From contig WFMF01000338.1 in assembly GCA_011033025.1 (NCBI GenBank), positions 124,001-188,000 of the forward strand: DNA of 64,000 nucleotides. The letters run 5' to 3'. The notes beneath the pieces were generated by a model that was given only the letters and a program-made list of their open reading frames with translations, was not told the DNA's origin and made no database searches. The position numbers and the translations under genes are program-made. This DNA comes from Beroe forskalii. Taxonomy: Eukaryota > Ctenophora > Nuda > Beroida > Beroidae. Shown piece by piece: positions 1-64,000 of the stretch. The stretch's first letter is position 1; the number at the start of each line of letters is the position of its first letter.

Positions 1-110
1 TGCGTGAGAGTTTTAACCTGAGGGCATCTTGTTCTTGATAATCGTGCTGTTAATCGCATGGATAGCAGATTTACTGTCTGGTTATCAAGATCTTGCTAAT
101 CCTTCAGTGC

Positions 111-210
111 NNNNNNNNNNNNNNNNNNNNNNNNNNNNNNNNNNNNNNNNNNNNNNNNNNNNNNNNNNNNNNNNNNNNNNNNNNNNNNNNNNNNNNNNNN
201 NNNNNNNNNN
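111..210. other. Assembly gap (100 N)
   Basis: Exactly 100 N characters, the usual placeholder for a scaffold gap of unknown size. The sequence on either side is not alike in quality: 1-110 reads normally, while 211-1500 does not. Confidence 0.97.
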
Positions 211-1502
211 TAAAAATGGAAGTTTTGAAGGGTGGGGATTTTTCGAAATTCCCTTTTTTCCAAATTTTTTAAAAATTTCAAGTTTTCTTTCTTTTTCTAA
301 ACAAATTTCCTTTGGGTTTGTTTAAAACCCTCTAAGGTTTCAAAAAAAGTTTGGGAAATTTTAAAAAATATTTAAGAAAAAATCCCCTTTTTAAAAATCA
401 ACCCGGTTTTAAGCTATTTTGGACCAACTCAACTTTTTTAAGGGAAACCCAAAAAAATTTTTTATTTAAACAGGCAAGGGCAGTCTAATATAAAGAAACA
501 ATCAAAATGCCTTTTTTCTCCCCAATAAACCCCAAAGGTTTTAAAATTCCCGCGGTAAAAAAGCCAAAAAAACGAAATCATTTTTTTTTGAACGTGACTG
601 TTTTCGGTTTTGATTTTTCAATACAACTACTGTAATTTTCGGAAAGGTTTTTTGCTCCCAAAAAATTCAGTAAAATTCCCCCCTTAAATTTCCCTTTGTG
701 TCCCTTTCCTCCTTTTCCCTAAAAACCAAAACTTTAAAACACAAAATTTCCCTAATAATTTTGGTTTCGGTTTTTCAAAAAACCCAAAATCTGACTTTTC
801 TCAAATTTTTTCTAAAATTATTTAAAAAATTTAAAGAAAGGGGTTTTTTGGAAAATTTTAAAAATCGGGGTGGTTGGGGCTTGGGTTTAAAGGAAAAAAT
901 GATAAAATTGGTTCTGTTTTTTTTAAAACTTTTCACTTTGGCCCAAAAACTGAAGCTAAAAATTCAAAAAAAAAAGTGGGATTAAATTGGGAAAAAAATG
1001 ATTTAAACCGGAAAAGGGGACAGCATTAAAACAATAAAAAAAGAAAATTGAATTTTTTAAGTCAGATAAAATAAAATCAACAGTCAGTCAGCCTTGAAAA
1101 ACAGTTTTCCAAAACCCATTTCTGAAAAAAAAACAATTAAAATTTTTTTAAATCCCAACAACAAATTTAAAAAAAATTGGTACAAAAAACACTTGCTAAG
1201 GGGGTTTAAAAAGAAATGGCCCTGGCCCAAAGCCCTTTCTCGGGGCTTTACCAAAAATTATTAGGGGTTTTTGTTGTATAATGATGCTAAAGGTTTCCCT
1301 AAGCCCCCGGGGGAGGGGAAAAAACAATCTGCATCCCCAAACAAAAATTTAAGAATTAAACCCCCAATTTCTGTTAAATTTGACCCCCTATTAAAATTTT
1401 AAAAAAATAAAAAGGGGGGGAAAAACCCCCTTTTTAATTTGAAAAAAAAATAAAAAATTTTCAAATTAAAAAAAAGTAAATTAAATTTTAACCCCCATTG
1501 TT
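211..1502. other. Low-quality homopolymer-rich stretch
   Basis: Dominated by runs of three to eight identical bases (AAAA, TTTT, CCCC, GGGG) with no open frame resembling a protein and no repeat shared with the rest of the window. The texture is unlike the other 62 kb and looks like poorly called read ends beside the gap rather than biological sequence. I see no feature here that I would trust. Confidence 0.6.
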
Positions 1503-2540
1503 CTAAGGAAAGTTCACCTTTTCTAGCCTTCCCTGCATCAACATGGATCAGTTGTCCCTGGGATGAAGCTTCTCACCAAATCATAATCAGGATGTGTACA
1601 AAAAATCGTCATAACATAGAACTTCTCCTCAGTTTTTAAAGATAAAGCAAAACCCGTGGAGTAAAGCACCTGCATCCTTCGTTTGATGACGACACTCCCC
1701 CCCGTTACACGCTCCCGTGTGGGGAGCCTTTCCTCGACAGCTTGCACATAATTGTGCAGTAAGTACTGGGTGGGCTTGGCTGCACTGGGTGCAGTTCGTG
1801 AACTGTGCAGCGGTAAGTGTATACATGCCCCCCAACATGTTTATACAAACATCTTCACCCACCAAGTTATTAACCGATTCAACCTCATAACTTTGGCTAA
1901 AATTTCGTCTGTATCTCTGACTAACTCGTAGGGACACACGGTACCGTCCGTTTGACAGGCGATGTGTTCGGGATAGAATCCCATAGACGAATACTCCCCC
2001 TGAAATTGAGAGTGTTTGTGAGGCGGGCACCACAGTCTTCGCACGGAAACCTGAATTTCAATCATGTCAGACCCGGGTGATACGATGGGGTGATTTAGAG
2101 AATTGGGTAATCTAAACTCACTGATTGAGGTGCAAAAGTGATCAGCGTCCCAAAAAAACGTGAAAAACAATCAATTTGCGATAGTAGTTGAGTAGATGCT
2201 CAGATGGGGCAATTTAGAGATTTGGAGTTTAAACTATATTCAGTGTTTGAGGGGGCAATGCAATCAACATAACAAAAATGTAAAAAACGATCCATTTCCG
2301 CTGACAGTTGAGTAGATGGTCGGTTAAAAGTTGACCCTCAAGCTTGACATGTTCCTGGCAAATAGGACAGAAACGTCCCTCTCCACTACAGCTTTCCAAA
2401 TGTTTTCTGTAGTTATAGTATGCCATAACATGATTGCAGCGAGTGCAAGTTATGTTTCGAACCATGGTGAAAAAGTTGAAGAAAACCCGTAAAACGAATT
2501 TTATGAATTTTATGAATTCTGTCCTCTTTCAGTCATATTT
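1503..2540 (-). pseudogene. Repeated zinc-finger gene, copy A
   Basis: The 5' part, starting at the ATG at 2465, encodes two C2HC-type fingers: a CTRC pair followed by H and C, then a CPIC pair followed by H and C. Further downstream are a CEDCG knuckle, a beta-rich stretch, a zinc-ribbon-like CTQC/CASC pair and a final beta-rich domain, an order that recalls OB-fold/Zn-ribbon proteins. I do not recognise the family. Four more copies lie at about 4480, 31285, 34100 and 36150. The copy is interrupted by several breaks, so I treat it as a fossil that could be transposon- or virus-derived. Its 3' end runs into the low-quality stretch at about 1503. Confidence 0.5.
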
Positions 2541-3061
2541 ATAGTGAGAAAACACATTTTGATGTGGTAAAGGCATCACAAAAAATGATAATGCTTTAAT
2601 CATAGAATCCCATTGTTGACATGTATAATAGTAGTGACATAACCAATAATTTATATTGTAACAAAAGTGATTTTTGGCATGTTTGAACATGTTTGAGGGG
2701 AGATTGAGTGACATTGCTGTTCAATTCCCATGAGACTTAATGTCTCCAACATGAGAGTTGAGAAGAACCTATGTTTCCAAAAATCAAGTTTTGGCGGGGT
2801 GTATAAACCGCATACTGTTTGAAATTTCTCATTCATGTAAGTATATGGAGTCACATGGAAAATAAATCACAATTATAATGTTTAATACATTTCATCAGGA
2901 GACAATGTGGGTTTATATAAGCTGAATTCAATCTGTTAGCAGTCGAATCGGTTCCAATCCAATGATCCCATGAGGGGTATAAAATCCCAGTACGGGGGTT
3001 ATAAAAATAGATGCTATGAGTTTTGTTTGTGGTACATGTAGTTACATAAACAATTAATTCA
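2541..3061. other. Intergenic, mirror of right-arm 32800-33240
   Basis: No gene seen. It holds the upstream region of zinc-finger copy A and, at about 2895-2990, a segment with TATATAAG and TATAAAA boxes and the phrase CTGTTAGCAGTCGAATCG. That segment occurs again as a diverged direct repeat at about 3780-3870, on the other side of the Helitron. Confidence 0.6.
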
Positions 3062-3755
3062 TCTTACTATATATAATGCGTGTTGTTAATATATATATAT
3101 TTATTTATTTATTTATGGCGATTCGTTTTCAAGTAGGCAACGAAATTCTTTTTCATCGTGTTGCAAAACTTTATAATAAATCAGAAAATAATACGATATT
3201 TTTCGGCCACCCTGAGGGTGTGGTGGGCCCTTTTTTTCGCAAAAATTAAAGTTTCGAATTTTTTCCAAAATTCTTTCGCCATCGAGTTGCTTATGATGAA
3301 TAAGAATTTTGAGAATTTTGTCCGAATTATTGGGTCACTCTGAGGAGCGTGGGAGGCCACGCCCCTTTTTTCAAAAATTAAACTTTCGAATTTTTTCAAA
3401 ATTCCTTCGCCATCAAGTTGCTTATGATGAATAAAAGTTTTGAGAATTTTGTCCGAATTATTGGGTCACCCTAAGGGTCGTGGGAGGCCACGCCCTTTTT
3501 TCGAAAAAATAGATTTTCGAATTTTTTCAAAATTCTTTCGCTGTGGAGTTGCTTATGATAAGTAAAGGTTTTGAGAATATTGTCGGCAATATTGGGTTAC
3601 CGTTGGGGGCGTGGGAAGCTTTTTTTTCGCAGAAATTAAAGTTTCGAATTTCCCCTCCAAACTCGCTCGGTCAAATCACTGTCAAAGGGACATGTGGCCG
3701 TTAGCTCTGAATGCGGCTGCCATCATTCGCCGTCCGTAGGACGGGAACCGACTAG
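3062..3755 (+). mobile_element. Non-autonomous Helitron (694 bp)
   Basis: Begins TCTTACTATATATAAT after a 5' A and ends CTAG before a T, so it sits between A and T without target duplication, as Helitrons do. A perfect hairpin, CCGTCC-GTA-GGACGG (3730-3744), lies 7 nt before the CTAG terminus. The inverted partner arm has the uninterrupted site (between 32788 and 32789), which fixes both ends. No Rep/helicase frame is present, so it is non-autonomous. The interior is a set of about 125-bp tandem repeats. Confidence 0.9.
3200..3655 (+). repeat. Tandem repeats inside Helitron
   Basis: Three to four copies of a roughly 125-bp unit containing AAAATTCTTTCGCCATCGAG, GTTGCTTATGATGAATAA and GGTCACCCTGAGG-like segments, with copy-to-copy differences. 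The repeats contribute the short shadow frames seen here on both strands; no gene is implied. Confidence 0.75.
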
Positions 3756-4479
3756 TAATCATAATGCTCAATACAGTTCTCATGAAACAATGTGGGTTTA
3801 TATAAGTGGAACATAATCTGTTAGCAGTCGAATCGACTCCAATTCAATGGTCATGTGGGGTTATAAAATGGAGAATACAAGCTAACCATCTAAAGAGACA
3901 TGTTTCTGAGATACACAATCTATGGAGGATGCTCATGTATATAAGATTGTGAATTTGATAGCGAGGTCACTTCCAAATGTTTTAATATTTCGCTCCATTT
4001 TTATTGCAATTCTGCCCAAAAAAAGCCAACTTTTGTTCATGATCATGCCCCCCTTTTTTCCCAAATTTTCTAGATTTCTAAAATCTTATGCAGTTTAGTT
4101 GAAAATTTGTTGTTAATTCATTCAATGAATGAGTTTTTTACCAATAACGAATCAAAACTTTTGATTATGAAAAATGAATCTTGAATCAAATGCAATGCAG
4201 GATGTTCGCCTTGATTGTCTGTCTTCTGTTGACGGTGTTTGGGCAGGTGAACCCAGGTATTACATATAACAATATATATATATATATATTTTTTGAGATA
4301 TGTTACTCTTTTTATAGCTTTTGTAGTGTGTGAAAAGTACAATATGTTTTCAAATGAGTGGTGTATGAGTCAGGTCAGAGAAAAAAAATAAGCTCTAAAT
4401 CATGTTGAAGGCCACATGACTTTTATTACCTTATTGATCCTTATTTAACCGAGTCTTAAGGACAAAAATGACTGCTATG

Positions 4480-5290
4480 TTGATTGCATTTGCCTTCTCA
4501 AACAGTGAATATAGTTTAAACCCCAAATCTCTAAATTGCCCTATCTGAGCATCTACTCAACTACTATCGCAAATTGATTGTTTTTCACGTTTTTTTTGGG
4601 ACGCTGATCACTTTTGCACCTCAATCAGTGAGTTTAGATTACCCAATTCTCTAAATCACCCCATCGTATCACCCGGGTCTGACATGATTGAAATTCAGGT
4701 TTCCGTGCGAAGACTGTGGTGCCCGCCTCACAAACACTCTCAATTTCAGGGGGGAGTATTCGTCTATGGGATTCTATCCCGAACACATCGCCTGTCAAAC
4801 GGACGGTACCGTGTCCCCTACGAGTGAGTCAGAGATACAGACGAAATTTTACCCAAAGTTATGAGGTTGAATCGGTTAATAACTTGGTGGGAGAAGATGT
4901 TTGTATAAACATGTTGGGGGCATGTACACTTACCGCTGCACAGTTCACGAACTGCACCCAGTGCAGCCAAGCCCACCAGTACTTACTGCACAATTATGTG
5001 CAAGCTGTCGAGGAAAGGCTCCACACGGGAGCGTGTAACGGGGGAGTGTCGTGTCATCAAAACGAAGGATGTGCAGGGTGCTTACTCCACGGGGTTTTGC
5101 TTATCTTTAAAAACTGAGGAGAAGTTCTACGTTATGACGATTTTTTTACACATCCCGATTATGATTTGGTGAGAAGCTTCATCCCAGGGCAACTGATCCA
5201 TGTTGATGCATGGAAGGCTCGAGAATTTGAGGATGGTGAGGGAGTATTCTTAGAAGCTATGAGGGTTACTACAGTGCTATAATTTACTTA
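4480..5290 (+). pseudogene. Repeated zinc-finger gene, copy B (5' part missing)
   Basis: Corresponds to the downstream two-thirds of copy A (CEDCG knuckle, beta-rich segment, CTQC/CASC ribbon, C-terminal beta-rich segment) but lacks the two N-terminal C2HC fingers. It is the mirror of copy C at about 31285-32070 in the right arm. It carries several breaks and is treated as a fossil. Copies A and B point away from each other, with the Helitron between them. Confidence 0.5.
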
Positions 5291-5479
5291 CTTTTGACAA
5301 TTTGCCAAAAACTTGTTTTATTTGGATATTTCAATTAAAATGTGGAGGGGGGTCTTATGGTTCCTCTATTGAGCTTTTTAAAATTTTAATATGGGGTCAC
5401 AATTAAAAATGTATAATACATTTCGTCGTGAAACAATGCTCATTCACATTATGCGGAATGTTGTTAGCACAGTATTTAC

Positions 5480-5990
5480 GCGCTATACTGATAACATGTT
5501 AATATATCCCCGAGGTTTTTCGAGCAATCTTGATAATGATAAAACTTTCAGGATATTTCGGGCATGATCAAACCAATATGACCCTGGAGTTGCAAACATT
5601 TTTGAGTCCCAAAAACAGAGATATTGGCAAGGAAACAGAGATGGGGCAAACCCCGATTTTTTATTGATAACTGAGCCATTTTTTGAGCTAGACACTTTAA
5701 ATTTTTGTTGAAAATCTTTCAGCCTGTACCTACGACATCACAAAATCGCATCAAGAAACTCCAAACACAATCAGAGTTATGTAGTTATTGGATCTCAAAA
5801 TTTGAAATATAGCCGAAAAACTGGTTTTTTGTTGATATCTCAGACATTTTTTGGGCTAGACACTTCAAATTTTTGTTGAAAAAACTTTCAGCCTATACCT
5901 AGGACATCCCAAAATTTCATCATCAAATTCCAAACACAAGCGGAGTAATCGACCTCTACAATTGTCTACTTTTTTTTTTGGCACACCCGT
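5480..5990 (+). repeat. Dispersed ~140-bp module, two units
   Basis: Two head-to-tail units contain GAAAAACTGGTTTTT, TTGATATCTCAGACATTTTT, GGGCTAGACACTTCAAATTT and AAACTCCAAACACAA. The stretch ends near 5985 with CAATTGTCTACTT and TTTGGCACACCCG. The same module occurs at 30590-31085 (mirror arm), in the foldback at 21577-23575, and at 37690-37865 with the terminal part at 38868-38915. This is a MITE or foldback family without coding capacity. Confidence 0.6.
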
Positions 5991-6474
5991 TAGATCCCAA
6001 TTCCCAAATTAAGACACAATGTAATTTACTGGCATCATATCGCAGGGTTTTTATTTGTGTTATTTATTGTTTACGATACGAGGACATGGTTGCATATTTG
6101 AAATTTGATGAGAATAATTTAGCAAAATTTGGGAGAATTCCAATCCAGCAGCCCAACCGTGATTGGAAATAGCTTTGCTATAAAGTTACATATTAACTCA
6201 ATTGCGAATGAATAATAGAAATTAGAACGGCATAAACATGTTACATCTTAACATACATGATACAATATTGGGAATATACCCACATAAGAACTTTATTCTT
6301 TTGTTGTATATCGAACAGTTTACGAAAATTTCATTCAGTTATTCGATTCCTGTCATTGGCCGTACGGCTGCTGGATTTCAAGAAAAACCTTCAAAATAAA
6401 ATAATGTGAGGGGCCGAGGGAGGATTAAAATTTAAATCCAGGATCAGAAAAATGTCCGAGAATATTCAACTAAC

Positions 6475-8064
6475 CGATTTCCCTCATTTTCCTGATGTTC
6501 TTCGAAAAGCCAGAGATGCTAACACAGGATACTTTGAATCCGTTCAGGACGATCTCATAGTAGGGGAAGCCTGAAAATGGGACATTTGACTAGAAATATA
6601 CGAGAAAATTTGACGTTTTTATATGGAAAATCAATTTGTTGACACCAGCACACTGTAATCACTGAATCGGTTCATTAATTAACGCATGTTCACTGATATG
6701 ACTTGTGACCGGTGCAATCAATTCGCTGGTGCAGTTGCTGCCATCGACAGCAACACCAGTAATTCTACTAATACTATAAAAGGGGGATGGTCTGCAAGAT
6801 AACCAGTAATTGACTATCTTGACCAGTTTTGACACCAGTTTTTTGCTTTTAGCTAGCAGAGCAGTCACAACACCATACCACCTGCGTCCGACACAGTGAT
6901 GGGATGCCAGTCAACTGAAGTCTGTTCACACTGCAACTTCATTCGATCACCACTTCGAATTAATATCAACCTGTATAATTGTGTCATTAAGATATACCTG
7001 TGCTAGACTTTTCTTGAAGTCTGAAGTAGAAGTTGTGGAGTTTGCCCTCGTGGATTCGTTGATCTCCGACGTAGAACTTGTACCAACCAGCGTCAATGTT
7101 GATCTTGTACGTCCTTACCTTAAAAGATAGAGTAAATCTAATAGTTAACAGACAGGTTCTAGTGCACTCTCTGCAATGCAGTCACACGGGAAAAAGCTCA
7201 GTTTTTAGTCATGTTTTTGGTCTTTTTGGCCACTTATGGACCAAAAAGCCCATTTCGGCCCAAAAATTGGAGTCTTTCAAGAGGCTGTAAATCTTGAAAA
7301 TGGCCAAAATTCTGAATTCTGAAAGCAGTATTTTCTTATTTGAGTCAAGCTGTACTGGCACGCAAAGTTTCATGAGTTGACTAGTAAAACAATTCAGACG
7401 ACCGTCGACCCCCCACCCCCCGACACCCGGATCAAAATTAAGAAAATCCTCAGACACACTTGGATTTGGGTAAAATCTGTGTAAAAACTAATGCTGCATT
7501 ATTGTTTGGTTTTAGTGCACTCTCTGCAATGCAATCACATGGGAAAAAGCAGTTCTTAGTCATATTCAATGATGAATGAATATGACAGATTACAGGTGCA
7601 GCACAACTGTGGTTTGCAGAATACATACCATGAGGGTCTGAGTTCCCCTGTACAGAAAGTAGACAAGCAGAGCAGAAGGGAAGACAATGCCTTGGCTGAC
7701 TGCCATGGAAGAAGCCAGGACAACTGACACCCAAATGGAGATGATGATCACACACAGCACGGATACAACACATGATGATATAAAGGAAATGAATAATTAT
7801 TCAACTAAATTATAAAATTTTACAGCACAGCAAAATGGGGCATGACTTACAGATCAAAACAGACTGGGCGTCTTGCATGTACAATTCTTGATTCACGACT
7901 AAATACTTACAAGATATATAGAATTCTGGGGGTCTGTCTTTGTAGACTAGAACATTAGGATCACTTTCATCCTTTTTGAAGGGGTATAGAGGATTGTTGG
8001 TGACTTGCTGTTCCAGGGTGGTTTCCACATGCTCCAAGAAGGACCATTTGCTGAACACCCCCAT
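6475..8064 (-). pseudogene. TMEM249-like gene, left-arm partial copy
   Basis: Four exons match the right-arm gene: 7911-8064 (start ATG at 8064, 51 codons), 7629-7771 (two-pass hydrophobic segment), 6998-7118 and 6475-6570. Exon lengths of 154, 143, 121 and 96 nt equal those of the right copy. The expected acceptor of exon 2 reads AT instead of AG (7772-7773), so normal splicing should fail there. The exon-3 acceptor (TTTTAAG) is intact, unlike in the right copy. Exons 5 and 6 are not found in this arm, whose homology ends near 1503. It is most likely a truncated, non-functional duplicate, or the other haplotype with a base error. Identification is by resemblance to TMEM249, a CatSper-associated membrane protein. 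Confidence 0.6.
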
Positions 8065-8392
8065 GCTGCTATTCTAACAGAGCAAATGTGGAGTTAGTAG
8101 ATAAGTCATTGTATAGAAACATCCCAACAATTGAGTTTTTATTGCTTGTCTGAATACCAAATTCACTAGAAAATATCCAGCAATGAATTGGTAAATAATT
8201 TTGATTATTGACAATTGGCTGTAGCATTGACTGTCTGCTCACTGGTCAGTTAAGAGAATGAATCAACAAATAATACATCAAATTTCCACAAAATGAGCAT
8301 TCAAATAACAATCATAATCAAAAATCAAATTCCTATTTACATTTCTATCACAGGATGTAGTCAAATAAAATCCTAGACAATTCTCAGAGATG

Positions 8393-9506
8393 TCATGAGA
8401 CACCAGTATAAATTGAGTGAGATGGTCGACATGGTGAGACAGCCTTTATGTTTCCCACGGGATGCCTCAGTTGTTCCCTGTCCCAAAGCTTATGGAAAAC
8501 CCTCTCTTTTGTAAATCTTGTATTGTTCTTAAATCTGTATGTGTCTGGAGTATATCTCACATAGTTTTGTCTGATTTTGGCCGGTCTATTCGATTGGCAT
8601 CACCACTTCTAGGGTTATATTTTGACTCACTATAATCTCTTAGGTACACTCTGTCATATAATGAAGATTGGGTTAATCTTGGCTGTGGCTCTCCCTGGTC
8701 CATAATTACCACACTTTCTTCATCTGGTTCATCAGTAGCAAACATGTCCATAGTAGGGATTTCAATTATGTCTCTGCTTGGTTTAGTCGATGGCTCATTG
8801 GTTATAGTCATGTCTTCTTGGAGATAAGATAGAGCCTTTTTGTTTCTATTATTCCCATTCACATTTGTTCTTGACTTAGCATAGTTGATATAACTTGGTT
8901 GATCATTTGACATGGGATAGTCTTCAATAAAACGTTTCCCAACCACAATGCTTGTACTTGATTTTGGGGAAGAAGGTGGTGCAGCAGCACCAGAACTCTC
9001 AGAAGAATTATTTTCATTTTGCCATCACCTGACAAACACTTATTTGCTGTTTTACATCATGTTTATCAAGCTTATTGGAAGGCTTTGTTTCTGCCACCTG
9101 AGAGTTTCTTGGTTTCCATTTTGGTCTTTCTCCTTGTTGAACCCATTTCTGATTCATTGTCATTCTTGCACTTCTTATAAAGCCTTTAAAATCTCCTTGA
9201 TTAATAAGCTGGTTCTTAACCTCATTATTATGATGTATGGTGGTTTGAGCCATTCGGTCGACATTCATTATTCCTTTTGGATTGATATGCAGCTGACTTG
9301 GGGCGAGATGGTGACTTGTGTGCTGCAGGAGGCGGTTGACATCTCTGTTCTCGTGTTCCAATCCCTAGTGCAGATTTAGCCCTATTTTGTTGGACCCTCT
9401 GAGGAGGTTCTGGAATGAAAAAGCCCTCTCTATCCAATGTCTGCTCTGTGACCATACGTAAATTGGATGCATTGTTCCCCTTCACTGTCAAGTCTATACC
9501 TACCAT
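8393..9506 (-). pseudogene. Left-arm copy of the 371-codon gene, frameshifted
   Basis: Mirror of the intact gene at 24980-26095, starting at the ATG at 9506. The frame is lost at about 9242 (three A where the right copy has two), again in two A runs at about 9006-9020 (each one A short), and again near 8563 (four A against five). Apart from these indels the protein is almost identical to the intact copy. All four lesions are single-base changes in short A runs, so sequencing or consensus error is a serious alternative to true pseudogenisation. It lies just upstream of the TMEM249-like copy in the same orientation. Confidence 0.75.
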
Positions 9507-9778
9507 ACTGAAAATAGGATTGAATATAAATCAGTGTAATCAGAAAACTACCTGAAATACTCAAAAATCACAAAATAAAAGACTGTGATTCAAATTGAAT
9601 TACAGAAATAGTTCATATCTCATGAAAATATCAATGACCTTTCAATGTGTTTTGGCTTTCAAGTGTTTATAAGATCATACAGGCAATTCAATTAATTAGT
9701 TAATAAAACAAGTAATTTATATTTTATAGCCATTACACCAGTCACCATGATTGAACATATATTACCATTCATCTCATT

Positions 9779-11500
9779 TTCACTTAACATAACATAACAT
9801 AACATAAGGATAATGGTATTTAACCATCACTCTTCACATAGACGATTATCAAGAACAATAGATAACACTAATACGCACCATTGAACTCAGGTGCCCATTA
9901 CTCATTGTTACCATTCATAAATAAAGTGAAATTTTAAAAACAACTCAGTGATAAAAAATACTGTGATAATAAGTTAAGAGTATGAAATCGCTGTGAAATA
10001 AGTTAAGAGCATGAAACTGAAAAATAAAAATAAAAATATCATAAAATTCAGTATAAATAACTTGATTTAAAAATGCTGGCAACATACTGTCAACAGCAAA
10101 CGTAAAAAGTCAATGAAAATACATTAAATACAATTACAATTAGGTATATAGAGTATTAGCAATGAATGTTTATTCCTTTCTTCTTGGCTACAAAGGGATT
10201 ATTTCTCAAATAGTCATTGAACTTAATTTTATTAGTCAAATAGTTACCCCCTTCAATTTTGTCAAGCACCACTGATGAAATATGCCAGAAATTACTAGGG
10301 CAGAATCTTACAGCACTATTCTTATATTGTTCCAAAGAAATTTTAAACATTTCAATACTTGATGCATCCCTCACATATTTTGGTAAATCGTTCCAGTAAG
10401 GCCTAACTCTTTCTGAAATAAAGTTATCATTAATTCTAACTACTTCTTTCTGAACATTGGTACAAGATTTCCTATGAGTTAACAGGTTTCTTCTACTTCT
10501 ACCCAATTTAAACAATAAACAACTTCTGACCATAGTCAACTTTATTGTTCAATATCTTAAATGTTTCTATTAGATCTCCTCTTATTCTCCTTTCAGCTAA
10601 TGTTGTTAATTTAAGCCTGTCCAACCGCTCACTGTAAGGAAGTGTACCTATGCCATTTATGAGTCTAGTGAAACGACGCTGGACTCCTTCCAGCTCCAAG
10701 ATGGTACCCCAATTCCCATGGTGAGCAGTTGGACTCCAAAGTTGGACACAATACTCTAGCTTGGGCCTTATAAGTGATTTGTAGATTTTCAGCATAACAT
10801 CAATATCTTTAGCAATAACATTTCTACTTATCCAAGCTATAGTTCTGTTAGCATCTTTTATACTCTTATCTATATTACAATTCCAATTCAAATTTTCATT
10901 TATAAGGACTCCTAAATCTGTTTCTGAACTAGTTTCTTCAAGGACTTTATTATGTAAAACATATTCATTTCTAGGGTTATCATTCATATCTATATGTAAT
11001 ACCTTACATTTCTCTATATTGAACTTCAAAAGCCAAGTTTCCTCCCAATTTTCAAGTTGTCTCAAGTCAACATTATTTATATTACACTCAGTGGCATTGA
11101 AAACAATCTTAAGGTCATCAGCAAATATTTTAGACACATTCTTAATCTGATTAGGTAAATCATTTATGTAAAGGACGAATAATAAAGGTCCTAAAACTGA
11201 ACCTTGAGGTACACCAGATTTTACCTTTCTAGAATCAGATAATTCCCCTCTTACAACAGTTCTCATAGTTCTATTAGAAAGAAAGTCCTGAATAATTCCC
11301 AATGTGTTCCCATTGATACCAAGTTTTTGTAACTTAACAAGAAGTCTGTAATGGGGTACAGTGTCAAAGGCTTTCATAAAGTCTAGGTACAAAATATCTA
11401 CAGGTGATCCTTCTTCAAGTAGAGATATTACATTGTCAACTGTTTCTAATAAGTTTGATAAGCATGACTTCTTAGAAACAAATCCATGCTGGTCTTCTAT
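9779..11500 (-). mobile_element. 5'-truncated CR1/Jockey-like LINE
   Basis: Inserted between CATCTCATT (ending 9778) and AATTATGATT (from 11501); the right arm has these joined by only three bases near 24720-24735, giving the empty site. The 3' end (left side) has a short (TTATG)n tail, with four to five repeats visible as CATAA on the plus strand. Only the reverse transcriptase part of ORF2 is present, so the element is 5' truncated, as usual for target-primed insertion. Confidence 0.85.
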
Positions 11501-11510
11501 AATTATGATT
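10156..11510 (-). pseudogene. LINE reverse transcriptase fragment
   Basis: The frame starts inside RT with QHGF, then YLDFMKAFDTVPH (motif A region), SGVPQGSVLGPLLF, and FADD as the catalytic box. It continues into the LEYCVQLWSP and EGVQRRFTRLI region typical of the CR1/Jockey group. The C-terminal piece (10156-10539) is in another frame from the main part (10508 upward), so there is one frameshift near 10510-10540. The endonuclease and N-terminal RT are missing. It cannot be active. Confidence 0.85.
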
Positions 11511-11711
11511 AAATTAATGTGATGTGCTCCTATATTTGAGCCCAATGTACTGAATGAAAAGTTCCAATAAAATAAATAGAAACCAGATACTTAAACTAGC
11601 ATATGGACAGCATTGGGTACCCAGACCAATACCGGCTGACAAGAAAGCAGATGAGCAAGTTAAAAACCACATTTGAAGTTAAATCAATGTGTGAGACCAT
11701 CATGTAAGTTG

Positions 11712-11769
11712 CCCTAACCAGGACCCTGGTTACGCGCACGGAGTGCGCGGCGCCCCTGGTTAGGGGAAG
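11712..11769. mobile_element. 58-bp GC-rich hairpin insertion
   Basis: Flanked by an exact 11-bp duplication CATGTAAGTTG (11701-11711 and 11770-11780). The right arm has a single copy of this site near 24508-24518 and no insert. The insert begins CCCTAACCAGG and ends CCTGGTTAGGGG plus AAG, so it folds on itself, with a GCGCACGGAGTGCGC inner stem. Related GC-rich hairpins are at 14028-14109 and 18056-18122. Confidence 0.8.
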
Positions 11770-12115
11770 CATGTAAGTTGTAACAACAGTTAGCCATTAT
11801 GGTTATGGCATGGACAAAGGATCAGCACAACAGTCCATAATGCACAATTGCAGTTTTGAGGTGGTGTTTGTCTAGATGGCATTTTCCTAAAGTCCCATCA
11901 TCACCACAGCAGAATAATTTCAGATTTCCCAATCATGTAATAATGTAATGATAATATTATGTATTGTTGTGCTGCAAGTAATGAATTCATGGCACAGCTT
12001 TGCATTTCTACTTATCGTTTGTTTCGAATTTCGCTCTCCGACTTTTAACAGTACCAGTAAGGCGACACCACCTCTCCACCTACCACCTTGTGGTTTGTGC
12101 GACTTGTGAACAACT

Positions 12116-13111
12116 ATGACGAATAAACTGGATTCCCTGATGGTACGCATGGAAAAGCTTTGTTCCGAGATTTTCACGCTTGGAGGAAGTGGCGGAGTAA
12201 AACCGAAAGATATTGAAAAAAAGTTCAACAAAGGGCCCATGTCAGAGTTGACATTTGATCTTTTCTCCTGCCTTTATGAGGCCCAGAAATATCTCAAGAA
12301 CCACAAGAAAGAAACAGAAAACATGAAAATGGAAAGACGTCAAATTAATACACTGAACTCAAGCATTGAAGAAGGAATGTCCTCCCAAACTACAATGATG
12401 AACAGCATCCTGGAAGAAGTCAAAGAAAATGGAAAGAAATTATCGGAACTCAAGGCAAACATTGAGAATCAGGCAGAAAAAGTGTATGAAGAGGCTGAAA
12501 AGGTTTCAACATATGCCGATATACTACAAAAGTCAGCAGAAACTAACAACAGAGTGAACAATCAACCCAAAAAATTGGCAAAGCAAATGGTTTCCGAGAT
12601 GAAAGCGTCCAACAGAAGAAGTAACCTCGTATTCTATGGTATACGAGGAATTCACGTTGATCTCGAGAATGATATCTTCGACTACAAAAGTGAACTTAAC
12701 GGTGTACTGAAACAAATGGAGAATAGATTAGAGTTTTCCATAAAACCTAATTATGTGGAACTATTGAGGAAATCGAACGATTTCCATCATGATGACGAAA
12801 TAGGACAAGACGTATCATCCTGTACACTACGAGTGCAGTTCCAGAGTGAGTTCATTGCGACCAAAGTGCTAGAAAGGTCGAAGCATCTGAAACGCTCTGA
12901 AGAGTATTCCAAGGTTTACATCGCACCGGATCGGACATTTGCTGAACGGAAAGCAAGAGCAGAACTCGTCGAAAAATTGAAGGAAAAGATCAAAAACGAA
13001 CCATCTATTAAATGGGTCATTCGTAAGGGTGAGGTTGTTAGCACTGGTTCATTTGGACGAGGTCGTCGTACCGCGTTGACATTAGTCAGTTCGAACTCAG
13101 ACTCTGAATAG
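12116..13111 (+). CDS. Solo LINE ORF1-like RNA-binding protein
   Basis: An uninterrupted 331-codon frame. Residues about 60-145 are rich in E, K and heptad-spaced hydrophobics, so a coiled coil is likely. Residues about 165-260 contain RRSNLVFYGIRG and later STCTLRV-like strands, resembling the RRM fold of L1/CR1-type ORF1 proteins. The C-terminal part, with FAERKARAELVEKLKEK, resembles the ORF1 C-terminal domain. The family binds RNA and acts as a chaperone for retrotransposition. No ORF2 follows: the element closes with an (ATT)n tail at 13237-13262. It is absent from the right arm (homology breaks at about 11957 and resumes at about 13266). Either a non-autonomous solo-ORF1 retroposon or a retained gene. 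Confidence 0.75.
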   Translation: MTNKLDSLMVRMEKLCSEIFTLGGSGGVKPKDIEKKFNKGPMSELTFDLFSCLYEAQKYLKNHKKETENMKMERRQINTLNSSIEEGMSSQTTMMNSILEEVKENGKKLSELKANIENQAEKVYEEAEKVSTYADILQKSAETNNRVNNQPKKLAKQMVSEMKASNRRSNLVFYGIRGIHVDLENDIFDYKSELNGVLKQMENRLEFSIKPNYVELLRKSNDFHHDDEIGQDVSSCTLRVQFQSEFIATKVLERSKHLKRSEEYSKVYIAPDRTFAERKARAELVEKLKEKIKNEPSIKWVIRKGEVVSTGSFGRGRRTALTLVSSNSDSE

Positions 13112-13236
13112 AAGTATGAGAGGTCCACTGATTTGTTTGTTAATCACAAAACTGAATAACAATCTACAGTATGATTTGGAATTGGGGTAGATTTAGAGTT
13201 TTTTTATGTAAGAATTGAGTTGGCTAAGCTGCCAAA

Positions 13237-13262
13237 ACATTATTATTATTATTATTATTATT
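13237..13262 (+). repeat. (ATT)n microsatellite tail
   Basis: About eight ATT units directly at the point where inverted-arm homology resumes. It is best read as the 3' tail of the solo-ORF1 retroposon. Confidence 0.85.
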
Positions 13263-13857
13263 GAACTAAGTCAGAACAGCTATTGTGTCAAATGTTGGTT
13301 TATACAAAAACAAATTTTGAACAACCCACATTGATGTGCCATGCCAGAATGATATTACAGTCTAAATTATGCTATCATAATTGAGCTTAGCTTAAACAAA
13401 CAATTAAACAAGTTTTTCACAGGCAATTGTAAGTACAGACAACAGAGATGACTGTTTTGGAATTTTTTAATCATGTGTGCTCATCAATCAAAAGCACCTT
13501 GTCAATAAGGGCTTACTTAGGGGGAATAAGAATGAGGCACCTGCATCGTTCCGCGTCGATCGAATGAACTGATCATTGATCAAATGAAAAACGCACACAA
13601 TTGCTCGAGCTTGCTTTGCGGATGTCTTCGTAAAAGTGTATTGTGCGCGTTTTCCATTTGACCGACGCGGAACGATGAAACCACCTAAATTATTGGCATC
13701 TTGTTTTAAGCCGCGCGCTTCCCGTAGGAAAGCGCCGAAGCGCGGTGCGTTCACACAACTATCCGGGCCAAAGAATATTTCTCATCTAACCAGATGCTTG
13801 CGCGCAAAGAGGAATTCCTAAACCCACATAGGTGTGTGTACGCGCCGCGCAACACAA

Positions 13858-13947
13858 ACAGGGCCAGGGATATATACGTGTTTTAGCAAGCAGTTGCCAG
13901 ACGTTGCCTGGCCCTGCGCGCGAAGGCAACGTCTGGCAAGCAAGCAA
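13858..13947. other. Two competing GC-rich hairpins
   Basis: CAGGGCCAGG (from about 13858) can pair with CCTGGCCCTG (about 13907), while TTGCCAGACGTTGCC (about 13892) can pair with GGCAACGTCTGGCAA (about 13925). The two stems overlap and exclude each other. The surrounding 13.5-14.1 kb is unusually GC-rich and rich in GCGC compared with the AT-rich flanks, and gives shadow frames on both strands that I do not consider genes. Confidence 0.6.
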
Positions 13948-14027
13948 ACGAACAACGGCGCGCACGCGCAGAATACGGCGCTGGTTTCGGCAATTCGCAT
14001 TTCGTTTTTACCAATTAACAGGATCCT

Positions 14028-14109
14028 GGTTTTGCACACAGAAGTACGCCTCACCGGGGGCGTCGCGCCGCGCACTCTGTGTGCGAAACCAGGGTCCTTG
14101 TTAGGGCAA
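14028..14109. repeat. GC-rich foldback repeat, copy 2
   Basis: Contains GATCCTGGTTTTGCACAC, a GCGCCGCGCACTCTGTGTGCG core and ACCAGGGTCCTTGTTAGGG. It is a diverged relative of the 58-bp insertion at 11712-11769 and the mirror partner of 18056-18122 in the right arm. Confidence 0.6.
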
Positions 14110-14284
14110 TTTTGCGGGAGTGCTGGCCGCTGGAGCACCCTCCAATTTTCCAAATTTTGTAGCGAAATCCATTAAGCCCCTTTAGCGAAGTATGACGGCT
14201 TGTGGCTGTTGTCCAGACAAATAGACAATTTACCTCATTTACTTTATTCACATTTCACTTATCAGTCCCCTGTTGTTAACCCAT

Positions 14285-14372
14285 GCTAATTTAAGCTTCT
14301 CTATATTCTTTTGTTTCTCTATATTCTCTATATTTCTCTATATTCTTTTACTTCTCTATATTCTTTTGTTTC
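14285..14372 (+). repeat. TTCTCTATATTC repeats ahead of ORF1
   Basis: Four to five imperfect copies of TTCTCTATATTCTTTTGTT directly upstream of the ATG at 14382. They may be the 5' leader or internal promoter repeats of the ORF1 element. Confidence 0.65.
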
Positions 14373-14381
14373 TATGTCGTT

Positions 14382-15503
14382 ATGGTTATGTCAAGTCAAA
14401 TTCAAAGTTCTGAAGAGCCTGATTGTCCTCCAACAGATACTGAGGAAAATGGGGCTGTAACTGATGACCCTGATAGTAGAGACTGGACAGTGGTTGGGAA
14501 GGAGAGAAAAAGAGACAGGAGCATGAAAACTTACTCTAGGAAAACTGCTAACAGTGATGGGGATAAATCTCTCCCAATCTCAAGCCCTGATGCAAAAATC
14601 CCCAGGAATTCTGAAACAGAATGCTATCTTTCAACACCTGTTAGCTCACAGGCAAAAGTATGTCAGATTGTTAATGATTGTGTATGTGGAAAACCAGTTG
14701 GTGCTAAAGCATATATCTGTTGTTCCAAGTGTAATAAATGTTTTCATGTAAACTGTGTAAACCTCAATGGTTTGGAAGATGAGCATGTCAAACTCATGAA
14801 GAATTGGTGGTGCTTCAGCTGCCTCCACTCCAAATACAACTCTGACAAAGACAACCAATCTCACAAAGCCATAAGGAGAATAGTACGAGAAGAGCTGAAA
14901 TCAGTGAAAGATGAGATTGTTACTGTGAGAGAAGATGTTGTATATGCAACCAAATCTGTCCAATCAGGTGTTAAGGATGATGTGAAGTCATATGCTGAAG
15001 TTATCAAATGTAATCAGAAGGAGGTTCTAGAGGCATCAAGGACCACAGTCCTTGTTAAAGATGTATGTAAGTCTTTAAGTGTCGAGCTTGAAAGAGAGAA
15101 AGAAAGAAAGAATGTCATTGTATCAAAAGTTCCAGAGGCACCAGGAGGTCTGGTGGGAGAACAAAGAACAAAGCATGACATTGATTACCTCTGCTCAGAT
15201 AGAATTGGGATGGATCGTCAAGAAATAATCACTTGTTACAGAGCTGGACAGGTTAAGAGAGATGATAGTGGTGGGATCTTACCTCGTCCCCTTGTTGTTG
15301 TTTTCAAGTCTGTGGAAATTGCTACCTATTGGCACAATGGTGGAAAAGGCTATAGATGTGGCATTGATAACTGGGTAAATGAAGACTTATGCCGAGCCGA
15401 TAGGGAGGCAAAGTTTTGTGAGGAGGAGAAGGAAAGGCTGAGGATGAGACAGGAGCAGATGAAGCAAGTGGAAAAACAGAAACTTGCAGTTCAGAGCCAA
15501 TAA
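14382..15503 (+). CDS. PHD-finger LINE ORF1-like protein
   Basis: An intact 373-codon frame. Residues about 98-148 form a PHD-type zinc finger in Cys4-His-Cys3 order (C100, C102, C114, C117, H122, C125, C144, C147), with WWCFSC at the end. Residues about 160-225 are charged and probably coiled coil. Residues about 240-330 contain KNVIVSKVPEAPGG, GMDRQEIITCYRAGQ and PRPLVVVFKS, an RRM-like ORF1 core. A basic/acidic helix ends the protein. ORF1 proteins of CR1-type LINEs often carry PHD fingers. No ORF2 or RT lies downstream; the next sequence is the TTAACCAC element. A second start ATG two codons downstream is equally possible. Confidence 0.75.
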   Translation: MVMSSQIQSSEEPDCPPTDTEENGAVTDDPDSRDWTVVGKERKRDRSMKTYSRKTANSDGDKSLPISSPDAKIPRNSETECYLSTPVSSQAKVCQIVNDCVCGKPVGAKAYICCSKCNKCFHVNCVNLNGLEDEHVKLMKNWWCFSCLHSKYNSDKDNQSHKAIRRIVREELKSVKDEIVTVREDVVYATKSVQSGVKDDVKSYAEVIKCNQKEVLEASRTTVLVKDVCKSLSVELEREKERKNVIVSKVPEAPGGLVGEQRTKHDIDYLCSDRIGMDRQEIITCYRAGQVKRDDSGGILPRPLVVVFKSVEIATYWHNGGKGYRCGIDNWVNEDLCRADREAKFCEEEKERLRMRQEQMKQVEKQKLAVQSQ

Positions 15504-15665
15504 GAAAATAGCTAAAAAGTAGGTGAAATTTTCTGTATAAATTTGCTTACCAATTGAAAATGACAGAATATAAATTTTGTGGAGAATGAAGAGGGCAATA
15601 TTTCCCTCAGATAGACATATCAAATGGCACCAAAAAAAGCAAAACTAGATTTTAAGACTTACTAC

Positions 15666-17437
15666 ACATCAATAGTTGGATTAAGGTTACAATTCCAACT
15701 AGCTCACATTTAACCACTGCTATGGCCACAAATTAGTGAATTCATTATTGAAACCAGTTTCACCACATCCAGAAGGCATTGAGCTGTCGACCAAGCATAA
15801 ATTTGATCCTTCCAAAGCCTTCTGGTGAGAACCAGGGGCCAAAAAGTGGTGAAAAAAAGGCCAAAATTGGCAATTTTAGGGGGACAAGTACTCCAATTAA
15901 CCACAAAGAGTGGCAAATATTGAGAAAAGTATAAATCTCTGAGATCTGAAACCAAGTCCAGCAGAGAGATGAGATGTAGTATGACTTAATCCAATGGGGC
16001 TTGAAAATTTACCTCATGTTGGCTCGGCGGTGGTGAAGGTTAAGCGGGTTTCCCGCGCGCGCGCGCGCGCGCGCGGCGCGCGTGGTTATTTCACCACCAC
16101 GGCTGAAAAAAAGGAGGAAGAGTTCTGAGACTTGGTGGTTAGGTGGAGCCCCATTGCGAAATAGTTTTGGTGAAGGTCCTACATTTCTACCTCAAAAAAT
16201 GTCGGTGGTGGTTAACGAAAAGTGGCTTTCCCGCGCGCGTGGTTTTAACCACATAACTCAGCAACACAAAGACCAATTCCCTGGAGCCAACATATTGTGT
16301 TAGAACTCCATTGCGAAAATCATATGCAATGGGTTTCAAATGGTTAAAATCAAATTTAACCACCAATTGGGCCCCAAACATTTTTTTCGACTTGTCGTCC
16401 ACTGAAATTGTTTAACCGCAATAACAACTACAACATAGACCAGACTATCAAAATTTTTGTTGCATATGGTCAGCCAATAGTGCCAGAAATTCCCAACACC
16501 AATAAATTTTCTGTATCTGATATAGTCTTGGTGGTGGTTAACAATAACCTTTATTTTTTAGGCTAGTCGGACAACTGGTTTTTGAGGTTTTAACCACATA
16601 ACTCCACAACGCAAAGTTATAATTGGCTCAAATTCAGTTTGGTAGTTTATCTTAATGGTATCTTTCTTTCTGAATTGGAATTAACCATCAAAAATTCAAT
16701 TTAACCACTTTATGGCCCAAAAACAGCATTTTTTGCTTAAAATGGCCATCTCTAGAAAATGTGCTTTTAACCACCCTTTCAGCACCCAAAAACGTTCAGA
16801 ATGATATAAATTTGATTGCATCTACTCTTAAACACCTTAGAGAACATTCTCCTCTCAAATTCAGGACAAAAAGGTGCCAATTTAGTGGTTAAAATCCCCA
16901 AATTTAGGTTAAAAATGCCTTTTTTGATCTATTTAACCACCAAAAATCAACAAAGTGCATATTTTTCATATTATATATGTAGTTTCTATCATCAAAATAT
17001 GTGTATGACAATTTCCAATTCCTACAGGCCATTATTAACCACTATTTTGATGATTACAGATTATAAGCTATTTTACCAATGTTTATTTTAACCACATTTA
17101 TGGCAACAATATAGCCTTTTAAGTGGAAATTTCAATGAAATACTAAAATGAAGGCTTATATCAGCTTCTGAGACCATTTTCAGCCAAAAACGAATTTCAG
17201 AAAGTGGTTAAATGTGACTTTTTCTACTTTAACCACCAAAAAAACCACATTTGGAATGAATTTTAACCATTTACTTTACAACACTATCTGCTCTAATCAT
17301 TTGAGAGTCATAATAACCTTACTTTGAGGTCAATTGCAGGATTTTTAACCATTTTTCAGCAACATTAAGACAACCCACCTATTTTAGCCCTATTTGGCTT
17401 GTCCCCCAAACTGTACCCTTAATCCAACTATTGATGT
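15666..17437. mobile_element. TTAACCAC-iterated element with inverted ends
   Basis: The ends are inverted copies: ACATCAATAGTTGGATTAAGG at 15666 and its reverse complement finishing at 17437, followed inward on both sides by a TACA. No coding frame is convincing. The interior carries about 20 copies of TTAACCAC or its complement GTGGTTAA on both strands, irregularly spaced, often extended to TTTAACCACC or to the longer phrase TTTTAACCACATAACTC (about 16250 and 16597). A GC-only (CG)n tract lies at 16050-16082. I see no clear target-site duplication. The family is unknown to me. Confidence 0.6.
16050..16082. repeat. (CG)n tract, Z-DNA-prone
   Basis: About 30 bp of alternating C and G in an AT-rich surround, flanked by inverted GGTGGTGAA / TTCACCACC. 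A second short GCGCGCG lies at about 16233. Alternating CG tracts can adopt left-handed DNA. Confidence 0.85.
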
Positions 17438-17944
17438 ACAATATGAATAAGGCATCAAGATGCATTAATAGCTTCAAAGGAATAATCACATTCATGGACT
17501 CATGGAAAGTATTTTGCCTTAAATGAGCTTAAACTTATTTCGTATAGAAGGATTATTGAAAAACTATTTACATTTAAAGAACTACCAATAAAGCTGGCAT
17601 CCAAGGAATATAACTTGGAAAGGAAAACCTGTAAATGATAACATATTATAAGGAGATCTTACAGGACCAGAACAAACCGAACAACTGTTCTTTTAATGGC
17701 AAAATAGCGTGATGTAAACAAGCATAAAATTCAAACAAGCATAAATGTTTCACTTTTATAATTTTAAAGTATAGAAACACAAAACAATGGTTATTCGTCA
17801 CCACAGAACCTTGGTAAGGCATTAAAAGATTTGGTAAAGACTAAACAGAAACTAGAAAGCAAGAAGGAACAGTGTATGAAGTGCTTTGCTGGTACTTCAT
17901 ATGAAACCGGCTATCCAGTTCTGACAAAAATTGGTCAATTTCTG
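17438..17944. other. Spacer, nothing recognised
   Basis: AT-rich sequence between the TTAACCAC element and the start of right-arm homology. No open frame, RNA gene or repeat unit stands out. Confidence 0.6.
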
Positions 17945-18055
17945 GATAAATGCTGAGAAAATACTATGAACGTAGCGCGCAGCGCCATTTTCCTGGATGG
18001 TCGTTTTGACGGTTCAAATCGATCAGTCAAAACGACCAACTGTTGGTGAGAAATA

Positions 18056-18122
18056 GGGCCCTGGTTTAGCGCTTGCCGCGCCGCGCACTCCGTGCGCGTA
18101 ACCAGGGTCCTGGTTAGGGCAA
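18056..18122. repeat. GC-rich foldback repeat, copy 3
   Basis: Contains CCCTGGTTTAGCGC, GCCGCGCACTCCGTGCGCG and AACCAGGGTCCTGGTTAGGG. The reverse complement shares most of its length with the 58-bp insertion at 11712-11769. Confidence 0.65.
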
Positions 18123-18481
18123 AGCCCGCATGGTTATGTGAACGCACCGCGCTTCGGCGCTTTCGCAATCCTACGGGAAGCGCGCGGCGCAAAACAAGTT
18201 GCCAATAACTTATTGTTATTCTTTCTAAGTAGGCCCTTTTTGACTAGGTGTAAGGTGCTTTTGATTTATCATGATGAGCACACATGATTAAAAAATACAA
18301 AACAGCCATCTTTGTTGTCTGTACTTACAATTGCCTGTGAAAAATTTGTTTAATTGTTTGATTAAGCTCAATTATGATAGCAAAATTTAGATTGTAATAT
18401 TATACTAATATACTGGCACATCAATGTGGGTTGTTCAAAATTTGTTTAAACCAACATTTGACACGAAAGCTGTTCTGACTG

Positions 18482-21400
18482 ATTGAAAACCCTCGTGAGG
18501 GCACCGCTAAGGGCTTTTAAATATATGATATTATATTGTACTTTACATTCAAAAAATATATGGATATACTATAATCACTTTATTATAAACGTTAAATCAC
18601 TCAATCAAATAGAAATATGGAAAGTAAAACTTCAAGTCAAGCTATATATGCCATCTTCGGCTCACCGTCTTTATTATGGTGACATTATGTCAAAATCACT
18701 TGTTATGATTTCAACTCGCTATTCATTCTCAAATCTAACATACCCCCATGACACTCGTTACTATAATTAGAGATCTTTATGTTGATAATCTGGATAAGTA
18801 TCATACGTGATATTAGCACATTTAAGGTTTGAGCGCGACACTTTTATCAATTTAATTGATGACGTTCGCACGCGTTGGCAGTTAAGATGGTAATGAATGT
18901 GAGATAAGTAGCTGCAGATATGCGCTGTGCTATGAATGCCTCACTATGTGCTTATGTGCTGTTTAGATCGTGTATTTCGGGCCGATTTTCTCAACCCGTT
19001 GATTTTGTGTAAAAGAAACTGTGGCCATTCCTCATTGTCAGCATCGCCATATTGATTCATGAGTAACATTCTTTTGATAGCTGATTTGTATAACGATAAT
19101 GATGATTTATTTTCGACCGTTAGAACTGACTGATTTTCGTCACTGAGGGTGAGCAGTGGCCCTTTATTGAAGACAGATGATATGAAAGGTACACCATTAT
19201 ATACAGTTAGCCAGTCTAAGCAATCATGATGAGTTTCCCCAACTTTTGGGATGTTGTCTGGGATTGTTTTCACTATGGACGATGGCAGTAGGTTCGGGAA
19301 ATGTAAGACTTTATGCATGAAGAGGAGAGTATTTTGTACAATAATTCCGTGCACTGTTAAGATTTCGAACTCTTTGAAGTAATTTTTTGTATGGGTTGGT
19401 GTTTCACCTTCATTGAAAAGTATTTGACAAAACCAGGCATGACGGCCCGCATTCCTCGCTTTTGTTTGATAAACAAAGATTGAATATGTGTCTTGGCAGC
19501 AAATCCCCAGATTAATGAGCAGTAATTTAGATGAGATTGGACAAAAGAATGGAAAATTTGAAGACGTATTCCGACTGGCAAACGGTGTTTAATCCTGAAC
19601 ATTATCCCCAGGTACCTTGACATTTTCATGTTAACTGCCGCAATGTGATGGGACCAGTTTAATTTGTCATCCATTATGACCCCCAGGAAACGGCATTCGC
19701 TTTTACGTTCTATATTTACACTGTTTATCTTCAATTCAATATTTGATAGGTCTAATCGTTGCCGTGCGAAGATCATGCACTTAGTTTTCTTCAGATTTAG
19801 AGCCAAACCATTGAAACCGACCCATGTTACGAGGATTTTACTTAGTGAATTTACATTTTGCATCACTTCGTGTAGACTATTTCCAGTTATGATGATATTA
19901 GCATCGTCGGCGTATAGTATGAACCGGGCAATTTGAGAAATATGTGGTAGATCATTAATGTAGATTATAAACAAGAGAAGGCCTAGTATGCTACCTTGAG
20001 GTACCCCGTAGATAATGGGCTTAGTCGAGGATTGAGAGTTGTTAACTGATACGAATTGCTCTCTATTGTGGAGATATGACTTAAACCAATTGTATGCCAT
20101 TCCTCGTATTCCATAGTGCTGAAGTTTGTGTAGTAGGATCTGGTGTTCTACTATGTCAAAAGCCTTAGAAAAATCAATTAGGAGCAATAGCGCGATCTGT
20201 TTTTTACTCAACGTCTGTAGCAATTGGTTGTTGGCATCAAGTAGAGCATGTTCACAAGACCTGCCTGGACGGAAACCATACTGACTTTCGAAGAGAACAT
20301 TGTTCTCGTCGAGAAATTCATATACTCTGTGGTGCATTAATTTTTCGTATACTTTGGAGACCGTGCTTAGCAAGGATATCGGCCTGTATTTAGTGACGTC
20401 ATTACGAGAACCTTCTTTGTGAATAGGTACTACTCGCGCAAGTTTGAGAGCTTGTGGAAAGACCCCTTGTTCAAAGGACGTATTTATCATTTTAGCAACC
20501 GTTTCAGTGAAACACGGGTAATCATTAGCTAACTTTAATGGCTCAATTTTTGTATCTAGGGTGGATTTGTTTTTGAATTTTTTAATTATTTCATGAACCT
20601 CGTTGGATTCGACTGGCCTCAAGAATATGGAATTCTGGCTAGGATTGGTTAAAAAGGTTTTGAAACCGCCCGGATCAAAATTCATTCTGGCTGCTATTTC
20701 CTTCTTTATTGTAGCAGCTATACCAGAAAAGTAGTTATTAAATTGTTCTGCGACGCCTAAATTAGAGTTCATCGGCTTTCCTTCTGAATCATTCAATTTT
20801 ATACAGCCAGATTGCTTTGTCTTCCTATTCAAAAGCCCATTGATCATGGCCCATTGTTTATTTGAGCAATCCTTATAGTCATCGAAGAATTTCGCATAAT
20901 ACTGTTTTTGTGCAATTTTCTTATGCTTTTCGCAGAATTTATGTAACTTTTTGTAAGCAGCATGGTTTTCGGCCGTCGGTTCGGAGACAAACGTGTGATA
21001 GAGATCCTGTTTTCGCGCACACGCACCCTCAAGCCAAGGCAGAATCCATGGCTTAGGGTTTTTTCGATCGTTCTTCCTGCGGGCTCTATTCGTTTTAAGA
21101 GGATACGCGTTGTTATAGTGGCTAATGTACCTATATTTCATTAAAAGTGTTGTACTGAGCTTCAGCGTCGTCCGATTCGAAAACTCTCTCCCAGCTTTCG
21201 CCCTGTATGAGAGCTTCGAACTTCTGATGGCTAGTCTCATCAAAAACTCTGAACTCCTTATTTTTACTTGATTCATCGCTTTTAGTGAGTTTTTTGCGCG
21301 CACAGTAATTAACATCACTCAGATTAATTGTAGTAAGCGTTGCTAAGTGGTCCGAAATGTCGGCAGTGATGATGTTGCAACTTGTTGTATTTTCTAGATT

Positions 21401-21576
21401 ATTACTGTAAACATGGTCTATTAACGTGCACGAATTTTCCGTTATGCGCGTAGGTCTAGAAACGAGCTGCACGAAGCCATATTTTGATAGTGTATCAATT
21501 AAGTTTTGCGCTGCTTTGAAGTTTTCATGTTTGAGAAGGTCAATGTTCAAATCACCTGTTAATCACCTGTTAATCA
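18482..21576 (-). mobile_element. 5'-truncated CR1/Jockey-like LINE, larger copy
   Basis: Right-arm homology stops at about 18481, and this minus-strand LINE fills the sequence up to the foldback at 21577. It keeps the C-terminal part of the endonuclease, the whole RT and a 3' region of about 460 bp. The 5' edge abuts three copies of TGTTAATCACC (21551-21577). Confidence 0.75.
18944..21550 (-). pseudogene. LINE endonuclease/RT polyprotein remnant
   Basis: Three consecutive frames read 5' to 3' on the minus strand. 21131-21550 is the endonuclease C-terminus with IDHVYSN and DISDHLA. 19357-21318 is a 653-codon RT with KYRPISLLSTVSKVYEKL, DFSKAFDIVEHQ, GVPQGSILGLLLF and catalytic YADD. 18944-19354 is the C-terminal tail. 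Two frameshifts separate them (about 21131-21318 and about 19355). Motif order and spacing fit the CR1/Jockey group. The element is 5' truncated and inactive, but the long RT frame suggests a fairly recent insertion. Confidence 0.85.
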
Positions 21577-23575
21577 CCTTAATGAAACTTAAGGATGTCA
21601 TAGGTATTTATGATACAATTTTGCACCAAAAATTTGGAATGTCTACCTCAAAAAATGCCCGAGTTATCGCAGTCAGGGGCAGGGACCTGGTTCTTTCCAG
21701 TTGGGGCTTCATGCACCTCCCCCTCCCGAGTGTGCCAACTGCACTTCCCCATGCAGTTGGTATCATCCACACCTTCCACCTGCTGGGTACTCTCTAGTAC
21801 CACTCACCAGCTAAGTATCATAACTTCACTATCCAGCCCCTCACGGTATATTAACTTTTGATTTTACATTATAACCACCCTAGCCCCATCTTTCTATATC
21901 TATACTATTCTTTTATCTTTTTACTTAATTGACTATAATTCAGGTACACTAACTTGAAGACTGTCCTCAAAGGGAATGATCAACCCATAAAAACATATTA
22001 TATACTGTAACAACATGGGCACAGCAGTACTCACTTTGTACTACAAAAAAACAATATGGCTTCCTCCCTCAAACTCTCAAAGGCCACTCAAGAACCCCTG
22101 ATAAGATTTTCTCCAGATCCCTCCAAAGTTCAGATCCCTCCAAGGTTCCTCAGCACCATCATGGAATAATTTTTGTCTCATTCTGGAACTCTGGAAGCAG
22201 CAGTTACATTGGCGACCCCTGCATTATCAACCCTCTTACTGCTTTAAAACTAAGCCCACTGGGCACTGTCCAATTTTCCCATATTATATCCGATTAGGAA
22301 ACAACATTTTATTTTGTTATCTGCCACTTTCATCACCCTCACCTGCTGGGTACTCTGTACTTCAAACCAGCTAAGTCCCATTACCTCACCACTTCCGTCA
22401 GGCAACAAATTTCTGTACATCTAGACCCATAGAAATAAATACTACAGTACAAACTGCAGCCAATTTCGAAAGGATGTTCCATCCCAATAAATCAGATTTA
22501 GCAACATTGCCAAGATTAATGAACAATTATACAACACCAAAAACATCACCAAAATATCACAAAACTAACAATCAGTTCCCTCTCTTCTTTCCAGGTAGTA
22601 CCCCATAGTTGGCTTTGCCCCATTGATCCCAGCATAACTCCAATCAATGGGAATATTATTTACACAGTCTGGTTGGGTCAGACCTCCCTGTGGCTCAGTC
22701 AGATGAAGGGAGGTGGTACATAGCCACCTCCGGCTGATCTCCGACTTAATCTGCAGGCAAGCACTGACTTGTTTTGCAGTCTGTTTGAAGCCAGGGGCGT
22801 TGGTGGCTTGCTGGTCCAGTGAGGTCCTGGACGGGTAGGCTACTCTCAGCCCAGGATATCTCCGGCAGTCGGGTGGCCTGAAAAACCACCCAGGAGTTCA
22901 CACCCTTCGCCTAGTGTACTAGGGATAGTCTCCATGCTCAGCATGGCTGCCACCGGCCTGGTTGATTAAACCGACTGTGGCCATTTTACTAAGACTAAGA
23001 CTACTAAGCCCGAGTTATCAACGAAAAACCGGTTTATTTGCCATATCTCAGCCTCTGAGACTCAAAAATGTTAGCTACTCCAGGATCATATTGCCCACAT
23101 ATTGCCCGTAATATCCTGAAAGTTTCATCAAGATTGCTCAAAAAACCTTGGAGGTATGCGACTTTTTGTATCGCAAAAAGTTTACATAAAGCACAATTAA
23201 AGGGTACATTATGCAAGCTTGCATAGTTTTACATGTCCAAATATGGAGATAAGCACGGTGTTTGTTTACATTTCATCTGCAGAGTGTGTAAAAGCTTGCG
23301 TATACACGCTTTTTTGCGATACAAAAAGGCGCATATCTCCGAGGTTTTTTGAGCAATCTTGATGAAACTTTCAGGATATTACGGGCAATATGTGGGCAAT
23401 ATGATCCTGGAGTAGCTAACATTTTTGAGTCTCAGAGGCTGAGATATGGCAAATAAACCGGTTTTTCGTTGATAACTCGGGCATTTTTTGAGGTAGACAT
23501 TTCAAATTTTTGGTGCAGAATTGTATCATACATACCTATGACATCCCAAAGTTTCATTAAGAAACTCCAAACACA
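21577..23575. mobile_element. Foldback element with nested retroposon
   Basis: Arms of about 280 bp face each other: 21577-21668 continuing at 23020-23195, against about 23287-23575. The arm sequence includes CTTAATGAAACTT, GATGTCATAGGTAT, GAAAAACCGGTTTAT and CATATCTCAGCCTCTGAGAC. The loop is about 90 bp. A 1,340-bp element interrupts the left arm exactly at a duplicated CCCGAGTTATC. The arms contain the same ~140-bp module as 5480-5990. Confidence 0.8.
21669..23008 (+). mobile_element. 1.34-kb retroposon with 11-bp target duplication
   Basis: Flanked by exact CCCGAGTTATC at 21658-21668 and 23009-23019. The right end is a (TAAGAC)n-like tail, ACTAAGACTAAGACTACTAAG-type, as left by target-primed reverse transcription. 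The interior has a diverged direct repeat (CACCTGCTGGGTACTCT and CCAGCTAAGT at about 21778 and 22340). The last ~400 bp (22600-22990) is GC-richer with TGGCTCAGTCAGATG. No coding frame is seen. It is probably a long composite SINE or a LINE-mobilised transcript. Confidence 0.7.
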
Positions 23576-24332
23576 ACCAAAGTTGCTACTTTTGCAGCAA
23601 CTGCATAATATTGAATATGCCCATAGTTGACTATCACTTTGATTGCATATGTTACAAATAATGGTATTGAGGGAATTGGCCTCATCCATCTATGAGTTGT
23701 TAAGTGTTTTTTCACAGTTCTCCCTGAAATTTATATCTATGTAAGTTATTTATTTATTGTTGATTTATATTTGAAATAAAGCTTATTACCTAATTTACCA
23801 TTTGCAATTTATAGTAGCCCAATTGGCACCATTAATAAACAAATTCTCCATCTTCTAAGATACTACTGCATCAGCTGGAAAGTTTTTAATGAAAAAGGCA
23901 AATCTCAACATAGCAAATAAGTAAAACTTTAGCACAAAATTCAACTACCACTTGCCCAGGTGGTACTAAAAAACCAAACTAATCTGTCAATTCTGTTCAG
24001 GTTCGCACTATAGCAACAGCCTGTGTGTTTCCTTTCCCCCAGAATTTGACAACCTTTGACATGTTGAAATTATGCCCTCATTGTGAAATGTCTCCTCTGA
24101 AAACACTCCAAAAAATACTTCCAAGTTAAGGTTCAACACTTAATCATAGGATACATGGTCATGAAAAACTTTGTCAGTTTTAAACTCTTGTTACAGATGA
24201 GTACATTATGTATATTGTTAACTGAGTGTAAAATTAGGTTTATAATAGATTGTAAAATGGGATAAAAATTTGATTACTTGTTTCACTTGATTACTTGTTT
24301 CACTTGAACGTTCTTTTTGGCCCACCCGGTAT
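23576..24332. other. Insertion-cluster remainder, no gene
   Basis: AT-rich sequence private to the right arm. It ends at 24332 with TTTTTGGCCCACCCGG, close to the TTTGGCACACCCG terminus of the dispersed module family, so it probably belongs to another copy of that family. The left arm shows the uninterrupted join up to TAATGATA at about 11957. Confidence 0.5.
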
Positions 24333-24979
24333 CATTAAATTATTACATGATTGGGAAATCTGAAATTATTCTGATGTGGTGATGATGGGACTTAAGGAAA
24401 AATGCCATCAAGACAAACACCACCTCAAAACTGCAATTGTACATTATGCACTGTTATGCTGATCCTTTGTCCATGCCATAACCATAATGGCTGACTGTTG
24501 TTACAACTTACATGATGGTCTCACACATTGATTTCACTTCAAATGTGGTTTTGAATAACTTGCTTATCTGCTTTCTTGTCAGCTGGTATTGGTCTGGATA
24601 CCCAATGCTGTCCATATGCTAGTTTAAGTATTTAGTTTCTATTTATTTTATTGGAACTTTTCATTCAGTACATGGGGCTCAAATATAGGAGCACATCACA
24701 TTAATTTAATCATAATTGACAATGAGATGAATGTTCAATCATGGTGACTGGTGTAATGGCTATAAAATATAAATTACTTGTTTTATTAATTAATTAATTG
24801 AATTGCCTTGTGATCTTATAAACACTTGAAAGCCAAAACACATTCAAAGGTCATTGATATTTTCATGAGATATGAACTATTTCTGTAATTCAATCTGAAT
24901 CACAGCCTTTCGTTTTGTGACTTGAGTATTTCAGGTAGTTTTCTGATTACACTGATTTATATTCAATCCTATTTTCAGT

Positions 24980-26095
24980 ATGGTAGGTATAGACTTGACA
25001 GTGAAGGGGAACAATGCATCCAATTTACGTATGGTTACAGAGCAGACATTGGATAGAGAGGGCTTTTTCATTCCAGAACCTCCTCAGAGGGTCCAACAAA
25101 ATAGGGCTAAATCTGCACTAGGGATTGGAACACGAGAACAGAGATGTCAACCGCCTCCTGCAGCACACAAGTCACCATCTCGCCCCAAGTCAGCTGCATA
25201 TCAATCCAAAAGGAATAATGAATGTCGACCAAATGGCTCAACCACCATACATCATAATAATGAGGTTAAGAACCAGCTTATTAATCAAGGAGATTTTAAA
25301 GGCTTTATAAGAAGTGCAAGAATGACAATGAATCAGAAATGGGTTCAACAAGGAGAAAGACCAAAATGGAAACCAAGAAACTCTCAGGTGGCAGAAACAA
25401 AGCCTTCCAATAAGCTTGATAAACATGATGTAAAACAGCAAATAAGTGTTTGTCAGGTGATGGCAAAAATGAAAAATAATTCTTCTGAGAGTTCTGGTGC
25501 TGCTGCACCACCTTCTTCCCCAAAATCAAGTACAAGCATTGTGGTTGGGAAACGTTTTATTGAAGACTATCCCATGTCAAATGATCAACCAAGTTATATC
25601 AACTATGCTAAGTCAAGAACAAATGTGAATGGGAATAATAGAAACAAAAAGGCTCTATCTTATCTCCAAGAAGACATGACTATAACCAATGAGCCATCGA
25701 CTAAACCAAGCAGAGACATAATTGAAATCCCTACTATGGACATGTTTGCTACTGATGAACCAGATGAAGAAAGTGTGGTAATTATGGACCAGGGAGAGCC
25801 ACAGCCAAGATTAACCCAATCTTCATTATATGACAGAGTGTACCTAAGAGATTATAGTGAGTCAAAATATAACCCTAGAAGTGGTGATGCCAATCGAATA
25901 GACCGGCCAAAATCAGACAAAAACTATGTGAGATATACTCCAGACACATACAGATTTAAGAACAATACAAGATTTACAAAAGAGAGGGTTTTCCATAAGC
26001 TTTGGGACAGGGAACAACTGAGGCATCCCGTGGGAAACATAAAGGCTGTCTCACCATGTCGACCATCTCACTCAATTTATACTGGTGTCTCATGA
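24980..26095 (+). CDS. Unrecognised 371-residue protein, intact
   Basis: A single open frame of 371 codons from ATG at 24980 to TGA at 26095. It has no signal peptide or membrane segment and is rich in S, N, K, R, P and Q, so most of it should be disordered. Conserved-looking islands are at the start (about residues 1-40, with REGFFIPEPPQRVQQN), in the middle (KRFIEDYPMSNDQPSYINY) and at the C-terminus (YVRYTPDTYRF, ERVFHKLWDREQLRHP). A TTTTCAG lies just before the ATG, so a 5' untranslated intron may end there. It ends 337 bp upstream of, and in the same orientation as, the TMEM249-like gene; this order is kept in the other arm. I do not recognise the family; a sperm or cilium role would be guesswork from context. 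Confidence 0.75.
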   Translation: MVGIDLTVKGNNASNLRMVTEQTLDREGFFIPEPPQRVQQNRAKSALGIGTREQRCQPPPAAHKSPSRPKSAAYQSKRNNECRPNGSTTIHHNNEVKNQLINQGDFKGFIRSARMTMNQKWVQQGERPKWKPRNSQVAETKPSNKLDKHDVKQQISVCQVMAKMKNNSSESSGAAAPPSSPKSSTSIVVGKRFIEDYPMSNDQPSYINYAKSRTNVNGNNRNKKALSYLQEDMTITNEPSTKPSRDIIEIPTMDMFATDEPDEESVVIMDQGEPQPRLTQSSLYDRVYLRDYSESKYNPRSGDANRIDRPKSDKNYVRYTPDTYRFKNNTRFTKERVFHKLWDREQLRHPVGNIKAVSPCRPSHSIYTGVS

Positions 26096-26431
26096 CATCC
26101 CTGAGAATTGTCTAGGATTTTATTTGACTACATCCTGCGATAGAAATGTAAATAGGAATTTGATTTTGGATTATGATTGTTATTTGAATGCTCTTTTTGT
26201 GGAAACTTGATGTATAACAGAATGATTATTTGTAGATTCATTCTCTGATCTGACCAAACAGTTAATACTGCAGGCAATTATCAATAATTGAAATTATTTA
26301 CCAATCCATTATTGTAAATTTCTAATGAATATGGTATTCAGAGAATCGATTAGGTACACTCAATTATTGGATGTTTCTTAGATGCAATGACTTATCTACT
26401 AACACCACATTTCCTCTGTTAGAATAGCAGC

Positions 26432-29400
26432 ATGGGGGTGTTCAGCAAATGGTCCTTCTTGGAGCATGTGGAAACTACCCTGGAACAACAAGTCACCAAC
26501 AATCCTCTATATCCCTTCAAAAAGGATGAAAGTGATCCTAATGTTTTAGTCTACAAAGACAGACCCCCAGAATTCTATATATCTTGTAAGTATTTAGTCG
26601 TGAATCAAGAATTGTACATGCAAGACACCCAGTCGGTTTTGATCTGTAAGTCATGCCCCATTTTGCTGTGCTGTAAAATTTTATAATTGAGTTGAATAAT
26701 TATTCATTTCCTTTATATCATCAGGTGTTGTATCTGTGCTGTGTGTGATCATCATCTCCATTTGGGTGTCAGTTGTCCTGGCTTCTTCCATGGCAGTCAG
26801 CCAAGGGATTGTTTTCCCTTCTGCTCTGCTGGTCTACTTTCTGTACAGGGGAACCCAGACCCTCATGGTATGTATTCTAATCTACAAACCACAGTAGTGC
26901 TGCACCTGTAATCTGTCATATTCATTCATCATTGAATATGACTAAGAACTGCTTTTTCCCATGTGATTGCATTGCAGAGAGTGCACTAAAACCAAACAAT
27001 AATGCAGCATTAGTTTTTACACAGATTTACCCCAAATCCTATTTTCTCTGCGGATTTTCTTACTTTTGATCCGGGTATTGGGGGTGGGGGGGGGGGTCGA
27101 CGGTCGTCCGAATTGTTTTACTAGTCAACTCATGAAACTTTGCATACCAGTACAGTTTGACTCAAATAAGAAAATACTGCTTTCAGAATTCAGAATTTTG
27201 GCCATTTTCAAGATTTACAGCTTCTTGAAAGACTCCAATTTTTGGGCCGAAATGGGCTTTTTGGTCCATAAGTGTCCAAAAGACATGACTAAAGGCTGAG
27301 CTTTTTCCCATGTGACTGCATTGCAGAGAGTGCACTAGAACCTGTCTGTCAACTATTAGATTTACTCTATCTTTCATGGTAAGGACGTACAAGATCAACA
27401 TTGACGCTGGTTGGTACAAGTTCTACGTCGGAGATCAACGAATCCATGAGGGCAAACTCCACAACTTCTACTTCAGACTTCAAGAAAAGTCTAGCACAGG
27501 TATATCTTAATGACACAATTATACAGGTTGATATTAATTCGAAGTGGTGATCGAATGAAGTTGCAGTGTGAACAGACTTCAGTTGACTGGTATCCCACCA
27601 GTGGACGCAGGTGGTATGGTGTTGTGACTGCTGTGCTAGGTGAAACCATAAAACTGGTGTCAAAACTGGTCAAGATAGTGAATTACTGGTAATCTCGCAG
27701 ATCATCCCCCATTTAGTATTAGTAGAATTACTGGTGTTGCTGTCAACCAGTGAGTATTGACTCAGCTTTCCATGGTAGCAAGTCAGTGAATAGGCGTTAA
27801 TTAATGAACCGATTCAGTGATTACAGTGACTATTGTCAACAAATTGATTTTCCATATCATAACTTCAAATTTTCTCGTATATTTCTAGTCAATTGTCCCC
27901 TTTTCAGGCTTCCCCTACTATGAGATCGTCCTGAACGGATTCAAAGTATCCTGTGTTAGCATCTCTGGCTTTTCGAAGAACATCAGGAAAATGAGGGAAA
28001 TCGGTTAGTTGAATATTCTCGGACATTTTTCTGATCTTGGATTTAAATTTTAATCCTCCCTCGGGCCCTCACATTATTTTATTTTGAAGGTTTTACTTGA
28101 ATTCCAGCAGCCGTACGGCCAATGACAGGAATCGAATAACTGAATGAAATTTTCGTAAACTGTTCGATATACAACAAAAGAATAAAGTTCTTATGTGGGG
28201 CATAGATCCGTTTGCCACTTTGTCCAGGCGCCAGTTTAATGCAGGTCTAGCGCCGGTTTAATGCAGGTCTATCGCCAGTCTAGTGCAGGTCTAATGCAGG
28301 TTTGGCGCCGGTTTTGTGCAGGTTTAGCGCCGGTTTAGCGCGGGGCCAGCGCCAGTCTAATGCAGGTCCTGTGCCACTCTAATGCAGGTCTAGCGCCGGT
28401 TTGGTGCAGATCCAGCGCCGGTTGAGCGCGGGTACAACGCTGGTGCAATGCAGGTCTAGCGCCGGTTTAATGCAGGTCTTGTGCCAGTCTAGTGCCACTC
28501 TAATGCAGGTCTAGCGCCGGTTTGGTGCAGGTCGAGCGCTGGTTAAGCGCTGGTCCAATGCACCTCGGATGCTATCTCAATATTACTAATGCATTTTATA
28601 CAGATTTGGCGCCGATTAAATTATTCAGGTTCGACGTCGTTTCATGCATGTTTGGCGCTGTTTTAATGCAGGTGCAACGCCATTCCAATGCAGGTTAGTT
28701 ACCACCATCTGGTCCTTCCTGGATGCCTTGAAGCTGGAGCACTCCCTCACAGAGCTGAAGATCGTGAAGCACATGACCAGAGATCCCCCCTACCCGACAG
28801 AAGAAGTGGATCAACTACGATGAACGTTTCCAGAGAGTTGTTGACAAGTACGATGATTATAGTATTGTAAGATATCTGAAAGTTGTAGGTAGTTTGATTT
28901 AGATAATGAGTGATCTTATGTATTTGATTATTATGTGTGTGATATTATAATACTGATCATATTATCATCTTTGCAATTATATTTTGCGTTTTTATAAGTC
29001 CGGGAAATCATGTCGGTAAAATGTCCAGTGTCGGTATAAAGTCCATTTTTGGACTTTATGCCGACCAGGGGTTTTTCGGAGTCGGCATATGGTCCAGTGT
29101 CGGCATAAAGTCCGGGAATCTGCAGGTTTGACGTCTTTTCATGAATGTTTGGCGCTGTTTTTCCAGCGCTGGTTAAGCGCTGGTCCAATGCACCTCGGAT
29201 GCTGTCTCAATATTACTAATGCATTTCATACAGATTTGGCGCCGATTATGCAGGTTTGACGTCTTTTCATGAATGTTTGGCGCTGTTTTGATGCGGGTGC
29301 AACGCCATTCCAATGCGGGTTTGGCGCCGGTTTCATGCAGGTTTAGCATGTTCAATTCTATGCCCCATGACTCTTCATAATAATAATAAATAATGGTTAC

Positions 29401-32400
29401 CGGTGGTAACTAAAGTACTTCATCATTGTTACCGGTGGTAACTAACATACGTTACCATGGTTACCGATGGTAACTTACGTACATAACCATGGTTATCTGT
29501 GGTAACTGACGAACGTTAGTACCATGGTTACCGGTGGTTACTAACGTACGTTACCATGGTTACCGACCTGGTAACTAACGTGGGTTACCATGGTTACCGA
29601 TGGTAGCTAACGTACGTTACCATGGTTACCGGTGGTAACTTAGGTGGGTCACTGGTCACTGGTCACTAACGTCGTAACGTATGTTACTATGGTTACCGAT
29701 GGGCGCTAACGGACGTTTCCATGGTTACCGGTGGTCCCTAACGGACGTTACCATGGCTAACGGTGGTAACTAACCTGCATTGGAATGGCGTTGCACCTGC
29801 ATTAAAACAGCGCCAAACATGCATGAAACGACGTCGAACCTGAATAATTTAATCGGCGCCAAATCTGTATAAAATGCATTAGTAATATTGAGATAGCATC
29901 CGAGGTGCATTGGATCAGCTCTGCACCAGCGCTGGACCTGCACCAAACCGGCGCTAGACCTGCATTAGAGTGGCACTAGACTGACACAAGACCTGCATTA
30001 AACCGGCGCTAGACCTGCATTGCACCAGCGCTGTACCCGCGCTCAACCGGCGCTGGATCTGCACCAAACCGGCGCTAGACCTGCATTAGAGTGGCACAGG
30101 ACCTGCATTAGACTGGCGCTTGCCCCGCGCTAAACCGGCGCTAAACCTGCACAAAACCGGCGCCAAACCTGCATTAGACCTGCACTAGACTGGCGTTAGA
30201 CCTGCATTAAACCGGCGCTAGACCTGCATTAGACTGGCGCCTGGACAAAGTGGCAAACGGATCTATGCCCCTTATGTGGGTATATTCCCAATATTGTATC
30301 ATGTATGTTAAGATGTAACATGTTTATGCCGTTCTAATTTCTATTATTCATTCGCAATTGAGTTAATATGTAACTTTATAGCAAAGCTATTTCCAATCAT
30401 GGTTGGACTGCTGGATTGGAATTCTCCCAAATTTTCTAAATTATTCTCATCAAATTTCAAATATGCAACCATGTCCTCGTATCGTAAACAATAAATAACA
30501 CAAATAAAAACCCTGCGATATGATGCCAGTAAATTACATTGTGTCTTAATTTGGGAATTGGGATCTAACGGGTGTGCCAAAAAAGTAGACAATTGTAGAG
30601 CTCGATAACTCCGCTAGTGTTTGGAATTTGATGATGAAATTTTGGGATGTCCTAGATATAGGCTGAAAGTTTTTTCAACAAAAATTTGAAGTGTCTAGCC
30701 CAAAAAATGTCTGAGATATCAACAAAAAACCAGTTTTTCGGCTATATTTCAAATTTTGAGATCCAATAACTCTGATTGTGTTTGGAGTTTCTTGATGTAA
30801 TTTTGGGATGTCGTAGGTACAGGCTGAAAGATTTTTCAACAAAAATTTAAAGTGTCTAGCTCAAAAAATAACTCAGTTATCAACAAAAAATCGGGGTTTG
30901 CCCCATCTCTGTTTCCTTGCCAATATCTCTGTTTTTGGGACTCAAAAATGTTTGCAACTCCAGGGTCATATTGGTTTGATCATGCCCGAAATATCCTGAA
31001 AGTTTCATCATTGTCAAGATTGCTCGAAAAACCTCGGAGATATGTTAACATGTTATCAGTATAGCGCGTAATTACTGTGCTAACAACATTCCGCATAATG
31101 TGAATGAGCATTGTTTCACAACGAAATGTATTATACATTTTTAATTGTGACCCCATATTAAAATTTTAAAAAGCTCAATAGAGGAACCATAAGACCCCCC
31201 TCCACATTTTAATTGAAATATCCAAATAAAACAAGTTTTTGGCAAATTGTCAAAAGTAAGTAAATTATAGCACTGTAGTAACCCTCATAGCTTCTAAGAA
31301 TACTCCCTCACCATCCTCAAATTCTCGAGCCTTCCATGCATCAACATGGATCAGTTGCCCTGGGATGAAGCTTCTCACCAAATCATAATCGGGATGTGTA
31401 CAAAAAATCGTCATAACATAGAACTTCTCCTCAGTTTTTTAAGATAAGCAAAACCCCGTGGAGTAAGCACCCTGCACATCCTTCGTTTTGATGACACGAC
31501 ACTCCCCCGTTACACGCTCCCGTGTGGGAGCCTTTCCTCGACAGCTTGCACATAATTGTGCAGTAAGTACTGGGTGGGCTTGGCTGCACTGGGTGCAGTT
31601 CGTGAACTGTGCAGCGGTAAGTGTATACATGCCCCCCAACATGTTTATACAAACATCTTCACCCACCAAGTTATTAACCGATTCAACCTCATAACTTTGG
31701 CTAAAATTTCGTCTGTATCTCTGACTAACTCACGTAGGGACACACGGTACCGTCCGTTTGACAGGTGATGTGTGTTCGGGATAAGTCCATAGACGAATAC
31801 TCCCCTGAAATTGAGAGTGTTTGTGAGGCGGGCACCACAGTCTTCGCACGGAAACCTGAATTTCAATCATGGAAGACCGGGTGATACGATGGGGTGATTT
31901 AATTGGGTAATCTGAACTCACTGATTGAGGTGCAAAGTGATCAGCGTCCCAAAAACGTGAAAAAACAATCAATTTGCGATAGTAGTTGAGTAGATGCTCA
32001 GATGGGGCAATTTAGAGATTTGGAGTTTAAACTATATTCAGTGTTTGAGGGGGCAAATGCAATCAACATAGCAGTCATTTTTGTCCTTAAGACTCGGTTA
32101 AATAAGGATCAATAAGGTAATAAAAGTCATGTGGCCTTCAACATGATTTAGAGCTTATTTTTTTTTCTAATTTTTTCTCTGACCTGACTCATACACCACT
32201 CATTTGAAAACATATTGTACTTTTCACACACTACAAAAGCTATAAAAAGAGTAACATATCTCAAAAAATATATTTATTGTTATATGTAATACCTGGGTTC
32301 ACCTGCCCAAACACCGTCAACAGAAAACAGACAATCAGTATGAACATCCCTGCATTGCATTTGATTCAGATTCATTTTCATAATCAAAAAGTTTTGATTC

Positions 32401-35400
32401 GTTATTGGTAAAAAACTCATTCATTGAATTAACAACAAATTTTCAACTAAACTGCATAAGATTTTAGAAATCTAGAAAATTTGGAAAAAAAGGGGGGCAT
32501 GATCATGAACAAAAGTTGGCTTTTTTGGGCAGAATTGCAATAAAAATGGAGCGAAATAGTAAAACATTTGGAAGTGACCTCGCTATCAAATTCACAATCT
32601 TATATTCATGAGTATCCTCCATAGATTGTGTATCTCAGAAACATGTCTCTTTAGACGGTTAGCTTGTATTCTACATTTTATAACCCCACATGACCATTGA
32701 ATTGGAGTCGATTCGACTGCTAACAGATTATGTTCCACTTATATAAACCCACATTGTTTCATGAGAACTGTATTGAGCATTATGATTATGAATTAATTGT
32801 TTATGTAACTACATGTACCACAAACAAAACTCATAGCATCTATTTTTATAACCCCCGTACTGGGATTTTATACCCCTCATGGGATCATTGGATTGGAACC
32901 GATTCGACTGCTAACAGATTGAATTCAGCTTATATAAACCCACATTGTCTCCTGATGAAATGTATTAAACATTATAATTGTGATTTTATTTTCCATGTGA
33001 CTCCATATACTTACATGAATGAGAAATTTCAAACAGTAGGTATGCGGTTTATACACCCCGCCAAAACTTGATTTTTAGGTTCTTCTCAACTCTCATGTTG
33101 GAGACATTAAGTCTCATGGGAATTGAACAGCAATGTCACTCAATCTCCCCTCAAACATGTTCAAACATGCCCAAAATCAATTTTGTTACAATATAAATTA
33201 TTGGTTATGTCACTACTATTATACATGTCAACAATAGTCTTCGAAAGAACAAACAAATATCAAAAATGAATACTGTCCCCATACAAAAACAAGAAAAGAA
33301 AGAAGTGTTAAATCCTCATCGACATACACACCCCACACCCCACAAAACAACACAACAAAGGGCAATGAGTCTGGTCCCCATTATACCAAGAGCATCAGAT
33401 ACAGGATTTTATTCTCTATTTCAGTCCCTCGATTAATTAATAAGAATCAGAAACAGAGGCGAATGTTTTACCATTTTCATCGCCTTAAAAAAGAAAAGTA
33501 TTAATTCGGTTGGCGATTGATCAGACAGATGACTTCCAAAATCAGCCACTGGGGTCTATTACCCAGCTGGAGAATATATTTAAGCAAGCAATAATCCATC
33601 TAGTTAGCTGTCCTCTACTACTTGGGAGTATTGATTATGCAAACATATTAGCCGATTCGTGACCGTAACCCCTCAGTTTATTTGTGAGGGTCTGTTGCAT
33701 GGCAATTCAGCACCCTGGCAACAGGGAGTGCAATTCTATATATACATATACTTCACATGAATGAGAAATTTCAAACAGTATGCGGTTTATACACCCCGCC
33801 AAAACTTGATTTTTAGGGTTCTTCTCAACTCTCATATTTGGAGACATTAAATTGAACAGCAATGTCACTCAATCTCCCTCAAACATGTTCAAACATGCCC
33901 AAAATCAATTTTGTTATTAAATATAAATTATTGGTTATGTCACTATTATACATGTCAACAATGGGATTCTATGATTAAAGCATTATCATTTATTGTGATG
34001 CCTTTTACCAAGATCAAAAATGTGTTTTCTCACTATAAATATGACTGAAAGAGGACAGAATTCATAAAATTCATAAGAATTCGTTTTGCAGGTGTTCTTC
34101 AACTTTTTCACCATGGTTTCAGAAACATAACTTGCACTCGCTGCAATCATGTTATGGCATACTATAACTACAGAAAACATTTGGAAAGCTGTAGTGGAGA
34201 GGGACGTTTCTGTCCTATTTGCCAGAAACATGTCCAAGCTTGAGGGTCAACTTTTAAACTGGACCATCTACTCAACTGTCAAAGGAAATGGATCGTTTTT
34301 TACATTTTTTGTTATGTTGATTGCATTGCCCCTCAAACACTGAATATAGTTTAAACTCCAAATCTCTAAATTGCCCATCCGAGCATCTACTCAACTACTA
34401 TCATAAATTGATTGTTTTTCACGTTTTTTGGGACGCCGATCACTTTTTGCACCTCAATCCAGTGAGAGTTTAGATTACCCAATTCTCAATCCCAATGTAT
34501 CACCCGGTCTGACATGATTGAAATTCAGGTTTCCGTGCGAAGACTGTGGTGCCCGCCTCACAAACACTCAATTTCAGGGGAGTATTCGTCTAGGGGGATT
34601 CTATCCCGAACACATCGCCTGTCAAACGGACGGTACCGTGTGTCCCTACGAGTTAGTCAGAGATACAGATTGAAATTTTACCCAAGTTATGAGGTTGAAT
34701 CGGTTAATAACTTGGTGGCAAAGATGTTTGTATAAACATGTTGGGGGCATGTATACACTTACCGCTGCACAGTTCGTTTAACTGCACCCAGTACCGCAGC
34801 CAAGCCCACCAGTACTTACTGCACAATTATGTGCAAGTTTGTCGAGGAAAGGCTCCCACACGGGAGCGTGTAACGAGGGGAAGTGTCGTGTCATCAAAAC
34901 GAAGGATGCAGGCTTACTCCACGGAGTTTGCTTATCTTTAAAACTGAGGAGAAGTTCTATGTTATGAAGATTTTGTACAATAATCCCGATTATGATTTGA
35001 GAAGCTTCATCCCAGGGCAACTGATCCATGTTGATGCATGGGCTCGAGAATTGAGGATGGTGAGGAGTATTCTTAGAAGCTATGAGGGTTACTACAGTGC
35101 TATAATTTACTTACTTTTGACAATTTGCCAAAACTTTTGTTTATTTGGATATTTCAATTAAAATGCAAAGGGGGGTCTTATGGTTCCTCTATTGAGCTTT
35201 TTAAAATTTCAATATGGGGTCACAATTAAAATGTATAATATATTTTCGTCGTGAAACAATGTTTCATTCACATTATGCGGAATGCTGTTAGCACAACTAA
35301 AGCGACACCATCCCATGCACAGGGATCGTGACGAGCAAAAACATCCACTCTAAAAAAATTGACACCCTACTCAAATTCCTAATAATGATGACGTTGTTGG

Positions 35401-38400
35401 GGGCCAAGAAAAGAAAGAAGTGTTAAATCCTCATCGACATACACACCCCACACCCCACAAAACAACACAACAAAGGGTACGAGTCTGGTCCCCCATTATA
35501 CCAAGAGCATCAGATACAGGATTTTATTCTCTATTTCTAGTCCTCGATTAATTAATAAGAATCAGAAACAGAGGCGAATGTTTTTACCATTTTCATCGCC
35601 TTAAAAAAGAAAAGTATTAATTCGGTTAAGGATTGATCAGACAGATGACTTCCAAAACTGGGGCCACTGGGGTCTATTACCCAGCTGGAGAATATATTTA
35701 AGCAAGCAATAATCCATCTAGTTAGCTGTCCTCTACTACTTGGAGTATTGATTATGCAAACATATTAGCCGATTCGTGACCGTAACCCCTCAGTTTATTT
35801 GTGAGGGGTCTTGTTGCATGGCACCAGCACCCTGGCAACAGGAGTGCACTATACATACATATACTTACATGAATGAGAAATTTCAAACAGTATGCGGTTT
35901 ATACACCCCGCCAAAACTTGATTTTTAGGTTCTTCTCAACTCTCATGTTGGAGACATTAAGTCTCATGGGAATTGAACAGCAATGTCACTCAATCTCCCC
36001 TCAAACATGTTCAAACATGCCCAAAATCAATTTTGTTACAATATAAATTATTGGTTATGTCACTATTATACATGTCAACAATGGGATTCTATGATTAAAG
36101 CATTATCATTTATTGTGATGCCTTTACCACATCAAAATGTGTTTTCTCACTATAAATATGACTGAAAGAGGACAGAATTCATAAAATTCATAAAATTCGT
36201 TTTACGGGTGTTCTTCAACTTTTTCACCATGGTTCGAAACATAACTTGCACTCGCTGCAATCATGTTATGGCATACTATAACTACAGAAAACATTTGGAA
36301 AGCTGTAGTGGAGAGGGACGTTTCTGTCCTATTTGCCAGGAACATGTCAAGCTTGAGGGTCAACTTTTAACCGACCATCTACTCAACTGTCAGCGGAAAT
36401 GGATCGTTTTTACATTTTTGTTATGTTGATTGCATTGCCCCTCAAACACTGAATATAGTTTAAACTCCAAATCTCTAAATTGCCCCATCTGAGCATCTAC
36501 TCAACTACTATCGCAAATTGATTGTTTTTCACGTTTTTTGGGACGCTGATCACTTTTGCACCTCAATCAGTGAGTTCAGATTACCCAATTCTCTAAATCA
36601 CCCCATCGTATCACCCGGGTCTTCCATGATTGAAATTCAGGTTTCCGTGCGAAGACTGTGGTGCCCGCCTCACAAACACTCTCAATTTCAGGGGGAGTAT
36701 TCGTCTATGGGATTCTATCCCGAACACATCGCCTGTCAAACGGACGGTACCGTGTGTCCCTACGAGTTAGTCAGAGATACAGACGAAATTTTACCCAAAG
36801 TTATGAGGTTGAATCGGTTAATAACTTGGTGGGTGAAGATGTTTGTATAAACATGTTGGGGGCATGTATACACTTACCGCTGCACAGTTCACGAACTGCA
36901 CCCAGTGCAGCCAAGCCCACCAGTACTTACTGCACAATTATGTGCAAGCTGTCGAGGAAAGGCTCCCACACGGGAGCGTGTAACGGGGGAGTGTCGTGTC
37001 ATCAAAACGAAGGATGTGCAGGGTGCTTACTCCACGGAGTTTTGCTTATCTTTAAAAACTGAGGAGAAGTTCTATGTTATGAAGATTTTTTTGTACATCC
37101 CGATTATGATTTGGTGAGAAGCTTCATCCCAGGGCAACTGATCCATGTTGATGCATGGAAGGCTCGAGAATTTGAGGATGGTGAGGGAGTATTCTTAGAA
37201 GCTATGAGGGTTACTACAGTGCTATAATTTACTTACTTTTGACAATTTGCCAAAAACTTGTTTTATTTGGATATTTCAATTAAAATGTAAAGGGGGGTCT
37301 TATGGTTCCTCTATTGAGCTTTTTAAAATTTCAATATGGGGTCACAATTAAAAATGTATAATACATTTCGTCGTGAAACAATGCTCATTCACATTATGCG
37401 GAATGTTGTTAGCATGAACTAAAGCGACACCATCCCATGTGCACAGGATCACGTGACGAGCAAAAAACATCCACTTAAAAAATTGACACCCTACTCAAAT
37501 TCCTAATAATGACGTTGTTGGGGGGCACGCGTGGTCATATTTGACAATCATGTGACTAGAATGGGTCACGTGATCAAAATTGGGGGCTAGGAATGGGTCA
37601 CGTGATCAATATGCTAATAATGCACATAAATATGCGTCATTAAATCACTTGGTGGTGTATATTCCCCGGATTATAATATTTACTGTAGCCTATGCCTATG
37701 ACATCCTACAATTTAATCAAGAAACTCCAAACACAAGCCGAGTTATTGACTCTCAAAAGCTACAATATTGCCGAAAAACCGGTTTTTCGTTGATATCTCG
37801 GACATTTTTCGGGCTAGACACTTCAAATTTTTGGTGAAAAAACTTTCAGCCTATACCTATACCTATGACCGTCCACACGCACAGTGCCTTGTGTCCTTTG
37901 CCTGGACGGTAGACGCACTGTATATGTTTGAAACCCGTTGAATGGGATTGTTTTTGCCTCATACGAGGATAAAATAACTTTAAGGACCAAATTAGCAAAA
38001 TATAAATTTCACGGTCGCACCTGCCATGGGGCGTTTAAGTTCAAGCACATGTTTTGCCAGTGATATTATATCGTCGCATATTTTGGTCTGTGTCCTAAAT
38101 AACTCTGGCTGAGTGACGTCACGCGATATTATACAGAAAATAAGGTGACTACTGCGTTAGTTGCCTCGCAGTGTAACTGCTGCTACCAGGGCCAATGCGT
38201 TATGTTATGAAGTCTCTATCAGTATTTTATTTAGTGTTATAATCTTGAATTACCAGAATTATCATTCTCTCAAAACTCAGGGTTTCAATCCGCCAACCCG
38301 AGCCAACAGCAAAACCTCAATCTTATTGTATCATAAACCTAATTATTGCCCTAACCAAAACCTTAATCTTTCGATGAAGAGCTTTTTCAACAACACCAGC

Positions 38401-40948
38401 GTAGTCTTTGGTCCTTCGTACACATACCAAAACATACGTACAAATTGTATTGGAAGTGGGTTGATTAATGATAACGATGTGATAATCACGTGGCAAGTCA
38501 CATGATTGATGATCGAAATCTGAAATTATGAGTCCAAGCCGGTGGACTCCGCTGGTGGACTCCGCCGGTGGACTCCACCGGCAGACTCCACCAGTGGACT
38601 CCGCGGTGGACTTTAATCCGCCGCGGACTTTTTTGGTGGACTTTTTCGGTGGACTGTCCACCAGTGTGCGGCGGAGCCCTAGCCCGAGCGGACCCGCAGC
38701 GGACCAACCACTCCGCGGCGGAGTTTCAAAAAATCCGCTGCGGGTCCACCAAAGTCCACCAAAATATTTTCGTGGTGGACTTTAGTAATTTAGTGGAGTC
38801 CGCGGCGGACCCGCAACGGGGCCACCGGGTCCGCCATGGGGTTGAGTCCACCCATTTTTTAAGCCCAAGCTGAGTAATCGAGCTCTACACTTGTCTAATT
38901 TTTGCCACACCCGGTATTACAATTTTCGATTATTATTTATTACCAGCTGTAACACTGATATTTGCGCTGGACACAATGTGGCAAATTTTGTGTCACCTTT
39001 TTCTGAAATACTTTTATGGAATACGCGTTGTTACATCTGATATGCTTTACAGCACTTACAATGACATAAACTCGCGCTCGCGTGCCGCGCGTTATATTTG
39101 TTGAACGCGACTATTTTTCTTGCAAAAGTTGGAATTCAGGGAGTAAAATTCTGTAGATGTCTGTCCATCGTTTTGGCTATATTTCCACTTATCAGCCACT
39201 TTCTATCTCTCAGTTTCTTGTTTATGTGTCTTTTTGCTGTTTTTCTAGATTTTACGTTTATCGATGTGTATGTAGCTTTTCATTTCAGGACAAATGGGGA
39301 AGTTCAGACTTTCAGAGTTATTGCATACCTACCTATCCAATCCGAATGTTGACATTTTGTAGAGTGATTCATGATTTTTCAGCCAAAGGAATGTCAAGAA
39401 GACTGATCGTCAACTATTTTGACTACAAAGACGTGTCTCCGCACCATGTGGTACATTGGGAGAAACCTGCTGACATTTCAGCCAGGTACCTAAGCTTTTG
39501 AGTATATCTATTTTCAAAATTCATCGGGGATGTAGCTCAGCGGTAGAGCGTGCGCTTTGCATGCGCAAGGTCCGGGGTTCGAGACCCCGCATCTCCACTT
39601 TTGTTTTTGTCGAAAAATTATTATTGAGATTTTGATAAATGAGTAACTTAATCCACCCGCAGTCCGAATACTGTTTTAAGTTGTAACCTCAGCTTCCCTA
39701 TAAATGATAAACCCACTGTTATCCTCTCTTTTCAGCACCTCCTCTTTTCAGCACCCCTCTTTTCAGTACCCCCTCTTTTCAGCATCCCCTCTTTTCAGCA
39801 CCCCCTCTTTTCAGCACCCCCTCTTTTCAGCACCCCTCTTTTCAGTACCCCCTCTTTTCAGCACCCCTCTTTTCAGCACCCCCTCTTTTCAGCATCCCCT
39901 CTTTTCAGCACCCCCTCTTTTCAGCACCCCCTCTTTTCAGCACCCCCTCTTTTCAGCACCCCCTCTTTTCAGCACCCCCTCTTTTTCAGTATCCCCTCTT
40001 TTCAGCACCCCTCTTTTCAGCGCCCCCTCTTTTTCAGTACCCTCTATTTTCAGCACCCCCTCTTTTCAGCGTCCCTCTTTTCAGCACCCCCTCTTTTCAA
40101 CACCCCCTCTTTTCAGCCCCCCTCTTTTCAGTACCCCCTCTTTTCAGTACCCCCTCTTTTCAGCACCCCCTCTTTTTTAGCATCCCCTCTTTTCAGCACC
40201 ATCTCTTTTCAGTCCCCCCTCTTTTCAGCACCCCCTCTTTTCAGCACCCCCTCTTTTCAGTACCCCCTCTTTTCAGCTCCCCCTCTTTTCAGCAGCCCCT
40301 CTTTTCAGCACCCCCTCTTTTCAGCTCCCCCTCCTTTCAGCACCCCCTCTTTTCAGCTCCCCCTCTTTTCAGCAGCCCCTCTTTTCAGCACCCCTCTTTT
40401 CAGTACCCCCTCTTTTCAGCACCCCCTCGTTGCTGGGAGAGCAAGAGCTGCCCCAAATGCAGGATAATGTGATGCCCCAACTTGTGGTGCCGCCCCTCGC
40501 CTCCTCCGTAAGGAACCCCTCCCCCACCCCGCCCTCTCCTCCTCCTCCCACTGCTGCACCCACTGAACAGCCACAAGACACCGCTGTATCGCCACCAGAC
40601 ACCGCCATATCGCCACCAGTTGCTGCATCATCGCCACCAGTTGCTGCATCATCGCCACCAGTAACAGTCACCGAATCTCAAGCTGTCGAATCGCACCCAA
40701 CTTTTGATGCTGATCCTCCTATAGCAAAAAGCAGCAGCAGAAAACGTTCCAGTATAATTTCTGTGAAGAGAAGCAATGAGGTCGTTCCTGAGGTGGTTCC
40801 TGAGGTTGCTTCCGGGATAGTGCCTGAGGTTGCTTCCGGGATAGTGCCTGAGGTTGCTTCCGGGATAGTGCCTGAGGTTGCCTCTGAGGTTGCTCCACCT
40901 ACTTATCAGGAGGCTGAAGAAGGAGGACAAGAGGGAGATCAGTATTAG
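26432..40948 (+). CDS. TMEM249-like protein, six-exon gene
   Basis: Exons 26432-26585, 26725-26867, 27379-27499, 27908-28003, 39383-39485 and 40420-40948 join in one frame with every phase agreeing, giving 381 residues. Exon 1 is a cytosolic N-terminus with NPLYPFK. Exon 2 (residues 52-99) holds two membrane passes around a short turn. Exons 3-4 are beta-rich (WYKFYVGDQ, LHNFYFRLQ, YYEIVLNGF). Exon 5 ends with NYFDYKDVSPHHVVHW. This layout resembles TMEM249, a membrane subunit of the sperm CatSper calcium channel; the match is from memory. Exon 6 adds a Pro/Ser/Val-rich tail of about 175 residues with PPVAASS and VPEVASGI repeats and a PPTY motif near the end. Intron 4 spans 11.4 kb of repeats. 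The exon-3 acceptor reads ATG rather than AG, so splicing there is doubtful. Confidence 0.6.
28707..28866 (+). pseudogene. Captured exon-like fragment in foldback
   Basis: GC-richer than its surroundings and codon-like. One frame reads FLDALKLEHSLTELKIVKHM followed by a Pro-rich run; a second frame reads WINYDERFQRVVDKYDDYSI and ends at a good donor (ATT then GTAAG). The two frames need a shift or a small missing intron near 28797. It lies exactly between the two 510-bp arms, as expected of a host gene piece taken up by a transposon. The parent gene is not recognised. Confidence 0.45.
29395..29761. repeat. Palindromic GGTTACCGGTGGTAAC array
   Basis: About eleven imperfect units of roughly 33-38 bp, each with ACCATGGTTACCGGTGGTAAC-like sequence shared in parts and TAACGTACGTTACC linkers. 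Nearly every unit is itself an inverted repeat, so the array can fold in many registers. It lies inside the foldback transposon, next to its right arm. Confidence 0.8.
30590..31085 (-). repeat. Dispersed ~140-bp module, mirror copy
   Basis: Reverse complement of 5480-5990, with the same two units and the TTTGGCACACCCG-type end, here at about 30570-30585. It lies in intron 4 of the TMEM249-like gene. Confidence 0.6.
31285..32070 (-). pseudogene. Repeated zinc-finger gene, copy C (5' part missing)
   Basis: Mirror of copy B. It has the CEDCG knuckle, ribbon and C-terminal region but not the N-terminal C2HC fingers. Several breaks are present; treated as a fossil. It is antisense to the TMEM249-like gene, within its large intron. 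Confidence 0.5.
32071..33235. other. Intergenic, mirror of left 2600-4480
   Basis: Same sequence as the left arm without the Helitron (empty site between 32788 and 32789). It contains the two TATATAAACCCACATTGT boxes (reverse orientation) and the upstream part of a zinc-finger unit that breaks off at about 33235. No gene seen. Confidence 0.6.
34100..35110 (+). pseudogene. Repeated zinc-finger gene, copy D
   Basis: Full-length by layout, with the C2HC fingers at the start, the knuckle, the ribbon and the beta-rich C-terminus. It is the most degraded of the copies, with many breaks. Treated as a fossil. Confidence 0.5.
36151..36158 (+). promoter_or_regulatory. TATA box of zinc-finger copy E
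   Basis: TATAAATA 71-78 bp upstream of the ATG at 36229, conserved in the other finger-bearing copies (A and D). Confidence 0.45.
36205..37230 (+). pseudogene. Repeated zinc-finger gene, copy E
   Basis: The best-preserved copy. From ATG 36229 it encodes two C2HC fingers (TCTRCNH...H...C and FCPICQEH...H...C). A diverged direct duplication of about 117 bp follows (about 36373-36605, repeating ATCTACTCAAC and ending AATTGCCCCATC or AATCACCCCATC). Then come the CEDCG knuckle, CTQC/CASC ribbon and C-terminal domain. The duplication may mark a degenerate intron. The copy is interrupted by a few breaks and is treated as a fossil. The function is unknown; an ssDNA-binding-type OB/Zn-ribbon fold is only an impression. 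Confidence 0.5.
37690..38915. repeat. Split copy of the dispersed module
   Basis: The module (CCGAAAAACCGGTTTTTCG, TTGATATCTCGGACATTTTT, GGGCTAGACACTTC) runs to about 37868, and its terminal part (AATCGAGCTCTACACTTGTC, CCACACCCGG) reappears at 38868-38915. The 1 kb between is foreign to the module and includes a MITE-like end at about 38087-38125 and the GGTGGACTCC minisatellite. No gene seen. Confidence 0.5.
38539..38854. repeat. GGTGGACTCC minisatellite
   Basis: About 25 degenerate copies of GGTGGACT(C/T)CGCC or its complement GGAGTCCACC in both orientations, giving many small palindromes and GC-rich shadow frames. Not coding. Confidence 0.8.
39526..39597 (+). tRNA. tRNA-Ala (TGC)
   Basis: A 72-nt cloverleaf. 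The acceptor stem GGGGATG pairs with CATCTCC (one G-T), and the discriminator is A. The D arm contains GCTCAGCGGTAGAGC. The anticodon stem TGCGC/GCGCA encloses loop TTTGCAT with anticodon TGC at 39558-39560. The T arm is CCGGGGTTCGAGACCCCG. There is no intron. A T-run (TTTT at about 39599) follows as a Pol III terminator. The internal A box (TAGCTCAGCGG) and B box (GGTTCGAGACC) look good. It sits in sense orientation inside the last intron of the TMEM249-like gene. Confidence 0.97.
39723..40419 (+). repeat. Minisatellite of 3' splice-acceptor units
   Basis: About 45 tandem copies of CACCCCCTCTTTTCAG (16 bp) or its 15-bp form CACCCCTCTTTTCAG. Every unit is a pyrimidine tract ending in CAG, the consensus animal 3' splice site. 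The array ends exactly at the acceptor of exon 6 of the TMEM249-like gene (CAG at 40417-40419, exon from 40420), whose phase fits exon 5. The consensus unit has no stop codon in any forward frame, which yields long FQHPLFSTP-type open frames that are not a separate gene. Confidence 0.95.
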
Positions 40949-41752
40949 GCACCTCACCCACTCCCAACTACAGGTAATTCTATCAAACATGCATCCTGAA
41001 TATCTCACTGGTTTAACTTTTCTGTTATAACTTTTTCTTGAAACTTCGACGTAGTTTTGGAGGAATGAAAAACCGAAATGTCATGTGATAAAAATTCCAA
41101 AATTATAAATAAATCCATCGAATTAATATATTCAACTTGAAATTGAACAATCTGAAGGTCATAATTACAATTAAAGATAAATTTCACCCTCAATCACTAA
41201 TTAAAATCAAATTCATACAATCACCAAACTGTGCCATTAAATATCAATGCGCTCGCATGCTGCTACATTTCCGTCTTTCACATGGCTTTAGCTGTTGAGT
41301 AATGAGTATCTACTATGAGCTTATTATATTAGTAGTTGACCCTATTGTTTTCAATTCCTTCAAACTGTCAGAAGTAACACCATAGAACCTCCAATATCCT
41401 CGGTTTGTAATCAGATGCCGTCAGTGGTATCATGGAGAAAAAGAGCTCTTTGATTGGCCCATGACAGAAATAATAACGCAGTGATCAAGTAGTTTGGCGA
41501 TACTATTCTTCAGTACTAAACCACATAGCAAAGTCTCATCCTTTGTCTCCACTAAGACTCTCTCTGATCAAATTGTCTGCCGATTAAAGTGAGCATTTCA
41601 TCTCTGAGACAACGATTCTTGGAGTCAGATAGCTCTTGAACTTATTTAGAAATCACTGCAAGACTCTCTGATGTATCTGAAGTACGGAAGATGTGCTTAG
41701 AATTTCATATATCTTCGGCATGTATCTGATATCTGATATCTGACTCATATCT
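40949..41752. other. Intergenic between convergent genes
   Basis: Lies between the stop of the TMEM249-like gene and the stop of the Kelch-like gene, so it should hold both 3' untranslated regions. AT-rich; nothing else recognised. Confidence 0.6.
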
Positions 41753-44700
41753 TCACGAGTTGAAACAAAGTCCCGCGACCCCGCAGCAGGCCCGTGGCAG
41801 GTTTATTTTCTCTGCCGGACTCCACTTGTTCGCCGTTGGGTCGTAGGTTTCCACGGTGTTGAGACACTGAGTGATGTCGCAGCCTCCAACAACATAGAGC
41901 CTGTTGTCAACTACCCCACAACCCGCGTAACTGAGAAGGGTGGGAAGATTTACTGCAAAGAAAAAGGGAAGGAATAGCCCAGATGCTGGGAAATCATATT
42001 AACATTACAAGGAGGAAAACATTTAGAAGTTTTCAATTGATTCCTGAAAATTATAGGAAAAGCGTCTCTATTAATTGTTGAATACTTCGTATAACTGTAA
42101 CTTCTGGGAGCGCCTAACATGGACAGCATTGACCAGGTATCATTGACAGGATTATACTTCTCCACAGTACTCAGGTTAAAGGAGCCATTGTAGCCCCCTG
42201 CCACCACTATCTCGCCTACCAGCACGCCTGCCACGGCGTACGAACGGTGCGAGTTCATCGAACAGACGCTCTCCCACTTGTTCATCCTGATGTTGTACCT
42301 GAGGGGGATTGAGGGGATGGCGTTGGGTATTGTGAGAAGAGGGGGTGAAGAGCGTAATCAGATAACGTTGACATTAGAAGAAAAAATAGCAGATTGAGAC
42401 GTGCTCAATCCCCCATTTCACACCCAAATTACTCCCTCACCTCTCTACACACTTGAGTTCCTGGTGTCCATCATGTCCCCCTATGGCGTACACCATGCCC
42501 CTGCACGTGCACACAGTGACACCGTTCCTAGGGAACTGCATGTTGCCAATAGTGCTCCATCCGTTGTCCCGGGGATCAAACCTCTCGATGGAGTTGAGGG
42601 TGGTAGAGCTGGAGTTACCTCCTACAACGTACCTGGGAGAGGGGGTCAGGAGTGAGAGAGGAGGCGTAGGTTTCAATCAAGAAATAATGAGTCCGAGATT
42701 CACGGAGAAACACCACTGACAAAAAACCACTGACATTTGACAACCTATAATCGCGCGTTAGGGACTGGGCTGTGAAAAACAGACAGGATTAGGGCAATGG
42801 AGCGTATGATCACGATGGGAATTATTGATACTTCTATTCTTCCATCTTAATGCAGCCGTTGTTAACTTTATGCTTGTTTGAATCAACTTAAGGGTTTTCT
42901 TTTGAAGATGGTGCAGACCCAACCTAAGATGCTGGAGTTTTCTTACTCCATCAAAAATTGAAAAAGTCTCCAGTTTTTTGCTTTTCTGACAAAACTGAGA
43001 ATTATAAAAAAAATTAAAAAATTGCAGGCAAGGATGCCAGCATCTCCAGCGCCCCCAACAGAAAAACCATTATTTATGCTGGAATTTCTTCCAGTTCCAA
43101 GACACTAGTTGATCATCAACTAGTGTCTTGGAACTGGGAGAAATTCCAGCATAAATTCTCGTGTATTGAAAGTAGTTGACGATATCGCTCTTCCCAACTC
43201 ACAGGCAGTTGTCGAGAACAGTAGCGCCGGCACACGACCTTTCCTTCTTCATAGGTGGAAGGTAGCTCCATCTGTTGTTGTAGATGTCATACCGCTCTAC
43301 ACTGCTCAGTGCACTTGACTGTTCGAACCCTGAGAGTTAGAAGGCGTTAGAAATAGAAGAGATGTCTGATGTGTGCTAGAATGGTGTTAGGGATTGTTAG
43401 AGGTTGAAGAAGGAATACAGTACGGTGTTACTGTTGGAGGAGTAACATCGCACTGTACCAACTGCTATCTTTTTACCAACAACATCTCTTCTAACATGTC
43501 AGAAGAATCAAAGAACTGGAAAACGAGATTGGGCTGGTATGCTTCGAAATAAAAGACGCTATAGTCAACCATCTTGATAAGGGTGAGAAACGGGCTGTGG
43601 AAAGAATCAAATCCAACCCAAAGTATTTCTACTCATACGCTAAGTCCTTCTCAAAGGTCAAGCACAGTATAACAACTCTACTGAATGATAACGAGAAACT
43701 GGTTACTGACAGGAAAGAACTGGCTAATATTCTTCAAAAGCAGTTTTGTTCGGTGTTCAGCGACCCGAACTGTCCTGAAAAGTCAGACCCTTCCTTCACG
43801 GTGCCCCCTCTTGGTAGCCATGACCCAGAGCCTGTTGTGACGCTGGATAGCATAATGGAAGCTATATCTGAGATAAAGATAGATTCTGCCCCTGGTCCCG
43901 ACGGTGTGCCAGCTGTTCTGCTAAAGAAATGTGCGGAGAGTCTCAGTGTTCCCATCCATCTTCTTTGGACAGAGTCCATGTCTTCCGGTGTTGTGCCAAG
44001 CTTCTACAAGAAGGGACTCATTACACCGCTTTTTAAAAAAGGTAGTAGATGTGAAGCGGCTAACTACTGACAGACCTGTCACTCTGACTTCTCATGTTGT
44101 CAAGGTCTATGAAAGGGTGGTCAGAAAGCACATGGTACAGCATATTGAATCCAACAGTCTTCTCACCGATAAACAACACGGATTCAGATCAAATAGAAGC
44201 TGCCTTACCCAAATGCTCGACCATTTTGATGACATATTTGAAGGGTTCACGCGTGGCGAGGACACTGACTCTATTTACCTCGACTACGCAAAAGCGTTTG
44301 ATAAAGTGGATCTAGGTCTCCTTGTTCAGAAACTGAAGAGATATGGATTTCATGATAAAATCATTGATTGGATTCAGTCCTTCCTTTCTGACCGGGAGCA
44401 AACTGTAGTACTTAATGGTACTCATTCCGACAGTGCTTTAGTTCTTAGTGGTGTTCCTCAAGGAAGTGTTCTGGGGCCGCTTTTATTCATCCTGTTCATT
44501 AATGACCTGGAACATATAGTACTCTCATCAAAGGTGAGCTTCTTTGCTGATGACACAAGAGTTTCAAGACAGATCAGATGCTACGAAGACTGTTTGTTAC
44601 TTCAGGATGACTTGTTCCGTATTATTGGTTGGTCACATGCCAATAACATGAAACTTCACGAACAGAAGTTTGAGCTTCTGAATCACCTTCACAATCAAAG

Positions 44701-47700
44701 AAGCCTTTTCCTCGAACTCCCGTTCTTTGCTGAAGCATTGCAGTACAAGGTATCCGATGAGGAAGTACTCTATCCTGTTGAGAATGTTAGGGACCTCGGT
44801 GTTCAGGTAGCAAGCGATCTAAGCTGGTCAAGACACATCGCAAGCATGGTCACCAAGGCTAGAAGTACGCTATCATGGGTGTTCAGTGTCTTCAAAACTC
44901 GTGACAGTACTGTCATGACTACAATGTACAAGTCAATTGTAAGAAGTACACTAGAGTACTGCTGTCCCCTGTGGAACCCGAGCAAGATAACTGACATTCA
45001 ACTGATTGAAGGGGTTCAAAGGACATTTACTAGTCGGATAGGAGGCCTCCGCCACCTGAACTACTGGGAGAGATTGGCTAAGCTGAAATTGATGTCACTT
45101 CAACGCAGACGGGAAAGGTACATCATCCTTATGATGTGGAAGATCTTCCACAATGTTGTCCCAAACTGTTGCAATATCAAGTTTAGTTTGACATCAAGGC
45201 ACGGTGCAGTAGCAGTTATTCCTCCCCTGTCTAGGTTAAGCTCATTAGCCAATCAGACGCTTTATGATAGATCATTTGCAGTCCTAGGTCCAAAACTATG
45301 GAACCAAGTACCGAGCACTATCAAAGCAATCGATAAATTTGACACGTTTAAAACTAGTTTGTCGAAATATATTGCTTTGATACCGGACAAGCCTCCGGTC
45401 GTCGGTTACAGCTGCAGCTGGTCCAACTCTCTGGTAGACTACTCACCAACGCGGTGGTCGGACCTCTGATGACCCTACGACTCTACGAAAACTCTACCAA
45501 GTTAGTTAGTTAGTTAGAGGAATTATAATTCAGTCTCAGACCCCAATTCAGTCTGAAGTTCAGACTGAGTTGGGATCTGAGACTGGTTCAGACTCTGAAC
45601 CAGTCTTCGCTTGGAATCCACCGCTTTTTGTGATATCTTTTACAATTTACCGGGTGGAAATATTTGTCTTTTACATCTATTAGTTTCTTCAAGTATCCTC
45701 AGGATAATGTGAAGCATATATTAAATTTTAAGATGCTCAAAGGACTCTTTAAGGTACATTAAGGTATTTGAACACTTACCCCCACAAGCGTACAGGTAAC
45801 CCTGTAGGAAGGCTACTGCTGCCCCACTTCGCTCTGTGTTCAGATTAGCTACAGGTATCCATTCCTTAGTTTCTGCAGAGTAACACTCAACCTGTAGGGT
45901 AGCGTATTGGTAGTTGCTTCATGGTTGGTCAATGTATGTTTTGAAAACAATTTGGGCAGGTTGTAACTAACTTGATAAAGCCGTTAATTAAATAATGAGT
46001 TTAAAAAATCTGACGAATTTTTACCAATATTCATACTAATATTTTACCATCTAAACTTATCATCTGGCCATACTTATAAAATAGCTAAATAACTGTTTCA
46101 CATAGCCCCAACTCACGCTCTTGAGTCTTGCCCCATTGAGCTCCTCGCCTCCCACCGTGTAAAGCACAGTGTTAACCAGCCGGGATCTCCCGGGGTTCTG
46201 GATGGGGCCCGGGATAACGAACTGAGACCTGCCATCAGGAAGCAAGTGGTAGTTCTTAGCTTTGTGGAGGAGAGAGTTACATGTCACGTCACTCGTTATC
46301 AACTCGTCCGTTTCCACCTGAAGTGGGGAGATAGAGTTAGCGGTTACACGTCACGTCACTCGTTATCAACTCGTCCGTTTCCACCTGAAGTGGGGAGGAG
46401 ATTTAGCGTTGTTGAGAGGAGGAGATAGAGTTAGATTTACAGCGTTGTCAGAGGGCTAAAACTGGGTTTCTAGCATCTGGCTGAAGGAGTGGATATTCAT
46501 TTTTACAGGAGAAGATTTTGGGTGAATGCCTCTCCTAGGTTGATGGTAACCCCCTCGTAGGTTAATGTGCTTTGTCAAGATTATCTGATAAACCCCACGG
46601 GATAAGTTCTTGTTGGTTTCATTTGTGGCACCAAATAGGTAAAGGCGGCTGTATACTGAATAGGTAGTGTACAGGGTTGATAATCAGTCGGCACCCCCCC
46701 ACCGCAGACAAAACTATAAGAGTTGGATAAAATTCCCTAGGGACAGTTCTATTTTGATCTGTTGCGATTGGATTTTAGTGTGTATTCGATCTTTTTGTAG
46801 GCCCAAACTTATAGACCTTTAGCTTTTTGAGTTTATTTTGAGATTTCTTTTCAAACTGAGTTGAATTTATCACATTTCCATTTATCTAGCCTCCAGTGAG
46901 TCCTGTAAAAGTGAAATTTCAGATGAAGATAACGACATTACTACCTACTTCACGTGCCTCTTATCAGTGTTGATTTCCTTGCACGATTTCTCCACTTATC
47001 GCCATCGATTCACCATTTTAAAGCCTGATAATGACGTCACTCTCATCCGGTTTTTTATTTGCGTGAGACTTGCACCGTACGTGAGGGCATTTTGATTGTT
47101 TCCTTGCTTCCTCTAGATTTCAGGGACTGAACTTATACGCACCTATATTATATATTATTAATAAAATCAACTGATAATTATGTTTTACTTAGCATATTCA
47201 TTCTGTCTCATTTAGCAAGCCAAAGATAACGTAAATTATTTTTATCATTCAGTAAATGTGGTATATCTACAGGAAGAGAATTACTGCACGCCCGATTTTA
47301 GACCACTTTATTCTTCCGAATGAAATGCATTGGTATGTTGCTTTGGCTTATCAGCTGATTCGAGGTTAACTCTGTTACAGAGAAAATTGAAGTCTACGTT
47401 TATCAAATTTATCAAAGTCTACTGATAAGAAATTCTAAATGTTTCCTGGAAATTTAATACAAATTCGTGACCATCGTGACGAATTTACAGTTATACAGAA
47501 TTCGGGAAAACCAGGAAATGTGTTCTTACTTTCAGTTTCTGGTGTGTCATCGACAAATTATTCAACATTATGTAATCAGCAAAAAGTTATCCGAAGAAAA
47601 TGTCATGGGATTCACGAAGATATGCAAATTTTTGCTTCCTCAATCAATCTAAATTCATGCAAAACTAGGTGCGTCATCAATCAATTTCGTTTTACCATGA

Positions 47701-50700
47701 TGTAACTTTCAGAAATTGCCTATTTTGGAGCTGATTGAGTGATGAGATCTGAGTAAAAGTTGTGACAGTCGACACATACCTGAGACTTGATGGTCAATTA
47801 TATGGGAAGTTGCAGCACTATGTCTCAGGCATGCATTGGGAATTGGATTGAATCCAATATCGCGAATTATGCTATTCAATGTACGGCATCAAACCGGCTA
47901 TTTTTGATGCACAACCACTAAATTTTACTCCAGACTGCCACATGGAATTTTACATTCCGTTATTATTATTATTCATTATCATTCGTTTTGTATTGTTAGG
48001 ACTTTCTGAGGAACTGTAAATTGTTATCAGTGTAAATTCCTCGACCCAGTGCAACCTTTTCATTATCTCTCAGCCATTTTACGGAGTCCCAAATCTCCCT
48101 GTTTTATCGAGGTTTTTCTACAGAATTCCATCTGGACTCCACTACTGTGTTAACAATCTTATCTCATACTGATATAGCAAGAATATATCTTACCTTAGTA
48201 AGAAGATATCTGATAGGGATGAGAGGGAGTCTGATGACAGAGAATAGAGCCTGGAGATACGTCAGTCTGTTGGAGACGTCATGTTTGACCCAAGTCATGA
48301 CAGCTTCAAACACCAAGTCCTCGCTCTCAGCATGGAGATTATCGCTGGAGATCAGCTCCCATACCTGCCACGGGAGATAAGATAAGATAAGTTTAGATAA
48401 GATAAGATAAGATAGTCGGGGTAGTTGAGATAAGATTACATTAAATGGGTTGTTGAGATAAGATAACTGGGTAGTTTTGATAAGATAAGATAATATAGTT
48501 GGGTATAACTGGGTTGTTAAGATAAGAAATTAAGGATATAAGAGATGATGATAAGAGAGGCTAAGGGAGACGTGGGGTTTAGAGTGATTTAGAGAATATT
48601 AGATAGATGTCAGATAGAAGGAAGTCAGATAGAAGGAAGTCAGATGGTGGGTAGAATTAGAAAGTGGAGGTGGATGTGATCCAATGTGATATCTTCCAAG
48701 AAATTGTGGTAATCTCCCTTTGAAAGTTGAAGCGGCCCCTTTTGAACTTTACAATGCTGTTCTATCTATAAACTTAACAAGTTGGAGAATGGTGGTAAAT
48801 TGTCAAACAGCTGGCAACTTGATCAGTTGGGACACTAGGAGTAGGTGGTATGACACGTTAACTTGTCCTATATCAAGCCAAGATAATGATATCACTGCCA
48901 ACAGACAATAGTTGGAAGGATTAGAGGCTCAGTCAGACAATGTATCAGGATCCCCTGCTCCCATTGTGAGGTAGATACTACCCAAACACCTGCTCAACTT
49001 CCAGAGATAGCCTTGTGTCAAGATACCACCCACATGATAGGCACCAGACGGTTTGACTTTATCAACTCACCATAGTAAATTCTCACATCGATGTCATTTC
49101 TTGGGTTCAACCACCCATAATGATTGTGACCGCCCTTGCAGATGGTTATTGGACTAAGCCATGTATCAAATTTAGGTGGATATAGAAGTATGAAGTATTA
49201 GGCACATAACAAGTCTGCAGTTGGTGGTCAAAGCTTGAGGGAGAGGCCACTCTAAGTGAATTTACAGTGTCATCTGTGAACAGATAGCCAGATGATCACT
49301 GGTTCCGTGCTGGTTCCATTCAAGAATGTTGGCAAAATGCCAAACCACTCATTCGTGAAATTTTATTATCTTATCAACAGATGAAGTACATCAAATGATC
49401 ACAATTGTAAAACCACAGATTCTTTGCACCCACCTGACTGTAAAGGAGTTTACAGAAGTCCTCTGTGTTGGACACCTCCTTGAAGTGCTGTAGAATGTAC
49501 ACATCTGCTGCCTGCTTCAGTTCATCACACATTATGGTTTTACCGAAGTGTCGCAGGGCGATGCAGTTCATTGAGCTCATGTGTCGTTTCAGAAACCCAA
49601 CACACGCCTGATAGAGTCTCTTATTATTCAGGAAGCCAACACAAGCCTGATTGATTCTCTAATTATTATAATTATCTAAATATACTTTAAATGGTCTCAA
49701 GATGAGTTCAAATTCAATTTTGGGGCTGCTAGAGACTTCAAGGAGAATTGAAGCATATCTGTATTTCCATCCACTAACTCTGGTGACAGTGATGAACTTG
49801 AGTTGTGTTGCTGCCACCATCATAGCTTGAACTTCTAGCAATGTCAGCTCTATGGTACCAGTGTACGTGAACTCGATGAGATTCTCTATCACATCACCGT
49901 CCAGTTCCACCCTGAATATCACATGTTTATTGGTTTTACATTTCCCTTGAAAATCAATAAACACAATGTAACTCTCCAGTTAAAGTCATGAATATTTGAA
50001 GATTATTTCAAAGACTACCCAATGATCTATTTCTAACACAACGTTTTATTTCAGGATCAACAAACCGAGCATAGGATCCTCTAATCTTCCCACCTGGAAT
50101 GGACTTACTTCCTACCACGAATGGCAAATCCAACCTTCGTATCTGTCAAGAATAAAACATTTCCTGGCACAATTCCAACCTTATTTCCTCGAACATTTCC
50201 TTCCCAAATTCCTCTTCAACTCACTTGTACTGACTGATCTCTGAGAGCTTGTCCCCACTATCCAGCAGTGAAGCAAAGCAGAGGGATGAGGAAATGAGGA
50301 TTATCTTGTGAGCTGGAATCTCCTTATCTCCTGCAATATTACACGGTATTTTCATATTGTGTGGAATGTGTTGAGCAAGGTTGGATATTGGCAAAAACTG
50401 TTAAAACTGTGAAACTTTTGAATAGTTATGTTATTTTTTCATATGATGATGAGCCAATAAACAGGACGATATCAAGTAAATTCTAAGTGGACGCTGAAAA
50501 ATTCGCATCCAAATTCCAAACTTTCCTTTTGTTTGAAAAAACTTCCGATGAGACAATGCCATTGTGAAAACGGCACATTCTATTTTCTAATACCTACAAG
50601 AGGCTCCATAATTCTGCAATTTTCGTATTTATTAATGCGCTCCATATTTTATTCATACAAATTTATTAATCGGTTAAATTTCGAACTGTAATTTTCCCCC

Positions 50701-51546
50701 GTATTTATCATGAAATGATGTTATTTGATGAAACTAAATTTTCCAGTGAAATTCATACATTCTTTCTACACAATTTAGTAACTTTACCAGCACCGGGCAT
50801 CCATATCTTACTGGAATGAGAAACTCCCCACCCCACCCTCGTTTAAACTTTCTTAAGAACCTGGTCAGCACTCGTTCGACTCAATCTCAGAATCAGGGCG
50901 GCCAGAATTCAGCTATACCTTAATCAGCTTAAATTTTAGTCAAGACTTTTCACTTGAATTTCACAATTCCCTTTGATCCCCTTTCCTACTCCTCCTTCCC
51001 CTTATAACCTACCAGCCTGAACCCTTGCTCGTGCCCTTTCCTACTCCCCCTTCCCTATAACCATTCAGCCTGAATCAGCACACAGCAGATGTGGTTTCTA
51101 TCGTCATTCATGGTTTCACCGTCACAGAGGGTTTCTTTCTAGAGGTGTTTTACCACTGAAAGGGGGTCTCTTCCTAGATCCCCCGTGTTGCTTACCACTG
51201 AGAGAGATGGGAGGGGTTGCTTTGATGTTGCTCTAGCTATGTGTTGCTTGGTGTTGCTATTTTATGTTGCTATTTGTAGCAGCAACAGAGTGTTGCATTA
51301 TAGGTTGCTATTCTAGGTTGCTCTAGTTATGAGTATGTGTGTTGCTTGGTGTTGCTTTACAGGAGTGTTGCTTTATAGGCTGCTATTTGTAGCAACATCT
51401 GAGTGTTGCTTTAAGGGTTGCTATTTTTAGCAGCATCTGAGTGTTGCTTTATAAGTTGCTATTTGTAGCAGCATCAGAGTGGCCATGTCAAAGTTAATTA
51501 AAGATAATACAAATTACAAACTACACATACCTGGGAGAGTGTCCAT
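41753..51546 (-). CDS. Kelch-like BTB-BACK-Kelch protein
   Basis: Eleven exons in perfect phase: 51531-51546, 50225-50330, 49779-49911, 49434-49619, 48194-48364, 46117-46317, 45780-45891, 43203-43329, 42441-42632, 42102-42298 and 41753-41952, giving 546 residues. The BTB domain (residues about 4-110) has DKEIPAHK and FTYTGTIEL but starts abruptly, because the usual first helix and strand are missing or in an unseen exon. BACK follows (about 115-230, VWELISSDNL, AVMTWVKHD). Six Kelch blades (about 245-540) carry GG doublets and spaced Y/W (YVVGG, YAIGGHDG, VVAGGYNG). The family are substrate adaptors of CUL3 ubiquitin ligases or actin binders. A LINE sits in the intron at 43485-45519. Confidence 0.9.
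43072..43157. repeat. 86-bp near-perfect hairpin
   Basis: ATTTATGCTGGAATTTCTTC and CCAGTTCCAAGACACTAG pair with their complements around TTGATCATCAA. Only one or two mismatches occur in about 38-bp arms. It lies in a Kelch-gene intron and is probably a minimal foldback MITE. Confidence 0.85.
43485..45519 (+). mobile_element. CR1-like LINE in Kelch-gene intron
   Basis: 5' truncated, opposite in orientation to the host gene, with a 3' (TTAG)n tail (GTTAGTTAGTTAGTTAG at 45501-45517). It carries only the pre-RT and RT parts of ORF2. The family differs from the LINEs at 9779 and 18482 in tail and sequence. Confidence 0.85.
43490..45469 (+). pseudogene. LINE reverse transcriptase, one frameshift
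   Basis: The first part (to about 44060) reads through KSNPKYFYSYAKSF and APGPDGVPAVLLKK to FKKGSRCEAANY. About 4 extra bases there (TGAC-like, about 44068) shift the frame, which resumes at RPVTLTSHVVKVYERVV. Then come QHGFR, YLDYAKAFDKVD, SGVPQGSVLGPLLF, catalytic FADD, and the LEYCCPLWNPS and LIEGVQRTFT thumb region. Single-frameshift damage suggests a young insertion. Confidence 0.85.
45531..45605. repeat. Double hairpin after LINE tail
   Basis: CAGTCTCAGA-CCCAA-TCAGTCTGAA pairs with TTCAGACTGA-TTGGG-TCTGAGACTG (45531-45585). An overlapping second hairpin, GACTGGTTCAGA/TCTGAACCAGTC, lies at 45581-45605. It looks like a small foldback element. Confidence 0.75.
46276..46397 (-). repeat. 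Duplicated splice acceptor, Kelch exon 6
   Basis: A 55-bp segment holding the CAG acceptor and first 14 codons of exon 6 is repeated at a 67-bp period (46276-46330 and 46343-46397). The proximal acceptor (exon start 46317) keeps the frame. The distal one (exon start at about 46384) reads the same 14 codons, then one more and a TAA stop. Confidence 0.8.
46430..48190. other. Kelch-gene intron 5, nothing recognised
   Basis: AT-rich intron sequence. A frame at 47439-47705 has no protein-like features. No repeat family, RNA gene or exon stands out. Confidence 0.6.
48374..48500. repeat. GATAA microsatellite
   Basis: Repeated GATAAGATAA interrupted by GTTGA and GGGTAGTT segments, in the intron upstream of Kelch exon 5. 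Confidence 0.85.
49581..49658 (-). repeat. Duplicated splice acceptor, Kelch exon 4
   Basis: A 39-bp segment with the exon start is present twice: AG|AGACTCTATCAGGCG (exon start 49619) and AG|AGAATCAATCAGGCT (exon start 49658). Both keep the frame, so use of the distal site would add 13 residues repeating the QACVGFL segment. Confidence 0.75.
51215..51480. repeat. TTGCT minisatellite
   Basis: About five diverged units of roughly 50 bp containing GAGTGTTGCTTTATAGG, TTGCTATTTGTAGCAGCA; each unit also has a small TTGCTA/TAGCAG inverted repeat. In the first intron of the Kelch gene. Confidence 0.8.
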
Positions 51547-52288
51547 TCTTGTCTGGCGATGTTGTAGTTGTGCGTGGTATGATGTGCTCCGCCACGTTGC
51601 CTTTCCCCGGTTTCATTTCTAGATGGTTCTATCATAAGGAGGTGGGGAGACATGATCTTAAGATAAATATCACTTAGACGAGGATATCGGGGAACGAGGC
51701 AAGTTCACTCATTCACTCAATAAGACTTGATACGGCAAAAGAAACTTTGCAAATAAAATGAAATGTTATGCTAGCAAGTCTGAAGTCCCAGACGATTTAG
51801 GCGACAAAACAACGACTAAAATCACAAGCCAGACACCGCTGACAACACTCTTAACTAAATAACTAGCATAGCATAAATACAAATTTAAACAAATCGGTAA
51901 AAGTTAAAAGGAATACACAAAGCCTCATCCCCTTCAATAAGCGAGTAGTATTCTCTGAACAGATGATACCCACATGAAAAAGCGAGCACAACATCGCCAA
52001 CTTCGTCATTACTTTATAGTTTTACGGATATTGAGTGACCAGGACACAACACATACGGTGGACAACTACAGATAAAGACTCTTGTGAAGATATTCATGGT
52101 TTGGGGTATAAAACATGCTGGCCTCAGGGACACACTCACAACCTCGTATTTAGATAGCTGTTTAGCTCTTCATTAGAGCTCAGCGAGCCAGCTGCTCTGT
52201 TCTTCATCATGAACAGGTGTTATAACAGCCTCCAACACGAAACATACCCCAAGGTGTCTTCCCGCAACCTGCACCTGCACCGCGCCAA
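51547..52288. other. Probable 5' UTR/upstream region of Kelch gene
   Basis: No open frame continues upstream of the ATG at 51546: the frame meets a TGA about 70 bp further up. An unseen 5' exon carrying the missing start of the BTB domain could lie here or further upstream, but I cannot support one. Confidence 0.4.
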
Positions 52289-52368
52289 CCAATCACAGCC
52301 CGGCATCCGGGTCACGTGAGAGGTGTCGACCAATCAGAGGAGAGCAGGGGTGTGGTGAGAGCCAATGG
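52289..52368 (-). promoter_or_regulatory. CCAAT-box cluster, candidate promoter
   Basis: Three CCAAT boxes (52289 CCAATCAC, 52330 CCAATCAG, 52362 CCAATGGG) plus an E-box CACGTG (52313-52318) within 80 bp of locally GC-rich sequence. It lies 740 bp upstream of the first Kelch exon, so it is a fair promoter candidate. The strand is inferred from that gene. Confidence 0.5.
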
Positions 52369-52399
52369 GAGCTGTGGTGAGGGCGCAGGTGTTGCGCAC

Positions 52400-53667
52400 A
52401 GGTGTGCTGCGTTCCCCGACCGATCATTGAGTGCGGCTTTGATCTGTGAGATGAGTGTATGTGTGTAAAACGACTACACTCACCAATGTACTCAATGTAC
52501 ACAAATAATAGCTGGACTTTATCGTTTTCAAGGATTGACAGAATCATACTTGAGATGTAGACCTCTCATACTCTCCTCTTCGAGAATCCATCAATCCAAT
52601 TCTATTTCTAACGAAGTCACAAAAAGAAAATGTGTCGAACAAAATCGAGAGAAAATCTTATAATATGTCACGATCGAAAATAAGTTCCCATGGGGGCGAG
52701 ATAACAAAATATGAGAACAACAAATTCCTGTGCCCCAACTGATAAGCATATATTTCACAAAACCCAGTACCATTATCTTCTCTCAGTCACTCAAACCTAA
52801 ATTACAAAAGTCGCCAGGAATCCTACCACAAATACATCCGTGACTCCTTCAGCCTCGTGGCCTCACATAACTCAAACATAAATTACAGTGCGATAGCAGA
52901 GGCATCATAAGTATGTATCGTGGTGGTGTGATAACCGCAGGATGAATTATCTCCCTTATCTCTAAATTCTTATCACAATCCGGGAGGATATATATATATA
53001 TATGAGAGTGCTGTGTGATAAATTATTAATGATGGTGTTGAGTTACAAGATGTCTCGGTCGTCCTCTAGGGGTCTCTCTCCCTCGGAATACGATGGCTGG
53101 TAGGAGTGACGTCATTATCATAGATTAGAGTGGGGAGTTAGTGACAGGGGCAACCGCCTACTTACTGCACCCGGTGATATATTCTGATCACATTTCTGTC
53201 ATGGTTCACATTGTTTGGTTATTTTATATCTGCGATAAAGGAGGCTGTATCGCTTATCTTTGAAATCATTATTGTTATCTCAAGTATACGCCACTGTGCT
53301 ATTTAGGGTTAATGATATCAAAAGGGCACATTTATTAATTGGCGATGTAATCATCTATTAGATTTAATGATCCTCCATTTTCGCCCATTTATGATACGTA
53401 ATTAATAATACGTAATTGATTATTGATACGTAAAGTTAGTAAGTTAATACTACTCCACTTATAATACTACTCCACTTATAATATTTATTCACTTTTTTCT
53501 ATTGTCACATATCGTTATCAAGGAGACAGTAGACTTAGTACAATGAGACTCTCAGATAATCCTTGCTGCACTTGTCAACATTTATCTGGAAATTATAACC
53601 TACAAACAATTCGATAGATCACCCAAAGTTTTCTGATATTTCCCATAGTAATCAGAGGGAAGTTGTC
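52400..53667. other. Intergenic, no gene seen
   Basis: Contains a short (TA)n run at about 52989-53002 and a twice-repeated AATACTACTCCACTTAT at about 53447. Nothing else recognised. Confidence 0.6.
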
Positions 53668-54063
53668 TGGCTTCCCTGTGGAAATGATAACAGATTTTAA
53701 GAGGCACCTACGTTTCTATCTTCACTTGTATAAAATTTTCATGGGTTCTTTCGAATGCCAAAATCCTCAATATCTCACGGTTCATATATCGCCCATGAGG
53801 ACGATATCTAAAAAGTTAATATTGATCTTAGAAGAGAAGTACAGCTGCTTATGGTTTATAAAAGGATAACTTCATCCAGACATCTAAATAATCAAAAGTT
53901 TAAACTGAAAATCTCAATATCAGTTCATTATCAAATCAAAATATATCACAACGTTCAGAAAATAAAACTTTGTGGCCCTATCAGTATTAAATTTAAAGCA
54001 CTATCAAACATGCCGAAAATGTAACAAAGAAAACCTGAAAAAGCAAATCAAACCGTTCCAAAC

Positions 54064-55287
54064 TCATCTAAAATCAGCGAGTTTCTCCAAATCCTGCACA
54101 ACCCCAGTCTCCGCTGCCTTCTTCATTAAGACCATCTGTTGGCTGCGTGCCCGGAGCTTGGCTCGCTTGTTCTGGAACCAGATCGTGACCGACCGAGGCT
54201 TCACGTTGAGCTGCCGAGCGATCTCGTCTCTCCGAACTCCGCGAGCAAAGTCCGACACTGCGAAATGGTGCTCGAGTATGCGAAGAGATTCAGCAGAGAA
54301 CTCAGTGCGGCGGATGGGCTTGGTCTTCATCTTGCCTCCTCCTCCTGCTTTTGTTAGGACTGCAGGGAAGTGGGATTGAGGTGGAGCTGAGGTGGGGTGG
54401 GAAGCTGAGGTGGGGTAGGAACTGGAAGCTGAGGTGGGGTAGGGGGCGTGCCTGGGGTACTGCAGGTGGGACGGGTAGGAAGGTGGGTTGGGGTATGAGG
54501 TGGAGCCGAGAGCAGCAGGGTGGAGTGAGGCGGAGCCGGGAGGAGGATGAAGTGAGGTGGAGCAATGGTTGGCAGGCTGGAATGAGGCGGAGCCGACAGT
54601 GGCAGGCTGGAGTGAGGTGGAGCAAGGATTGGTAGGCAGGAATGAGGCGGAGCCGAGAGCAGCAGGTGGGGAGTTGGAACAGGGAGCGGGTGGGGAGGTG
54701 GGATCCGTGGAGGAATCAGCAGCATTCAACACGGTGCCAGAGGGGGTTGTGGATTGTAGAGGTGGGGAAGCAGCAGCCTGAGGTGGACTGTAATCTGGCT
54801 GAGGTGGACTGTATTCAGGTTGAGATGGAAGGCACTCAGTCTGCTGTGGAGGAGCAGGGTAGCAAACCCTCCCGAACCCTGCGTACATCTGCTGCTGAGC
54901 CAAGTTGGATGGCAGGAAGTGCTGAGGCAAGTGCTGAGGCAGGTTGGATGGTAGGAAGTGGGTCATGGGGTGCTCAGGGATCAGGTATCCGGGATACTGC
55001 GAGGGGTCGCATCCAGGGAACCCTCTGCTGGAAGGTGGGAGGAAGGAAGCAGGCTGCAGGAACGCCGGGTGGTAGGATGGCAGAGTGGATTGGGGGTGGA
55101 TTGAGTAGTTGCTGGATTGGCTATCTGGAGACTGTTGAGGAGTAGAGAAGGTTTGAGGGTTGGTAGTGTCAGGCTGGAGGACAGGGTTATCTGGGGCTGG
55201 TGAGGTGGACTCTCTGCTCTCCACTTGATAGGAGATGGTAGTAGAGGCGTGTTGTTGGTAGATCGTACACATCTTGACAGTAGGCAA
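54064..55287 (-). CDS. Divergent homeobox protein, copy 1
   Basis: A single-exon frame of 407 residues starting MPTVKMCTIYQQ. Residues 1 to about 315 are Pro/Ser/Gln-rich and disordered, with degenerate STSLQPA/GSASF repeats in the second half. The homeodomain is at about 323-382: F8, L16, F20, W48, F49, Q50, N51 and R53 are all in place, and helix 3 reads TIWFQNKRAK. Q50 predicts TAAT-type target recognition; K52 is uncommon. A conserved 25-residue tail ends with DLEKLADFR. It is a sequence-specific DNA-binding transcription factor. The class is uncertain: no paired box, LIM or POU domain is seen. Copy 2 at 60454 differs by one homeodomain residue (I3V) and is shorter in the linker. Confidence 0.92.
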   Translation of the reverse strand: MPTVKMCTIYQQHASTTISYQVESRESTSPAPDNPVLQPDTTNPQTFSTPQQSPDSQSSNYSIHPQSTLPSYHPAFLQPASFLPPSSRGFPGCDPSQYPGYLIPEHPMTHFLPSNLPQHLPQHFLPSNLAQQQMYAGFGRVCYPAPPQQTECLPSQPEYSPPQPDYSPPQAAASPPLQSTTPSGTVLNAADSSTDPTSPPAPCSNSPPAALGSASFLPTNPCSTSLQPATVGSASFQPANHCSTSLHPPPGSASLHPAALGSTSYPNPPSYPSHLQYPRHAPYPTSASSSYPTSASHPTSAPPQSHFPAVLTKAGGGGKMKTKPIRRTEFSAESLRILEHHFAVSDFARGVRRDEIARQLNVKPRSVTIWFQNKRAKLRARSQQMVLMKKAAETGVVQDLEKLADFR

Positions 55288-55326
55288 TGTCTAGAGAATG
55301 GGATGTCTAGACTCACTGTCTCTCAG

Positions 55327-55334
55327 TACTTATA
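55327..55334 (-). promoter_or_regulatory. TATA box, homeobox copy 1
   Basis: GGGGTATAAGTACTG on the minus strand, 40-47 bp before the ATG, implying a leader of only about 15 nt. The same box and spacing occur in copy 2. Confidence 0.65.
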
Positions 55335-55832
55335 CCCCAAACTCTGCCCTTGGGTTTGGTGGAATCCATGGCTAGACGTCAGGTTATCTCTCCGGTGTGT
55401 GGTGACGTTGTACCGCAATACTCCATCCCTCCCCCGGACCCCCCTACGAATAGCATACTTCCCCTGGGTCACCCCCTTACGAAGAGCAAGGCAGGGAGCT
55501 GGGTACAGGTCACGTGGCATGATTACGTCATTACAGTATGGGTCAACGTCATCACAGGACCAAGCAATATAGCAATATATCGGGCTGGTATCTGATGACG
55601 CATCATGCGAATCACATAACTTAACATGTGTGTGGTTGGGCGATGTAACTCCCGTCTCTAATATTCGTGGTATTTCTCATGTGATAGGGTGGGATCCGGA
55701 TCTCGAAATCAATTTCCTGATTCCTGACGATACGTATAACTATAACCCAGAATTTATCAGATTGAAATTTCAGAAGGCGTTCTCAGAACTCGCGACATCA
55801 AAACTCCAGGATGTTGAATATGTGAAAAATCG

Positions 55833-56081
55833 GCTAGTGTCCCATATAACTCTGGGCTCTTCATTATCTATGATAATGACGTCAGTCAGAAAAATATAGT
55901 TAAGCGCACCTAGCGCTTTAAGGACTTGGGTTAGGGTCACGATTAGGGTCAGGATTTGTTAGGGTTAGGATTACGGTTAGGGTTTTGGTTAGGGTCATGG
56001 TTAGGTTTAGGATACAGAAAAATGGACCTTTAGGTCTGTGACGTCACTCAGCCGGAGTTATACTTATATGGGACACATACC
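55833..56081. mobile_element. 249-bp MITE with TTAGGG-like core
   Basis: Flanked by a 9-bp duplication GAAAAATCG (55824-55832 and 56082-56090). Unit 2 has the single site at 62156-62164. The ends carry inverted GTGTCCCATATAA. The core has about ten degenerate GGGTTAGGGT motifs. A related end (GTGTCCTAAATAACTCTGG, GAGTGACGTCAC) lies at about 38087. Confidence 0.85.
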
Positions 56082-56608
56082 GAAAAATCGCCAGAAAGTA
56101 CGACGTATTGACCGACCTCTGAAGAAAAGTACGCGTATTTTTCTCACAATACGTGACTTAGAAATCGCAACACGGATTCTGAAAAGCGGTTGTTAAAATT
56201 TGAATACGTGAAAAAGTACGCGCGCATAGTACGACAAGATGGCACCAATATTTTTTTAGAGATCCATTGGCACCATTGATGATAATGGCATCAATGGTGC
56301 ATGGTGCGCTCTATTGCCATAGGTATCATCAGCTATCACCATGCCATTGGTACCACCAATGAAGTATGAGTATGCGTGCTTAGGAAACCTTTGTCCAACA
56401 AGTCAGAAGAAACTGAAAGTTACGGACACCGCCCGTCGGGATATTTCTACATATAATAATTCATTTTTTTGTGAAACTAGAGCCGGATTTTTGATTTACA
56501 GGCCTCCAAAAATTTTTGGCGACATTTTTTTGCCAAAATTTCGTCGCTTTTGGCGACAAAAAATTTGAATTTTTTATGTTATCGACTTGAATTTTTTATG
56601 TTATCAAG

Positions 56609-57547
56609 TAGGGGGGTCACAACGCGTAGTTGCGCACAAAGTACTAGCACGATTTTACGAGAAAAAGTGAAACACAAATTTTAGCATTCAAATGGACATA
56701 ACTCCAAATCTACTTGTCTGATCGATCTGAAATTTGGATATGTACTAGGAAACACAATGATGCTCATGATAAGCGGACAGAATTTGAAAATTTTACTCAA
56801 AACGGAAATTATGGCCAAAATTGGCACTAAATTTTGTAAATTTCCACTAAATTGCCTATCTCATCACTTGGATCGATTCGAAAAATTCTGTTCCGCTTGT
56901 CAACTCTAAAATTGTGTTCTCCGACATTTCTGGAAGTTTCATGATGATTCGATGAAAAATGTGGACTGTAGAACTTTAGTAAAACCCATTTTTTCACTAC
57001 GACACGCGAAACTGAGAAAATATGCTAAAACAACGAAACTAATCAGCGCGCACGTGCTACGCTTCAACATTAAGAATTGCGCGCACCGTGGGAATGCACG
57101 TGGGCGCTTGCGAGCTATCAAACAGTGTTTTCAGATTTGTTGTACGTCTATCCTGAGCCGAGTTATGGACGAAATACGTCGGAATTTTGAACAGTTGACT
57201 TTGGAGATTGATAATTCTACTTTTACATAATGTATTTCCCTGAAAATTTCAAGAAACGTTAGAGGAAGGATTAAGCTTTGATTTCCATGCTTTATCTTGT
57301 AATTTGAGCGATGACTTTCCATTCAATCGCGTTTTTTGTGAGGACAATTGATGTGCGTAATTTCAAGCGAAATTTCGGCGTTGCACATTTTAAGCGCGGC
57401 TCCTTGCCCACGTGCAGCCTATAACTCCCTTAAATTATCGAAAAAACCAATAAAACTTAGTTTGTTTGAAAGTACTCATCGTGCTGATCATTTTGATACC
57501 ATTTTTGTGGGGATTCGTCCAATTTAATTTTTTATGTGACCCCCCTA
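56609..57547. mobile_element. 939-bp DNA transposon, non-autonomous
   Basis: Terminal inverted repeats TAGGGGGGTCACA and TGTGACCCCCCTA, flanked by a 7-bp duplication TATCAAG (56602-56608 and 57548-57554). Unit 2 lacks it. A 92-codon frame (56952-57230) has no recognisable domain. The superfamily is not assigned. Confidence 0.85.
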
Positions 57548-57873
57548 TATCAAGGGACCATTATCTATCGAGAAATAAAACTACTTTTTGCAAATCCAAA
57601 ATGTAAGATTTAACCACTCTTCACATGTAAAAGATGTAACAAAAGTACTACAATCGTGTACAGCATCCATTTTAGGATGTTGATCATTGCTCCACAAAAC
57701 TTTGCAGTTGCATCAGGAGTTAAAGAACATTAAACATCAGTATTTTCTTTGAATACAACTACAATCACAATATTGATATTCATAAGTCGACAAAACCTAT
57801 GAAATTGACTCAATGAAAGTTTAAAGAAGTAGATCGAACATAGGTTTCATCAAAAGGGTACTATAATTACGGT

Positions 57874-58005
57874 GGCATGTCGAACTCCTATGTGCGCGGC
57901 TTTTCAATGCGCGGCTCACTGGCTGTTTATAACAGGCAGTGAGCCGCGCACGAATACGCCGCGCATTGGACTTGAAAAGCCGCGCACATAGGAGTTCGAC
58001 ACGCC
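57874..58005. repeat. 132-bp GC-rich hairpin (unit 1)
   Basis: GTCGAACTCCTATGTGCGCG at the left pairs with its complement at the right. An inner stem GTGCGCGGCTCACTG-type pairs around TTTATAACAG. Copy 2 has lost 15 bp of one inner arm. Confidence 0.8.
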
Positions 58006-58874
58006 CCTGTAAACTATGACAAACGAAATTTATTTAAGTTAATATTTTGTGGAGCTATAGAATATCCAATCAAGCAACAATGCGCACATAATTATTTCAG
58101 TGTTTCAAGTGTCTCAATTAGAATATACGCACAAATTCACACAAAAATGGTATTTTTTGAAAAAAATGTTTTCACAATTGAGACTATCGAAACACTGCCA
58201 AAGGATTTTCAATTAAATACTTTTATTATTTGTTGAATTTGCGCCGGGCAAATAAAAACATAATTCAAAATATTCGTCTTACAAATACACTAAATACTTG
58301 TAACATGCTCGTTCAATAAATAGAAAACCAACCACTCGGTCAAACATATCAACCCAAAGTATGTAACAATACAGCGATGTCTCACTCTTTTCATGAGCAC
58401 TGCAACACGCGCGCATGTGTACTTCTTGTGGCCTGTGACAGTTGGCACTGAAAGCGTGCAATTGCAAAATATATAGTAAAGCACATTTGCGCGCTATCAT
58501 GCGCCGCAAGAAGCACCCAAGCGCGGCGTGATACAGCGCGTTTTGAAAGGTTGAGACACCACGAATACTTCTCCTCAAACTATTAACGGAGGCAAATGTG
58601 ACTTCATCATAAGATCACGTTGTGTCGTGCAGTTAAGTCTATGTTAATCCTAGCAAAGAATTGTCGTTTTAGTCCAACGATCACTTTTTGCAATTTTATG
58701 AAATAAGCCGCGAATACCGATCGAATGTGGAATAAATATTCATGTAGTTGAACTGATCGAATCAGGCAGAGTCTAAACAATGTGAATAAGTGATTCTTTT
58801 TCAACCGTGCTCGAATAAATAGTAATGAGCGTTCTACTTATTATCAGCTAACCCAAATGCCCTCTTGGCCTTTA
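58006..58874. other. Intergenic part of tandem unit, no gene
   Basis: Shared with about 63114-64000 in unit 2. Locally GCGC-rich (about 58490-58545) in an AT-rich surround. The short frames on the minus strand have no protein-like features. Confidence 0.55.
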
Positions 58875-58919
58875 CCAATCAGCGTGCGAGTTTACAGTAA
58901 TAACTCGCGCACTAATTGG
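58875..58919. repeat. Short hairpin
   Basis: CCAATCAGCGTGCGAGTT pairs with AACTCGCGCACTAATTGG around TACAGTAAT. Confidence 0.7.
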
Positions 58920-59051
58920 CCAATTTAATTTCAAGACGAATTCAGAATCCCATGTGTAAGCATATGCCGCTGATACTTAAGAATGCAGATTGAACTGCCT
59001 ATGCTCAGGACACAGGGCTATGGCAAGTAATTGATAACATTGACACACGTT

Positions 59052-59182
59052 AGTGACAGTTCAAACTGCAATTTTGTGTGCGCGGCGTAAGTTTGCGCGT
59101 CGTAAAGACATGTAACATGTCTGTAACCGCGCAAACTTTTAACTAACGCCACGCACTCAAAACTGCAGTTCGAACTGCCACT
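59052..59182. repeat. 131-bp foldback repeat
   Basis: AGTGACAGTTCAAACTGCA pairs with TGCAGTTCGAACTGCCACT. Inside, GTTTGCGCG pairs with CGCGCAAAC around ACATGTAACATGT. It is of the same GC-rich hairpin style as 57874-58005. Confidence 0.75.
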
Positions 59183-60035
59183 GATAGTGACAGAAATAGA
59201 AAGCAATTTAAACACACGCACACTTATACAAATTTATAATTGTTAATTTTCTCCTTTTTCCTCTCTTTTCTCTCTCGCATTTTTTACTGTTCATTGTAAT
59301 TTCAACTTATTCTAGAAACCAATATATCATATATTTATTTCAACATTAACTGTGTAAAACATGTTATTAACGATCTCATGTGTTTATATAGTAATTACTG
59401 ACACGTCACATTCTCTCTCTCTCGTGATGTTGGAATGACGTCACAGTATGACGTCACGACCCAGCTCAGGTGGGGATGTGTTTCATCCAGCGTTATTTCC
59501 CTGCAGGGACATTGTTCTGCTGCGTGTGTTTATGGCACTGTTACTCCCCTCCGATAGGTGACGTACACGAGTCAACTGAGGAAGTGAGGGGGGATTAAGG
59601 GGGAGCTAGCGAACATTAGGAAGATATTCATATAACAAGAGGGAATAAGAAGAATAAAAGGAATGCTAGGAACGGATATTTAGGAAAGAAAATTTAGGAA
59701 AGGATTCTGAAGTGAGGATTGAGGGGTTATATAAGGAAGGGTTATTTAAGCAAAGCAAAAGTGTTTTGTACTTTATTGGCTCCTGTGATGATAAACACAG
59801 ATTAGGATGGAAGCATTTCATCTGGTGTTGTAGTTTTATTCTCACACTCAATATAGCAGGCTGAACACACAAACACACACACAATAGAAGGTTATTATAA
59901 CACACTATTCACTATTGTTTTAATTCCACTGATAGACGGGGAATATTCCATTAAAATAGAAATATTTACAAACTTTTACTTCAGAAAATAGCTTATCAAC
60001 GTATGGCGCTTGGTTCTCGATGGCCTGTCTTTTTA
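59183..60035. other. Spacer between the tandem units
   Basis: Single-copy within the window. It contains two TGACGTCA-type half-palindromes (TGACGTCAC at about 59436 and 59451) and CT-rich tracts. No gene seen. Confidence 0.55.
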
Positions 60036-60453
60036 ATGGCTTCCCTGTGGAAATGATAACAGATTTTAAGAGGCACCTACGTTACTATCTTCACTTGTAT
60101 AGAATTTTCATGGTATGGTCTCTTTCGAATGCCAAAACGCTCAATATCGCACAGTTTTTTAATACTTTTATAGATATCGCCCATGAGGGCGATATCTAAA
60201 AAGTTTATATTGATCTTAGAATAGAAGTACGCCTGCTTATGGTTTATAAAACTATAAGTATAACTTCATCCAGAAACATATAAATTAATATTATCAAAAG
60301 TTTAAACTGAAAATGTCAATATCTGGTAATCAGTTCATTATAATATCAAAATAAATCACAACGTTCAGAAAATAAAACTGTGAAGTCCCTATCAAGCATC
60401 AAACATACTGGAAATGTAACAAAGAAAACCTGAAAAATCAAACCGTCCTCAAC

Positions 60454-61614
60454 TCATCTAAAATCCGCGAGTTTCTCCAAATCCTGCACGACCCCAGTCT
60501 CCGCTGCCTTCTTCATTAAGTCCATCTGTTGGCTGCGTGCGCGGAGCTTGGCTCGCTTGTTCTGGAACCATATCGTGACGGACCGAGGCTTCACGTTGAG
60601 CTGCCGAGCGATCTCGTCTCTGCGAACTCCGCGAGCAAAGTCCGACACTGCGAAGTGGTGCTCGAGTATGCGAAGAGATTCAGCAGAGAACTCAGTTCGG
60701 CGGACAGGCTTGGTCTTCATCTTGCCTCCTCCTCCTGCTTTTGTTAGGACTGCAGGGAAGTGGGATTGAGGTGGGGCTGAGTTGAGGCAGGGGGCTGAGG
60801 TGGGGTAGGGGGCGTGCCTGGGGAACTGCAGGTGGGACGGGTAGGAATATGGGTTGGGGTATGAGGCGGAGCCGAGAGCAGCAGCATGTTGTGAGGTAGA
60901 ACGGAGAGCAGCAGGCTGGAGTGAGGTGGAGCAAGGATTGGTAGGCAGGAATGAGGCGGACCCGAAAGCAGCAGGTGGCGAGTTGGAACAGGGAGTGGGT
61001 GGGGAGGTGGGGTCCGTGGAGGAATCAGCAGCATTCAAAATGGTTCCGGAGGGAGTAGTGGAGTGTACAGGGGAAGCAGCAGTCTGAGGTGGAGAGTAAT
61101 CTGCCTGAAGTGGACTGCAATCTGGCTGAGGTGGGGTATACTCTGCCTGAGGTGGACTGAACTCAGTCTGGAGTTGCTGTGGAGGAGCAGGGTAGCAAAC
61201 CCTCCCAAATCCTGGGTACATCTGCTGCTGAGACAGGTGGGGTGGCAGGAAGTGCTGAGGCAAGTGCTGAGGCAGGTTGGATGGCAGGAAGTGGGTCATG
61301 GGCTGGTCAGGGATCAGGTATCCGGGATACTGTGAGGGGTCGCATCCAGGGAACCCTCTGCTGGAAGGTGGGAGGAAGGAAGCAGGCTGCAGGAACGCAG
61401 GCTGATAGGATGGCAGAGTGGGTTGAGGGTGGATTGAGTAGTTGCTGGATTGGCTATCTGGCGACTGCTGAGGAGGAGAGAAGGTGTTGGTTGTGTCAGG
61501 TTGGAAAACAGGGTTATCTGGGGCTGGTGAGGTGGACTCTCTGCTCTCCACCTGATAGGAGATGGTAGTGGAAGCGTGTTGTTGGTAGATCGTACACATC
61601 TTGACAGTAGGCAA
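60454..61614 (-). CDS. Divergent homeobox protein, copy 2
   Basis: A single-exon frame of 386 residues with the same start (MPTVKMC) and same 25-residue tail as copy 1. The homeodomain is at about 302-361 and is identical except V3 for I3; just after it D replaces V in the QQM(V/D)LMKKAAE tail. The disordered Pro/Ser/Gln linker differs by several small in-frame repeat gains and losses, including an SPPQ-rich run at about 150-185. Strong conservation of the homeodomain against a labile linker suggests both copies are or were under selection, or that the duplication is very recent. Confidence 0.92.
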   Translation of the reverse strand: MPTVKMCTIYQQHASTTISYQVESRESTSPAPDNPVFQPDTTNTFSPPQQSPDSQSSNYSIHPQPTLPSYQPAFLQPASFLPPSSRGFPGCDPSQYPGYLIPDQPMTHFLPSNLPQHLPQHFLPPHLSQQQMYPGFGRVCYPAPPQQLQTEFSPPQAEYTPPQPDCSPLQADYSPPQTAASPVHSTTPSGTILNAADSSTDPTSPPTPCSNSPPAAFGSASFLPTNPCSTSLQPAALRSTSQHAAALGSASYPNPYSYPSHLQFPRHAPYPTSAPCLNSAPPQSHFPAVLTKAGGGGKMKTKPVRRTEFSAESLRILEHHFAVSDFARGVRRDEIARQLNVKPRSVTIWFQNKRAKLRARSQQMDLMKKAAETGVVQDLEKLADFR

Positions 61615-61653
61615 TGTCTAGAGAATGGGATGTCTAGACTCCCCGTCTGCTAG

Positions 61654-61661
61654 TACTTATA
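61654..61661 (-). promoter_or_regulatory. TATA box, homeobox copy 2
   Basis: Same TATAAGTA and same 40-47-bp distance to the ATG as in copy 1. Confidence 0.65.
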
Positions 61662-62996
61662 CCCCAAACTCTGCCCCTGGGTTTGGTGGAATCCATGGCT
61701 AGACGTCAGGTAATCTCTCCGGTGTGTGGTGACGTTGTACCGCAATACTCCATCCCTTCCCGGGGTCACCCCTACGAATAGCATCCCTCCCCGGGGTCAC
61801 CCCTTACGAAGAGCAAGGCTGGGATCTGGGTGCAGGTCACGTGGCATGATTATGTCATTACAATGGATATAACGTCATCACAGGACCAAGCAATATAGCA
61901 ATATATCGGGCTGGTATCTGATGACGCATCATGCGAATCACATAACTTAACATGTGTGTGGTTGGGCGATGTAATTCCCGTCTCTAATATTCATGGTATT
62001 TCTCATGTGATAGGGTGGGATCCGGATCTCGAAATCAATTTCCTGATTCCTGACGATACGTATAACTATAACCCAGAATTTATCATATTGAAATTGCAAT
62101 TTCAGAAGGCGTTCTCAGAACTCGCGACATCAAAACTCCAGGATGTTGAATACGTGAAAAATCGCCAGAAAGTACGACGTATTGACCGACCTCTGAAGAA
62201 AAGTACGCGTATTTTTCTCACAATACGTGACTTAGAAATCGCAACACGGATTCTGAAAAGCGGTTGTTAAAATTTAAATACGTGAAAAAGTACGCGCGCA
62301 TAGTACGACAAGATGGCACCAATATTTTTTTAGAGATCCATTGGCACCATTGATGATAATGGCATCAATGGTGCGCTCTATTGCCATAGGTATCATCAGC
62401 TATCACCATGCCATTGGTACCACCAATGAAGTATGAGTATGCGTGCTTAGGAAACCTTTGTCCAACAAGTCAGAAGAAAGTTACGGACATCGCCCGTCGG
62501 GATATTTCTACATATAATAATTCATTTTTTTGTGAAACTAGAGCCGGATTTTTGATTTACAGGCCTCCAAAAATTTTTGGCGACATTTTTTTGCCAAAAT
62601 TTCGTCGCTTTTGGCGACAAAAAATTTGAATTTTTTATGTTATCGACTTCATTTTTAATGGTATTGGTAACTCAAGCATCAAGGGACCATTATCTATCGA
62701 GAAATAAAACTACTTTTTGCAAATCCAAAATGTAAGATTTAACCACTCTTCACATGTAAAAGATGTAACAAAAGTACTACAATCGTGTACAGCATCCATT
62801 TTAGGATGTTGATCATTGCTCCACAAAACTTTGCAGTTGCATCAGGAGTTAAAGAACATTAAACATCAGTATTTTCTTTGAATACAACTACAATCACAAT
62901 ATTCATAAGTCGACAAAACCTATGAAATTGACTCAATGAAAGTTTAAAGAAGTAGATCGAACATAGGTTTCATCAAAAGGGTACTATAATTACGGT

Positions 62997-63113
62997 GGCA
63001 TGTCGAACTCCTATGTGCGCGGCTCACTGGCTGTTTATAACAGGCAGTGAGCCGCGCACGAATACGCCGCGCATTGGACTTGAAAAGCCGCGCACATAGG
63101 AGTTCGACACGCC
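62997..63113. repeat. GC-rich hairpin (unit 2), 15-bp deletion
   Basis: Same hairpin as 57874-58005, but CTTTTCAATGCGCGG is missing from the left arm. The deletion falls between two GCGCGG direct repeats, so it fits slippage within the hairpin. Confidence 0.8.
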
Positions 63114-64000
63114 CCTGTAAACTATGACAAACGAAATTTATTTAAGTTAATATTTTGTGGAGCTATAGAATATCCAATCAAGCAATATGAATAATGCGCA
63201 CATAATTATTTCAGTGTTTCAAGTGTCTCAATTAGAATATATGATATACGCAGTTGAGATTGCACAAATTCACACAAAAATGGTATTTTTTGAAAAAAAT
63301 GTTTTCACAATTGAGACTATCGAAACACTGCCAAAGGATTTTCAATTAAATACTTTTATTATTTGTTGAATTTGCGCCGGGCAAATAAAAACATAATTCA
63401 AAATATTCGTCTTACAAATACACTAAATACTTGTAACATGCTCGTTCAATAAATAGAAAACCAACCACTCGGTCAAACATATCAACCCAAAGTATGTAAC
63501 AATACAGCGATGTCTCACTCTTCACTATTTTCATGAGCGCTGCAACACGCGCTCATGTGTACTCTTTGTGGCCTGTGACAGTTGAAACTGAAAGCGTGCA
63601 ATTGCAAAATTCCCAAAATATGGTAAAGCACATTTGCGCGCTACCATGCGCCGCAAGAAGTACCCAAGCGCGGCGTGATACAGCGCGTTTTTAAAAGGTT
63701 GAGACACCACAGATACTTCTCCTCAAACTATTAACGGAGGCAAATGTGACTTCAGTCCATCATAAGATCACGTTGTGTCGTGCAGTTAAGTCTATGTTAA
63801 TCCTAGCAAATAATTGTCGTTTTAGTCCAACGATCACTTTTTGCAATTATGAAGACAAAATAAGCCGAGAATACCGATCGAATGTGGAATAAATATTCAT
63901 GAAGTTGTACTGATCGAATCAGCTAGAGTCTAAACAAAGTGATTCTTCCTTAACAATCCGTACCGTGCTCGAGTAAATAGTAATGAGCGGTTTACTTATT

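Follow-up and report, generated by a model that had tools for sequence, protein, structure and literature searches.

A minisatellite of 44 acceptor-like units beside the last coding exon found of a TMEM249-like gene in Beroe forskalii, probably of the mirage type

In the ctenophore Beroe forskalii, the last coding exon found of a TMEM249-like gene (exon 6) directly follows a tandem array whose units resemble its own 3′ splice site. This raises the questions which unit serves as acceptor and whether the others are of use to the gene, are read as coding sequence, or are a by-product of tandem duplication. Here, we analyzed the array, its gene and the surrounding genome, starting from a preliminary description of this DNA. 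Positions are those of the window, i.e. the whole stretch of 64,000 nucleotides that was analyzed, and features lie on the forward strand unless stated otherwise.

TRF placed the minisatellite at 39726-40428 with a period of 16, 44.2 copies, 89% matches and 2% indels (consensus CACCCCCTCTTTTCAG, 15-17 bp). By direct parsing, 44 near-identical acceptor-like units (CTCTTTTCAG) were obtained, with ends from 39735 to 40419 and spacings of 16 bp (33), 15 bp (7) or 17 bp (3). The count and the sizes given in the preliminary description (~45 units of 15-16 bp) thus held, except for the three 17-bp units. The 3′-terminal triplet is CAG in 42 units, TAG in one (40180) and CAA in one (40100), which is counted among the 44 but is no acceptor; AG is therefore retained in 43 units. 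Each unit consists of 10 nt of intron end (pyrimidine tract plus CAG) and 6 nt matching the exon start, and the first 9 nt of exon 6 (CACCCCCTC) still match the repeat unit, so that the tandem unit spans the exon-intron boundary, as in the minisatellites known as mirages. The array terminates at the acceptor of exon 6, in agreement with the earlier claim of a 3′ splice site amplified beside its own exon. The array is flanked on both sides by unique sequence.

The first four coding exons of the gene lie at 26432-26585, 26725-26867, about 27385-27499 and 27908-28003 (26432-28003 in total; boundaries between the second and the third are approximate). The first two were located by orthologue alignment, the third and fourth by the profile PF15158 (TMEM249), according to its family description a sperm cation-channel subunit. 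One upstream exon exceeds the family cut-off (25.3 bits, profile 77-122), while the next one (15.9 bits, profile 127-157) and exon 5 at 39383-39485 (20.3 bits, profile 156-181, the C-terminal end of the domain) are each below it when taken alone; the three follow the profile in order, one of three passing the cut-off alone. Ctenophore orthologues align across the whole PF15158 domain, and exon 5, which ends in the donor CCAG|GTACCT, was also aligned with the proteins P0001-P0003. By self-BLAST, the part of the window that holds exons 1-4 recurs as an inverted duplicate at 6279-9758 on the reverse strand. In the codons compared, the two copies of these exons differ by 10 synonymous and no nonsynonymous changes, and this part of the gene is therefore under coding constraint. 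No second copy of exon 5 or exon 6 was found elsewhere in the assembly or in the inverted duplicate. The array-bearing intron also contains a tRNA-Ala gene (anticodon TGC; 39526-39598, ARAGORN) with five further genome copies that are 90-99% identical.

Exon 6 (40420-40948, ending with TAG at 40946-40948) was defined by its open frame and orthologue alignment. Its frame of 175 codons was equally open by chance in 16 of 20,000 first-order Markov samples. Donor 39485 leaves two bases (AG), and the exon opens with C, followed by these open codons; the last unit is thus a phase-correct acceptor, as had been described. The same phase is shared by 16 of the 44 array acceptors, including the first one (39735), whereas the other 28 shift the frame, which then closes early. 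Eleven of the in-phase acceptors are stopped within the array by the in-frame TAG of a variant unit at 40164-40180 ending in TTTTTTAG, so that the full tail is kept by only five (40212, 40260, 40308, 40356 and 40419). The earlier statement that the unit has no stop in any frame is correct for the consensus, but not for the array with this variant unit. With 28 acceptors frame-shifted and 11 stopped, the idea that the array creates length variation in the protein tail did not hold as stated and is limited to those five. No unit carries GT directly after its CAG; recursive splicing, which requires AG|GT at the new junction, was ruled out since no unit regenerates a donor.

The inherited acceptor was deduced from relatives compared at the protein level. 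The nearest proteins, 61-66% identical, are P0001 of Mnemiopsis leidyi, P0003 of Bolinopsis microptera and P0002; the named ones (P0001, P0003) are both from ctenophores. P0004 was dropped from the comparison (E 8e-9, over 12% of the query, with a different Pfam domain). At the junction, P0001 reads HWERPAQLH-SSSHSLLDEDD...NVMPQ, P0003 reads HWERPPDLS-SSSHSLLDE, after which the protein ends, and P0002 reads HWERPADLSVTGSSPSLQDEDG...NEMPQ with two extra residues at this point; the B. forskalii region reads HWEKPADISAS|TPSLLGEQ...NVMPQ. In all three relatives, the sequence of exon 5 is followed by that of exon 6, with its SxSL-type motif, at the place of the last unit (40404-40419) and without repeat peptide; the last acceptor (40419) is therefore the ancestral one. 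On this alignment, which bears out the view of the array's last copy as the original acceptor, 40419 is the inherited position, and the exon-side copy would be authentic in that sense, as it is in mirages. Descent of the array as a coding repeat was rejected because the three orthologues lack a repeat peptide. Transcripts of B. forskalii were absent from two protein searches, each over the best ~8000 candidates by common words.

We consider it probable that the array is a mirage-type minisatellite with the inherited acceptor as its exon-side copy and most likely without a function of its own. A 16-bp stretch across the 3′ splice site would have been multiplied in tandem, through slippage or unequal exchange, until 44 copies were present. 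The extra copies would thus be intronic, while the one next to the exon would stay the inherited acceptor, which the orthologues support. The array would persist because enough correct mRNA is still made from the acceptor nearest to the exon or from one of the five in-frame ones downstream of the TAG. As the site in use, the exon-side acceptor is favoured by this analysis, though well short of certainty. Mirage minisatellites are described from amphioxus in Adh3, the globins BflGb6/BflGb9, TnC and PGBD5 and, in the available portions of the reports, do not disturb splicing (PMC3087553, PMC3902484). With this precedent and with further splice sites lying in arrays elsewhere in the B. forskalii genome, a neutral expansion seeded by the acceptor is the best-fitting of the readings offered in the preliminary description.

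Whether the unit is local was examined in the genome (216 Mb, 1134 contigs). All seven matches of an exact 30-mer of the array lay within the array (control: 0). A looser unit with at most one mismatch gave at least 90 matches, compared to 21 for the reversed control; 38 were in the array, and the other 52 were single sites or other repeat families. As neither search found the unit as arrays elsewhere, a dispersed satellite unrelated to exons was rejected, and the unit is local. Acceptor-like arrays as such, searched as three TTTTCAG at 15-18 bp spacing, are not enriched genome-wide: 65 matches (60 forward, 5 reverse) faced 42 for the reversed pattern, and without the 33 matches of the TMEM249-like array 32 faced 42.

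A looser-unit match outside the array, on contig C434, led to a second case in SPMAP1, which we take from the family name to be sperm microtubule associated protein 1. Its exons at 65068, 78212 and 87327 of C434 were all above the cut-off in the family search. In the first exon found, the exon end with its donor (AAG|GTACGTG) forms a 47-bp unit present in about 57 contiguous copies plus 25.5 nearby. The acceptor of the second exon lies in a 48-bp unit with 2 copies, and its end with donor (GCAG|GTTTAC) forms a 36-bp unit with 10.8 copies. The acceptor of the third exon belongs to a 62-bp unit with 6.1 copies (L036 2965-3341). This unit includes a branch-point-like stretch and runs through a pyrimidine tract and CAG into the first bases of the exon; its last copy adjoins the exon, which matches PF15075 above cut-off. 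Thus, in the two SPMAP1 introns found, each of the four splice sites is part of tandem copies (donor ~57 + 25, acceptor 2, donor 11, acceptor 6). At both junctions the phases, judged by eye, agree with use of the exon-side copies; the relative P0005 has GIKK-LLERT and ETVAG-HYSSPYFQN there, with no repeat peptide, and P0006 likewise enters the last exon without it. The acceptor of the first SPMAP1 exon found (about L052 574) is in no TRF row. P0005 has some 30 more residues upstream of this exon, so a further exon with an ordinary splice site is likely. Both TMEM249 and SPMAP1 are presumably sperm proteins, going by their family names, but two sperm-type genes with splice-site arrays may be chance.

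In order to see how common such arrays are, 40 partial matches were hand-picked from 133 kinase-domain matches, giving 60 match edges, not every one of which is a real splice site, as edges can fall inside exons. A donor-spanning array was present in one of the 40 loci (L072, 65-bp unit), and five acceptors had arrays ending within about 25 nt (L071, L075, L078, L080 and L083, with L078 and L080 resembling paralogues). Recurrence at other splice sites of the genome, a further character of mirages, was therefore found at the SPMAP1 sites and L072. Arrays touched six of the 60 match edges within 20 nt, and TRF coverage was 7.4% at 1-20 nt from the edge, 12.7% at 21-60 nt, 9.9% at 61-120 nt and 6.5-7.5% beyond. 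Hence, arrays neither avoid nor clearly prefer exon edges; splice sites as preferred birthplaces of arrays were rejected, as the six edges are no excess over the flanks. The array of the TMEM249-like gene is one among several splice-site-spanning arrays in a repeat-rich genome, and their presence on donors and acceptors of unrelated genes points to a mutational process.

The main alternative, which we regard as unlikely, is that the first acceptor (39735) is used by 5′-to-3′ AG scanning from a branch point upstream, so that the array is exonic and some 148 residues of FSTP/FQHPL repeats form the end of the protein, up to TAG 40178-40180, the old tail being lost or made as a minor form. Branch points were scored with home-made weights that were not fitted. 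The candidate GTAAC (39683-39687, A at 39686) lies 49 nt before 39735, which is in phase, and further candidates are at 39635, 39646 and 39651. The better branch-point-like sites are upstream of the array and none of them is among the last units; the array unit has no good branch point. Within the array, the best site is TCAAC at 40100, which would point to 40116, an acceptor that is in phase but runs into the array TAG. By the first-AG scanning rule for 3′ splice site choice, as given in the available part of PMC1431707, acceptor 39735 should therefore win. An AG at 39692, 6 nt after the A of GTAAC, is within the range in which, according to the same part of that paper, an AG very close to the branch point can be bypassed (PMC1431707). 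The AG-free stretch upstream is 43 nt for 39735 compared to 16 nt for 40419. For 22 hand-called acceptors, its median was 33 nt versus 22 nt for random AGs of the window, and it reached at least 30 nt in 55% versus 30%, so some AG exclusion operates. However, eight of the 22 have another AG 12-20 nt upstream, and the first-AG rule looks lax in this genome.

Against an exonic array also stand the non-triplet length of its units and the kept homology and open frame of the exon 6 tail. Exon 6 itself contains tandem repeats (40570-40881), for which TRF gave four overlapping rows, perhaps only two independent arrays, with periods of 21, 21, 12 and 24 bp. All are multiples of 3 and keep the frame, in contrast to the 15/16/17 bp of the acceptor array; although these are few events, this would be expected of a translated exon 6 beside an untranslated array. 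Two of the rows show 100% identity and are hence probably younger than the acceptor array with its 89%. The tail would therefore still have been translated after the array arose, as far as these few events suggest.

We judge it improbable that the array is a functional switch, in which acceptor choice sets the tail length or the array sequesters polypyrimidine-binding factors. The five in-frame acceptors would add 0, 21, 37, 53 or 69 residues, and the near-complete retention of AG would fit such a role, but the tail is lost with 39 of the 44 acceptors, and the similar arrays on unrelated genes point to mutation instead. Unit variation could speak against an array without function. Across an alignment of 43 units with the consensus, the three bases after CAG account for 28 of 37 differences (gaps counted, three inserted T left out) and the other 13 positions for 9. 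Distinct substitution kinds number 6 of 9 possible in these three bases and 8 of 39 elsewhere (Fisher p=0.012, a test inflated by copying of variants between units). The TTTTCAG core is much less variable than the three bases after it, which could reflect selection keeping acceptors but is also compatible with founder effects in copying. A collapsed or expanded repeat in the assembly is very improbable: the unit number of any tandem array depends on assembly, but the 43 parsed units are of 18 kinds, no series of unlike units longer than three occurs twice, and the array lies between unique flanks.

With regard to known systems, the minisatellite of human 6-16, which we take to be IFI6, reportedly provides multiple donor sites, going by the title of an article in Nucleic Acids Res 1995 (23:1854). 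There, too, every unit contains a splice site of the neighbouring exon, but these are donors there and acceptors here; by that title, donor use was studied in the human case. As far as the available portions of the amphioxus reports go, mirages and the array share an exon-side copy that is the authentic site (here the inherited position) and AG/GT signals in many units. They differ in their units: the present one, of which there are 44, has 16 bp and lacks a good branch point, compared to 150-160 bp in amphioxus globins and 10-72 bp in Adh3. The BflGb6 haplotypes differ in copy number (6 versus 3), and normal splicing is reported for amphioxus mirages. In the present case, which is from a different phylum, one copy of exon 6 was found in the assembly. 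NAGNAG tandem acceptors, as described in the available text of PMC3250501 and PMC2951375, also offer more than one acceptor per exon, but these are two, 3 nt apart, compared to 44 spaced by 16 nt here. In intron gain through tandemly duplicated AG/GT segments, to which the available part of PMC3087553 refers, the copies carry splice signals as well, but here an existing intron was lengthened and none is new. By title, no ctenophore report of splice-site minisatellites was among the literature matches listed, and the available part of the ctenophore genome paper PMC8527503 has nothing on splice-site arrays. The mirage type is thus apparently present in a new phylum, and the array is an extreme case of it, because the unit has no good branch point and use of the last acceptor means passing 43 others.

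A wider reading seems possible but doubtful to us: the 3′ choice would not be made by first-AG scanning, as the last of 44 near-equal acceptors is reached without a good branch point nearby, or a remote branch point would be used and the pyrimidine-rich array skipped as a block, and exon edges would become minisatellites genome-wide without breaking genes. The locus is a natural experiment on acceptor choice, offering 44 near-equal sites whose predicted mRNAs differ sharply (with or without 684 nt of array). Seen alongside SPMAP1, the array suggests that splice-site minisatellites characterize a ctenophore genome as well as that of amphioxus. New exons, introns and tail variants might arise from such arrays, which seem to be a type of repeat that forms repeatedly and has to be accommodated by splicing.

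Splice-site arrays were also detected at further genes of the 216-Mb assembly that contains the window. In SPMAP1, a second gene of sperm type by family name, two introns were found, and all four of their splice sites lie within tandem copies. Copy numbers were about 57 plus 25 for one donor and 11 for the other, while the acceptors are present in two and six copies. These copies occupy positions 65172–67850, 71228–72394, 78141–78237, 78351–78750, and 86964–87340 of contig C434 (extracted as loci L052, L053, L054, and L036).

Arrays at exon edges were likewise found in loci from the kinase-domain survey and at one putative exon elsewhere. On the minus strand of contig C170 (locus L072, 241–391), a 65-bp unit spanning the end of a kinase exon and its donor (AACAAG/GTAA, cut before GT) is repeated in 2.3 copies. 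In two loci of contig C643 (L078 and L080), arrays of CCCTAACCCCATCCCTCAA-type units, which are free of AG, terminate two similar kinase introns; these are branch-point/pyrimidine minisatellites adjoining the acceptor. On contig C658 (locus L038, 1967–2828), an array stops immediately 5′ of the acceptor of a putative exon, which was called by eye. A copy of the end of this exon and its donor is present as well, followed by a 17-bp array (CCTTTTCAGGGGAAGTA, 29.6 copies).

Within the window, the first four exons of the TMEM249-like gene are part of an inverted duplication (6279–9758 and 24731–28199), and the codons that were compared differ only synonymously between the copies. A direct duplication of about 2.1 kb (33290–37524; 93% identity) has more copies near 1.5–6.3 kb and 31–32 kb. 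The intron between coding exons 2 and 3 harbors a partial copy of an abundant repeat (26869–27378), flanked on both sides by the 8-bp direct repeat TCATGGTA; elsewhere, this repeat forms arrays at a spacing of about 340 bp, with at least 435 matches. An in-phase GT-AG junction was sought by eye in 26869–27378 and none was found.

The 934-nt intron holding the acceptor array also contains a tRNA-Ala(TGC) gene (39526–39598), which starts 40 nt 3′ of the donor and has five further copies with 90–99% identity. At the exon 5/6 junction, the TMEM249-like protein of one relative (P0002) has two additional residues (alignment A1, columns 205–206), perhaps due to an acceptor moved by 6 nt.
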